From: Dryococelus australis
Lineage: Eukaryota > Arthropoda > Insecta > Phasmatodea > Phasmatidae
Direction of reading: 5' to 3'
NCBI GenBank assembly: GCA_029891345.1
Contig: CM056998.1
Span: 174,788,239 to 174,852,238, forward strand
Length of the DNA stretch: 64,000 bases
Part shown: piece after piece, positions 1 through 64,000 of the stretch
Layout: the number at the start of each line of letters is the position of its first letter
Numbering within the stretch: position 1 is the stretch's first letter
Program-made: the position numbers and the translations under genes
Notes under the pieces: generated by a model
Seen by the model: the letters and a program-made list of their open reading frames with translations, nothing else
What the model was told of the DNA's origin: nothing
Database searches by the model: none

Positions 1-972
1 GAATTTATATTAATAAGCAGACATTTGTACGAACAAAGCGTTACCACAGAAGGATATCTGCAACCACCTTTGTCCAGAATTTACTATAAAATCAGTAACG
101 TTGAACACTGGATCCTTTTTTTTCTTAGTGTCAATTCAATGTTAAGTGACCTCTTGCAGAAAAAATCTGAAGATTTTTCAATGAAATATTATTTTATGTG
201 AATAAAAAGAAGTCTTCCAAATATAATGATATGACAGAAAATTATCTGTAACCTTTTACTGCAAGAAATTACAAAGACTGTAACATTGGATATGGCATAC
301 TTTTTTCGACCGTAAAATTCAAAGTTTGGCGGCCTCTTGCAAAAAATCTAAGAGTATTTCAACAAAATTTTAATTTATATTGTTAAGCACATGTCTTCCA
401 ATTAAAACGATACTACAGAAAGATGTTGCGTACTTTTTTATGCCATATATACTGATGCGTGACAGACTCGGCGGATTGTGTGCCCACATCCCTGGGTGAC
501 TAGTTTGACGCTAGGCTAGTCGCGTCTTCAGGAATGTAATATTGGCCTAGTAGGCTGCCGGCTTGGTATGAAGTCTGGCTCTGTAAATACCACTCTGCGT
601 GGTGTTGACTTCTGGTGCGGGACTGAGTTCAAGCGAGCGGGATGGTGCATCTGGCCCTGATGTGGTTTAGCTAGCGTAGGTCCCTCGGCCCTGGTTGCGC
701 TAGACTGGTGTGCGTGGTGTGTGTCCGAGTTACTGGGGTTCTCTACTATCGTGGTGCCACTAGGTGCTACCGGAGTTGAGTTGGACCCCTAGCCAAATAG
801 CATCTCGTGTATTACGGGATGATATCCTTACGCTTTAAGGGTGAGTGACTCGAACAGTGCTGTAGGAATGATGGATGATGCTGGTATGGTGAGTTATCAC
901 AGCAAAGCAGCTTGTTTTTCAGGACTCAGTAGTCCGAACCCGGTGGGAAGGATGCTAAGCCCTTGTGGATCT
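1..972. other. AT-rich flank, then GC-rich repeat-like sequence
   Basis: Bases 1-450 are AT-rich and contain a loosely repeated motif (GCAAGAAATT, CTTGCAAAAA and CTTCCAA variants recur about every 120-180 bp). From about 455 the composition switches to GC-rich text. It opens with GATGCGTGACA, which also occurs near the left end of the family C copy at 24.5 kb, so it is probably part of another LTR-like repeat. No gene seen. Confidence 0.4.
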
Positions 973-2235
973 TTAGAGATAGCCTTTGCCTTCTTTGCCT
1001 TCTTTTGAACACCACCCCTGCGGGTGTAAGGCATCAGGTTCCAGTCTAGGATCGGGCCTGCAGGAGTTAGGCAGTTGACTTGTAAGAGTCAAGTGTATGT
1101 GTGAATTGCTACCGCCAACCTCGTACCCCACTCTTGATTTCCCCCCCCCCCCCCCCCCCCCCCCCCCCATAGGTGTGGAAGTCTTAAGCTGCAAAGCTTT
1201 GGCTGCAAGGAATGCACTGTGTTGTCCCATTGGGGTGGTCTCCTCATTACCAGAGTGTAATCCCACTCGGCACCGCTAAGTATGCAATTGAGATGGAGTT
1301 CACCCCAGCCGGCAAGCCAATCCCACCTGGAGCGTACCTAGTACCGTGGCTCTACCGTTCCCTCTACCTGGGTGCAAGAAATGGGTGGCCAATAGTGGTG
1401 AGGTTAGTATCCCGAAGTCACTGGTCTCCCCAGGCTCGAAGAAGAAGTTCCCCTCCTCGAAACAGTTGCACGTGCGATGAGGCGGGTGCGACTTCAAGCC
1501 GGCAAGCCACTCTCCAGGGGACGGTATCCTAATGTCGTGGCTCTACCACTCACTGCACGGGGCAGAGAATGGGTGGCCTTCCAAGGATGTTTTGTTCTGT
1601 TGTTAGTGTGAGTTCGGAAAGAGCAAAACCCGGTTTTCTGCTGTCCCTGTCAGATCTGATGAGGATGAAGAGTAGGAGGTCCAAGTGATACTCAAGAAGT
1701 TAGACAAGATCAGAGATGGTGGAAGTACTACCTCCTATCCTCTCAGGCTTGGTGGAAAGTGCACACACTAGCATAAAACAGGCACACTTGCATGTGCGAT
1801 GAGAGCCCAGGAGAGGACAGGTCAAAACTGAAGCAGAACTGATCATCCGGAGGCTGGAGCTCTTTGCCTTATATACTCCTCGGCCATCCCTTCCTTCATT
1901 GGCGTAGGGCGTCTGGAGAGGGGGTTAGCAGCTGCAAGCCCAGTACCTAGATCCTTGCTGTGAGCGGCACAGTGGAGAGTTGTGGGATGTAGGCATCATA
2001 CTTGTGAAGGCATCCCGTGGCACACTGCTTTACTAGCCGCGGACCTTTTGCATGGTCCTGGTGGTTCACTAGGCATTATTGGGACGTCTATCCCGACTGT
2101 AGATACAATACAACATACTTGTAGGCGGTAGCGGTGACTCAACTCCGTTGACAACTGCTAGTGGTGTAGTTTGCACTGATGGGTAATACTCGTTTATTAA
2201 TGAGTATAAAAGACATCATGCATCAATTCGCTCCC
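973..2235 (-). repeat. LTR-like repeat, family A, copy 1
   Basis: This GC-rich block is homologous to 8218-9560 in the same orientation and to 41850-43180 in reverse. Read on the minus strand it has an AATAAA near 2195 and a TATATAAGG box near 1875, followed about 30 nt on by an initiator-like TCAGTTCTG. Further on are two copies of a shared module beginning TGGCTCTACC and ending GGGTGGCC. The layout resembles a long terminal repeat, but I could not fix the ends or find a target-site duplication. A run of 28 C lies inside (1141-1168). Confidence 0.5.
1141..1168. repeat. Poly-C homopolymer tract (28 bp)
   Basis: There are twenty-eight consecutive C. The family A copies have a short C run at the same place (8265-8270 on the same strand; 42797-42812 lies in the reverse copy), so this is expansion of a site inside the repeat. 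The exact length is uncertain in any assembly. Confidence 0.9.
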
Positions 2236-3458
2236 TCTCCTTATGCGACGTAGACTAATCAGGGCAGTGAGTAAAGAAGAGAGAAAATTCTTATGCGGGA
2301 ATGTGGAACTGTCCCCTCATAAACAATTTAATTCTCTCTTGCTGGGCTTCTGTAGTGATCCCAGCTCTGTGCTCGGTGCGCTCTTCTCTCATTACTCGAA
2401 TTACGTGCTGGCAGGCTGCACGAGGCAGGTGGCTGGCTTGGACGTATTCTTGCAGTGGCGGAGTCGGCTAGACAAAACTATCTCTCTCTGTGTCACGTAC
2501 TGGGCTTATCTTCCCTCTCTCTCTTCACAGCTGACTGGTGGGCTAGAAGCGGTGCGTGTCTTCTTGGAGTGTAAAGTGAGTGTCGTGAGGGGTATCCACC
2601 AGTGTTGGTGATAACGCGTGGCCTTCTTGATTATAGTGTGCAGACCTACATCTACAGCTGTAAGTAAGGCTTGGTTCCGTACAATATGGTTCTTACGAAC
2701 CTAAGAGAGCAAAACACACGGAATTAGTTATGAACCTTGGGGAGCAGATCGTTTTTTTTTTATGTAAAATTTATAAAAAAAATTATAGAATGATATATTT
2801 ACAAAAGACAAGTGTGCCCAAGACCCCACTTGCAAGGCGTGTATTCTAGCTATCTGCTGTGGCCGCCTGGTGCGTTAGAGTATTTAGGCCCTGCCTTCGG
2901 CCACCCTATCTTAACGTACAGCAGAACAAGTTGTAAAAAAAACTATGGAGTTTGCCAGCCGAGACCTTACGTCATCTTGTCTGCACACTAAGTTGGGATG
3001 CGAGTGTATTGGCAAAATGGGGAAACAAAAGACTTACTTCACCATCTTACATTGATACAGAGAAGAGAGACACAGAAAGCATTTGTTACACATAATGCAC
3101 TTGAATTCTTTGAAAAATTGAGACAAAAGATTTTCTTTTATTACCACGTTCTTGATGTCTTGTTAAACAGTCCTTTTGTGGTTTGACTTTAGCATGAACA
3201 GATATTTTGACATACACAAACATGCTTAGTTACAATTCTGATTGGCTGAATTTTGCACTGACCATAAAACAAAGATCATTTATACAAAACATAACTTGAA
3301 CATTATAACATCATTACTGAACTTGACTCTTATTATTTATTTACATACTTTACTTCTGAGAATTTTACGCCTCTTTCATTGCATTTATAGCGAACGTTAA
3401 CAAATATGTGCTAGTTTCATTAACTGTGACGCGTGCTCGATTAGACTGACTTAGCATG
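2236..3458. other. No clear gene; mixed repeat-derived sequence
   Basis: An open frame of 122 codons exists at 2243-2611 (+), but its composition is not gene-like and it resembles nothing I know. The rest is AT-rich, with scattered short open frames. I see no supported feature. Confidence 0.3.
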
Positions 3459-5180
3459 TTGGTCGAGGATTTTGCCCACTAGACCAAAAGCGGGGTAGTT
3501 TGGTTTAAATAGTTGACAAGAGGCGAGGGGTATTGGTTAGAACTTACTCACTCCTGCATCTGGGTACTGTAGTCAGGTAGGCACGGAAAATTTGGTCTAT
3601 TCCGGAGCTGAGGTTCCACAGGTGTGCTTCGTTAGACCAGAAGATGAGGTTATCCCAGCCTAGGTGCACTTCAGTACTGATCAGGAGTCCTTTGACAACA
3701 GGATGACAGGTAGGATGTATGCGAATACCCGGTGCGAAGACAATTACCAGAATCAGAGCAGGCACGTCTGCTTGACGTCTTAAGTTTGGCGGCGCGGTCC
3801 CGTTCCACCTGCCCCTCCTGTGTAGGACGTGGTAATGTAATCCACGGCTTGAGAGCAGAGTGAGCCAGATATTGTTCCCTGCGTTTTATACCACTCCTCT
3901 TCTCATTAGGCATATGGCAAACAGTTCTATAGTCTACACGATGCACAGGAAGGTTGACAGTGTAACCCAATAGTGACTTGCCGGCACGAGCTCGATAAGA
4001 TTCCCCACTGATGCCCCACAGTATGCGGGCTGATTAGGGACGTGGAGCTGCAGGGGCCACCAAGCCTCTACTGGTTGTGCGTTCGCACTAGGATGAACGG
4101 CAAAACTTCAAGGCCACGGTCACCGCGCACTGACTTAGTGCAAATGGTGAGAAGCAACCTGAGTCTGTCGTGCCTCCCGGTGTGAAGGTGTTTCTAGTGG
4201 TTGTGGCATCGCCGTTTCTCCCCCACGAGCACTGACTTAGTGCTAATGTGTGACTGGGAAGAAACAGGTAGCCGTCTAATATGTATGTCTTCTGACGTGC
4301 AGATACCTGAAAGGGATGCACAGTCAGGCTAACTGGATTTAACAAAACTCCCGGTTCCTGTCGGCAGTGCACGGCGTATTCTGTCTCCAACTGTTAATAC
4401 AAACAAATACCCTGGAAATAAAAAACAGAAAGGTGGAGAACAATAAGTGTTTATTGAATGTTCAATACACACTTGACCTGTACTACCTCCTACCAACTCG
4501 TGGAGTGCTGAAGGTAACTGCGATTTCAGGTGTAGGCGACCTGGTTCTAAGTAAAAAGGGAAAAGCTGGTTCTAGACATATACAAATTAGTTAAAGTTAA
4601 GCTGCTAAGTAAAAGGTGTCCTGAGGAGACAAACTGAAGTGAAGTTAAATAAATATGTGATTGTGTTCGCTGGTCATTGGGTTGACTGGTTGTCGACGTA
4701 CGTACTAAGTAGCAGCTGGGGCATACTTGAAATTAACAAGATTCTCTGAAGATCCCGAGCACTGACTTAGTGCTGTGGGAGGTCGCTAGAGAAGAATGCG
4801 TAAGAATGACTCCCAAACTCGCAGCGTCCTGACTTATATAGTGGATGCTTGTAGGCTGCCTGTGTGGGAGGTGTGGCGTCCTCCTGCCCTGGTTGGCATG
4901 GGAATACTTTAGTCAGCGTTTCTGCTTCATGCCTCATCGTTGGCGCTCGGCCTTACCCGAGGTCTGGGCAGCTTTTTGGCTCTCAGCGCAGCAGAAAAAA
5001 AAGGGGGGGATGGCATGCCTGCAGGGTTGCGTATCCTCCAGGTGAAGAGAATGTGCTCATAAGTTTCTGTTGCCTGTAGGGTAGGCAGCACGTCTCTCAC
5101 ATGTGTAGTGATGGAAGAGGTACTCTAGGCAATGAGTCATAATCGTATTAGATTAGATGGATAAGCGGCACGGGTCAACT
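3459..5180 (-). repeat. LTR-like repeat, family B, copy 1
   Basis: This block is homologous along its length to 38910-40252. On the minus strand it starts with TGACCCGTGCC and ends CGACCA, that is TG...CA as in an LTR. It has TATATAAG near 4835 and AATAAA near 4450. The part after the polyadenylation signal (about 3970-3460, minus) has coding character: residues such as HPVVKGLL, WDNL and FWSNE are kept in both copies and, diverged, at 6393-6560. This could be an LTR plus the start of a gag-like ORF. No clean target-site duplication was found. Three identical GCACTGACTTAGTGC hairpins lie inside. Confidence 0.5.
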
Positions 5181-5880
5181 GATAAACTTTGATAAAATTC
5201 AGACAGACTAATCATAGTTCTGTTGGTTATACTTCTCTGTTAACACAAGTCTATTTACCTTCATTGCTTTGCATAGTCTTTCAGATCTAGCTCCATTAAA
5301 GTTTAGAATTATTTACATTGTTCTCTTAACATCTCTATTCGTTAGTTGAAAACATTAATTTTTGGGATTTTCTATATATCCATTTTATAAATGCTATAAC
5401 ACAGTTAAGCACTGGCTAGACTTTTCACAGTTCAATTGTAATGACCTCGGCAGCTTTCTTTTCAACAGAGTATCAAATATTATTATTTACCCTAAGCTGT
5501 AGCAATACGAGCTAGAAACATCGGTTGAAATATTCAAAACAAGAGGCAAAGGCAAGGTTTCTTTAAGCGTTACACATATTTACACTTGTATTTATAACTT
5601 GAGAGATTATATACTAATTACTGAACAGACATTCGAATTGATTAGCCAACAGTATCGTAGAGAAAATTTTACTTTTGTGTTAGTACTTGGGCTTACTCAA
5701 GGCTATTAATGCCATTACTGATGCAGATCTCCATCCACAGGATCTCGTCTATCGTCACCCCTAGCTACTATAGGGCTTTTTTATTTTTTTCATAGCACTG
5801 CTATTTACTGCCCTGTCTGTGTACGTCGATGTACGCTTACACAATCTAGGAGGAGAGGAAAAAAGAAAAATGAGCCTAGC
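5181..5880. other. AT-rich spacer, nothing recognised
   Basis: Unique-looking AT-rich sequence with no open frame of note, no hairpin and no repeat I could match elsewhere in the window. Confidence 0.5.
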
Positions 5881-6392
5881 CCATCACTTACTCATTGTGG
5901 CGTATTGCACTGCAGGATGAGGCTTCCCTCGCTTCTTCTTGAGAGGTCTCCCCCACTTTCTCTGGGTGACGTGTGGTGGGGTAGGCCAGGCGAACTTTGC
6001 GGGCGGCCTCCAGGATGACACCCGGTACTGGTCTGGTAGGTTTGCTGAGGCTGCAGACATCAACGAGGCAAGAACTGCTGTGTGGGTTCGCCCTTGCCCG
6101 CAGTCCGGGACTGACCAGGCAGGCGATGAGGGCGTTGACGCGTGTACGGCTATTGACTGTGTGACATGGTCGTTGAGACTTGATGCGCTAGACCAAGTGG
6201 TGGTTATAGGTAGCTAATGGGAGGTGTTAGAAACCTGACTTACTCGGAAGGTCTTTGGTCATTTGGTAACGTGGATTAACTGGCTGAGTGAGACTGTTGT
6301 TACAGTTCTTGCCTTAAATTAATTTGTATTTCAAGTTCCAATCTGCTGAATCTTGACTCCAGAGGTTCAGGTTGGCTAGACCATATCTAGCT
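5881..6392. other. GC-rich repeat-derived sequence beside the gypsy remnant
   Basis: GC-rich text with a 92-codon open frame (5939-6217, +) that I do not recognise. Its composition matches the neighbouring LTR-like families, and it is probably an edge of the same element. Confidence 0.3.
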
Positions 6393-8215
6393 TTAGTCCG
6401 GTTGACTAAACCCCTCACTACCGGGTGATAGTAGGGACTGGTGCAGACGAGTCGTGGAAAATGAATATAAAGTACCACATGGACAGTCGAGACTGCCTGT
6501 AATCTCAGTGAGGCGGCGCAGTCCCGTTCCGCCTATCTTTCCTGCATAGGATGGGCCAAGGCCAGCCATATTTGGCTGGCCTTGGCATGAGGCGACACTG
6601 GCACCGTCAGGGGCAGGCCTTGGGATGGACCATCTTCTTTTGCCCCTCCAGCTGAAGTAGCTGTGTCTCCACATTCCGAAGCGGAGAACGCGTCCGCAGT
6701 CACGATTGCTTCCGTCTCAGTCCCAATAATTGGAGCGGATGGCGATTCCTCCAGGTACTGAGCGGCCACCGGCACAAGCTCAACGAGGGTCTTCATGATT
6801 GGTTCATTCAGGTGGAAGTTCTGAATTGACCGTCGCTGTTTGCCAGGGTGGTTGGGAACATTCCACCGGTTCTTCCTGGTGTGGCCGGGTGTTCCCCTTG
6901 AGGCTTCGTGATTGCGGTTTGTATCGATTCCAGGGAAAGTGGTCTTCTTTCCATGGCTTTTGACATGGTGCTCTGCATCTCTCCCCTTTCACAAATGGGG
7001 TTCGGCAGCGGCCGCAGTGGTAGTTTCTGCCAGTCTAGAGGGCTGCCCCATGATAACTCATTGGCGCTTGGGGTTCACCTCCTCCCTCGTGTCTCCATTT
7101 TACTCTTGAAGTCAGTGAGGGTAGATGGCAGCATACAACTTGCAGACCATGCTGTTTTTGGTGGCCCCGTAGGCCAAGCGGGTGGAAAACAGTTCGTTCC
7201 TTGGCTGGCTGTAGTTTGTGCTGTGGGCACCAGCTTCTCCATTGAACCCGTTGGTGGGCTCGTCCAATTCCACTGAGGCTTCAGAGGTTATTTCAGCTAT
7301 CTGCACTTCAGACTCAGTGCTCTCATGTGGGAAGGGCCGGATTTGTCCTCGCATTGCCTTGCGAATTCACCCCCAGAGGTCTTCCACCCAGTAGACGTCA
7401 CGCCAACTGAAGAGATTTGGACGGCTCGAGGTCTTGAGAGGACCACCTTATAGGAACCTTCCCACTTGCAGACGAGGCCTGCGCTAAACTGGTTACTAGA
7501 CTTACTGAGCGGATGGAGTTGCAGTATTTTCAGGATCTGCCTATATCAATGTTTGTGGTCATCCCCAATACTAAGGTGCAGAATTTTCTTTATATCCTGA
7601 TTTTTCCTCTCTGTGAGATTTGCTTGTGGGTGGTAAGGTGTGGTGGTCTACATCTCCACCCCCCATTCTTTGCATGTGGCGAGCCATTTCCGGCCTGTGA
7701 ACTGTGTTCCATTGTCTGTTAAAATGCATTGTGGTACTCCCACCTAGTGAAAATTTCGGCCTCGAATTTTTCAATGATGTAATGCATCTCCTGGATGAGA
7801 TGGGGAAGTGCTTCTACCCAGTGGGAAAATAGGTTGTTAACGACAAGCAGGTAACAGTTGCCGCGAGTTCTTCTTGGGTATGGGCCCATTGCGTCTAAGG
7901 GCATCAGGAATTGGCCATTGGGGTGGTACTGGGTATGCCTTTCCTCTGCAACATTTATCGCAGCTATCCATTTACTGACGGATGTCCCGGCTCATCCCGT
8001 CCCAGATATGTCTGGCTATATCTGCTTATTTTTCCGTGGTACCCAGGTGTGCAGCTTCCGGGTGATCGTGATAGTGATAACAGATATCCACGTGTAGGGC
8101 TTTAGGTACCCAGATCCACCATTTTGCCCCGGGTTGACCGTTGCAGGACCATACAACTTTGTTATGGATTTCAAAGCGTTTAGCGTGTGTTTTAAGTAAT
8201 CCCTGTATCCCCGGG
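6393..8215 (-). mobile_element. Ty3/gypsy pol remnant (integrase zinc finger, core and C-terminal part)
   Basis: Minus-strand frames give an integrase region in pieces. Near 8190-8000 lie the H2C2 zinc-binding segment with HDHPEAAHLG and the CDKC pair. Near 7904-7720 lies MGPYPRR...YLLVV...WVEALP, the first catalytic block. Near 7720-7600 lies a GTQFTG block followed by a YHPQAN-type segment. Below that, a diverged C-terminal region runs to about 7100. Several frameshifts and stops interrupt it, so it is dead. RT and RNase H are missing: the remnant abuts family A copy 2 at 8215. At 6393-6560 it contains the HPVVRGL-type peptide also seen in family B, which suggests that A, B and this pol come from one lineage. 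Confidence 0.75.
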
Positions 8216-8217
8216 TC

Positions 8218-9560
8218 AAGTGTAGGTGTGAATTGCTACAGCCAACTGTGCACCCGACTCTTGATTCCCCCACCATAGGTTTTGGAGTCTTGAACTGCAA
8301 AGCGTTGGCTGCAGGAACTGCAGGTTGTTGTCCGAATGGGTTTGGTCTCCTTTGCACCGGAGTGTAACCCCAATTGGCACCACTAAGTGTGTGATGAGAG
8401 GAATTCACCCCAGCCGGGAGCGTACCTATTTTGTCGTGGCTCTACCGTTCCCTCCACCTGGATACAAGGAATGGGTGGCCTTCCCATAGTGGTGAGGTGA
8501 GTGTCCCAAGGTCACTGGTCTCCCCAGGCTCAAAGAAGTTCCCCATCTCAGCACCATTGCGTGTGCAGTGAGGTGGGGGCGACTTCAAGCCGGCAAATCA
8601 CTTTCCAGGGGATGGTATCCTAATATCGTAGCTCTAGCATTCACTGCATGGGGCAAAGAATGGGTGGCCTTCCAAGCATGTTTTGTTCTGTTAGTGTGAA
8701 TTCAGAAAGAGCAAAACCTGGTCCCCTGCTGTCCCTGTCAGATCCAATGAGGGTGAAGAGGAGGAGATCGGAGTGATACTCAAGAAGTTAGGCAAAATCA
8801 ATGTTTATTTTGCAGTTTAGGAAAATAAGCAGAGATGGTGGAAGTACTACCTCCTATCCACTCAGGCGTGGCAGAAGGTACACACCCTAGCATAAAACAG
8901 GGGAAGGTGCCCTGTGCAAAGTTAAATGGAGTGGGCAATAACTGATGCATGCGAACTTAGTTTTCTCCTCTGGGTTCTATAAAGAACCAAACATGTATCA
9001 GTGTGAGGTGCTGATGACGCCGCTGGTGCTTCCTTTTGTAGACGGTTGGAGGGGATCTTCGGCCCCGTGAGGTAGCAGTGATGTGTTTAGAATTGATGCG
9101 GGCCTCTGCACCACTTAGGTGTGCAATGAAAGCTCAGGAGAGGACAGGTCAAGAACTGAAGCAGAAATGATCATCCGGAGGCCGGGAGCTCTTCACCTTA
9201 TATACCCGTAGGCCATCCCTTCCTTCATTGACATAGTGCATCTGGAGAGGGGGTTAGCAGGTGCAAGTCCAGTGCCTAGATCCTCTGTGCGAGCGGCACA
9301 GTGGAGAGTTATGGGATCTAGGCATCATATTTGTGGAGGCATCCCGCGGCACACTGCTGTACTAACCCCGGCCCACTTGCATGGTCGCTGTGACTCATCA
9401 GGCGAAATAATTTCCATTATTGGGACATCTATCCCGGCCTGGTTGCTACAACAAACTTGTAGGCGGTGGCAGTGATTCAACTCCGTTGACAATTGCTAGT
9501 GGTGTAGTTTGCACTGGTGAGTAGTAGCAGTTTATTAATAAGTATAAAAGACATAATGCG
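8218..9560 (-). repeat. LTR-like repeat, family A, copy 2
   Basis: This second family A copy is in the same orientation as 973-2235. On the minus strand it reads AATAAAC near 9530, then a TATATAAGG promoter box near 9200, then AATAAA near 8805, then the TGGCTCTACC / GGGTGGCC modules near 8440-8670. It directly abuts the integrase remnant at 8215. In minus-strand order the LTR-like unit precedes truncated pol, consistent with a 5' LTR whose gag and RT were deleted. Confidence 0.55.
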
Positions 9561-10170
9561 TCAATACAAATTACAAATCTCATTTTCGAGATACGTGATG
9601 ACAGACAGCTCTGGTGAACCCTGTACAGGGAGGGTGATTGGGGTGAAGAGAAAGTTAGAAGTGAGGAAGTGAGAATGTATCTGGCTCTTGTCACATGTTA
9701 TGGAGGCGGAGACGGCTGGCAACAAGGTGAGGAAAACTTGCTGTGGTTGCACGCCGCTTGTGATAAAACACCTGCTTCCACACGGCTGATGGCATTTCTA
9801 AGAAAAGCTCATTTTAACAAGTCAACAACAAACAGTAATCAAAACCCAAGAGAAATCCAAGATGCAATAATGCAAATAAAGTGAGAAGTCAAGTGAGAGT
9901 GAGCATGATGGCAAGACAAGCATGTGACAATAGTTGTTTTGCTCGCAGGCCTGAGTGGTTAGGGATGTGTGCAGTCAATAGGTTGATGTGTGTGGCGTTT
10001 TTTAGATTATTACTTAATGACTACGACTCATCAACCATCACATATTTTACGTAACCCGAGGAAGGGTCGAACCCAGAGTAATTCACAAGTGCCTACAGGA
10101 TCACTCCCAGCCTACTGAGTGATTGCAGACATTTGAATAATTCAAGCAACTCCATTTACAGGCGCCGGCA
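9561..10170. other. Unassigned; short open frame and B-box-like motif
   Basis: A 71-codon open frame at 9669-9884 (+) is unrecognised. GGGTCGAACCC at about 10065 looks like an RNA polymerase III B box, and GAGTGGTTAG about 110 bp before it like an A box. The spacing is too long for a tRNA; an old SINE is possible. Confidence 0.3.
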
Positions 10171-10177
10171 GAATTGC

Positions 10178-10915
10178 CCTTGTTGTGGAGAGTGATTATA
10201 GATACGTGACTGGGACGTTATGCAAGCGCAACGAGTCACACCAAACCTCCACCTGCCATGAGCAATCCGAGCGGCAAAAGCCGAGTGCCAGGCAGAGAGG
10301 GTTGCTACTCCTATCCCGGCCTCGCACTAAAGGGACATCACGAGGCAATGCCACACCTCCCACTCCAGTCCCAGCATGGACTGACCAGCGCACTATAAAT
10401 GCCAGTGCGCTGCTGAAGACGACAGTTATCTTTTCCAGTAACTCACCTCAACACCTCATGTGCTAGGGCACTCTACTAAAACTTAAACCCACTGCCCTCC
10501 AGAGGCTCTGCGTAATCTTCATGATGCTCTCCAACAGTAAGCTTGCAGACCTCTGTCCAACGTCTACTCCAGGAACAATACTTCCGTTGTCGTTCCTCCT
10601 GGTTGAATGACCACCACTACTTCTGGTAGTGGTAACTACACCCACTGCCCTTCTAGTAGTGGCCCCCCTAAGTCTCTTCTAGACACCCCAAGTTAGAGTA
10701 GCTGCGACTGAGTTGTTTTTATAGCAGTCAAGGTCATTCTATACCTAGGTCTCAGTCACCTGTATTACCGTAGGATACTCCCAACCATGTTTTGCTTAGT
10801 AGTAGATAGTACGTGTCACCTTGTTTATTACTATGTAATAAATACGTATTGTTCCTACCCGAGAGTTGTTTATTCAAGAAGTAATTTACTGCTGACCACT
10901 TGACATACTATCTGT
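10178..10915 (+). repeat. Possible solo LTR with TATA box and polyadenylation signal
   Basis: The block begins TGTTGTGGAG. It has TATAAATGC near 10390 with an initiator-like ACAGTT about 30 nt downstream, AATAAA at 10838-10843, and ends CACTTGACA. This order (U3, TATA, R, polyadenylation signal, U5) and TG...CA ends fit a solo LTR. No second copy in the window and no target-site duplication supports it. Confidence 0.35.
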
Positions 10916-12045
10916 GTATATGAAAAGGCCTGGTACTCTAACAGTAACCTGTAATCTTGATCCAGCGCACCTGACCTCGCGCAACCAAAACCACATGGAC
11001 CATGTTGCAGTTCAGGCTCTAGTAAAATATATGCATCAAGGTATTGCTCTATTGCTGGCAGTCAAGGAGGATGGTATCTAGTTTTATGTTATGCTTTCTA
11101 GTCAGTACAGCACTCTGCAACCAAAAAAATTAAAAAATTAATTTTCTTAAGATTTCCCTCAGACGTTTTTAGCAATCCCCACCCCCCTAATTTTTAAGCT
11201 TCCTCAAAAATTAGTTATAGAAACATGGGGTTAATTTAGAGATTTTCAACTATATTTGTGTGCCTCATTTTGTTGTACAAACAATTTATTACAAAGATGG
11301 ACAAACTTTGATGAACATTAAAAGCATTGTTAACAAAGGAGAATAATTTGAAATTTTAATGTGCTGGTGCAGTTTTGCTTAGGTAACTCTTTTTCAGCAA
11401 AAAATTATTACATTTTGGTCATAAGTGAAAAAAGAGGAGCAGATTCAGTGGTGTATGAGTATCACCATAAAAAAATACCTTGCTCCACTTGCAAGTTATT
11501 GCTTGATAGATTCTTACACATGTAATGTACTGATCATACCTAATTTATAAAATCATGGACAGTTATCTTATTTTCCTACCTGCTGTAATATTTGTTTGCT
11601 AGTTTAATGTTAATAAATTAAAGTAAAATAAGCATGATTGGAACAGTCACTATTTTATGTGCAGAATGACTGAATTCATATTGCGAGTTATTTTACATGG
11701 TAGTAAGTGTCCTTTGTTTGAGGCGTTTTAATAATTTTTGAGAGCTGGTTCAAGGATTGTTGTTCAAAGATCAGTGGCTGCATTGCCGTAGTAGCATTTC
11801 ATGCTTTGAGTTGGAGGTGATAAGGAAAACGAACTTACTTAATTAGTCACATAAGTACATAGAACCTTCGTCTTCATGTGTATTATTATTGTTAAATATA
11901 TACAATTTCAAGCTGTAAGTAAAATTTGCTAGTTAAACTAATGACTGAAAATATTTTTTATTTATATTTGATGTGTTGTGCATTGTCTAGTGTCAATTAT
12001 GCCTTTGCTGACATTCTGCATTGAGCTGGGTGTAATCTCCTTTAG
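10916..12045. other. ETFA intron, AT-rich, no feature
   Basis: AT-rich intronic sequence leading to the acceptor at 12045. No repeat or coding region recognised. Confidence 0.6.
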
Positions 12046-12261
12046 GCAATGCTATCCTGACACTGAAGTGCAAGGACCCAGTGAAAGTGGTGACAGTTCG
12101 AGGCACCAGTTTTGAGGCAGACCCCCTGGAGGGTGGCAGCACAAAAGTTGAGGCAGCCCCTGCAGGAGACTACGCCACTGATCTGTCTCATTTCATCAGC
12201 CAGGAGCTGAGCAAGAGCGATCGACCAGACCTGACTAGTGCCAAGGTGGTTATCAGTGGAG
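12046..12261 (+). CDS. ETFA: ETFA exon (middle part of electron transfer flavoprotein alpha)
   Basis: This exon encodes about 72 residues of the electron transfer flavoprotein alpha subunit. In the mitochondrial matrix this protein, with ETFB, passes electrons from acyl-CoA and other dehydrogenases to ETF-ubiquinone oxidoreductase. Seen: the translation carries the family segments VRGTSF, KSDRP and AKVVISGG in the expected order. The exon follows a CTTTAG acceptor, starts in phase 1 (completing a Gly before Asn) and ends at GGAG before GTGAGC. The residues match the end of the N-terminal domain and the start of the FAD-binding C-terminal domain. There is no real start codon here; upstream exons lie outside the window or were not found in the first 12 kb. 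The segment between VRGTSF and KSDRP is the variable part of the family. Confidence 0.96.
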
Positions 12262-12409
12262 GTGAGCTCATCTTTCTCATTGTCAAAGAGTCAGACTACC
12301 TAGTGGTGCCAACGATGTTACATTTTGAATGTACCATTATAGAAATATTATAGATTGAAATTGATGCACGACAGTCTAGGGTAGGTGACATGTGAATCTT
12401 GGTTACGTG

Positions 12410-13478
12410 ATGACCTGAGGCTGAGAAGAGGTCGCCATAGTAAAATTACAGTTTTATTCGTAACGCCAGTATCATGAGAAAGGAAAGAGAATTATTAGTA
12501 ACATCTACTGTGACCGGTGTTCTGTCGGACTGTCTGATGGGAACAAAATCAGGTGCCGCTGTCACAGCTCGGCGAACGAATTAGTCCTTAGCAACAGGTT
12601 TACCTTGTTGGCTGTGCTGTCGTGGTGGCTGCTTCCCCAGTTGCTGCGAAGGCGGGCGACTGCTGTTGGTTGTACCGGGATGTGGTGCACTGTTGATGTT
12701 GCTGGTGCCCTGTGTGGGTGGGTAATAGGTGATCTGCTGGCCCCCGAATCACGGGTTGGCTATGCCTAGAGGTGGGTCCTCTCCTCTGCAGGAGGTGAGG
12801 CGAACCAGCTGTCTACGTGAGGGGTGCGAGGAGTGTGGTGAGGCCTCTGCAGTGAGCGGGCAGTATGTACTCTGCCCTGCGAGGTTTTACTACCAAGTGC
12901 AGAAGGAGGAAGTGGATCTGGGGGCGTAAGCTGCTCTTCTATACTTCCTCTGGGCACCACCCTTCCTGGTGTACGGCATAGGAAAAGGTACAATTTACCA
13001 CCTGGCAAAAGTGAAGCTGGCGACATAATTCCCTAAAGTGTTCTGCCAAGTGCGCAGCTGCACAGGCAAGAGTCGTACCCTGTGCTCTGATTATCCTGCC
13101 CTGTAGAGAGTGGTGGACAGATAGGTGGGTTTCCTCAGACTGTACGTCAGGACACTTGGGTGTGGTATCCACAGGAGTCAGTCCTCCAGAACTGACTCTT
13201 ACTCCCTCTTGGCCCCATTTAGAGTGGTGGTGGAGTTATGTCATCCTGACTGGCTCACCACCTGGTGGAGGTTTTTCCAGTAGTGATGGCTCTACCGTAC
13301 TATACTCTGGGGTACAGCACAGATAGCCTTCTAATGTGTATGTTTGTTAGCTTTGGTGAGTGTGGTCCTACGTCTTCACTTTAGTGGGCTGGTTTCTACG
13401 TGAGGTTAACATTGTGACACTCTGAAATAAGTAGTACTTGGAAGTAAATTTAGATCACATATGTATTCATTGAAAATA
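12410..13478 (-). repeat. LTR-like repeat, family C, copy 1, left part
   Basis: This GC-rich block is homologous to parts of 24530-26180. It contains the shared module GATGGCTCTACCG...GATAGCCTTCTAA near 13285-13345. It stops at 13478, where a Tigger-type transposon begins, and resumes at 16525 with CACAGTGGCCCGTACT. The intact second copy has that junction uninterrupted near 25600-25640, so this is one repeat split by an insertion. Confidence 0.55.
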
Positions 13479-13674
13479 TACAGTAATACCTGGTTAATTC
13501 GTAGTGCTCAGAACCAAATTTTTTGACTTCGTATTACATAATTTTGAATTATTGAATTTAAATAAAAGTTTGTTTATATGTATTAAAGAAATGCACATTT
13601 TCCCTTTCCAAAGTAAACACAGCTACGGCAATAACAAAACATTCACCGATTATTACGGCAAAAGAAATTTGTTT

Positions 13675-14157
13675 TTAATTAAAATACAGTTCCGCATGAC
13701 CAAGAATATGCATATCACCAGTAGTACCAACTAACTTCCAATACAACCAAATCTGATCACCCAGATCTAATTTCATCTTCTTACATGAGAACATGGATGC
13801 ATTACCAAATACACTAATAACAGCAGTATTATCTGCCTTCCCTTCATGAACAGGATACATCTTCCAACATACTATGTCACGCGGATCAATATCACTAATT
13901 TCCTTAGGCATAGGCTCCTTTTGTGTATGAGACTTTCTAAAGAAACACAATTCTAACAAACCCCTACCTGCCTTAGCAGTTATTCCTTGAAGACCAAAAC
14001 TGCACAAAAACAACAACAAAATATAACTCTCTTCTACATCAACAACCTTAATGGTCCAGGACCTATTATTCTTATTGACATCCTTACTGAAAGACAAAAT
14101 ATTACGGTATACCTTCTTAGGATAATACCTAGACACACGAGTCTGACGAGGCATCAC
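13675..14157 (-). CDS. 160-aa basic ORF, candidate capsid-like protein of a CRESS-like virus
   Basis: The frame is open and uninterrupted. The first 20 residues are rich in Arg and Lys (MMPRQTRVSRYYPKK), as in the N-terminal DNA-binding arm of many small ssDNA-virus capsids. The middle and end alternate hydrophobic and polar residues, and the end (GDQIWLYWKLVGTTGD) looks like beta strands. About 230 aa is usual for circovirus capsids, so 160 aa would be short. I do not recognise a named family; the capsid idea comes from charge pattern, position beside an origin hairpin and divergent layout. The first two codons are both ATG. An intact frame in an intronic insertion suggests recent arrival, or retention. 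Confidence 0.4.
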   Translation of the reverse strand: MMPRQTRVSRYYPKKVYRNILSFSKDVNKNNRSWTIKVVDVEESYILLLFLCSFGLQGITAKAGRGLLELCFFRKSHTQKEPMPKEISDIDPRDIVCWKMYPVHEGKADNTAVISVFGNASMFSCKKMKLDLGDQIWLYWKLVGTTGDMHILGHAELYFN

Positions 14158-14992
14158 AACAATGTGTCTTCTCTAATGACACAGAGCGAAATGAACTACG
14201 CGAACTTGTTACAACCGTTATATAACTGCGGAACTGTTAAAGATGAGAACTATAGATAATATTAAAGAAGACGTAAAGTGTAGCCCAGAGATAACAGCAC
14301 AGCGCGATCATATCGCTGCATACACTGTACTCCGTACCCGGCATGGTAACGTTATCTCTAAATACACAGTATACCTGCAGTTTGTATCTTTGTCATTATT
14401 GTACTGCTGGAGTGATTGTGATTACATAACACTTGGTTTGACCGAATTTGGTTAATAAGTTTGGGCGTTATTGCAATTTCAGTTTACAAGGTTATGGTCT
14501 TAGAGTATCTCGGGCAACAGCATATAGGCACTAATATTACTGCCTGCTGTCACATTTAATATTAACTGCAAGTATGCTGTGTATTTAGAGATAACGTTAT
14601 CATGCCGGGTACGGAGTCCAGTGGACGCAGCGATAACATATCGCACTGTGCTGTTATCTTGGGGCTACACTTTCTGTCTTTTTTTAATGTTATCTATGGT
14701 TCTCGTCATATCAGTTCTGCAGTTATATTACGGTTGTAACACGTTCATGTAGTTCATTTCGCTCCATGTCATTAGAGAAGACACATCGTTATGATGCCTC
14801 TTCAGACTCGTTTGTCTAGGTATTATCCTAAGAAGGTATACCGTAATATTTTGTCTTTCAGTAAGGATGTCAATAAGAATGATAGGTCCTGGACCGTTAA
14901 GGTTGTTGATGTAGAAGAGAGTTATATTTTCTTGTCGTTTTTGCACCATTTTGGTCTTCAAGGAATAACTGCTAAGGCAGGTAGTGGTTTTT
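13968..14992. repeat. Long inverted repeat, arms about 415 bp, spacer 184 bp
   Basis: The left arm 13968-14380 and right arm 14565-14992 are reverse complements with scattered substitutions. The inner edges share TGTGTATTTAGAGATAACG and the outer edges share CTGCTAAGGCAGGTAG. A transcript through the block would fold into a long hairpin. Confidence 0.85.
14517..14550 (+). other. Stem-loop with TAATATTAC nonanucleotide (putative rolling-circle origin)
   Basis: ACAGC (14517-14521) pairs with GCTGT (14546-14550), and AGGCA (14526-14530) pairs with TGCCT (14541-14545), with a 4-nt bulge ATAT on one side. The loop CTAATATTAC contains TAATATTAC, the nicking-site nonanucleotide of geminivirus, circovirus and related origins. 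It lies in the spacer exactly between the two divergent ORF copies. Confidence 0.65.
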
Positions 14993-14994
14993 AA
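14791..14994 (+). pseudogene. Truncated inverted copy of the 160-aa ORF
   Basis: This 67-codon frame repeats the first part of the minus-strand ORF at 14157 with few changes (MMPLQTRLSRYYPKK at the start; GLQGITAKAG near the end). It then breaks off at a T-rich junction near 14990. Only the N-terminal third to half survives. It is the right arm of the inverted duplication. Confidence 0.6.
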
Positions 14995-15240
14995 AAAAAG
15001 GCAAATATTTGCAGGAAATAGCCCAAAAAATAAGTTTGTTGCATTTATCGTGGTCACTAATTATGTTCACGTGCAGTAAAATATAGGTGTTGTAATTGTT
15101 GCCTTTAATTGTTATGTCAAAATATAAAAAAACAGAAATAAAATGGTAAAGCTCGGTTAAAAACTGCAGTCATGGTAGCCAGTATCCTCTCGCTCCCTCT
15201 ATTATGAATGCACTTCCTGCGAATGTTGATAAAAGTTGAA

Positions 15241-15364
15241 AGCCGGATGCCGTATGCTTGCACAATTTCAGTCTTGCTATTCTCGTTTTTGTCCACTTCC
15301 CTGATTATTTGAAATTTGTCTTTGCAGTGTACTATCGCTTTTTCTCGCTCATCTTGTTTATAAC
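15241..15364 (-). pseudogene. pogo/Tigger transposase N-terminal HTH fragment, copy 1
   Basis: On the minus strand the frame reads HCKDKFQIIREVDKNENSKT then EIVQAYGIRL, the CENP-B-type DNA-binding helix-turn-helix of Tigger transposases. No catalytic domain follows. A nearly identical 124-bp segment occurs at 18862-18985. Confidence 0.7.
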
Positions 15365-15679
15365 ACAAAAATACTTACAGCATTTCGCTTGCAGTGAATT
15401 TTTTCAACTCGCTCAAGATTAGTTGTCAATCTTCTAATCTTCGCAAACAAATACTTTCCGAATTTTTTTTTCAAACATGGAGTCTGGAAGGGAGGGGACG
15501 GCTAGAGAGCCCTCCAGGGGTGGATATTTTTCATGGGTTTGGGGGTAACAGCGGGGTTGCCAGTTCTCAATCCCACACTGCCTGGTCAGCCAGCCAGGGC
15601 ACTGGGGTCAAGTGCTGTGCGGTTTTTGTGTCATCAAGCAGCACCCCTCGCTTAACTAGGTTTGGCTTCTGAATAGGTC

Positions 15680-16090
15680 GCTCCCTTTTTCATCTTCTTT
15701 GCTCCCCTCCCCGGTCTTCAGTCTAACCACCACCGGCTGCCCGCCATACCTCCGGTTAGCCATGCCGCCCACACCACTACACTCCCTTCCTCCTATCCTC
15801 CATTCACACCCACACCACTACTCTCCTTATCACTCTTCACAAACAAACCATGCCCACACAGCACCAAGCTTCCTTCCTCCCTTGCTCCCGCCCCGCTGTA
15901 CTTCAGCACCACTCTAAGCTCTCTCCCACACCCGTACTCTCTCTTTCATCTCTTTTTCTTCTCCCTTCCCACTCTGTACATCTTCCTATAATCTGCATTC
16001 TCATCCTCTTGCTCCAAACACCCCCAGCCCCTTTAGAGGCAACTGTCACAACAGACAGCCCAGAATTTTCTTTATCCTACTCTCCCTAAT
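15680..16090. repeat. CT-rich (pyrimidine-biased) stretch
   Basis: About 400 bp of C/T-rich sequence with frequent CCTCC, CTTCC and CACACC lies inside the 5' side of the Tigger element. Long open frames here are an artefact of low stop-codon frequency. Confidence 0.6.
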
Positions 16091-16524
16091 CTCCCTAACT
16101 TCACGCAGTGCGTGGCACTAGCTGTCACATCTTTTCACTTCTTCAGCAGGCAGACTAGGTGACGAAAACCAGTCAACAGATATGAAAACTCTGGCACTAT
16201 CAATGACATCACTGTGGCGGGCGACAGCAGTGGCTGCATCAGCTGAATGCCGCACCGCCACCCATCGCTGGTTTACTTGCGTGCACCCGTGACAGTGTAG
16301 ACTATGGGTGTTTATTATCATAATTGTTATAGCTTTGATTAATTAATTAGAACTTCACATACACTTTTGGTTGAAATCCAACATCGAATTATATAAAAGG
16401 CAAATTTTGAATTAACCAAACTTAAAAGCATATAAAATCCTATTCTTCCATTTGGGGGCAAATGAACACTTCAAATTAATCGACTTGGAATTAATTAACT
16501 TCAAATTAACGAAGTTTTACTGTA

Positions 16525-17440
16525 CACAGTGGCCCGTACTACCTCCTAAAACTAACCTTGAATTGATATGGAAGTTAATCTGCGCACAGACAGGTGAAAG
16601 AGACCTGGTTCTAACATGACTGGAAGGCAATAAAAGACAAGGTAGTTAACTACAACTTTCCCTATCTATCTGTCAGTTTGTCCAGAAGGGACCGTTGGTG
16701 ACCGCTTCCAGAAGAGTAATGGTAGATTTTCCATTACCAATTGGTAAGGGCGAGGTGGTAGTCCTGAAGGGACCGTCTATGACCATTACAAGTGGATTCT
16801 AAGGGAGGTGTTGCTGTCGTCTTCAGGAGCCGGTGGTATAGTCTTCCTGAAGATCTAAAGGATGTTGCCGAAGGGGCAGAAGATGATTCTGGTGCCGCTG
16901 GCTTCAATAGTTGACTTATTCTGACCCAAGAGTAAACTGTGGAATCAGCAAGGCGAACTAGAGAACAAGCTACTGGTGTCATCCTCCAACCCTGTCCAGA
17001 GCGGTGGACGAGACAAAGACTAGTAGAGCGAGTCACTGGTAATGGCTTCCGCCTTCCGTGTCCAGAGCGGTGGAAGAAGCATGGACTGAAAATTTTGGGC
17101 TGCGCAGGGGCTAATATTCTGGTTGACTGCTGGACCCCAGATGGCGAGGGTGAGGGGGGTGATAAGGTCCGCCCTTCCAGTTGTCTGCTAGCATCTGCTG
17201 CGGGAGAATCAGTGATGTGGTGTGCTTAATCCCTTATCGTTTCGTAGTATGGGTGGTGCCCTCCCTTGGCGTACCATAGAACTACGTGACCTTGGTGGTG
17301 GGCTCTGTGTCTCTGCCAATAGTACAGTCTCCCTTCGGGGGGTTGACACGTGACGTCTGCATGGAGAGTAGAGTGAACAGTACAAGCTGGACTGACGTGT
17401 CTAATATAATTTCTCATTGCGAGGTAGTACCCTGTAGGCA
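16525..17440 (-). repeat. LTR-like repeat, family C, copy 1, right part
   Basis: This continues the repeat interrupted at 13478. Its start GTGGCCCGTACTACCTCCTA and the following GGTGAAAGAGACCTGGTTCTAA match 25620-25690. The block continues to about 17440, with the TCCAGAAGGGAC motif shared with copy 2. Confidence 0.55.
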
Positions 17441-17558
17441 TGTGACCATTCTCTTCTAGTACTGTTTAATGACTTGCCTAGCAAAATGAAACTGTATTTA
17501 GATGAGGTGAATTCAAGTGTGGGTCATTCTTGCGCAATGTGTCACATGTAAAAGTAGG

Positions 17559-17733
17559 TACAGTGGATTCTCTATCCATCGTTTTTCAGGGGATTGACAA
17601 AAATTTCAATACATGTGGATTTAATAAATGTGGTCTTGAATTGCAGATAAATCAATAATGGCACCACAGAATATGTTCCATGGATGCGGGATTTCAATCC
17701 ATCTGAGTTCTATACATAGAGGTTCCACTGTAG
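17559..17733. mobile_element. Short pogo-type MITE (about 175 bp)
   Basis: The left end reads ACAGTGGATTCTCTATCCAT. The right end, reverse complemented, reads ACAGTGGAACCTCTATGTAT. TA borders both ends. Length, TIR motif CAGTGGA and TA target fit a nonautonomous Tigger/pogo MITE. Confidence 0.65.
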
Positions 17734-18042
17734 TTATTTATTATAATTTCTATTTAAAACTTTAATACAAATGTTTATAGAGTATTTTTGGTAAATGGGC
17801 CTTCATGTAATATTTCATTTACAGTAATAATGGGCCCACGCGGTGTGCGCTTTGTTCGACCACGCCAGGTCGCTGACACTCCAAGGTCTCTGGTCCCCTT
17901 ATCGATTTCTGGTTGCCGCGCCCGTGCTGCAAACATGTAAACAAAATCAGTCGCTGAGTTTATTTGTATGAGGGTATGAGAGTTTTTAATGCAAAGGGAA
18001 TAGTTTACATCTATATTAAATTTTGTTTAGTATGAATGCATA

Positions 18043-18198
18043 ATGGGTAAATATTCCAGTCAAACAGCTGCATTTAAACTTCAGGTAATTGCATATGCAG
18101 AGGAACATGGCAATAGAGAACATGGCCGAAAATTCACAGTTTCTAAATTTAACGTGCATGTCATGTTTGCCCAATACCGGGCTGCTGTTATGAAGTGA
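18043..18198 (+). pseudogene. Truncated HTH protein of pogo-derived type
   Basis: A 51-codon frame from ATG 18043 reads TAAFKLQVIAYAEEHGNREH then GRKFTVSKFNV, which resembles the psq/Brinker-type HTH at the N terminus of some pogo-family transposases and their derivatives. It ends at TGA in MK. The expected WRKQ-type sequence has degenerated and no catalytic domain follows. Confidence 0.65.
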
Positions 18199-18289
18199 AC
18201 TGGACTTGTAATGATGGCAGTGGCGTGGCTGGCGCCGACAGCTGCCCCACCCAAGGATCTAGGACCACGGGACAGTGGCAAGCCGCAGC

Positions 18290-18400
18290 ACCTGGCCGCG
18301 CTGCTGAGGATCTAGGTGCTTGCCTGGTCACGCTACAGAGGATCTAGATGCTTTCCCACCCATGCTACAGAGGATCTAGGCGCTCGCTCAGCTACATACA
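18290..18400. repeat. Tandem repeat, about 32-bp unit, 3 copies
   Basis: GAGGATCTAGGTGCTTGCC, GAGGATCTAGATGCTTTCC and GAGGATCTAGGCGCTCGCT follow one another at about 32-bp spacing. The core GGATCTAGGTGCT also occurs once in family A (about 42090), so the array is probably an amplified piece of that repeat. Confidence 0.65.
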
Positions 18401-18861
18401 CACGGCAGTGTTTTCGCGGCTAGCCCCAGCACACAAGTGATTTTATTTTGAATATGTATCTTCATATTATCAATAAATAAAGTGCTGTGTTTTAAAAAAA
18501 TGTTTCCCCCACGGTTGGCAAGGGATTACTTACAGTAGACCCCATTTTAATGTTTACATGCACATGTCTTGGCGATTCCTTGCATAATTCGCGCTCCCTA
18601 ATTTCTTGCACTAAAATCCTGTAAAAAAGGTGCGAGAATAATGCTAGTAAATACGGTATTGCTCACAGTTGCGAAGCAAGGTATTTACACAAATCATATT
18701 TGTTTATACTTTCATAGGATAGATGCATTTTTTTTTAAATATATAAATAAAAAAAAGCAGATATTTCACTTTGAAATAAGTAGCTAATTCATTGTGTTAT
18801 GTGAATGGAACTGACTTCGAAATTTTAACAGAGCGTATCTTGAAAAGAGAGACGTGTGACT

Positions 18862-18985
18862 AGCCAGATGCTGTATGCTTGCGCAATTTCAGTTTTGCTA
18901 TTCTCGTTTTTGTCCACTTCCCTGATTATTTAAAATTTGTCTTTGCAGTGTACTATCACTTTTTCTCGCTCATCTTGTTTATAAC
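18862..18985 (-). pseudogene. pogo/Tigger transposase HTH fragment, copy 2
   Basis: This 124-bp segment is almost identical to 15241-15364, with the same start and end points. It encodes the same helix-turn-helix with one or more disabled codons. It joins directly to a fragment resembling one end of family A (18990-19105). Confidence 0.65.
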
Positions 18986-18989
18986 GTCG

Positions 18990-19105
18990 TGACGTCTTGT
19001 TGGCGATGGCGGTGAATCAAACTCCATTGCATGAGTTCCCAGTTCAGTAGTACTGATGAGTCGAAGTAGATTAATTAATTTATAGAAATACCTCATACAT
19101 CAAAC
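18990..19105 (-). repeat. Family A terminal fragment
   Basis: The text GGCGATGGCGGTGAATCAAA and the following AGTAGTACTGATGAG match the outer end of family A at 9455-9540 (GGCGGTGGCAGTGATTCAAC, then CACTGGTGAGTAGTAG). Confidence 0.5.
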
Positions 19106-19895
19106 GCATGGTTTTGAGTTAGTTTTTTTTAGCTTGTTTCTTCTTTTGCAGCATGTCGTTCAGTCTAGGACCCTTGAAACGTCAGCAGTTGTTTATAATG
19201 CTTTGCCAACCCAAGTAGAGCTAATAATACCAAAAGAAGTACATATGTCTTAAGTTTGCATTTGCATGGGTACTGGCAGTGAAGAGGTCCTCGAATGCAA
19301 AGTTCATTATTCTAGTACAGGGTTGCCATTTATTACAGATGTTATATATTTTAACTGATTTTTAACTCTAGGAAAATTTCTGTGAAATAATTCAAATGTA
19401 TACCACTGAGGTGTACAAAATAATTTCTTGCTATCTTTTATATCTCGACTTTGTTCTATACATGAGGCACCATGCTAATGTTTAAATAGCGTGTAAAATC
19501 TCTCTAGACAATTATTACATGTAACAAAACTACAGTATACAGTACAAAGAAATGTAAACAAATCTCACCCAAAGCTCTTAGAGCAGTAAGACCACTGCAT
19601 GTTTACCTACATTTACCCAAATACATTACATTTGGAATTGTGAAGTTTTTATCTCCATGATGAATATCCATGTCTGTTGTTAATACATAAATCATGGAAG
19701 GACGTATCATCTACAGTAGTTTGATTGTATTTCACTTCAAAATAGTGATTCGTTGATAAACAGAAAAAGTAAACAAAGTTTTTTTTTTCGTGCATGCAAC
19801 ACTTTACTCAAAATGGCTGCTGCATGCATCCGACACTAGCACCTACAGCAATGTGTGTCAGTTTCATTTGCGCGTTTGTTTGGAAATTTTGTCCA
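19106..19895. other. ETFA intron, AT-rich, nothing recognised
   Basis: AT-rich intronic sequence without repeats matched in the window. Confidence 0.5.
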
Positions 19896-19985
19896 ACGGA
19901 GTGAACAATAAAGGAAATATTTTGGACATACACCATTACTTCAATAGCGTATGTCCAAAATATTTCGCTTAATTATTCACTGGCG
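19896..19985 (+). ncRNA. Candidate pre-miRNA-like hairpin
   Basis: GAAATATTTTGGACATA (19914-19930) and TATGTCCAAAATATTTC (19950-19966) pair perfectly over 17 bp around a 19-nt loop. Outside it AGTGAACAATAAAG pairs with CTTAATTATTCACT with two mismatches and one bulge, so the stem is about 32 bp. Size and shape fit a miRNA precursor, but a small palindromic MITE would look the same. Confidence 0.35.
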
Positions 19986-21098
19986 TGGGTGCACAGTTAT
20001 CTACATATTTGTGTTCCTGGCTCTATGATCACATGAAAAAGTCATGGCCATTATTGAACAGAATTTTTGCTGTGCCTTGCCATTTTTGCGCACACAATCC
20101 GAATCTGGTGACTGTGTTTTGCATCTGACAATGATATCACAACGGAGAGGAAACAAAAATTATCGCTGATACGGTCGTTGTATAAACAAAAGTATAAGTG
20201 TGGGTGGAGAAAAGCATTACTATCATGGTTTGTACATTCCAAACAAAAACAGTTACATTAAATTTGTAAACATCCTTCATATCCACATTTTTTCTTATTT
20301 TACCCATTTTTTTTATTCCAGGGATTTTACAGGATTTCACCCAATGATTCCAGGATTTTACAGGATTTCTATATATAAACACCAGGATTTTAGATTCAGA
20401 GCTGGTGGCAGCCCCCTGTTCTAGTATAATTTTAGTGCATCGACTCATCCATATATCAATCTCTTACCTTTGTAACCCCCCCCCCTCCCCCTTTTTTCTC
20501 CTTTATCCCCATCATAGCCTTGTGAGTTAGGCTCATGAATTTGGGCCCACCATGTATAAATATAATTATTTGTATGTGTGTATGCATATATAAAATTACT
20601 AACTTTCATCCACTTTTTAATATAAACATGCCATATGACTAATAAACCTAGTGTATACATTCACCACTCTCAAAAGTTAACGTCTGAGGCTGCAATCAAA
20701 TATATTTACAAATGGTTAATGCCTGTTAGGATGGCCTTAAGAAGTTCTCTTTTCACTGTAAATAGCTTATATATATATATATATATTAGAACTGCAATGC
20801 CGTGGGAGTGCTTACAGCCAGTTTTCACAGAACCCTTGGAGCAGGCTCTATCACTGCAGCTTTTGTGGCTGCTGATGTTGTGGCAACTCTTAGTTCCTTC
20901 TAGGCCTTGAAATCCAGGCTCGTTTTCAAGGCAGTTAGGTTGGCCTTGTGCTGTATCAAGACCTTCTGATTGTCACTCCTTGGGCTGTGTCCTCGATTAA
21001 CCAATCGAAGACCACACCTACAGATTGGCATTGATGACCCCTCTGGCTTTTGGCATTCTCATTGCAGCCTTCCTCTCCATGTCACACACAATCACATA
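19986..21098. other. ETFA intron; low-complexity and AT-rich sequence
   Basis: This stretch contains a degenerate repeat of CCAGGATTTTACAGGATTT (20320-20395), a CT/C-rich stretch near 20475-20505 and a short (TA)n at about 20766-20786. No gene seen. Confidence 0.5.
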
Positions 21099-21099
21099 T

Positions 21100-21675
21100 A
21101 GAATGTACAAGTACTCACAGGGCGGTACTCGTAGATAGACACACACAAACGAAAGTCAGACGAACACATTTGTCACGCAAATGCATGGTCGCGCAAGATT
21201 TTGTTGACTAGACCAGCTTTATTGGGTGGAGATTGGTGACACACTGCAGACTCGTGAGTGGTGGTTGGAAAACAGTGAACCTCACGGCCAGGAGGCAAAC
21301 TAGTGTGAGGTGAGAAATTTTAAATGTTATGGCGGCTGCGGTGGAGGTGGTGGTTTTAGTGCAAAACTGCGTCGCTGGGAACTGGCCCACCAATGCATCA
21401 CCAATTCCAGTCAGACACCTGACCTAAACATAAGATAACCCATCCGCCACATTAAAAATTTCCCTCCTAACCGTAGGAGCCTCCTGGCCTCTAGGTTCAC
21501 TGTTTGCCAACCAACACTCACAAGACTGCAGTGTCTCGCCACTCTCCGCCTGATGAAGCTGGTCTAGCCAGCGAAACGTTGCGCAATCACGCATCCGCGT
21601 GGAAAATGTGTTCGCCTGACTTTTGTTTCTGTATATTTATGAACGAGTACTGCCCTGTGAGTACTTATGCATTCT
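21100..21675. mobile_element. Foldback of two Penelope-like terminal repeats
   Basis: The left arm (about 21100-21345) and right arm (about 21425-21675) are imperfect reverse complements, for example GTACTCACAGGGCGGTACTC against the right end GAGTACTGCCCTGTGAGTAC. The right arm contains CTGATGA, a stem II GCTGG/CCAGC and GAAAC, the conserved core of a hammerhead ribozyme. Penelope-like retroelements carry such motifs in their terminal repeats (established knowledge). In the left arm the same core is degenerate. No RT or GIY-YIG coding region lies between the arms. Confidence 0.5.
21550..21577 (+). ncRNA. Hammerhead-ribozyme-like core
   Basis: CTGATGA (21550-21556), then GCTGG and CCAGC forming a perfect 5-bp helix II (21558-21562 with 21568-21572), then GAAAC (21573-21577). 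These are the invariant blocks of the hammerhead. Helix III would be very short (GTT-GCGC-AAT region) and I could not form a convincing helix I, so activity is doubtful. Confidence 0.4.
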
Positions 21676-21734
21676 GTCTACTTGTTATAATGTAATAAGT
21701 AGCCTAGTGGCCTATTCCCGCCATATCACAATCC

Positions 21735-21985
21735 CATATAAGCTATTCACGGTAAAGTGCACACTTTTGAAAGTCCTCTCATTTGGAATAATGGTCAATG
21801 AATATATTTTATTTCAGCCTTGGACATTAACTTCCAAGTGTGGTGGAATATATACACTGTGTTTATTACTTACACTGCAATATTATTTTTAACATGTGGG
21901 TAAAAGATACAAAATGGCTGAAAGGAAAAATTAACTAGGGCCTCAAAAGTGCTCACTTTACCTTGATCAGCCTAAACCTATTCTT
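21735..21985. mobile_element. MITE, about 250 bp, TIR about 35 bp
   Basis: The left end has ATTCACGGTAAAGTGCACAC and the right end, reverse complemented, has GATCAAGGTAAAGTGAGCAC. A second copy of its right two thirds lies at 32697-32850, with the end GCCCACTTTACCGTGAACAG. Superfamily not determined. Confidence 0.6.
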
Positions 21986-22427
21986 CAGTATCACAGATAG
22001 GGTCAATTACAAGATACAGTGCTACCTTCTTGCCTCTAATTTCGTCCCTTCTCTTTTTCCTTTTCCATGATAATGTCAAACTTCTGCAGAAGTGTGAAGG
22101 TATTCTACATGTTTCTATTCATATAGTGAAATCAAAAGTCCAAAGTTGTAACCAAAAAGAATGTAAACTGGTTGTTAGTAAACCAAAGTGCAGAGCAGAA
22201 TCAAAAATTGTAAATAAAATAGCAACCAAATAAATTAACATAAGCAGGTATTCAACAATCAGTCCAGTGAATTCCAATTGCATTTCAAAATTACAATCCA
22301 AAAAAAATAAAAAAAATAAATTTATAATTGGGAACTAGAAAATTTTGAAATCGTGAAATTTTCACAAAATCACGCAAAATTAAGGGAAAGCCACGAAAAA
22401 TACCAATTGGCACGAAAAAATAAAATT

Positions 22428-22571
22428 CCCATGAATTTTTATAAAATATGCACGAAAAAGTGTATTTATTATGATATTCGTATGCATTTAGTTAAACTTC
22501 CCATGAATTTTTATAAAATATGCACAAAAAAGTGTATTTATTATGATATTCGTATGCATTTAGTTAAATTA
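22428..22571. repeat. Direct tandem duplication of 72 bp
   Basis: Two adjacent 72-bp units starting CCCATGAATTTTTATAAAAT differ at about one base. The near identity indicates a recent duplication. The unit has no recognisable function. Confidence 0.9.
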
Positions 22572-24379
<1,808 letters not shown>

Positions 24380-24529
24380 TGAGCAACAGATGCTTCAGAG
24401 ATCTGTGTAGTTGTGAGGTCCCACTTCTTTTCTGGCATGTTTTCTCCTGCTGGGTAACATAATTTTAATATTGTTGCATTTTCATATTTGGGTAATGGCT
24501 TAGTAGTCAGAACTTTAAAAATCTGATGC

Positions 24530-26180
24530 GTGACATTGGGTAGCAGACTGGGACGTCACGGTCTAGCAAGATTTTAACGTGTCAGTGGGTGATTGGACTG
24601 GCTGGCTGTTTTAATGGCTGACTGGGCCTCGGCTAGTATATAATACTGGGTGCGTGGCTTGATGATACGGCACAAAGTCAGGCGAGGGTTTAGGTGTCCT
24701 GTGTACTGGGTGGCACACAGCCACAGGTTACTGATCCTGGAGGTGGCCCGGGGTGGCTCCTGACCCAGCTGCTGGAGTTGATCGGAGTTGGTGCCCCAAC
24801 CTAGGGCGGTAATGGTGCTGCGGCTGGCAGTGCTGAGGCGAGAGCCCGGGGAGGGCTGCTGGTCCAGCGTCACTAGAACCAGGGATTAGCAATCCCTAGG
24901 TGAGACCTCTCCAGTTGGCAGGCTGCTTGAGCTCATTCCCAGAGGGTTATGCTGCAAAGTGCAGTTGGGACTGGGTTACAGCTGCCATTGGCTTTGGAGG
25001 CCGCAGCTGCCTTCCTTTCTTGCCACTTCATACCACTCCTTTGGGTGTATGGTATAAAAGTAGGTATAAATATTGGCCTCGCGGGAAGAGAGCAGACGAC
25101 GATGTTCCCTAGCTAGGTGTAGAACCAAGCCGAGTTCGAACTGACCAGAGTCGTACCCAATGACTCCAACTGGGGACAGTTCAGCATGGTGGTTGGAGCG
25201 GTGGGTTTACCCTGGAATTCCGACAGTGACGTTGGATGTGGGTCCAAAGGTGGGCAGTCCTCCAAAAGCAGTCTATCACTCCTTCCGGCGACAGTACAGC
25301 AATGTGGATGGAGTGAATCTGCTGGACTAGCTAACTGACAGCCCTTGGATTGTGTTGCAAGTGGTTGTGGCTTTGCCTTACTGCTCAGCAGGTGCACAGT
25401 ATGGGTGGCTGCCGACTGGGTATGGTTTTACGACATACGTGCACTCGGTTAAGGGAGCTCGCTGTCCTGCTTTAGGTTCGGTAATTGGTTTGTCAAAGAC
25501 GCTGTCTCCTGTTTTACCCTGGTGGGCTGACGTCTATAGAGGATAAAATCAGTCACCCTAGAAATTAGCACACAAAGTGTTGAGAGAAAAACGCATTTAT
25601 TCTGTGAGGAATAACCACGGTGGCCCGTACTATCTCCTAACTAGGAACTGAATGGAAGTAAACTACGTAAACCAGGTGAAGGGGACCTGGGTCTAACCTG
25701 AACAAGAGCAGCTGCATCTAGGTAGCTACAATAACAACTGCGCCTTTGAACTATCTCATTGCCGTTGTCCAGAAGGGACTTTAGGGGTCGCTACTAGAAA
25801 TGTAGTGAGTGTTTAACACTACCAGAAGGGTAGAGTGGTTACTGATACAGCTCTTGAAAAGCTTCTCGTAGGTCACGAAGACGTTGGTATCAGTAGAGAG
25901 CCCCAGCACACGAGTTGGTGGAGCTAGCTGCAGGAGATGAACTCAAGAAGAACTGGAGAACAACTGGCGTTTTGCCAGCGGTGCAAGGCCATATATTCTC
26001 CCTGCCCGCCGGCTCGTTTGGGGTGCGGGTGGCAAGCTCCTCTTCCTGAGCAGAACTTTGCTGTCTAGCACAATCTCTCAGCCGGTGGCCGAACTAGGCA
26101 TCTGTGTTATGCTGGGTTGCCTTGGTTGCGCGAGCTTACATACTTAACACAGCTGCTTGGCTAGCCTCAATCTCACATGT
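24530..26180 (-). repeat. LTR-like repeat, family C, copy 2 (uninterrupted)
   Basis: This copy is homologous to 12410-13478 plus 16525-17440. On the minus strand it has TATATGG near 25993 and AATAAATGCG near 25600. The module GTTGTGGCTTTGCC...GGGTGGCTGCC lies at 25367-25420. Its 25600-25640 region corresponds to the point where a Tigger element split copy 1. Confidence 0.5.
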
Positions 26181-27770
26181 GGGGTTGGCGTGACATCTGA
26201 CATAAGGGCAAACTATCTTGGCTGATGTGTCTGTGGTTGCCCCCGTAACTAGGAGTGTACTTGGAAGCTCTCGTAGCAAACCATTTCAGGGTTCAAACCC
26301 TGCCTGGAGTGACGTGATGAATACGTACAGATGAGGCGAAGTCGTGTTTATAATAGTCTGAATTTTGATGATGTGATTACCTCTCCCCTCAACTCTTCAT
26401 AATTTATTTTGGTGAGCTATAACCCATGTGGTGTTTATTTTAAGCATGTTCTTCACTATTCTTCATTCACCCGACTGGTTTTTCACCTAATTTCATTAAT
26501 TTACCATACTATTCAGAGTTGACCTTCCTTTGATGGAAAACCATATCATTTTAATTGCCATTGTATGAAAATGATCATCTTCCATGCTGTCTTTAACCTA
26601 AGGCCATCGTTGTGACCTCTCATTTTATTATTTTGTATGTAGTTTCTCTATTTCATTTCTCTATTTCCTCTACAAACATTACCACTTTATTTGGACGTGT
26701 TTGTCGCACACGTTTTCATTCTGACCATATCTCTTCAGAGTCTCTTGTAGTCGCAGACCTAGTCTCGCCTGCTACCACAGCGATTCCTGGGGCAGGGGAA
26801 ACGTTGGTGGAAGTTGCAGTTGGCTGGTGGTTTTCTCGAGGCACTGCCATTTCTCCTGCCTTTACATTCTGCCTCTACTCCATATTTACTTCATTTCACC
26901 CTCACTGACACTCACTACCTTTTTGTAAGTGCTGAAATAAAAATTTGACTCGTCATATTTCCTCTCCCTCTTTTTTGATCATTACTAAGAAAATTTTTGT
27001 AATTTCTTCAGATACACTTACAACTACATAATTGTTTCTGCCCTGTAGGTCCTATACAAGGCTGCCATTTTTATGGTTTTTATCTGTTTTTGTGGTTTTT
27101 ATATCAATTGGATTAACGGATTTAAAGGAAAACTCTCAAGATATTTTTTGTACCATTACAGATGAAAGATGGGAGTCATAGATCTGTATGCAATATGGAC
27201 ACCAGCATTGGAATTTCCAACTTTCAATAATCACCCAAGTGGTAATAATTTTAACCACACTACAATTGAGATCTGTCAACTTTGAGCAGTTGGTAACTTG
27301 CATACAGAAAACAAACTTTTAGGGTTCTTTGAAAATGTTGAGTGTATTACAGTCGGTAAAACAAACAAAAATCAACAAGATTCAATTTTCGTGTTTATTT
27401 TTATGTTCCACAATATTGCAAATTGTTACTTATTTCAGAATGTTTTGTTTTATATGTGTCAATAGGAGTAAAATATCTGCCACCACGCAGTGCAGCGAGA
27501 AAAAAAATAGTTATTAATCAGGCGAATGTGTATTGCAAGTTCCACTTAAATAAAAAGTACAAGATGTGTATCACACATGCGGCATTGTGCATGTCGAGTA
27601 TTGATTAGTTGACTAGTTTTGATATACATTGTACGTAACTAAAAACAATTCGCTCTCAAAAAAATAGAGGTCACAAGAATTCAGCTACAAGTATTTATTC
27701 TGATTATTCTAGTCCAAATGTTCTGCCATTTACATGGTATCTAATTCTGGTCATTTTAAAATATGGGTTT
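26181..27770. other. ETFA intron; degenerate tRNA-like T-arm, otherwise nothing
   Basis: CAGGGTTCAAACCCTG near 26287 is a T-arm/B-box-like hairpin, probably the end of an old SINE. The remainder is AT-rich without recognisable features. Confidence 0.4.
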
Positions 27771-27779
27771 GCTATAAAC

Positions 27780-28079
27780 ATTTTGTAACACGAGAGAAAA
27801 ATGCAGTATGTATTGTACAGAATGTGTGTTTGTTCTGTGAAACTTTAATTGCCACAAACAAAAAATTTTCATGAACACCAAGCACCTGATGGGGCTCAGT
27901 CCGCCATCTTGAGTTCTCATCATGGACCTTCACGAAGGACAAGCTCAAAGTTTAATTTAACCCTAGATGACTGTCTCACATGTACACCATACACCCTCCA
28001 CGAACGCCACACACCTGCCACCATGAGATAATGTAGTCTCTGCCTACTTCCATATTTACACTGGGTCACTAAACATTCC
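27780..28079 (-). repeat. Candidate BEL/Pao 3' LTR
   Basis: On the minus strand, AAGGTGGGCGGAA (polypurine tract) is followed by TGTTTAGTGACCC, the typical start of a BEL LTR. An AATTAAAG signal lies near 27845. The far end and a matching 5' LTR were not located. Confidence 0.45.
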
Positions 28080-28112
28080 GCCCACCTTGAAATTATGATT
28101 TCAAAGTAAATC

Positions 28113-30008
28113 AAGATAAGAGGTATAGCTTAACGACTGGACGCATCAGGAGTCCGTGGGTGGTATGGAGTTGAGCCACTCGCACTATTCTAACTTCTCC
28201 AGGGAAGGTCTTGATCGCACTAGCAAGTTGCCAACCAAGAGATGGCACATTGGGATCTTGAATCAAGACAAGATAGCCTGGCTCAAGATTAACTGAACTT
28301 GCTGTCCATTTTCCTCGAATTTGTTGCTGGTGCAGGTAGTCCTGATCCCACTGGTGTCAGAAATCTTGATGAGTTTTCTGTAGTAGATTCCATCTTGACA
28401 GACGATCAGAAAGCACAGCTGTGAAATCTTCATCAGGAACAGCTTGTGATGGTCCCAATGTTAGAAAATGACTTGGTGTCAATAGAGTGAGGTCAGTAGG
28501 GTCTGTAGAGAGTGTTGACAATTGACGAGAATTAACCACTGCTTCAATTTACGTAAGCACAGTGTAGAATTCCTTGTACGTCAAGATCTGGGTCCCACAA
28601 ACCTTCAAAATGTGTTGCGGCTGGGGATTGAAGTGCCTCTTAATGTTTTGGTCACATAAAGATTTTGGGATCTCTGCATGATTTTTGGCATTAGAGAAAA
28701 TATTGTTAAACTGTTGGATCTTCCTACCAGTGCCAACAAAATTTATTCCGCTGTCACTAAATAGCTCTGTACAGCAACCACGCCGAACCACAAATCGTCA
28801 TAATGCTGCCATGAAAGCCTCAATGGATAGTTCCGATACCAGCTCAAAATGAAGAGCCTTGGTTGAAAAACAAACAGAGATAGGCTTGTAATGTCCTTGG
28901 TTTTCGACCTATGCCCATTATGATGGTGAAGAGTGTTGCATAGTCCACACCTGTTTTCAAGAATGATTTTGCTGGAGTGATCCGCTCACCGGAAGACCTG
29001 CCATCGCAGGTGTCATTGGGTTGGGCCAACAACAAAAATAAATCACGCACTTAAGCAACCGCTGTCTAACCTCATCTTGCTCATTGACAACCCAGAATTC
29101 CTGCTGAATAACAGACAACAAGTGTTGCAGCCCTGGATGAAGTATATCTTTATGCAGTTGGTTGATTATCAGCTCTACCAAACTACACTTCATTGGAAGC
29201 AGTACGGGGTGCTTCTGGTTATAGAGCAACGATGAATGCTTGGAGCCCACCGCCCACCCTAAGAATACCATTCTTTTCCACAAAGGGATTCAGCCTCTTC
29301 AGGGAGGCTGAGCACTCCCCTTTTGTTATGGCTGCAAGCTCTGCACAGGATTCTACTGCCTGGGTTTTCTTAACCCAAAACAAAACAGATGCCTGTAACT
29401 CTGTAACAGTGAGGGGTCCTGTAACTTTTTGTGTTGTCTGGCTTTATTAACTCAGTGAAGCAAAGGCAATATGCAGTTATTCATTTTTGCTTATTCCAAA
29501 ATGAATATTGATCAAGCAATGAAAAGTAAATATGTTGCACATTTCCATTCAGAGACATTGGGGTATGACTTTCGACAGACAAAAATTCCTCCGTGTTTGC
29601 TCTTACTTCAGACTCACAAACTGGCTGGCAGGGCATTGGGCTGGCCCTCATCCAGGAAGGCCCTGTCGACCAGATGTGATGGCATCAAGCCCCTCGAGAC
29701 ACAGTCTGCAGGATTGTCCTCTGACCGAACATAGTGCCACCATTCTGGTGGTGTGTTTGTCTGTATTTCCCCACGCTATTGGCAAAAAAAGTCTTCCAGT
29801 GGTGAGATGATGACTGGCTCCATGCCAACATCACTGTTGAGTCAGTCCATGCAAAAACGTCACTAAAGTTAAGTTGGATACCGAACACTGTCAGCACATA
29901 GCAAATAGTCTTTGCAAGAAGCAATGCTCCACAGAGTTCCAGTCTGAAGATAGAAACACACTTTGTTGGGGCTACCTTTGATCTTGGTATTATCATGTGC
30001 ACATTCAC
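28113..30008 (-). pseudogene. BEL/Pao RNase H, integrase and DUF5641-type C terminus
   Basis: The pieces occur in order across several frames. RNase H: FRLELCGALLLAK, then VFAWTDSTVMLAW. Integrase zinc-binding: HKDILHPGLQHLL. Integrase core: LFSDSGINFVGTG. The final domain ends near the residues LLMRPVVKLYLL. At least three frameshifts are needed. Confidence 0.75.
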
Positions 30009-30670
30009 TGGACCACTAGCAGGAATGAATTTAACATATACTACTGCAGCATAGTCCTTCTCAGAGTTATCTGAGAATCAGAAGTTCCAACCTCGAGTCT
30101 GGGGAACTCACCAAGGGTCCTCGAGGATTGGTAATCTGCTTGATAAAAGGGAGTTCCCTCCATTGAGTCCACCTCATTTGTTTGGCCTGTAACAATTCTT
30201 CATCTCATCCGACCCCAGTAGCAATAATGGCGATAGCCACCCAAGCAGATCGAAAATATGTGCCAAATCAGATAAGACATCTCGTTTGGTCAGCACTCCA
30301 CCTGGTGATCGTATCTCATATGAAAATACTTCGCTACTTGGCACCCACTGTAGACCAAGAACCTTTAGTGGAGTGGCTCCATCAGCATCACTGAACAGAT
30401 GCTTACTGGGCTGTTGAAGATGGGACTAATGCAGTGCTGCCAGAAACTCAGAGCTATTTCTTGCAAATTTCCTAAGGCAGAAGCCACCTGATTGCAGTAT
30501 ATCCACCCACTCCTGCTGAAGTGCTATGGCTTCCTGCCCCAACTCTGCTCCAGTCCACCACATCATCCACATATATATCGGTTTTTAATACTATGGCAGC
30601 ACGTGGGAACTGTGACCCTCATCATCTGAGAGCTGACAAAGAGTGCAAATAGCCAAAAAAGGTGATGCAG

Positions 30671-31259
30671 TTAAACTCCATAAGTGACTGTCTTCAACCT
30701 ATATTCCATTACCCTTGAGGATGTGTCGAAACACCAGAGTATACATTGGTAGTCTTGATGACATGGATCAGTCAAGATCTGCCTGTACATCAGTTGAATG
30801 TCTGCTGTAAGGGCAACTGTATGCAACCGAAAGCAGATTATTGAGTCACTAATGTCACACTGAAGTTTTTGTGCTGAGAGCAGTACCTCATTCAGTGAAT
30901 ATCCCAATGATGTTTTGGCTGAGGCATCGAAAACAACTCTCAGTTTGGTGGTCGTGCTGTCTGGTTTCAAGACGGAGTGGTGAGGAATGTAATATGATGA
31001 ATCCTGGTTGACATCTGTTTCTGGTATCTCCTCCCTAGGGCCTGATGCCAAATAATATGTCAGAATCTGGGTGGAGAAGGTTTACCTGTGGGTTGAGACG
31101 AAATTGCCGCTCTAGATGGTACAGTCTTCTTACTTCTCCGTACTTCACCCCGTGACTCTCCAAGTTTTGGCTCTGTAGATTTGAATGGAAGCACAACCAT
31201 GTTCCTTTCATTAGGCTCTCTGCGGTGTGTCGGCTGTAAGGATTCTTCACATTGAGCAA
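30671..31259 (-). pseudogene. BEL/Pao reverse transcriptase region
   Basis: YYIPHHSVLKPDSTTTKLRV and VFDASAKTSLGYSLNE are hallmark RT residues of BEL elements; ALTADIQLMYRQI continues the domain. The palm catalytic YVDD region downstream is not intact in one frame. Confidence 0.8.
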
Positions 31260-31459
31260 CCTCAGACGTGATTAGAACTGCTTTAGGCACCTCTCCCAAT
31301 TCCCAAAACTTCCTTACACTCTCTTCCAAGGACATCGCTGATACATGGAGACATGTAGTCACAAGTGATGTTGATCTCGCATTAGTGTCCACCCTGCCCA
31401 TCACTAACTACCCGAAGATTGAGTCCAGTGCAACTGGTGAACCTAGACCTCCGTCTATT

Positions 31460-31760
31460 CTACCACTGGTCAGTAAAAGTGGGATCCGCACCAGCTGGCT
31501 GGATGCAACATGTTGCGACATCCTTTACCTCCACAACCAGAGAACCATCAATATCTTTCACCAATTGTGAACATCTTGACCTCAGCACCTCCAACCTCGA
31601 AAGACAGTTGCTAGTAATAAAATTGGCCTGACTACCAGAGTCCAACAATGCACGACACATCTGTATGTTGCCAGTAGTATCCCTTACGCCAAAATTGGCA
31701 GTTGCCAATAAATTGAATGATGCAGGTGCAGTGTTGATTAGTGAGGTGGTAGGTCAATAC
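31460..31760 (-). pseudogene. BEL/Pao aspartic protease (DUF1758-type)
   Basis: The active-site motif DSG is in CRALLDSGSQANFI, followed by the LEVLRSRC region. The frame connects toward the RT region with breaks. The upstream edge is damaged by an inverted duplication at 31724-31790. Confidence 0.75.
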
Positions 31761-31790
31761 CTTACCACCTCACTAACCAAAACTGCACCT
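31724..31790. repeat. Inverted repeat, arms about 30 bp
   Basis: AGGTGCAG...TTAGTGAGGTGGTA (31724-31751) and its reverse complement (31762-31790) flank about 8 bp. It sits at the protease boundary inside the BEL element and disrupts the frame. Confidence 0.85.
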
Positions 31791-31840
31791 GTGTCTGCGC
31801 TTTGCTGTGAACTTGAGTCTTGGTTGGGCGACACAAGTTT

Positions 31841-32345
31841 TCAAAGTGCAGAATTGTGTGGTGTCTCCTGTTGCAGGTTTTGCAGTTGGTTCTGTGATGG
31901 GCACTCCTTCGCCCTATGAGTAGGCCGTAAACAATTAATGCAAATGTTGCACTGTTTTGCAATATCAAAGCACTCCTTGTACGACTTAAGTGAAAACTGT
32001 GGACACTTGGGTAACGAATGAGTATCCTGACAAACAACACAATGAGGCCTAGGAATGACTGTGCTGCAAGTTAACCAGATGACTTTATGTATATTTGGTG
32101 CTACCCTTGTGTGTTGTCTTGGGTTTTTGCCCTCCCCCAAGTGACTCCAGCATCCTCTCTCTTCCTCCCAAAAATGATAAGAATTGCTCTAAAGTAGCTA
32201 ATTGATTAGGATCTGTAATTGTTAGTTCCCACTCTCTTGTGAGGCTCATTTCCAACTTTGTCTCCAGTAAGTGGAGTAGCAACAGATCCCAGGTATGCAC
32301 AAATACTCCTAATACCTTCAGTGCTGCAACATTCTAATTAATAGT
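31841..32345 (-). pseudogene. BEL/Pao gag, C-terminal part with two zinc knuckles
   Basis: After the 2.4-kb break gag resumes with ALKVLG and LLLHLLETKL. It ends in two CCHC-type knuckles, which bind the packaged RNA in the family. The frame is shifted at least once between these segments. Confidence 0.75.
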
Positions 32346-34790
32346 TGACGCCGTCACCAAGACCAGAATGACCTAGGTGGCGCCAAGAGCGATACCTCGG
32401 TGGGAAGAGCCAAAAGGTAACCTTGCTGTAATTCCAAGAATCGATCTTCAAGGCATGTTTGTATCCATCGGGATGCAATCGGGATTCAAACCCCAAAATC
32501 TCCAACAGGGAGGGAAAGTCACCTAGCCTTGTAAAATCTCTAAGTCCCATTCAAATTCATTGTCCTCCTGACTGTTATGAACCCGAGCTAGCCCTGTGTT
32601 GTGGGTTTCCCCCATGTTGTGGAAGGGGAAAGAGGGTTTTCTCCTCGTAAGGGCCCTGAAGGTTTGGAGGAGTTTGACCCGAGAATAAGCCTTATATGTT
32701 AACTTCTGAGTGCAGTAGAATATACAAACTGTGTTAATTGCTTGCAAGACAATAATTATTTTAAAAGCTGGTTATAGGATAAAAAATGACTGAAATGAAA
32801 ACATAACTAGGGCTTCAAAAGTGCCCACTTTACCGTGAACAGCCTATACTGTCGTGGCAAGTATGCTGGTGTGTAAAGTTGGGCGATGCTTTCCATGTGG
32901 GCACATAATCAGGAATAGTGGGTTTAACCACTCGCGACTCGTCACCTGTGGAGACGCCTTTCTCTTCTCAGGCAGACAGGTGGCTCTGCGACATAGCCGG
33001 CGGTGCAACAGCGGCCGGCTCTGGTTTCGGTTGACTGGTACTGTTGATGGCTGTAATTGCTGGAGGAAGGTGTGGGGGTATGGTGGTGTGCGATTCAGGT
33101 AGATATTCAGGTGCATTTCCTACTACATGTAAATCAAAATAAACTACCACCAAATGTTCAAAAGGAATACGAGGTGATGTAAGGGTGGGAGGTTCAAATA
33201 GGGGTTTGTTCTCAGTGGTACTAGATTGTCAGGAATTTACAATCTGTTGTTCAACTTTCTTTAAAGCCTGGAGCAGGTGGAACTTCCTTCCACATCAGTG
33301 AGTGCGTGGCATTGAACCGTTTAAAACACAACAAACACAGGATAAAGCTGTTTACTAGGTCGGGTATAATGTGTACGGCTAAGGTCTGGCTTGTCCAGTA
33401 CTACCATATGTATAATTACAATCTGGCTATCTCCAGCCGAGAAAGAATTATAGAGTTTGGGTCTCGTAGACAATCTGGGTCCATAGGTGTGAGTTCTTAT
33501 TACAAAAATTACTTGGTGTATTGTTTCCTGCCATACCGGTGTTATCGTGAGCAAGTAAACTCACTGAAGGAATTGAATACTCAATCTTACTGGCCTACTT
33601 GAAGGGCTTACTTTATAAATTAAAGAATTAAATTATTAATCTTCACATACAACATTATTACAAAATACAACATTAACTGAGAACACTATACAAGATTCGG
33701 ATACGTGAATGATTCTACAAAGTAAAGCAATTATAATGAGCAACGTGGATCCCACACTTAAAATAATTATAAGAAAATATAAATGGAAGCATCCTCTCAA
33801 TAAGTCAGGTGGAGGCAACCTGAAAGATGTGATAAAATCACTATCAATTTTATGTGAACTGTTAGTTCTATTAATAATAAAATTATTAGCCCAGATGTAT
33901 GCTCCTAACTTTAATTAGAGGAAGTTCAAAAGGGATTTAGTATGTTCAATTAGGAATTACCTCATGCCAGCAGTGAAGCGGTGGCCAGGCTAGGGCCTTA
34001 AGGGGAGGTCCGGATGGGACATCGTTGCAACCTCATGGTACCTGGTAGTAAGTAAGGGTAGGAGGGTTTGGAGGTTGGGTAGGACAACGATACTGGGACC
34101 TCAGGCGGACGTCGGCATCTCTGGAGCTGCTGGGGACCCAAGGAAGATGAAGGCCTCTGCGGGCGTTGAACCTCCGTGGGATGCGGTAGGTGGTTGAAGA
34201 AGTCGAGAACCTTCTGGGTGTTGGAGTATTCCGGAGCTGGACAGTGTTGTCAACTGTCCCACCCGGTAGCAGGCGCAGTCGAGGGCCACTGCCTTATGCA
34301 GGCGCCTTCAGGTGGTGACAGCCGGACGGCACCACGAAATCACCGATTCCTGAGGCCTGCTTTGCTCTGGCATGTATACTAATTTTGGCAGTCCACTGGT
34401 AGCTCTCAGAGAGGGGTGTGAGGGGGTTATCCCCGCCTCTCGGGGATGGAGCTTATGTCGTCATCCGAAGGCTGCCTGGATTATTATCGCTGGTGGCGCT
34501 CACCTCAGGTGAATGAAATTTAAGGCAGCATCTTGCCCTTCGGGGAGGCCATGACTTCTCTCTGATAGGCAGCTTCTCTTAGTGGTGCGCAGTTTGAAAT
34601 GTGCAGGCTTTTCATGTGGGAGCGGCAGAGTGGAAACTCATGGTTTCGGTGGGGTTCTCCAGGCTGCTTCAGGAGGGTGATTTCGTGACTGCGTGTAGCA
34701 TCATTTAGGAGTGCAGTAAAGCAAGGAACACGTGAGAGGAGGAGGATTGTTGAGACACTGTCAACTTTAATGTGGTCACTTGTCCTGCCA
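32345..34790. repeat. Foreign 2.4-kb block inside BEL gag
   Basis: The block holds a MITE fragment (32697-32850, matching 21827-21985). It also holds a GGGATTCAAACCCC B-box-like element (about 32480) and GC-rich LTR-like text (33960-34760) similar in style to families A-C. About 100 codons of gag are missing, so this is insertion plus deletion rather than one clean insertion. Ends undetermined. Confidence 0.45.
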
Positions 34791-35340
34791 TCCTTACTGC
34801 TGGATTCTTGAGGTTAGGCCTGCCCCAGCGTACTTTGCCTTTCAGATGGGGTCTTTAAATATGACAGCCAGTCCAAATTGTCAACTGTGGGTTTTTTGCA
34901 ACCAGGGACTCGAAGGAGATTAGCAAATGTTTGCCACAATTTGATTTCACCACTAAAACTGGGTAACTTGATGGTTGGTAATGGAACTCTAGGAGTATGT
35001 GACATATCTGCTGCTGATGCTTGATTGGGAGTCCCTGATGATTCAGCCAAAGTGTCTGCCACTACCATGATTTGGTAATATGCGTCATCAAAACATCCCA
35101 TCTCGTGCTGTGTTCCTCTTCACCAAAGTCATTGACCTCTTCAGCTTTGCAGGCTATGAGATGATCCTCCTCGAAACCACAGTGAATGTGAGCCAAATCC
35201 CTACAGGTGGCCCTAAACAAGGCGATATTGCGCTGGATCCATTAAGACTTTTTCTGCTAGAATTGCAGCCTGTTGCAATTGATTCTCTGCCCGTGCCAAT
35301 CTCAACTGGACCACTGCTACCGTAGCGAACTATCAATCCA
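34790..35340 (-). pseudogene. BEL/Pao gag, N-terminal part
   Basis: The frames hold a DUF1759-like segment: FDDAYYQIMVVAD, then LPTIKLPSFSGEIKLWQTF, then LDWLSYLK. This is the N-terminal half of BEL gag. Upstream frames back to about 35340 show frameshifted gag-like text (AAILAEKV). The sequence stops at about 34790, where non-gag DNA begins. Confidence 0.75.
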
Positions 35341-36346
<1,006 letters not shown>

Positions 36347-38900
36347 TATTCAACCATTTATTACCCCTACTCCCTTAGCATCTGTGGGAACACACATTTC
36401 TGGGTTACTATACCACCTTGCTGGAATACAGGGAGCATCTGTGTTTTGAATAATTTGATCTTACTGTACTTGCCTTTATCTGTAATCGGAATTAAGTGAA
36501 TGTAAATATTGTACAAATACTAACTCTGGTGATTTTCCAAATTTTTACAAAAAAGTTTTTGTATGTACAGTATATTTTAGAGCATTTGCCCAGTTATTCA
36601 AATCTCTCCAACATGTAGTAGTTAATATGCAGGTATTCACTTTAAACAAAGTAATAGGTGTCAGTTTTAAAATTTAACACACATACTTGAAACAAAATAT
36701 TTAAGTTTTAGACTTAAACTGTTTTTTTTAATGTGCCTAGGCCTATTTACATTTTGTAATAGCGTTCAAATTAACATGAATGAAATGTAATGCATGTACA
36801 TATTTACAGTAATGTGTATGCTGAGAATGGTACTGAAGTCTGTGTTGCATTCCCCATATGAAATCCATGCTTGTATTAACAGTATTATTTTAATTTTGTG
36901 TGTGTTCTTGCATAACATGAAATAGGTGTAAATGAAAATATGTTGCAGGGTCATCCCAAGAGTAATGAATGTTTGCTGAATTGTTACTTGTACATATTTG
37001 TTTTATGGTGGTTTAAAATGCTAGGTGGATTACAAAATTATATCTTTCCAACAAAATACAACAATTTGGTCAACTTATTATCATCTCACGGGATTTTCAA
37101 AGAAGTCGAAACTGTGTAACCGTGAGTGCTTTACCAAATCTGCATACTGCAGTATTTCAAGGTCAGCAGGTTAAATATGTCAAAGTGTTCGGTTTCATTG
37201 TTTTCTTAAATTTAAAAATTATATAGAGGTCTACAAGTTTACATGTGCCCTACGAATTACCTTTACATGTAAAACAAATACAATTTCGCTGTTTAAGACA
37301 AAATTGTTACACTCATTAATTAGGGAGATGATTTTGTGGTGTTATTCCAACTGGAATTTTATTGTTTAAAAAACACCAGATTTCTGTGTTATCGCTTTTA
37401 TTATAAAAAACTTACAAATTGAAATTCTTATAACTTAAATTGTTCATTATTAGAGTCAAAATTGTACTGTGTTATTTTAATGCAATTTGATTATAAATTG
37501 ATGATCACTTGATAATTTATCCATATGTACCCAAAAGGAAGATGAGGTTTTTTGACAGAAAATAAAGGAACAGAAAAAATAAAGGGGTCGTCTTCAATTC
37601 ACAACCTAGGGCACAAATGCCATAAATGTGCGACACTGCTATTTTATTATTTAAGTTTGTGTTACTTGCACAAAATTACTATCGGCTTCTATTCAACATT
37701 TTTACTCAGGTAGCAGTTAGTCCTCCAAAATTGGTGTGCCATGATACAAAGGATTTTGACAAAGGCTTTTCATGCTTAAATACTTGTTTCCTATGGTTGT
37801 ATGTATTTTTGCGTGCTGAGACTGTACCTGTCAACATTGACAAGGGTTCCCTTATCTTATGTCACCCTGCTGAAGGGTTTTGCTGGTGGGAAGTAAAATG
37901 GCTCAAGTCACGATTATATAACACCCACAAAAGTTTTACAATGTAAGAAAGATGCTGCTACCATGCAGCCAGGTTAGACACACAATATTTCATTGTGATT
38001 AGCTTTTCTTTAAAAGTAAATTAAGTATATCATTTTATTAAATATATTGTATTGTTCATATACTAATAGCATTTCTTCTTGAAGGGTTTGTCATAAATTT
38101 GTGCAAAAATACTTTTAACATAAACAATTTTTTCAACACTTAACAAGGGTAGTCTTGAATTCAGGTTTAAATATTTTTCCCTCGAAAATCTTTTTTTTTG
38201 GAAGGGGACGTCTTAGATTCAAGGTCGTCTTCCTTCCGGGTAAAAACTGTACCTAAATATAATTTTATTTTTATGTTTGGCGGTGTATTAACATGCATTT
38301 CAGTATTATGTAATCGTATCACTATTCACCATATCATCTTGTTACTACGTACATTCTTAATGTATTATTTTTAACACACAATTCAAAATCATGGTTATCA
38401 TCCCTTTACCAAATTCTGTCAGCAAGAGTGATTTGGAATGTCATAATGAACTGAGTTTAGGAAATTATGTCACATATTGTTTGTACTATCCTAATTTCTT
38501 CAACAATTTCCAAAACTTTTTCTCAAGTCAATTAAGGAGTATTTTGGCCTACTACCAGATAGCAGGACGTGTGTATCAGTTTTATTTCCAGTTCTGTATG
38601 GTGCATGCAATAGCTACAGTATGAATTCTGGTAGTTGTATCCCTTTTGCAATATACTGGAGTGACTGCTCATCATTTGGTGCTATACCATCAAAATAAAA
38701 GATGATTTCAAAGCTAATGAGCTGCCCTAGCCTATATCTTATCTCCAGCAAGACTGTTTTGTATCTGAAATTTTGTACATTATTTTTATGGAGAAAACAC
38801 ATTTGTAATGTTAATTTTTTTTAAACAAATAAAGTTTATCTAAATCAGGATAGTGTGCAAGTGATTTTAAAGAAATTGATGCGTGCCCAGATAGGCAACT
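36347..38900 (+). other. ETFA 3' UTR and AT-rich downstream flank
   Basis: AT-rich sequence without convincing coding potential follows the ETFA stop. AATAAA signals occur at 37561-37566 and 38828-38833, so either could end the transcript; which is used cannot be told from sequence. Around 37585-37605 and 38155-38240 are GTCGTCTT-type motifs resembling the internal ends of short pogo-like MITEs. I see nothing else. Confidence 0.6.
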
Positions 38901-38909
38901 AGGAACGAT

Positions 38910-40252
38910 TGTCGAGGATTTTGTCCTCTAGACCAAAAGCGAGCTGGTTTGGATTAAATAGCCGGCGAGAGGTGTTGGTTAGTACGTATTTACTCCTACT
39001 TCTTGGGTACCATGGTCGTGGAGGGTTTTACCCAGACGTAGCACGCTTGGTCCACACCAAAACGGCGATTCCCGAGAAGAACTTCGTTGGTCCAGAAGTG
39101 GATGTTATCCCAGCTGAATCTTACTTCCATACCAGTTAACCACCCTTTTACCAAGGGATGGCACGAGGAGTGAATTCGTAGACACGGAAGTTCGAATAAT
39201 ATAGTTACCAGAGCAGTCAATACTGACTCGTGCCTGAGTTGGGCAGCACGGTCCCATTCCGTCTGCCTCTCTGGTGTAGGTTGAGGAACTGCTCTCAACC
39301 ATCTGACTGCAAGGAATGAGGCTTTCATTCCCTAAGTTTCTGGCCGTGCCTATGGTCGTAAGGCATCGAGTCTCTGCTCACAGTATACTAGGTACACCTT
39401 GACACGAACAAACTAAACATAATTTACAGTGTCAGTCCGGTGTTGGCTTGCTGACCAGGCTCTGTTAACTCTCCACTGATCCCCCCATGCAGGAATGGGC
39501 GGCAGGTCTCAAGCTGCAAGATATCCCAGCACTAACAATGCTGTGGGATAAGGCAATAACTCGAGACTGTCACTTCTCCCTGAGTGAAAGTGTTACTAGT
39601 GGTTATGGCTCCTCTGTTCCTCTCCACCGGCACTGGTACAGTACTGTGGCAGTTGGAAAGCAACAGATGGCCGTCTAAAGGTGTGTAAGACAAAATGACT
39701 GACTCCTGAAGGGTACCTGTAGTTGAAGTTAATTTGGTTATATCAATTATCCGATCCTTGTCAATGGTGTACGTAGCAACCTATATCTAGCAGGCAAATA
39801 GACAGATACTGTAAAAAATAAAAGCTGAAAGGTAGGAAACAAAAGTATGTTTATTGATAGTTCAATAAACATGCGACTCGCGCTACCTCCTGCCAGGCAA
39901 CTGAGTGCTGAAGGTTACTACGCTGGCCAGGTGTAGGCGACCTGGTTCTAATGGAGATTGGGAAAGAATTAGCTCAACGAGAAAATATATAATCCTAAAC
40001 TGTCTAAAGATGTCTTGAGGAGACAAAGTGAATTTTAGTTTGTAAGCGTGTTTGCTTGTTGTCGGGTTGACTGGTCGTCGGCGGTGAAGTAGCCGCAGGG
40101 GATGTACTCAATGTTTCGAAGATCTCGGGCGGTCCCAGCACTGGCAGCAGTACTGTGGGATAACACAAGAGATGGAACAAGAATGACTCTCGATGCCTTG
40201 GCGATGAGTTCGTAATCGTACTAAATTAGTTGTATAAGTGGCATGTGTCAAT
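38910..40252 (-). repeat. LTR-like repeat, family B, copy 2
   Basis: This copy is homologous to 3459-5180 and about 380 bp shorter. On the minus strand it starts TGACACATGCC and ends near CTCGACAA. AATAAAC lies near 39855. The coding-like tail holds SCHPLVKGWLTG and SWDNIHFWTNE, matching residues in copy 1. A 12-bp C run follows at 40259-40270. Confidence 0.5.
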
Positions 40253-40270
40253 TTGCCGCCCCCCCCCCCC

Positions 40271-41849
40271 TAAATTGCGATGAAGGCTCATCATGGAATA
40301 GGTGGCCAAAAAAGGCGTAGGCCCCCTCTCTAGAGGGTCTAGGTAGATTTCGGTAGACGTGGCGAAGCAGATAGCACAAAAAAAAATTTTGCAGACAGGT
40401 AGGTGGGACCCTTAAGCTTGGGTGGCTGACCGCTGTAGCGGCACGTGTTGTATGCGCTCTGGTCGTCCGACCGGCAAAGCAAAACGTGTGATATGTGAAG
40501 CGGTGTCAGCCGGCCGGCGACCTTGATTCTCTCTCTCTTGCGGGCTGGAATTCTTCTCTGCTTCTCTCTCTGGTGATGCGGCGAGTGTGTGTATTCCCCC
40601 CATGTTTAAAGATTACTGGGCTAGGATGCAGCGTTTGTCTGGTGTCTCGCCGGCCTACATTTCTTACGCGTGCCAGTGACAAAAACTAGCAGATCGCTGT
40701 TGGATATTACAAGGGAATCGTGCACAAAAACCTGAAAGAAAAATTATATAAAACAATGGCACGTCAAACGAGGGGATTAAAGTTGAAGTACAAGCCTTAC
40801 TCACGGAAGGCAGGAAAACGCCACTACTATCCTGGAGCTTGCTGCAGAGAGTTAAGAAAGAAAAAGGAAAATCTTTCCAGGGAACCTTTGTGTCTTTCAG
40901 CAAGCTAAATAGTTACGTGTGACAGATTGTGAAGTGGACAACCACAAGCCCTTCAATACCTGGGTTGGCCGGCTAAACGAATACAAAGCAAGTACACTAC
41001 ATGTATGACTATCGCAGCAAATTTTTCGCACATTGGTCACTTAATACAATATACGTAAACACTAAAAATGGAAGTTAAAAATTTCTTGCACCAGGTTTGG
41101 AGAGCTCAAAGTCTTTGGGTTTATACTGAGTACGTGCACAAGGTATTGCAAACAAAAGCACTCACAAAATGTAAGCATATCAAGCATAATATAAAAATAC
41201 CCTCCTACAAAATGGTATTCTTTTTGTAGGTGATCTTCACATATACTCTTTCAAAATGTATTAAGAGATATAATTGTGTGCCTACACATCAAATCAGATT
41301 TACTGCTGAAAAGCATAGAAAAAAATTAACCTAACTGTCCCTTGTGGGAGTCCATCTTATATCGTAGGTCTAACAGCTAGTATGTGCACTGTGTATCTTC
41401 GTTGGAATGTTCAAGGTAAGTTCCTGAGGAATGTTCACAATAGTAAGTGCTGCATATACACTCTTACACAACAGCATTCTTCATGTAAGCGATCTTCACA
41501 AGTACACTGTAAAAACGTATTGTGATATTTATAGGTTTACCTACACATCAAATCAGATTTAAGTGATTAAAAAAATATAAAAAGGTAAAATGTTATTGAA
41601 ATCTTTAAAAATTGGCAAGTCTTGTTGAACTTAAATTGTGGTTTACTGGTACAAGTAAATTTATTAATGATGTCCTAGTTTTTATGTAAGAATTAAAAAT
41701 ATCAGAAGCAAGCCTCTTCTTCTAGCGCTGTGCAGCGACAAGTGTAGTAGTATGATCAGTAAGGTTACACATGTTGGCAATTCTTCTGAGTTAATAATTA
41801 TTTACAATGACACATGACGTCTTCTACAATATTAATAAACGACGCTTCT
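40271..41849. other. Short unidentified open frames, then AT-rich sequence
   Basis: A GC-rich 5' part (40400-40720) is followed by a basic 62-codon frame (40720-40908, +) with a KLKYKPYSRKAGKRHYYPG segment. It may be repeat-derived; I do not recognise it. From 41000 on the sequence is AT-rich, with two diverged copies of a 60-bp motif (GTAGGTGATCTTCACA-like at 41226 and 41486). Confidence 0.35.
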
Positions 41850-43180
41850 CATAGGTGCAACTGCATCCCTGGCAGTTTGTCTACCAAGTCACGATATTGC
41901 CGCCGCCTACAAGATTGTTGTATCTACCAGGTCAGGACAGACGTCCCAATAATAATTTATTATTTTGCCCGATGAGCCACCGAGACCATGCAAGATGTCC
42001 GGGACGAGTACAGCAGTGTGCCGCGGGATGCCGCCACGTGCAAGATGCCTAGATCCCACCGCTCTCCACTACGTTGCATGCACAAAGGATCTAGGTGCTG
42101 GGCTTGCACCTGCTAACCCTCTCTCCAGGCACCCTATGCCAGTGAAGGAAGGGATGGCCGAGGAGTTTATAAGGAGATGCATCCCGGCCTCCGGATTGTC
42201 AGTTCTGCTCCAGTTCTTGATCGCCTCTCCTGAGCTCTCATCACTCCAGCTATTGGTGCTGAGGCTCAAACCTCTCCTAGTACTTCACCTCTCACCTCGT
42301 GGGGTCGAAGATCCTCTCCAGCGCAACCTAGGGAAGAACCAGTGGCGTCGACAGCTTCACACTTACATGTTTGGTCCCTTACGGACAACCTGAGAGTAGA
42401 GCTCGCCCTGAGGTTTAACATTACGCTACACGCATCAGCTACTGCCTGTCCTAGTAGTTTTGCACAGGGTGCCTTCCCCTGTTTTAAGATAGGGTGTTTT
42501 ACCTTCCGCCTAGCCCGTGTGGAATTAGGAGATAGCACCTCTGCCATCTGTGTTTATTTCCTTAGGGTCAATAAAGACAGATCTTACCAGATCTCTTGAC
42601 TTTCACTCAGAGCTTCTTCCTTGTCTCATCATAGAGCTGGAGGACTCAGCAGAAGACCAGGTTTTGGTGTGCCGAACTTACACAAACACACCAGCACATC
42701 CTTTGAAGGCCACCCATTCCTTGCCACAGCAGTGAATGGTGGAGCTACGACACTAGGATACCGTCCCTTGGATGTTGGCTTTCCGGCTCAAAGTCGCCCC
42801 CCCCCCCCCCCCATCTCACCGCTCACTTTGTGGTACCGAGGAGGGTATCTTCTTAGAGTCCGGGGAGACCAGTGACTGTTGGATACTCACCTCACCAGTA
42901 TTGGAAGGCCACCCATTCCTTGCACCAAGTGAGAGGAACGGTAGAGCCACGACACTAGATACGCTCCCGGTGGGATCAGTTTGCCAGCCAGGGTGCTGAA
43001 CTCTCACTGCTCACTGGTGGTGCCGAGAGGGTTGCATTCTGATGCAGGGAAACCTACCCCCACGGGACAACACAGTGCGGTTCCTGCAAACATCACCCCG
43101 CAGCTCGTGCCTTCCATACCTGGGGGAGGAGTCGAGAGTGAGGCTGTGTTGGCAGCAGTAATTTACACTTACACGTCAAC
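41850..43180 (+). repeat. LTR-like repeat, family A, copy 3 (plus orientation)
   Basis: This is the reverse complement of copies 1 and 2. In this orientation the promoter order is plain: TTTATAAGG near 42166, initiator TTGTCAGTTCTG about 30 nt later, and AATAAA at about 42571. The module GGCCACCCATTCCTT...GTAGAGCCACGAC occurs twice (42708-42750, 42907-42957). A 16-bp C run lies at 42797-42812. Confidence 0.6.
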
Positions 43181-44463
43181 TGCCTACCTTCTGCAAACCC
43201 GATTTTGTGTATAAATGCCTCCCACCTAATTGAGAGACAGGCCAAGAAGGCGAGAGCGATCTCCAAAAATCCACTGGGGTTACGTAGCCTTCCCAGCAGG
43301 TTCTTGCTGCTTAGTCCATTCAAGCAAGCTGCATTGCTGAGATGTTTCACCGTACCGACACCCACCATCACACCACGCTGTAGTGCAGGAGGCACTGTTC
43401 TGCGAAAGGCCCACCAGCGCACTGGAACCGCAGCCAAGTACCACACCCGCACACACCACCCCTCAGTCTAGTGCTACCCCGGTAGTGGGAACAGGTACAG
43501 TACAGCCACGTACCAAACCACTTCGCCGCCCTACTACAACTCAACCGAAACCTGCAATATGCCGAGTAAAGTTTGTCGAGCCTGACTTCATACTGAGTCG
43601 CCGACCCACCAGGCTCTGTTGTACACCGGGCAGGCCCTGTGCCCAGACCTGAATAAACTGCCTGGAGACTCTACTCGCCTAGCGTCGAGTAAGACACCCA
43701 GGACAGGGACTGTCCGCGTCAACAAATGCCGCCCGAAAAGCTATTTTCGTGTTTACATTTGGTAATATTTAGTGGTTAAGGTTGGAATGTTGCAAAATTT
43801 TAACCATAAATTGTTTTCACTGTTTTGCTGCTAAGATCATATCGTAATGATAGTTCTTTTCATGTAAATGTTTTAGTGCGAGTTGATTGAATGAATCACC
43901 ACTACTGAAGTATACAAAGATATAATGGCACCAAAAGCTATAGTACATTATTTGGTGGCATTTCACGCTGAAAGCCAGCGATAAAACGAAAGCTGTACGA
44001 CTCCATTGCTCTAAAGAAATAGGTTGCTGTGGCAAAACGACTTGTGAATTACTCACTGATTTTCAGATGTGAGGTCCCAGTTTTTATCTTTGGTGATAAT
44101 GGACTGCAAATTTCTGGGGTAGAAATTTTTATGCAAATGATTTGAGTGGGAGCTATTTTGTTCTGTTCCCCCACTGTTTTCGCTGTTGCCTTCCAACACA
44201 TTGAGTTTCTTCTTCTTCCCCAATTAATAAAGTTGGCAGAGAATGTAGGTTTATCCCTCAAGTCAGTCCGCATGGCTTAGCAGCTGCATGCTCAAATTTT
44301 ATTCATGTAGACTCTGCCCAAACTGCATGTTTAATGCTGGTCATGTTCGTGACTTATTGAAGTACGATGATATGTAGAGACAATGAAAAATCACTATAAT
44401 GATACAGGTTCTAGTTAATGCCACAAAGCTTGATGTATGATGTCTTTATTACCTATTATCAAT
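43181..44463. other. Unassigned; GC-rich to 43740, then AT-rich
   Basis: The GC-rich part continues family A without a match to the other copies and might be the leader or internal start of its element. An 89-codon frame (43383-43652, +) is proline/threonine-rich and unrecognised. Nothing is seen after 43740. Confidence 0.35.
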
Positions 44464-44719
44464 GGGGCAGCTGTGGCGCAGTGGCTAGGGCGCTCGCCTC
44501 CCACCACAGTGATCCGGGGACAATGCCGCTTGGTGGGTTTCTCAGGGTACTTCACCCCCTCCCCTCCCCCCCTCCTTTTGCATTCCAGCACAGCTCCATC
44601 GTAGGGTCCCATTTCATGTCATGTCCGGGGATGATGGGCACCTATGGGTCCCAGCTGGAAAGCCCATCACTCGGAGAGAGTTCTCTCATCCTGGGTTCAC
44701 TCCCCACTAGAGTTTTTTT
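44464..44719 (+). repeat. tRNA-derived SINE, copy 1
   Basis: The head GGGGCAGCTGTGGCGCAGTG contains an A-box-like TGGCGCAGTGG. It continues with CGCTCGCCTCCCACCA, also found in the SINE at 50186. A degenerate B box (GATCCGGGGACAATGCC) follows, and the element ends in a T-rich tail near 44711-44719. Confidence 0.65.
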
Positions 44720-45092
44720 TAATTATTAACTTCTACTCAAACGATTGTGGGGCGCTTGCAGCTAAGTTTGATTTGCCACCACCACCAATAAGACGTTGGG
44801 AATTGTATCTGACGTTGGGAATTGTATCTACCCAAGGCAAGAGACGGACGCTCCATGCCAGATATTATTCACCGGCCGAGCCACTGAAATCATGCAACGA
44901 GGCTCACTGAGTACAGCAGTGTGCCGCCAGATGCCACTACTAGTACGAGTGCCAAGACATGAACCTGGATTCTGCACCAGCCACTGACGTGTGTCTCTCT
45001 CCGAGGATTTATGGCACGCACTTTGCATGTGCTACTCCCCTCTCCAAAACAAACCCTATGCCAGATGAAGAAGGGGCAAGCTGCCGGAGGAG

Positions 45093-45130
45093 TATAAATA
45101 GCAGACCGCACCAGGGCTCACGGCCAGTCT
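45093..45130 (+). promoter_or_regulatory. TATA box plus initiator, first copy
   Basis: TATAAATAG is followed 33 nt on by GGCCAGTCTTCAA, an arthropod-style initiator context. It is likely the promoter of an LTR. Confidence 0.5.
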
Positions 45131-45264
45131 TCAAGTAATTGACGTCTGTCTCCGACCTTAGGCCTTCATCGCACACTGTTGTGGTGCCGAAGGTCTGGAA
45201 AGGCCATACTGCTATGCACACAAACTTGCCAGCCGATGACAGCAGAGGAAGCCACAGATAAGAG

Positions 45265-45304
45265 TATAAATAGCGGGCCAGAAGTCAGCTCGTAACCAGT
45301 CTTC
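45265..45304 (+). promoter_or_regulatory. TATA box plus initiator, second copy
   Basis: TATAAATAGCGGGCC is followed 33 nt on by ACCAGTCTTCAATT. It repeats the promoter 172 bp upstream, with the same spacing. Confidence 0.5.
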
Positions 45305-46870
45305 AATTCCCCACCACGCTCCCTGTTGGGGAACGGGCCAGCCTGCGACTTAAGCCCTTGCTTAGACCAGTCTTAATTCCTTCACTGCGCAAGCCCTCAA
45401 AGAAACTGATCAGTCTGCAGTAAACCAGTCTTCAGCATCCACCACACTCACTGCCGGAATTATTGGCCAGCCTACTCGCCTCAGCTAACCTAGCTCACTT
45501 CGCTCCTTGCTGATACCTTTCCTTCCTTCACCGCACTTTTAGTGCTGAAGGGAACGCCTCTCCTTGGTCTCCACCGCACCTCGTTGCCGGAGCCATCCTG
45601 TAATTAACCTGTTTAGTCTTCACTGAAGATTACATGTCACACATCATCTACACACTAGACACTGCGACTTCTTCCTGGGCAACAATTGCGTAAGGAGTTT
45701 AGACCAGGTTAAGATATTTTAATAGTGCTCGTTTACCCCACCATTGCATCTTAGAACTAGGTCGCCTGTATCTGGACAGGGTAGGTATAAAACTTGCCTA
45801 AGATCTTGCCAGCATTTAGAAGGTGGTGCGATATCACATGTTTATGTACCGTAACAGGGAATAAACAGTGCCAAACTGACTTGAGGGTACCACCTTCCTG
45901 TAGACTTTGCACCTTTCCTAGTTTACCTCATGTCACTGAATGTAACACAGGTGACCTGGGAAAATTACACATTCAAGCCAGTACAAACCAGCTTACCCCC
46001 ATTCACTAGCCAGGCCCTCATACCCTGGTAGGCAGAACAGTAGAGCCAGCTCACAGGTACACTGACTCTTAAGTTCAGCTTGTCGACTTAGTGCTTGCCC
46101 TCTCCACTGCGTTTAGGCGCCGGAGGGGTCATTCCCTGAGGTGGGAAGACTTGGGCTTATGAACAACACCCACACGTTAAGACAGTCGATGCAAGGTGGA
46201 AATCTCAGTGCTCACCCTGTTTAGGCTCTAAGCTTTGTGAGGAGATGACCGTCCACTCGGCAGACGAACCGGAGTGGTCTCCACAAGAAGGTTAAGCAAC
46301 AGCTAACTGCCTCTGGGTGCTTACAAGATCTTACCACCTCCCTTATCACCACTCTTAGCCAGCTTACACCATAAGGAGCAAGCCCAGGAACTACGTTATC
46401 TACTGAGTCCCATAACTCCAGAGATTTCGAAGGACCTCTCCTAGGCACCGTCTCAGCTGAACAAGTAAATTCACCCTTGGATCGCAGAATATCTCTGCCA
46501 ACCAGATCAGCCTGCAACCGTTTCTATTGCTTATCTCAGCTTTGAACCTGCTATGTGAAACATACACGCACGAGCAAATCTCAGGAACCAGATCTCTAAT
46601 TTACCTGCTGTTAATGTATGCCCCAGAGAAAAGACACGTCAAGCCACAGTCTGAGATTACGCATCACCCAGGTATCCCGCCAAAAACAAACCAGTTGAAA
46701 CGTAAGATCTCATTGCCCGAGTCCGACTTTGTGCCCTGCTGCAAAGCTACCAGGCCTTCTCTCTACACTGGACGTGCCCTAGTACCTCGTAGAGATTAAG
46801 TAGTACACCGTAAACCCCACCAGAACCCCTGACCTAGTGCCCCGCAAAACCAACCCTTTCTGTTGTAAGA

Positions 46871-47424
46871 ACAGTCAGCCTAGGTGTCATGCGTCAACGT
46901 AATTTATCTGAAACCACTCATTCAGTTTCATATTTTGGGTATTACTGCACAGTTTCTTCCTTGCCATCACGGACTGGTTACTTTTTAAAAATAATATAAA
47001 ACTATATTCCCCCCCCCCCCCCACCCCTCATAAAGTATGCACAAAATTCTGGAGGTTTGCAGTATAAAAAGTAAGATACTTTTAAAATTTTTGTTCGAAG
47101 AAGTTTAGAGGATTTGATGGTTGTGAGTTATAAAATTCATTGTAAAATAAAAAATTTAGTTTCATAAAATATTTTGTTTTAAAAAACACCTGTAGTGTTA
47201 AGCTTAAAATTTCCACTCAATCACATAGATTAATTTTACGGAATAATTTTTTGACAGTGAAAAATTTAAAGAATTTTAATGGGAAAAAATTTAAATATAG
47301 TATTACAATTTATTCTATGTCTATAAAATTAGTGAGCCCAAAATTTTTACAAAGATGATAAATGAGAAGTAAGAAATGTTTGAAATCTTATAACGTATTA
47401 AAATAAAAGTTTGTAAGTGAGTGT
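46871..47424. other. AT-rich spacer with a poly-C run
   Basis: Contains 14 C at 47009-47022; otherwise AT-rich without features. Confidence 0.6.
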
Positions 47425-47481
47425 GAGAGAGAGAGAGAGAGAGAGAGTGTGTGTGTGCGCGTGCGTGTGCGTGTGTGCGCA
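47425..47481. repeat. Compound microsatellite (GA)n-(GT/GC)n
   Basis: A GA run to about 47447 passes into GT/GC alternation to 47481. Open frames on both strands here are simply the repeat. Confidence 0.9.
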
Positions 47482-47794
47482 CGGCTGTTGGGGGGACATA
47501 ACTAAGACCCGCGTTATAGCTTTCCGCGCTATTCTGGGAGTGACCGAGTACAGTAGCAAAAAAAGCCAATGTTCTAATGTTGCATGGCACCTATCTGTCA
47601 AACACGGAGCAAGTGTTGTTATTTACCGCCGTAACTCGTCAAACGTTTAGCTCCTTGCTATCGGAACTTTATTTTTTTTATCTGCATCACTGGACTTGAC
47701 AGCACCCAAGGGGGAGAAACAGAAGAGAAACGCGCTGTGATGAAAGGTCACGTGCATTCAAGCAAGAAGAACTAAAAAATACTGCATTTTCCAG

Positions 47795-47901
47795 GCAAAG
47801 GATGTACTTATTTCACCAAGGGCGGTGTTCGCTGTGAGTTGTTTGTCATGTGGGTTGAAGAAGGAGGTTCACCCCCTGCCATCTGCCGGGCCTGGTTGGG
47901 A
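47795..47901 (+). CDS. Candidate internal exon of an unknown gene
   Basis: The acceptor TTTTCCAG and donor GTAAGTGAG match the consensus well and enclose 107 bp. The frame reads KGCTYFTKGGVRCELFVMWV then EEGGSPPAICRAWLG, with amino-acid usage like a real protein. The frame also stays open past the donor to 48015 with several cysteines. I do not recognise the family, and no partner exon was found nearby. It could instead be part of a transposon ORF. Confidence 0.3.
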
Positions 47902-48119
47902 GTAAGTGAGAATGAGAAAAGAATGCTCATGTCCAAAGGTCGAATGCACACTTGCACTGCAGATGGGATCTATCAGTGCTTCACATGTTTTGAAACATGT
48001 CGCTTGCTCATCTGATTTGAATTTTACAAAGGAAAACTAAAACAAGCTAATTATTTGTGGCATGCAAAGAAAGATAGCTTTTCTGCATTAAGTCTTGTCA
48101 ATAATAGTTCGTCCGCTCT

Positions 48120-48590
48120 GAATTTTTTTTTCGAAAATCGGACGACATACCTTATAGCCAGTATATATACATTATATTCAAAGTGTCTACATCATAATTA
48201 TTATGATTACGTAGAGCTATACGCAGTAGGAGATTAATTATAGGCCTGTAAATGACTTTGAAGCATGAATTTCGAGGCCCGCCTAAAATTTGGGATTTTT
48301 TTTTCGAAAATAGGAAGACATACCGCATAGTCGGTATATATACATTATAACCAAAGTGTTTACATAATAATTATAATGATTACATAAAGCTATATGCCGT
48401 AGAAGAATAATTATAGGCCTGTAAATGACTTCGAAGTATGAATTTTGAGGTGCACCTCAAATTTGGGATTTTTTTTTCTCGAAAATAGGAAGACATACCA
48501 CATAGCCGGTATGTGTGTATATATGTAAAATCAATCTACATTGTAATTATAATGATTACATAGAGCTATACCCCGTAGGAGATTGACGCA
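48120..48590. repeat. Tandem repeat, about 176-bp unit, 2.6 copies
   Basis: Three units start TTTTTTTTCGAAAAT (about 48122, 48298, 48473). Each contains GACATACC, TATATATACATTAT-like text, AATTATTATGATTAC and GAGCTATA. Units differ by some 10-20%. They could be a minisatellite or repeated transposon ends. Confidence 0.8.
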
Positions 48591-50185
48591 GCAGCTGGCT
48601 GTTATTGCTCATGCCTAGATAGTCGGGGCTAGGCAGCTGTCCGTCGGTCGGTCGCTACAAGATTATTCTGGCGGGCGGAGACGAGACAGCAGCCCGGTAT
48701 TAGGAAAACATGTTGTTTGATGCAATTCACGTCAATGTGTTGAATTTCTATATAATTTAGGTGGCATGTTGGCCTCTGCACTGGCATGATGAGGTCCGGC
48801 AATGTTTACGGGAATATAAAAATTTAGTGCAGTATACTTCAAATATTTTTTATACCGAATTTTCCATCAAAAATTTCTGATGTGGCCTATACACGCACAT
48901 GGCCTACTCGCCAATATAGTAATATAAAAACACATTTTATTTGCATATACGGAAAACCATACAATATTGGATGTAAAGAATCAGCAAAATAGATCTCGGC
49001 GCTGAAAGGAGGGAAAGCGCATGCCCACACCCTCCGCCTCGTCCATCAATGTCCCCGACTCACGACCACCTGCCGACAGACCACAGACTTACCGACTGCA
49101 CACTTTCCACTTATTTATTTATTCAGGCCGGGGGATATAAATTGCCCCATGGTATAACCGAATCCGCGTATACTGGGCTTCCACTGTATATATACACACG
49201 CACATCAAGCTTGCGGACACCTTTATGGAAAATGCGCTCTTCTCTGTTTCTCTGTCAACCTTGTTCACCCCCCAAACTGACCTTATATCCACACCCCGAC
49301 TAGGGTCTCTCTAGATGTTTACTATATACAACCTCCTTGGTCTGAATAACCATGTTACGAAATATTTTATTGGCTCCTGTAAAAGGTAAAGGGGAAATTG
49401 GAGTGGCTAGGTAAGAAAAACCTTGTGTCTGGTAGATTTAATTGTAGCTGTGATTACTGGTACAGGTGGAGAGTAATTTTTATTACTCTGAACTGCAGCA
49501 GTGCAAATGTTAGATTGAAATTTTTAATTGGGCCCTAATAATGGGATTTTTGAAAGAGTTGTAATTTTAATTAGGAAGAGTACTTCTTGGTTTCTGACAT
49601 GTGATCATTTATTTTCAAGAGCATGTTTAATATAAACTCGACAGTTTAACAAGAACTTATGGTAAGTTTACTGCATCAGTTGTCATTTCATTCAAAATAC
49701 AAGTTGTATTTAAATGGGCACAGGAGAATTTTTTTCATAACACCCGGATGAACATGGCACTGGCAAGATCTGCTGTGCGAGTGGAATGAAACAAATGTAT
49801 TCCACTTTTGTAAATCCAAGTCAGCATTTGTGGTGTTACAAAAGATGGAGATCATGTTTTCTTCTTGGTTATTTATTTTTACATGACCCATATGTTTTGG
49901 ACATTTCACACGATTATGTCATTTCCACCACCATGTTATCTACTAAAATCACACACATATGTTCAACGCAGAGCACAAATTTTTCGACTTTTTTAAACAT
50001 GTATTCATGGAAAATTGGCGCTGTACGAATCCCTGTACATTTGGAAGTACTGCTTTTCATTCAACTTTCCCATTTTTAAATGAGATAAAACCTTACATAA
50101 AAAAAAGTTATGATCAGCTATGTCTCGTACACAAGTCATGTTAGAGTGATTTCACGTATGTATATCTTATGTTATCTTACAGAAA
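48591..50185. other. Transposon ends and AT-rich spacer
   Basis: At 48840-48905, CTGATGTGGCCTATACACGC matches one terminus of the 57.4-58.1 kb DNA element. At about 49165-49190 a pogo-type TIR occurs, reading CAGTGGAAGCCCAGTATACG on the minus strand. From 49300 nothing is recognised. Confidence 0.45.
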
Positions 50186-50465
50186 GGGGGCCACGGTGGC
50201 TGAGCGATTAGCACGCTCGCCTCCCACCAATGCGAACCAGGTTCCTTCCCCGGCCGGGTCACCACATTTTCGCAAGTGGGAATTGTGCCGGACGATACCT
50301 GTTTTGTCGGCAAGTTATAGCAGTTCCTTCGCCCGTGACCTGCCGCCAACCATCCCTCCGCACTGTTTACAAACAACTTAACCTAGAACAATGTTTACTA
50401 ACACTAAATCTCTCCTTCACACACATTTACTAAATTGCCATCCTCTTATTCTTATTCCCAAACCT
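50186..50465 (+). repeat. tRNA-derived SINE, copy 2
   Basis: The head GGGGGCCACGGTGGCTGAGC holds an A-box-like TGGCTGAGCG. It continues GCTCGCCTCCCACCAATGCG and then the B-box-like AGGTTCCTTCCCC. The body has GCCGGACGATACCTGTTTTG and the tail TAACCTAGAACAATGTTTAC. The tail recurs at 54497-54790, on the other side of the Ty3 element. Confidence 0.65.
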
Positions 50466-50744
50466 ATCCCCACACTACAGTTCAAACTGTTTTAGGGGTA
50501 CTACCTTTCGCCCACTTCTTGTCTGATATCTTTGCTTACGAAGTCCCCTCTCAGGTCGCTCTTGTTCATCTGTGAAACCACAAAAGCCTTCACCTCTCGA
50601 AGAACTTGGCTCTGGCAATGCTTGTCTTGCTGTTGTATCAGTGTCTCTGGTCTTCCCTTCATCATCTGGCTCTGCCCAATAATGCCCTACTGATGTTGGA
50701 GGCCCTCGTGTTGCACTGTCCGGCTCTGCTTGATGCATAGTTGA

Positions 50745-51375
50745 TCATAGCTGCCATTGTGTTTCACCGTCTGTCCGTGACTTCCATGCTTGCCCCTCTT
50801 CTGGAACCACCACAAGCTGTCTCCTGTTCCGGCGACCCCGCCAGGTGTTGGTTTCCACCATGTAAGACTGGGGGTTGTCAGAACCAGGACTGTGCCGTAC
50901 TTGCGCATATCCGGAACCTATACGTGTCCCCCTGGCTGCAAGTGTACCAGTGTTCGAGCTCCATGGTGGACATTGTAGTTCCTGCGCGACCTCTCCTTGA
51001 CACGGCCATAGTTTCTGAGGAATGTTTGCATATGAAAGTAGCCCCAGATTAGGATCCATGGAATCAGACAAATACTCTTTGCCACTTTTACTGGACTTTC
51101 GGCAGCGCTGTTCGATTGGGGGAACATTGGGCTGGAGGTTACGTGGTCTAATCCATAATCCTTGGAAAAACACTGGAACTCCTGGGCCGTGAATTGTGTT
51201 CCGTTATCTGAGTGCACTGTTTCAGGAATACCGTGGCGTGCAAATATATTCTTTGCCACAGAACAACTCCCTCTGATGTTAGGTTCTTTAACCTCACCAG
51301 CTCAAAAAATCTTGAAAAGTAGTCTTGAACCACCAAGTAATGTACCCCAGCTGCTTCAAAATGTCCATGCACCAA
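50745..51375 (-). pseudogene. Ty3/gypsy integrase core
   Basis: GVHYLVVQDYFSRFFEL gives the first catalytic Asp. VHSDNGTQFTAQEF gives the second, and the AAESPVKV segment probably the Glu. All three acidic residues appear kept although frames are interrupted. Confidence 0.8.
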
Positions 51376-51923
51376 GAGGTTCTGCCTGTTGTACTCTCAT
51401 TTTTAAGCACTGCTGGCAATTTTCCATTAACCTGTTTATGTCCGTTGTGATGCTCGGCCACCAAACAGTCTCCTGGGCTCTACATCAACACTTTACTGTA
51501 CCCATGTGCCCTTCATGGATTTTCGTCAGCATTTCAGCCCGTAGTGACCTAGGCACAAATATTTGTGACCCTTTCGTAATGAGGCCTTCATTATATGCCA
51601 ATTGCCCTCTGAACTGCCAAAAGTGTGATTGGTTGTCGTCAAAGCCGCCCAAGATGTTACTTCAGGTGTTGGCACTCTACATCTTCCTCTTGCGCTGTCT
51701 TAATGGCCTTCAACCGGACATCGGAAAATGGCATTTCCCTAATGACTGCTTCTACAAACAGCTCCTCTTCCAAGACGTCACTACTATCCTCTGTTGGCCA
51801 ATCCACCGGGGCCCGTGACAGTGCATCCGGTACAAAAAAAACTCTTGCCTGCCACATGGGTAATCTGATATTTAAAACACATCAGGTGCATTTTCAACCT
51901 TTGCAACCTGGGGGTTAACTCAG

Positions 51924-52160
51924 TCAGTGGTGTTGTGGCCAGTAACGTGACCAATGGTTTATGGTCAGTGATAATTGTAAAGTGGGCTCCCATAACTTCT
52001 CAGGGGCCCATGTGACTGCCAAAGCTTCCTTTTTGACCTGAACGTACCGTAATTCCACCCTGCTAAGTCCTCGAGATGCAAAAGCGACTGTCCTCCACAC
52101 CGCCTGCTGGCACTGTCCCAGTACACTTCCTAAACCATAGGAAAAGGCATCTGCTAGCAC
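51924..52160 (-). pseudogene. Ty3/gypsy RNase H
   Basis: LADAFSYGLGSVLGQ and VAFASRGLSRVELRY are the characteristic RNase H blocks. The frame is broken at both sides. The following frame (51993-51784) continues with FTIITDHKPLVTLL. Confidence 0.8.
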
Positions 52161-52216
52161 TCTTGTTGCAGCTTCATGATGATATAATGCTAAAAAGGGT
52201 TGACTGCTAAGCTCCT

Positions 52217-52296
52217 TCAGTTTTTGTGTCCCCTCATGCTAGGGTTAGCCCCACACCCACTCCGTATCCTGGTGCAGCAACGTCCGCAGGGGTTGT

Positions 52297-52330
<34 letters not shown>

Positions 52331-52663
52331 CAGGTGAGGTATGAACTTCATTAAATAGTTGCTCGTGCCCAGGAATCTCTGAACCTCAGACACATTTTTG
52401 GGGTCCGAAATGTCCTTGGTTGCCCTTGGTTTTCCTGGATCCGGTGCCACAATGCCCTCTGTTATCATATGACCCAAACATTTCACCGTCTTGTTTCTAA
52501 GGCTGCATTTTGCCCTGTTAAGGGTAATGCCACTTCTCGCCAACTTATCCAATACTGCTTTCAGCTGCTGGTCATACTCCTGTATTGTGTGACCACACAC
52601 AAAGATGTCGTTTGCATGGTTGATGACCCCCGGCATGTCCCCTACTGCTTGATGATCTGCCAC
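52217..52663 (-). pseudogene. Ty3/gypsy reverse transcriptase, part
   Basis: NHANDIFVCGHT occupies the position of the Y-x-D-D motif, with Tyr and the first Asp lost. KCSLRNKTVKCLGHMI and VQRFLGTSNYLMKFIPHLA follow as in the family. The frame then runs into lysines encoded by the 31-bp homopolymer and is shifted. Confidence 0.85.
52298..52328. repeat. Poly-T tract (31 bp) inside Ty3 pol
   Basis: The tract replaces codons expected between the RT thumb and RNase H and changes the frame. On the minus strand it is poly-A. Confidence 0.9.
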
Positions 52664-53178
52664 TGATAGTGCTCTGAGCCGGAGCTGATGCCGAATGGAA
52701 GGCGATTGAAATAATACCGTCCAAAGGGTGTAATGAATGTTGTGAGTGGTACACTAGCTTGAGTTAGGGGAACCTGCCAAAATTAATTTGAGGCATCCAA
52801 AGCTGAAAACCATTTGGCATCCTGCAGTTGCACCAGGAACTCTTCCACTGAGGCAGCTCTTTGAAATCCACACATTCCTAACCGAGCCATTCCTCTTCAG
52901 CACCAGCACCATGGGTACACACTACTCTGTTGGCTCCTCCACTGGTGTGATGACTCCTCCGCTTGCCATTCATTCGAGCTCCAGCTTCATTTTGTCCCGT
53001 AAGGGCAACGGAACTCTTCGGGGTGCCACTACAGCGTACGGTTTGGCGTCATCCTGAAGTTGTATGTGGTACTTAGTTTTGAAATTACGCAGCTCTTCAA
53101 ATGCTTCTCATATTTGTTGTCACCATCCCCCTGTTCCTGCACTTCTTCCACTGTCTTCATCTGAATGATATCCAGTGT

Positions 53179-53679
53179 TCATATCACTGGCCGCCCCAGC
53201 AAGGACACCTGTTGTCCGTTTACTACAAACACTTCTTGCTGAAACTTCCTATTCTTGTGCAGCAAGGATGCAGTTGTCGTTTCTAGCACTTCAATAAGGT
53301 GTCTACCTGCCCCAAACAGCTTCCGTTCCGTGGGTCTTACTGGTAGGTTCAGATTGTGACATAGCTGCGCCCCAATGACAGATACATCGGCGCCAATATC
53401 AATTTTAAAAAAAACCATTGTCCCACACATTTTCAGCTCTATGAACCATGGTTCTGAGCAAATTTCTACAACCTTCTCGCCCATGTAATAATATTGGCCT
53501 TCCTGCCTTTCGTGCCCTTGTGGTTTCTCATGGCCCTGAGGCTCGCCCCCCAATTCCTGGACATCCACCTGACCGCAGCATCGGCCAAAGTGCCCCATGC
53601 GTCCACAACGATAGCACGTGGCCCCATTTGCCAGACACTTCGACCACTGGTGGGCTTGTGCACCCCACATTTTGAGCAT
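53179..53679 (-). pseudogene. Ty3/gypsy nucleocapsid knuckle and protease
   Basis: An open frame of 166 codons. CYRCGRMGHFGRCC fits CX2CX4HX4C. FFKIDIGADVSVIG is the protease active site with Ile replacing the Thr or Ser normally needed, so the enzyme would be inactive. HNLNLPVRPT and the VNGQQVSLLGR segment complete the fold. Confidence 0.85.
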
Positions 53680-54090
53680 TTATATGTACTTCCTTGTCTG
53701 CCACTTCTATCTATCATAGCGTACACTACCTCTTGTTGTCTTATCACCTTTTCTGTTGCGCTCACTTCTACCTTGCTGAATCACTTCCACAGCGTTTGAC
53801 TGGGCCCGCACGAGCTGCTGCTGTTGCCGCACGAATTCTGCCTGCCAGATACGCGGATACGTTTAGCAGCTCGTTCAGTCGTCAAGTCATTATCCATTTG
53901 TAATGCTTCCGACAACTTATCATCAGCAACACCAATGACCAGTACGGTTGTTATTTATTCCTCTTTAAGGTCCTTCAGGTCGCACGACTCAGCCAATTTG
54001 AAGACATCATTGATAAACCCATCTGCTGTTTCTCCTTCTTGCTTTCATTTAAAAAAATTTAGCCCATTCTTAAATCACATTCTTTTTGAC

Positions 54091-54354
54091 CTAAAAGAAG
54101 GTGTCAAATTTTCCTTTTACTGTTTTGTACTGTTGCACATCTACATCAGATAGTGCAAATGACTGGAGGAGGTCCTCTACTTCCGATCCCATACAATACA
54201 CTAACATATTGACTTGACTGTTCTCCGACTTCGTATGCAGTTTCGATGCCACTTTAAAATGTTCAAATCTTGTTATCCACTTCGGCCACTCGGCCGGTGT
54301 TCGAAAGTCAAAGTTGCCCAGTGGCACAACCTGAAATTGTGCCGATGCCGCCAT
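54091..54354 (-). pseudogene. Ty3/gypsy gag start
   Basis: The first about 88 residues, from MAASAQFQ with PAEWPKWITRFEHF, are typical of the N terminus of gypsy gag. The frame then stops and resumes shifted. Degenerate Gag text continues to the zinc knuckle. Confidence 0.8.
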
Positions 54355-54496
54355 CACTAGGTATCTCCCTGAGACACAAGGGTTAACTATCGCTCGCCAC
54401 ACCCCAATATGGTATTGGATCAACCGTTAGGCCGCACGAACATGACGTCCGTGTGAACTAAATCGTAAACTGGCACAACCAATAAGGACGTGAAAC

Positions 54497-54790
54497 AGAT
54501 AATACCTTTGCCACCCTGTTTTGTCTGTAAGTTATATCTGTTCCTTCACCCATGACCTGCCGTCCGCCATGTCTATTCCCAACTGCCGCCAACCTTCCCT
54601 CCGCATTGTTTACAAACAACCTAACCTAGAACAATGTTTACTAACACTACAGGCGAGTTTTCTCGGTGATCTCCCGTTTCCTCCGCCCCTTCATTCCGGC
54701 GCCGCTCCATATTCACTTCAATCACACTCATCAGCTCTGAAGACCTCGATGTTAAGAGCCACCCAAATCTCTCCTCTTTACTTCATACAG
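54497..54790 (+). repeat. Second copy of the SINE-tail repeat
   Basis: CCTGTTTTGTCTGTAAGTTA and then GCATTGTTTACAAACAACCT, followed by TAACCTAGAACAATGTTTAC, match 50300-50405. It is in the same orientation, on the far side of the Ty3 coding region. It carries an extra segment of over 100 bp before AAATCTCTCCT that copy 50186-50465 lacks. The tRNA-like head is missing. Confidence 0.7.
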
Positions 54791-57427
54791 ACATAAAACA
54801 TGTAAAACACCTTACTCTAAAATTAAACTATGGCCCACAGAAACGTAAGTGGTACGTACGTAATATCCATCTTCATATGACTGTATGATAAAAAAAGGAA
54901 AAAACACATAGGTTACCTTAAAATTTTTTTCTCAACGATGTTGCAACTAATGGGCAGCAAAATTCTGTTTGTTGACAGAAAAATTCAACAATACAGAGTT
55001 ATTCAGCAACTCAACAGCCTCACTTTAATGGCCAAGTTTAGTAACTGCTGAGTGGATAAATATGAAGCGAGACAAAGAGAAATAAGTATTGGATTCTTCA
55101 GCAACAGTCAATGATAAATATGTCAATAACAAAGACTTCTTTGTTTACATCTTTTACCATTTCCGAAATGTCGCTGATTTCTAACAAAAATGTTTAGAAA
55201 CGTGTAAATATCACAAGATTTTAAAAGATAGTAAAATAATACAGCTATCCATAAATTGTATGGACGAATAGTAAAAGTTGACAGGTATGTTTCTTGAAGG
55301 ATTTTGAAGATTATCACTTGTATTGTAATGTTAGTTAAACTTGACTGACACACAACTAATGTGGGCTATCTATATCACGAGTTTAATAAGGTTGGTTTTT
55401 GTTGATGTACATATATGTTAAGTTCACGTTCTTTGTATGTCCACATGTATGTACAATGTTTGCTAATCCTGTGAGAAATGGACAGGTTCCACTGTATTTG
55501 GGAGTAAAGTTATGCTAGGTTTTGTTGGCTCTGTTAGACAACTGGCAAGGTGCCACAGATTCCGTGTCAAATTTTGTAATTCATCAGTTTAATTAAATTA
55601 AACATTAACTGAATATGTTAACACTGGCGTGCCACATTGTAAAACAAAGCTAATAAAAAAAGTTTACACATTATATTTGTTTATTTAAAGTAAAAAGCAA
55701 CTTACAGCTAAACAACCATACAGATTATTTTAATTTATATGAAAACAATATTCTGTAGAAAAAAAGGAAACTATTTCAAGTAATAACAAACAAAATATAT
55801 ATTGAAAATCCTCTTGTCTACTATACAAACAATAAAAGGTGACCCTGTACAATATGCAAACATAATTTGGTTAACTTGATTAGTATTAAACAGGTTACAT
55901 ACATACTGTATTCAAACACACACTTTTCACCAGTTACAAATATACAATATAATAACAAGAGTGTTTCGTTGTATCACATATTAACTACACAAGTATTGTC
56001 CATGCACTGCTACTGGTGACAATTTACATATCAACATATGGTAATTAACTGCACTTGTCGGCATGATGGGCTCTCTGTTGATGTGCGTCATGCATACTCA
56101 ATGGTCAGTTACAACCAGTGTGGATATACAATGAGAATTAACCATAATACAGCTACAAAAAGGTGGTTCAGTATTTCACATAGTAGCACAAGTTTAGTAA
56201 GAGAATACTGAATTAGCCAATCGAAATAAATACAGTAATATACAAACATGTCTGAAGCTGTTTTTGTTAGTGTTAAAGAAATAAAGAGGCAAAAAGGGCA
56301 GCATTTGCATAATGGGAGATATATATGCTTAGTGTACAATGCATAGAGACCAAACAATTTTGTATTCTGATAATATGAAAAACAACACTAGTTTCCATAT
56401 GCAAAAAAAAAATATGATTTTTTGCATTCCACGTTATTGTTTACAAAATGTTAAAAATCATGTTATATTTTTACAAATTTGTTGTGTTTTGATACCACAG
56501 AGCTTTTTCTTGCATAAAATTTTATGTCATTTTGCAGGTTTGCCTTCTGTGCTGTACCTTTTACACTGTGATATTTTTTAAGCTCGAACAAAATAAATAA
56601 AACAATGCAGTATTTTAATTCTTCCATTCCAGCTTAATATATGATCATCGCAGTGAAAATATAACAATATAGAAAGGTTCAGGCAACTATAATTTACACA
56701 TTATAATGCCAAAAATTAAGATGGCATCAGATAACCTTTCTTAATTTAATAAGTTGAATTTGTAATTTAATCACATGCACACAAACGTAAATGTTTACTT
56801 TCTTTTAGGTCATAAATAACGAGCGCAACAGGTGCATCACTTTTAAATTAACACATTAGTATACTGCAATACAAAAGTTTATTTGTCCGTTAGTAAAGCA
56901 TGCCAGTGTAACGTTCATATCTACAGTGTAGCATGTAATCTAAGAAAGTGATCGGAGCCAAACGTTTTGTTTGCGTACGAGGTACCTTCACTCTTTAGTC
57001 AACATTAGTTTTTCATTTATGTACATTAACTTGCCTAGCATATATATTAGCAAATTGAATTGTCACATATTTTAACCCCATATTACCGTAATTACGTTTC
57101 TGTAACCAATATTCTCAGTTTCCCAGTGCAGTAAATGCTGTGTCCGAATTCACCAGCCAAGATTCCTTACCTGAATTTTTGTCCTAGAAAAGTGCATAAC
57201 AGCTGTGATGTTACATCGTCGTCGTTTGAATTCACAGTAAGGGTATAGATACGCCCTTGAATGTCTCCTTCAGCTAAGGGCACGAGCAGTCCCCCACCCC
57301 CTTCACATTTCGTACACTGTAAGTTTTGTTTTTCAGTTGTTATAACAGATCTGCAGCTTCTTTCTGCCAATTACTGGACACTTGTTTGTGAATAAACCAA
57401 GAAAATTCTATAAGAAAACGTGTTTAT
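54791..57427. other. AT-rich sequence, no gene recognised
   Basis: A minus-strand AATAAA at 55680-55685 could end a transcript coming from the right. No coding region could be supported. Confidence 0.4.
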
Positions 57428-58070
57428 TTACCATATTTCAGCATGTATAGGCCGTACATTCTTACAATTTTACAAAAAAAATTACTACAAAAAGTGGGGT
57501 GCAGCTTACTTATGAGATATTGGCATTAAAATAAGAATTTTACACCCAAAACGTGTTTAGAAATTTGTCAACATACAGTACAATTTAATTTTTTAACTTA
57601 GTTTCACTCACGTTCATAAGCCAAATAACCTCCATCCCACACACGTGAAATGTAAACATGTTGGAGCTCGGCCATAGATGCCGTACATGAGAAAATAATT
57701 TTGCTGCTGTACAAGAGAAAGATATATGTAGTTTGCATGCCTGCAGCCATGCCACAAGTGAATATGGATGGACGTGATTTTGTGCAACATGTTGCTGTGG
57801 CTTTGCTTTCTCAAGTCACGTTACCATCTGTGGAATAGAATCTGCACAACGTATATTTGTAAACATTGCAACATAATACAAATTTTCTGTTACAAATGTT
57901 TTGTAGGGGAGAAATTTAGTCGCAATTTACTATGTTTGTACAAAATCGTAACTTAACAATACTAACAGGAATAAAAAAATTTTAGTGTGGCTCATAATTA
58001 AAATATTAATCATCCCTAATTTTCATCAAAAACTTATGGTGTGGTCTATACATGCTAAAATTCAGTAATT
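57428..58070. mobile_element. DNA transposon or MITE, about 640 bp
   Basis: The left end TTTCAGCATGTATAGGCCGT and the right end, reverse complemented, TTTTAGCATGTATAGACCAC form imperfect terminal inverted repeats. A related terminus lies at 48840-48905. No transposase found. Confidence 0.5.
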
Positions 58071-60068
58071 AATTTTTTTATATATGCGTTGCAAATTGTG
58101 AAACGAAGATGGATGTTAGAAATGATACCCATTTTGCCATAAAGAGATCAAGGCAAGTGAACAAGGGTATGTTAAAGTGAATTTGAACACAGCCTGTGTT
58201 TATTTGAAATGCCTAAAAATACAGTAAGGGCAACATAGTGGGCTTTCATAGTGATGTGTTAATATGTGTGACACGTCAACACAGATGTGTAAATATTGTA
58301 ACTGAACAGTTTAATATGAGCACTGCATATTAGAACCATGTCAAAAGTGACAAACATATTTTGAACAAATAAAAAAAAAAAATCAAAACTATATTACTGA
58401 AAGTATTGGTAATGCAAAAACACGAAGACATACATTTTTCTCAAATTTTTTTCGTGTTTGTTTTAGGCAATTTGCTGTGTCAAAAAACTGCTTTTCCGTA
58501 ATTGTTTGTGAAGTGTTTTTGCATTAATCCCACCAAACAAATTAGAGTGTAACTTGTCTGGTTGTGTTAGACAGAATACAAAATCTGAAGGGAAGAAATA
58601 TACAAGTGTATTCAATGTTGTCTATTGGTGAGGAAAAAAGTGGTTTTTCCTCTTAAAATACATGGCCATATATTTTGCTGTGTTAAGTTAGAGTTGTTTT
58701 TATGAGTACTGTGTGGCACTTATACTCTTTCTAAAACAATTTTCACCAACGGAATTATTGGATTGAGTAAAAAAAAAATACTAATGATAGTAATGCAAAT
58801 GTTAATCACATTATGGTACGTTAGTCATTTTACATGTTGCTTCATTATTATATGGTACATTACTGGTAAATGGGTTTCTTTTACTTTCAATAAATTATGC
58901 AAAAAATAAAAACCTTTAAATTTTTTATTTAATTTTCCAGACTAAGAATGGTTTCCCAAGAAAAATATAGCACCACTTTTCAGCAAACATAACGCCGCTT
59001 TTGAATAAATAAAACACTGCTGTTTTCAGGTCTCTAAAATTCATTGCAGAAAAGTTCAGCTTACTTGCTTTCTAGTTTTGGGAGTAAAGATTTATGATAA
59101 ACAAATGAATAAGTCTCAAGTTATTCTGTATTTAAGATCACTCTGCAAATACCCATTGCAGTTATTTTTAGACAGTCGTGTAACAAGTGAACAGTAATTA
59201 TAATCTATTGAAAGTAATTGTATGTGCAAATAAAAAAAAAATATGTACTCAGTCCTCTTTGTTTAAAGTATGTACAGTATACCTGAATTGTTTATGTGCT
59301 GCCAATAATTTTGCAAAGTTTAAACTATTAAACAACAAATGCACTAACATTTTCCCAAAACTGAAAATTAATGACTGCAAAATAATTTCCGAAATAATTT
59401 TAAGAATTCCATATACAAATGTACACCAGGTGCTGCACGAGCTATTGTAGGAATGGTCATGCAAATAAAGAATTGCATGTGTATAGTCAAACCTCAACTT
59501 TATACACTCAAGGAAACAAGTTAAAATGAACAAAAAAGCACATGGAGATGTTGTGCACATGCCTAATAAAACAGCCGCGATGCTGCCCGTGTTTACATTT
59601 CATGTAATTAAGACATTTTATTGTGTTCTCACTTATGAAATATTAATTAATTTAATAGGGTGATGTATTCTGAACAAACTTTACCGCAGTATTGCACATA
59701 GGCCTAACATATAGTGTGATACAGCCTAATTGTACATTTCCCATAAGGAAATGAAATATTTTATGTAAATTACATAATGATAAACCTAAAAGATGCAAAA
59801 CATCTTAGCTGTTACAATGCCAAACAAAATGTTGCATCAGTAGCAAATTGAAACATTATTGTAGAGCAATGAAACATCCATTTATTAAAAGTAAAATTAT
59901 ATTATTTGGTAAATCTGTTGTAATTGAAACATGGTAAACTCAGACTAGTTCAGAACAGTATTTATGCATTTTAAAAAAAAGTGGCTTTATAATAGAAACA
60001 AGAAGGATGGAGCAAGCAAGGAAGGAGGAGAGTAAAAAGCAGTTATTATAAATTTTTTTGTTGCTTAC
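58071..60068. other. AT-rich sequence, no feature recognised
   Basis: Nothing beyond low-complexity A/T runs; open frames here are short and not gene-like. Confidence 0.5.
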
Positions 60069-60146
60069 GTTGTACATCAATGCCAACATTGTCTGGCACA
60101 GCTGCCATGAGGTGGGGTGTGGAATGTGCCTGCTGCCAATGTGTAT
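60069..60146 (-). CDS. Weak candidate exon (78 bp)
   Basis: On the minus strand a poly-pyrimidine tract and CCAAG acceptor precede 78 bp ending before GTAAGC. One frame reads THWQQAHSTPHLMAAVPDNV. The length is a multiple of three. No family is recognised and chance is not excluded. Confidence 0.2.
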
Positions 60147-61050
60147 CTTGGCAGACAAGTACAAAAAACAAAATAAAACTGCATGAGCAGGGGCCACACT
60201 TGATCAGCTGATGGGTCAACAATCTTACTTGTGCACAGTGCATTAGAAAAGTTAAATTTTAATAAATTTCTGCTTGTTTTTTTTATTTTCACAGTGTGGC
60301 ACATCGCATGCATGTAGTGTCAGTACAACCTGTAATTTTTTAAATGTTGCAACGTACAACATGTTTTGATACATTTTCATGGGAATTCTTTTCTTTTTAA
60401 AATTTTTTGCCCAATTTTTTTTATATATTTTTTTTTGCTACAGTTCCCAAGAATTTGTCCATATGGATGGGGTGCCTTAAGAATGAGATTTGAGTTTATA
60501 CAGTAAAACTCATGAAAATAGTTTCTGAAGGAACTTAAAAATTTAGGCTTGTCAACCAGGAAAAACTCTTGAGGAGTTCAAATTACTTGGGTATTTTATA
60601 TACCAGGTACAAAACGATGTCAACTTATTGAGAAGGAAAACTTCTTTAAGGGAACTTCTTAAACTTGATTTTCTGTTGTTATTTCTTTAAGTGATATTGC
60701 CTTGTGAAAACTCACACATTCGAAAGTTTACTGAACCACCTTAAAGTTTGCCACAGACCATAAGTAGAGACCTGAAAAATTTTGCAAGTTCAATGACCTG
60801 AAAGATAGACTCTACATTCTAATGTGCAAGTATGCCAATTATTAACCTCACATTGGTTATCTGCTGTCACAGTGGAAGGCGACAATTGGACCAGCGTTCT
60901 CCAGGTGGTGTCAAACACAGTGCAGACCAATGGCTGAGGTTATATAAACACATGTGTTTGGAATTCTAGCATGTCTCAAAATGAATCCATGAATTTTTCA
61001 GGTCTCTAACTGTAAGATATAATGACTGGTAATGGGTAAAACCTTAAAGA
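60147..61050. other. AT-rich sequence, nothing recognised
   Basis: No open frame or repeat supported. Confidence 0.5.
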
Positions 61051-61057
61051 CTTAGGG

Positions 61058-61260
61058 ATGCAGCAACAAGAGGTCAGAAAGGAGGCATACATGAGCCACT
61101 CGCAACCCTATCATCCTGGCCACCTTTATCACCAGTGGGATCCCCTGACCCCTGTTATTGCATCCTATGTATATGTCCCAACACACAACAGTAGTTGCCG
61201 TACTCGGAGGCGAGGGAAACCGGGCAGCTGGAAGGATGATGACGACAACGATAATGATGT
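61058..61260 (+). CDS. Possible coding segment of unknown function
   Basis: A + strand frame starting MQQQEVRKEAYMSHSQPYHP continues with PGHLYHQWDPLTPVI and a basic then acidic stretch (TRRRGKP, DDDDND). Codon pattern is more gene-like than the surroundings. The minus strand is also open here with a good acceptor at 61227, so strand is uncertain. Confidence 0.22.
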
Positions 61261-61652
61261 GGGAAACAAATATTCTGAAGAAAACTCGATGCAACTTGGT
61301 GCCCACCATAGGATTCCAGTTTTCAGTTGTCAAACACATCATCACTATGTTTGTAAATTGGGTGTATTTAGAGTATTGTATATGTGGGTTTTGTCTTATG
61401 AGCTACAGCTATTTGATGATGCTTTTTGCAAACTGTATTTCATACAGCCATATTACACATGTGAAAGTGCGAAGTAGCACCAGAACATTATATGGAGTGC
61501 ATACTGTATGGCTAGGTAAGACCATGATTGCTAGGCATCGCTGCAAGACGATGCCAGTGGAAGCCAGTTCAGATGGCTGCGGCACTCATCACGTCATAAT
61601 ATGCGACAGGCGTTTTTCAGCACGTTCTTCTTCTTGTGTCCCTTCTGCTTAC

Positions 61653-61721
61653 CTGGACGCAATACGATGGTCCCATTGCCGTGGCGAGACTTATTGGAAT
61701 GGTGTGATGGACTGAAGGCAC
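61653..61721 (-). CDS. Weak candidate exon (69 bp)
   Basis: On the minus strand an acceptor TTGTTTGTAG precedes 69 bp ending CCAG before GTAAGC, an excellent donor. One frame reads AFSPSHHSNKSRHGNGTIVL. The length is a multiple of three. Unknown gene. Confidence 0.25.
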
Positions 61722-63374
61722 CTACAAACAACAAAGCATTACCATCACTGGCATAGTAAATTGCAACATTACAAAATAAAGTCATCTGTTAATTATTGTT
61801 CATTTGAGATCCATATTTGGCATGTGTTAACTAACAACTGTGATGAGCTTTTGATGAACCTTTAAACCCATTTAAGGTTAGAAAATTGTAACTCTGAGAA
61901 GCAGAATACTGAAAATACTACAAACAAAAGCTAGCTACCATGACATGACATGTGTACAATTAAAATAAAAGTCAACTAAAAGAGAAAAAAAAAGTTGAAA
62001 TTTTCCAAACGATTAAAAGACTGGGAAGGGGCAGAGGCAAGAACTTGAGAAGGCTATAATCAACAAATGAACAATGCAAATGGAAAAAAATAACATAAAG
62101 GATAATACTGTAAATGTAACAATTAAATGTTATTTTGTCCACACGTTAAATTGACTTTCATTTTGAGGATGCTTAGTAGTATTAAAATAATACTCTCATT
62201 TTCCCAGAAAGTGTATTCCATAGGATTTCCTGCACTCTTGAATATCTTGTTACATTTTCTTTGAAGGTTAGTGACAGTACGCTCTTCTCTAGTTCTTATT
62301 GTCAGTATGACCATTTCTCTTGTAAGCAGAGCCACATTAAGAATATTATTGGGGGGAGAGGTAGACTGATCTTTACTACAAACACCAACACTAGTGGTCT
62401 ATCAACAATTTTTCATTTACGAGCTAGAAATGGTGGAGGGTTTTATAGAGAGCATTAATGTTACCGCAGACAAAATTACATTTATTGAAATTGCCACTTA
62501 AATGAAAGCCTGGGAGTAAAAAATCATTACAATATATTCATACCAGTTTGGGAGCACCTAAACCCCATCACCTGCCCCACAGCATAAATTGCTTGCTTGT
62601 AAAAATATGGTCAGTTTTTGCACTGTACACACACAGTAAATGTTGAAAATGTAAATCATTCTTCCACTGTCAAGGTAATCATATCAAAATGAGCTAACGG
62701 ACATAGAGGTGCTGTGCATCACTCAATTGCATATTAGAAAGAGTCTATAATAAGCAGTTGAATTTGAGGCATGTGTAGTACAGAAAGGTCATTCTGCAAG
62801 GGCACCATGTATGATGTTTTAACTGTGAAATTATCATGACACTACGTAAACTCTCCAATACTTCAAGTGAGCAATGCAAAAGGAGTTGTTCAGAATACAG
62901 TATAATTTAAATTGCACAAATTATCTTCCATATCTGATTTTTTGTAGGATGCCTTGGTAGTTTGCGGTAGAGAAAATTAGCTATGAAATATAAAGGCATC
63001 TTAACACTACTCTGTTCACAATGCCAATAGTGCGAACTATCATGGCAGCTGTTGATGGTTTGTATACATTCGTGGTCAACATTTTTTAGTCCTAACGGCC
63101 CGGATTAGTGTAATCAGTACGTGTAATATGCGTAATTGCACGTGACACGATTTACATAATGATGTGTGACACCCCTGACTGCTTTTGACACTCGTACGGG
63201 TAAAGTTAGCTAACGGGATAGCGTATACGTGGAAGGTCGTAGTAGGCGTGTACGGGAAATAACTGCAGTGTATAAGTACTTGCTTTAAACTGTGTGGTTT
63301 GGTAAACCACGGGAGTGCAAATAATTTGATTATACAGTCCATTTTCAGAGTTAAAAAGGTCAACATCTCACAAA
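61722..63374. other. AT-rich sequence, possibly including a BEL 5' LTR at the right
   Basis: Nothing recognised to 63000. The 300 bp before 63375 precede a BEL-type gag and may include its LTR and leader, but no LTR ends could be seen. Confidence 0.35.
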
Positions 63375-64000
63375 ATGGCGGCAACAATACCAGCATTACA
63401 ACATGTGACTTTTAATTTCCTCTTGTCACAAGCTGAAGGTGCAAGGGAATTATGTGAAGCAATAGAAGAAGATGCCTCAAAAATTGAGAACTTTGAGATT
63501 GTGGTTGAAGACGTTATAAGCAAGAGAAATGAAGTGGTCGCCAATTTCTGTGCATTGTGTGCAAACCCCCTCAATGAAGGCATCTATATAGAAGAAGTGA
63601 AACAGCAATTTGTTGCTTACGAACTAGTGTTTCGGGACTTACATAAAGTATACAACAGAAACAAACGACAACCGTCAAACTAGTCGGGTAGTGAGTGCAA
63701 TACAAAACTAGTATACAGAATGCTCCACAGGCAGCAGTCCTGCCAACTTTACCATTGCCTGTGTTTACTGGAAACTAAGCCGAGTGGACAGGGCTTTCTG
63801 AACTATTAACTCAATGGTTGTGCAAATTCCCAGCATAATTAAAGTGCAAAAACTCCACTACTTATTGCGATGTTTGAAGGAAGAACCATGGAGCTGGTAA
63901 GCAACATTCCAGTTATTGATAAGAATTATAATGTAGAATAGGATTTATTGGAGAAAAGGTACAAAAATGTACAGTTTACAGCTACCATTCATGTGCAAAA
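63375..64000 (+). mobile_element. BEL/Pao retrotransposon, 5' gag, runs off the edge
   Basis: A 102-codon ORF from ATG 63375 starts MAATIPALQH, is helical in character and acidic (ELCEAIEEDASKIENFEIVV). It ends at TAG 63683. Beyond it, other frames give AMFEGRTMELVSNIPVIDKN and LLEKRYKN, matching the DUF1759-type gag of BEL/Pao. The family pattern is a single gag frame, so stops and shifts show decay. It is a different copy from 27.8-35.3 kb and lies on the opposite strand. Confidence 0.7.

Follow-up and report, generated by a model that had tools for sequence, protein, structure and literature searches.

The window, by which we mean the whole 64-kb stretch of Dryococelus australis DNA that was analysed, carries a copy of a Tigger/pogo-like transposon that is interrupted by a second element, which includes one complete open reading frame (ORF), a truncated inverted copy of this ORF, and between them a stem-loop with the nonanucleotide TAATATTAC (Table 1). 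A previous reading of this DNA, made from the letters only and referred to here as the sequence-only reading, described an inverted repeat with one such stem-loop, a basic ORF and no Rep gene; this block is real, and Rep is absent from it according to the ORF list and to a Pfam scan of its two ORFs. The limits that had been assigned to it, 13660-14995, had to be corrected, since in nine of nine other fetched Tigger copies the site is empty and, after 45-64 nt that are absent from the window, these copies resume at window positions 14990-14994; the element is therefore 13630-14990. The insertion cost approximately 60 bp of target, and a duplication was not seen. The arms of the inverted repeat, 13951-14387 and 14559-14997, are identical in 392 of 436 aligned bases (90%). 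From the two inverted copies of a basic ORF that had been proposed, only one is complete (13675-14157, minus strand; 160 codons from a GTG), and its product of 159 residues from the ATG has a pI of 9.3, a mass of 18.4 kDa and a basic N-terminus (10 K+R vs 2 D+E in residues 1-40), whereas the mirror ORF (14791-14994, plus strand) is a piece of 67 codons that stops at the edge of the block. Likewise, a single origin does lie between the ORF copies, in the single-copy loop 14388-14558, but not at the exact centre as had been stated.

Table 1. Position of the Tigger copy and of the features of the inserted element in the window
Feature	Position	Strand	Basis
Tigger/pogo-like transposon copy, insertion target, TA-flanked (13479-13480, 16523-16524)	13481..16522		End alignment; high-copy family; CENP-B_N
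Inserted CRESS-type element, rearranged copy, 1361 bp	13630..14990		Junctions 13629/13630 and 14990/14991 from empty Tigger copies L070-L078
Complete ORF (159 aa when read from the ATG at 14154, 160 codons when read from the GTG) with a basic N-terminus; putative capsid	13675..14157	-	ORF list
Second ORF copy, truncated, first 67 codons	14791..14990	+	ORF list
Fold-back left arm: leader plus ORF 5' part in inverted orientation	13951..14387	-	392/436 bases identical to right arm
Fold-back right arm	14559..14990	+	Sequence comparison
Single-copy loop: origin and region upstream of origin, naturally continuous with right arm	14388..14558	+	14390-14559 corresponds to unit positions 1032-1201 of relative L031, 70%
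Origin stem-loop, TAATATTAC at 14532-14540	14517..14550	+	Hairpin scan
Putative TATA-like box (ttatataac) upstream of the complete ORF	14218..14226	-	Sequence; place matches TATATAAAG in relatives
Small hairpin caccgATTATTACggc directly 3' of the ORF; putative nonanucleotide-like site, opposite strand	13644..13659	+	Corresponding site joins the fold-back junction in relative L033

The nonanucleotide TAATATTAC is found once in the 64 kb, where 0.69 matches are expected, and at least once in 50 of 100 shuffles; the case for an origin rests therefore on the relatives of the element. The hairpin that carries it in its loop has an energy of -7.0 kcal/mol as DNA (z -2.33), which was equalled in 3 of 200 shuffles. 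The genome in which the relatives were sought comprises 646 contigs and 3,415,067,245 bases; the published assembly of this species, the Lord Howe Island stick insect, is reported with 1,879 scaffolds and 3,421,391,311 bases, of which 63.29% are repeats, mostly unclassified (PMC10268593). With the 160-codon ORF as query, all 150 places that were scored, of 9495 loose candidates, have E < 1e-73. A 23-base stretch of the 3' end of the ORF, allowing up to 3 mismatches, was found at 944 sites genome-wide as compared with 26 in the reversed control; this figure counts sites and not insertions, given that some insertions hold two and that diverged or truncated copies escape it. In addition, one variant of the origin, with up to 2 mismatches, occurs at 140 sites and at none in the control, and TAGTGTTAC is present in many of the sites listed. 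Thirty of these 140 sites, corresponding to 25 distinct places, were fetched, and all of them belong to one and the same unit, of ~1.32 kb. Among these loci no second component or other gene recurs beside the main origin, and the non-unit flanks of the 25 distinct places have no sequence in common except for two short or weak matches. The block is one of many hundreds of sites of a family of Rep-less, virus-like circles; in the open-licence literature, and under those of its possible names that were tried, no paper naming this element was found.

Some loci of the family deserve a separate description. In a 3.5-kb locus (L014), a young copy is flanked at 121-479 and 2628-3258 by older, disrupted ORF relatives (39-59% identity); the element is represented there by several generations. 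Another locus (L032, C15:37027501-37033500) carries a divergent, unbroken relative of the ORF with 72% identity, which lacks the usual upstream region and runs into a stretch of N. A candidate fusion protein at C15:37029666, an open frame of 1886 aa, was discarded because in the 6 kb fetched the frame beyond the ORF is a run of N.

When single genomic copies are compared with each other, the unit is a circle of ~1.32 kb. Copy L018 is 1397 bp long and its first 73 nt are repeated at the end, giving a period of ~1.32 kb, and copy L031, with 1350 bp and 35 repeated nt, starts elsewhere on the circle and represents a different permutation. Permuted copies and terminal redundancy point to a covalently closed circular genome; this circularity is deduced from the integrants, and no free circle was seen. 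Inspection by eye places on one strand of the unit a TATA box ~70 nt before the ATG, the ORF, and an AATAAA at the stop codon, with the origin ~220-300 nt upstream of the ORF and on the same strand. As far as these motifs can be read by eye, the layout is that of a circle of ~1 kb whose one unidirectional ORF has a promoter and a poly(A) signal to itself; the four copies looked at also contain further frames, the longest of 92-101 codons from stop to stop.

A nonanucleotide at the apex of a stem-loop, as in CRESS viruses, was found in 12 element hairpins with TAGTATTAC or TAATATTAC, which belong to 11 of the 32 sources scanned, the remaining sources having no exact nonamer inside the element, and 7 loci having been omitted as duplicates. 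The stems of these hairpins vary between lineages yet stay paired (GTCAACCA/TGGTTGAC, GCAAGACT/AGTCTTGC and AGCTCA/TGAGCT), and their energies range from -5.6 to -10.7 kcal/mol in the 12 element places; outside elements, three places with a total of four nonamer matches gave -1.3 to -2.9 kcal/mol. The change of both sides of the stem around a constant TAGTATTAC/TAATATTAC supports the idea that the unit was a CRESS-type rolling-circle replicon. The CRESS-like origin put forward in the sequence-only reading is in this way well supported by the family, by its compensated stem-loops together with the circularity and the selection described below; far from being missing from all the other copies, the hairpin is present in many of them.

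The HUH/SF3 Rep gene of CRESS viruses was not seen in the unit. In the whole genome, Viral_Rep (PF02407) gave no matches, as was also the case in the control genomes, and the SF3 helicase (PF00910) gave none either, with a positive control. For the product of the ORF, nothing convincing was found in Pfam, PHROGs, the PDB, 5.8 billion proteins or IMG/VR, and no exogenous relative appeared in IMG/VR; the weak matches were to NigD_N (E 0.12, with the 67-codon piece), a mannose receptor chain (E 0.78), TOBE (E 0.054, in one of 21 members) and two PHROGs (E ~0.2). Given that no homologue was found, its assignment as a capsid is drawn from size, charge and precedent, and a capsid protein is the most likely, albeit unproven, product; the 'capsid-like' label given before is neither supported nor refuted by the libraries searched, which hold no sequence match.

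The comparison of the window copy with 26 others, i.e. 26 of 29 other loci, since L014, L020 and L028 were omitted for their length changes, gave dN/dS values of 0.14-0.20 for 23 of them; L002, L015 and L024, the copies most closely related to it, gave 0.35, 0.36 and 0.59. Among 34 full-length ungapped copies, 22 of which are free of stops, the closest pairs have a median dN/dS of 0.48 and the most distant pairs one of 0.16. Choosing copies by protein similarity, as was done for most of this set, lowers dN; the same trend is observed in copies picked by their origin, where the divergence is 0.069 at the first, 0.055 at the second and 0.109 at the third codon position (16 fragments). The two arms of the window copy show 12 nonsynonymous differences, including one in the codon that precedes the ATG, and no synonymous difference, the neutral chance of 0 in 12 being 0.06. 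The low dN/dS of distant pairs and the changes between the arms indicate that the gene was maintained by selection while the replicon multiplied, and the window copy looks to have been a fossil since then; the ORF was under purifying selection between lineages, and the window copy appears to decay neutrally. The distance between the arms (0.108) would correspond very roughly to 10-30 million years (11-27 calculated) if 2-5 changes per billion sites are assumed to occur each year.

The finding is real and unusual, and it differs from that proposed in the sequence-only reading: the block is the fossil, in fold-back form, of a CRESS-type circle without Rep that landed in a Tigger copy. We consider it probable that a circular ssDNA replicon of ~1.32 kb that lacked Rep, either a viral component or a satellite, was replicated in trans, and that the block is a copy of it that became endogenised and rearranged. 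The ancestral circle would have carried a CRESS-type origin and one ORF of 159 aa with a TATA box and a polyadenylation signal. A helper virus or another genome component would provide, in trans, a Rep that nicks the nonanucleotide and brings about rolling-circle replication, and the ORF would most likely encode the capsid protein, as is the case for the cp circles of multicomponent viruses associated with insects. By-products of this replication, frequently fold-back circles, may then have reached the germline chromosomes via end joining; in the window, a fold-back fragment would have landed in an old Tigger copy to decay neutrally thereafter.

Several known systems share features with this replicon. 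The cp circles reported for the blackfly multicomponent viruses 1 and 2 have 1133 and 1154 nt and carry TAGTATTAC (PMC6630596); these components resemble the unit in that they come from an insect sample and have a single unidirectional capsid gene, a TAGTATTAC origin and the Rep gene on a separate circle (PMC6630596). In contrast, the unit described here measures ~1.32 kb, is known as fossils in an insect genome and has a Rep component that was not found, the proteins being compared via database searches only. Single-ORF capsid circles of less than 1.2 kb have been described in a bug and a spider, and the capsid-only circles LfBACM-1 and SACM-2 are similarly small, from arthropods, with one major ORF and without Rep (PMC6186406); those circles are exogenous and similar to known capsids, whereas the protein encoded here matches nothing found. 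The segments of the Nanoviridae are also ~1 kb long, with a single ORF, a TAGTATTAC stem-loop and Rep acting in trans (PMC10434203); however, these are plant viruses, the ORF of the unit has no Pfam match, and no other segments were found here. The endogenous circovirus- and nanovirus-like elements of animals are germline integrants with mostly unrelated flanks as well; a 2011 survey of endogenous circular ssDNA viruses is reported to have found mostly Rep genes, of which a species generally had fewer than 10 copies, the salmon louse and Varroa having near 60 (PMC3198968, PMC4573495), in contrast with the hundreds of sites of a Rep-less family observed here. Finally, the subgenomic or defective DNAs of geminiviruses show inversions, rearrangements that keep the origin and size limits set by packaging (PMC3187698), while the copies analysed in this work are chromosomal fossils in an insect.

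Circles that carry only cp or only rep are known from blackflies and from the faeces of flying foxes, and are presented in their report as having no proven host (PMC6630596). A Rep-less circle with one gene, hundreds of sites and traces of selection in the germline of a plant-eating insect links a replicon of this sort to the animal cell nucleus, and constitutes a rare animal germline record of incomplete, Rep-less circles; that this circle so outnumbers any Rep sequence found is a puzzle in itself. A bolder proposal, which we hold tentatively and would sooner expect to fail than to stand, is that a nanovirus-like multicomponent ssDNA virus infecting insects had a capsid-only component which, in the course of millions of years, filled one germline with hundreds of integrants, its Rep component leaving none that could be found, and that the fold-backs record the joining by Rep of the main origin to cryptic nonanucleotides on the opposite strand. 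If true, this nanovirus-like capsid component would be fossil proof that multicomponent circles infect insects.

Among the alternatives, the one that survives best is that the circle was a satellite and not a viral component, i.e. a helper-dependent circle of ~1.3 kb encoding a non-capsid protein. The betasatellites of geminiviruses have this kind of organization, with one gene, a nonanucleotide stem-loop and no Rep, in addition to a satellite conserved region and an A-rich region. A size near 1.3 kb, the lack of Rep, the 30 fetched loci (25 distinct) in which no second component shares the origin, and the lack of a capsid match in Pfam, the PDB and 5.8 billion proteins all agree with a satellite; nonetheless, a small protein with a basic N-terminus is what is expected for the capsid of a small ssDNA virus, and this description fits the product of the ORF in its charge, mass and pI. 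Capsid-only circles of similar size are also known from arthropods (PMC6186406, PMC6630596), and on this balance we regard the satellite as unlikely.

A replicon of the host itself, that is, a non-autonomous rolling-circle transposon mobilised within the genome by an HUH enzyme, be it Helitron-like or another, could account for hundreds of sites, for the lack of Rep and for the lack of an exogenous relative among the sequences searched; rolling-circle elements are reported to be still proliferating in this genome (PMC10268593), and a geminivirus-like transposon reaches 42 copies in truffle (PMC3198968). However, the fixed terminus at the nick that a Helitron-type element should have was not observed in the 25 protein-picked loci, where the ends are not fixed and 2 of 50 lie within 15 nt of the nick as compared with 1.2 expected, in a survey that omits five window-type loci. 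The permuted and head-to-tail copies longer than one unit, the target bases lost at the window site, the 25 distinct origin loci with flanks that are unrelated bar the two matches already mentioned, and the purifying selection on the ORF also argue against a host transposon, which we judge decidedly improbable.

The inverted gene pair around an origin, presented in the sequence-only reading as the design of the element, turned out to be one of many differing fold-backs. Both orientations are held by 25 of 55 distinct loci (15 of the 30 picked by protein, the window included, and 10 of the 25 picked by origin), a count that omits 13 of 68 loci, 12 of them for being the same places, plus L032, a distinct place that was omitted in error. 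That the pair is a functional architecture, with two divergent genes round one origin, would agree with this high proportion, with a span of 1.3-1.52 kb, close to the unit, in 10 of 25 fold-back copies as compared with 3 of 30 others, and with junctions that lie near the nick above chance; in effect, 6 of 19 have one side at 40 nt or less from the nick site vs 2.3 expected (P 0.02), in a test that was framed after some junctions had been seen and that omits L001 (the window), L032 and L068. Against such an architecture, the positions of the junctions vary between loci, 30 of the 55 loci are not inverted, and L018 and L031 are plain unit-length copies, so that we give it very little credence. 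Regarding how the junctions of a rearranged circle could arise, in L033 the junction CCGATTATT|GCTATGAGCTG joins, as judged by eye, the main origin to a nonamer-like hairpin located 3' of the ORF on the other strand, and in L013 the main origin is joined, also by eye, to an ORF-internal TAGTATT. One reading is that Rep joined cryptic sites; another is that short microhomology made the junctions, and several others look like microhomology. The span of 1.3-1.52 kb could hint at a packaging size.

The breakpoints of the origin-picked loci are in excess in an 80-nt stretch directly 3' of the ORF (unit positions 636-715 of L031:3459-4808), which holds 12 of 92 compared with 6.0 expected (P 0.016; the count omits 6 of 30 loci). 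The same stretch holds 21 of 25 3' ends in the protein-picked loci, counted by hand. This excess is only noted, because BLAST may stop early in the T-rich stretch located there; the excess could reflect fragility or a nick-like site, or else an artefact of alignment.

With respect to the transposon, the Tigger frame that had been proposed is supported: its ends, TA-CAGTAATACC, lie at approximately 13481 and 16522 and are confirmed by a high-copy family, although their alignment score of 38 is barely above the best of 500 shuffles (maximum 37, mean 22). A CENP-B_N match is located at 15120-15368 (E 2.3e-05). This fragment, the terminal inverted repeats and the TA target are those of a Tigger/pogo element, and the viral insert has none of them. 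When the region 13483-13680 was used as query, its first 147 bases corresponded to a high-copy repeat (40 scored of 989 candidates), and beyond query position 148, into the element, only the window copy continues among the 40 scored, the other 39 ending at the junction. That the block is viral cargo moved by Tigger, or a virus-transposon hybrid, as had been suggested, would agree with its place between Tigger ends with a TA on both sides, but is rejected for the copies scored in view of these 39 hits and of the nine empty copies out of nine fetched; in these copies, Tigger is the target only.

Other repeated sequences were noticed in the window. A 124-nt stretch at 15241-15364, which overlaps the CENP-B_N match, is 95% identical to 18862-18985, and it lies outside most of the fetched Tigger alignments. 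Open frames at 28957-32188 and 50745-54426 (minus strand) resemble, by eye from their translations, remains of BEL/Pao-like and Gypsy-like retrotransposons, and a long dispersed repeat is present in three copies, one of them inverted, at 1051-2227, 8215-9565 and 41959-43203.
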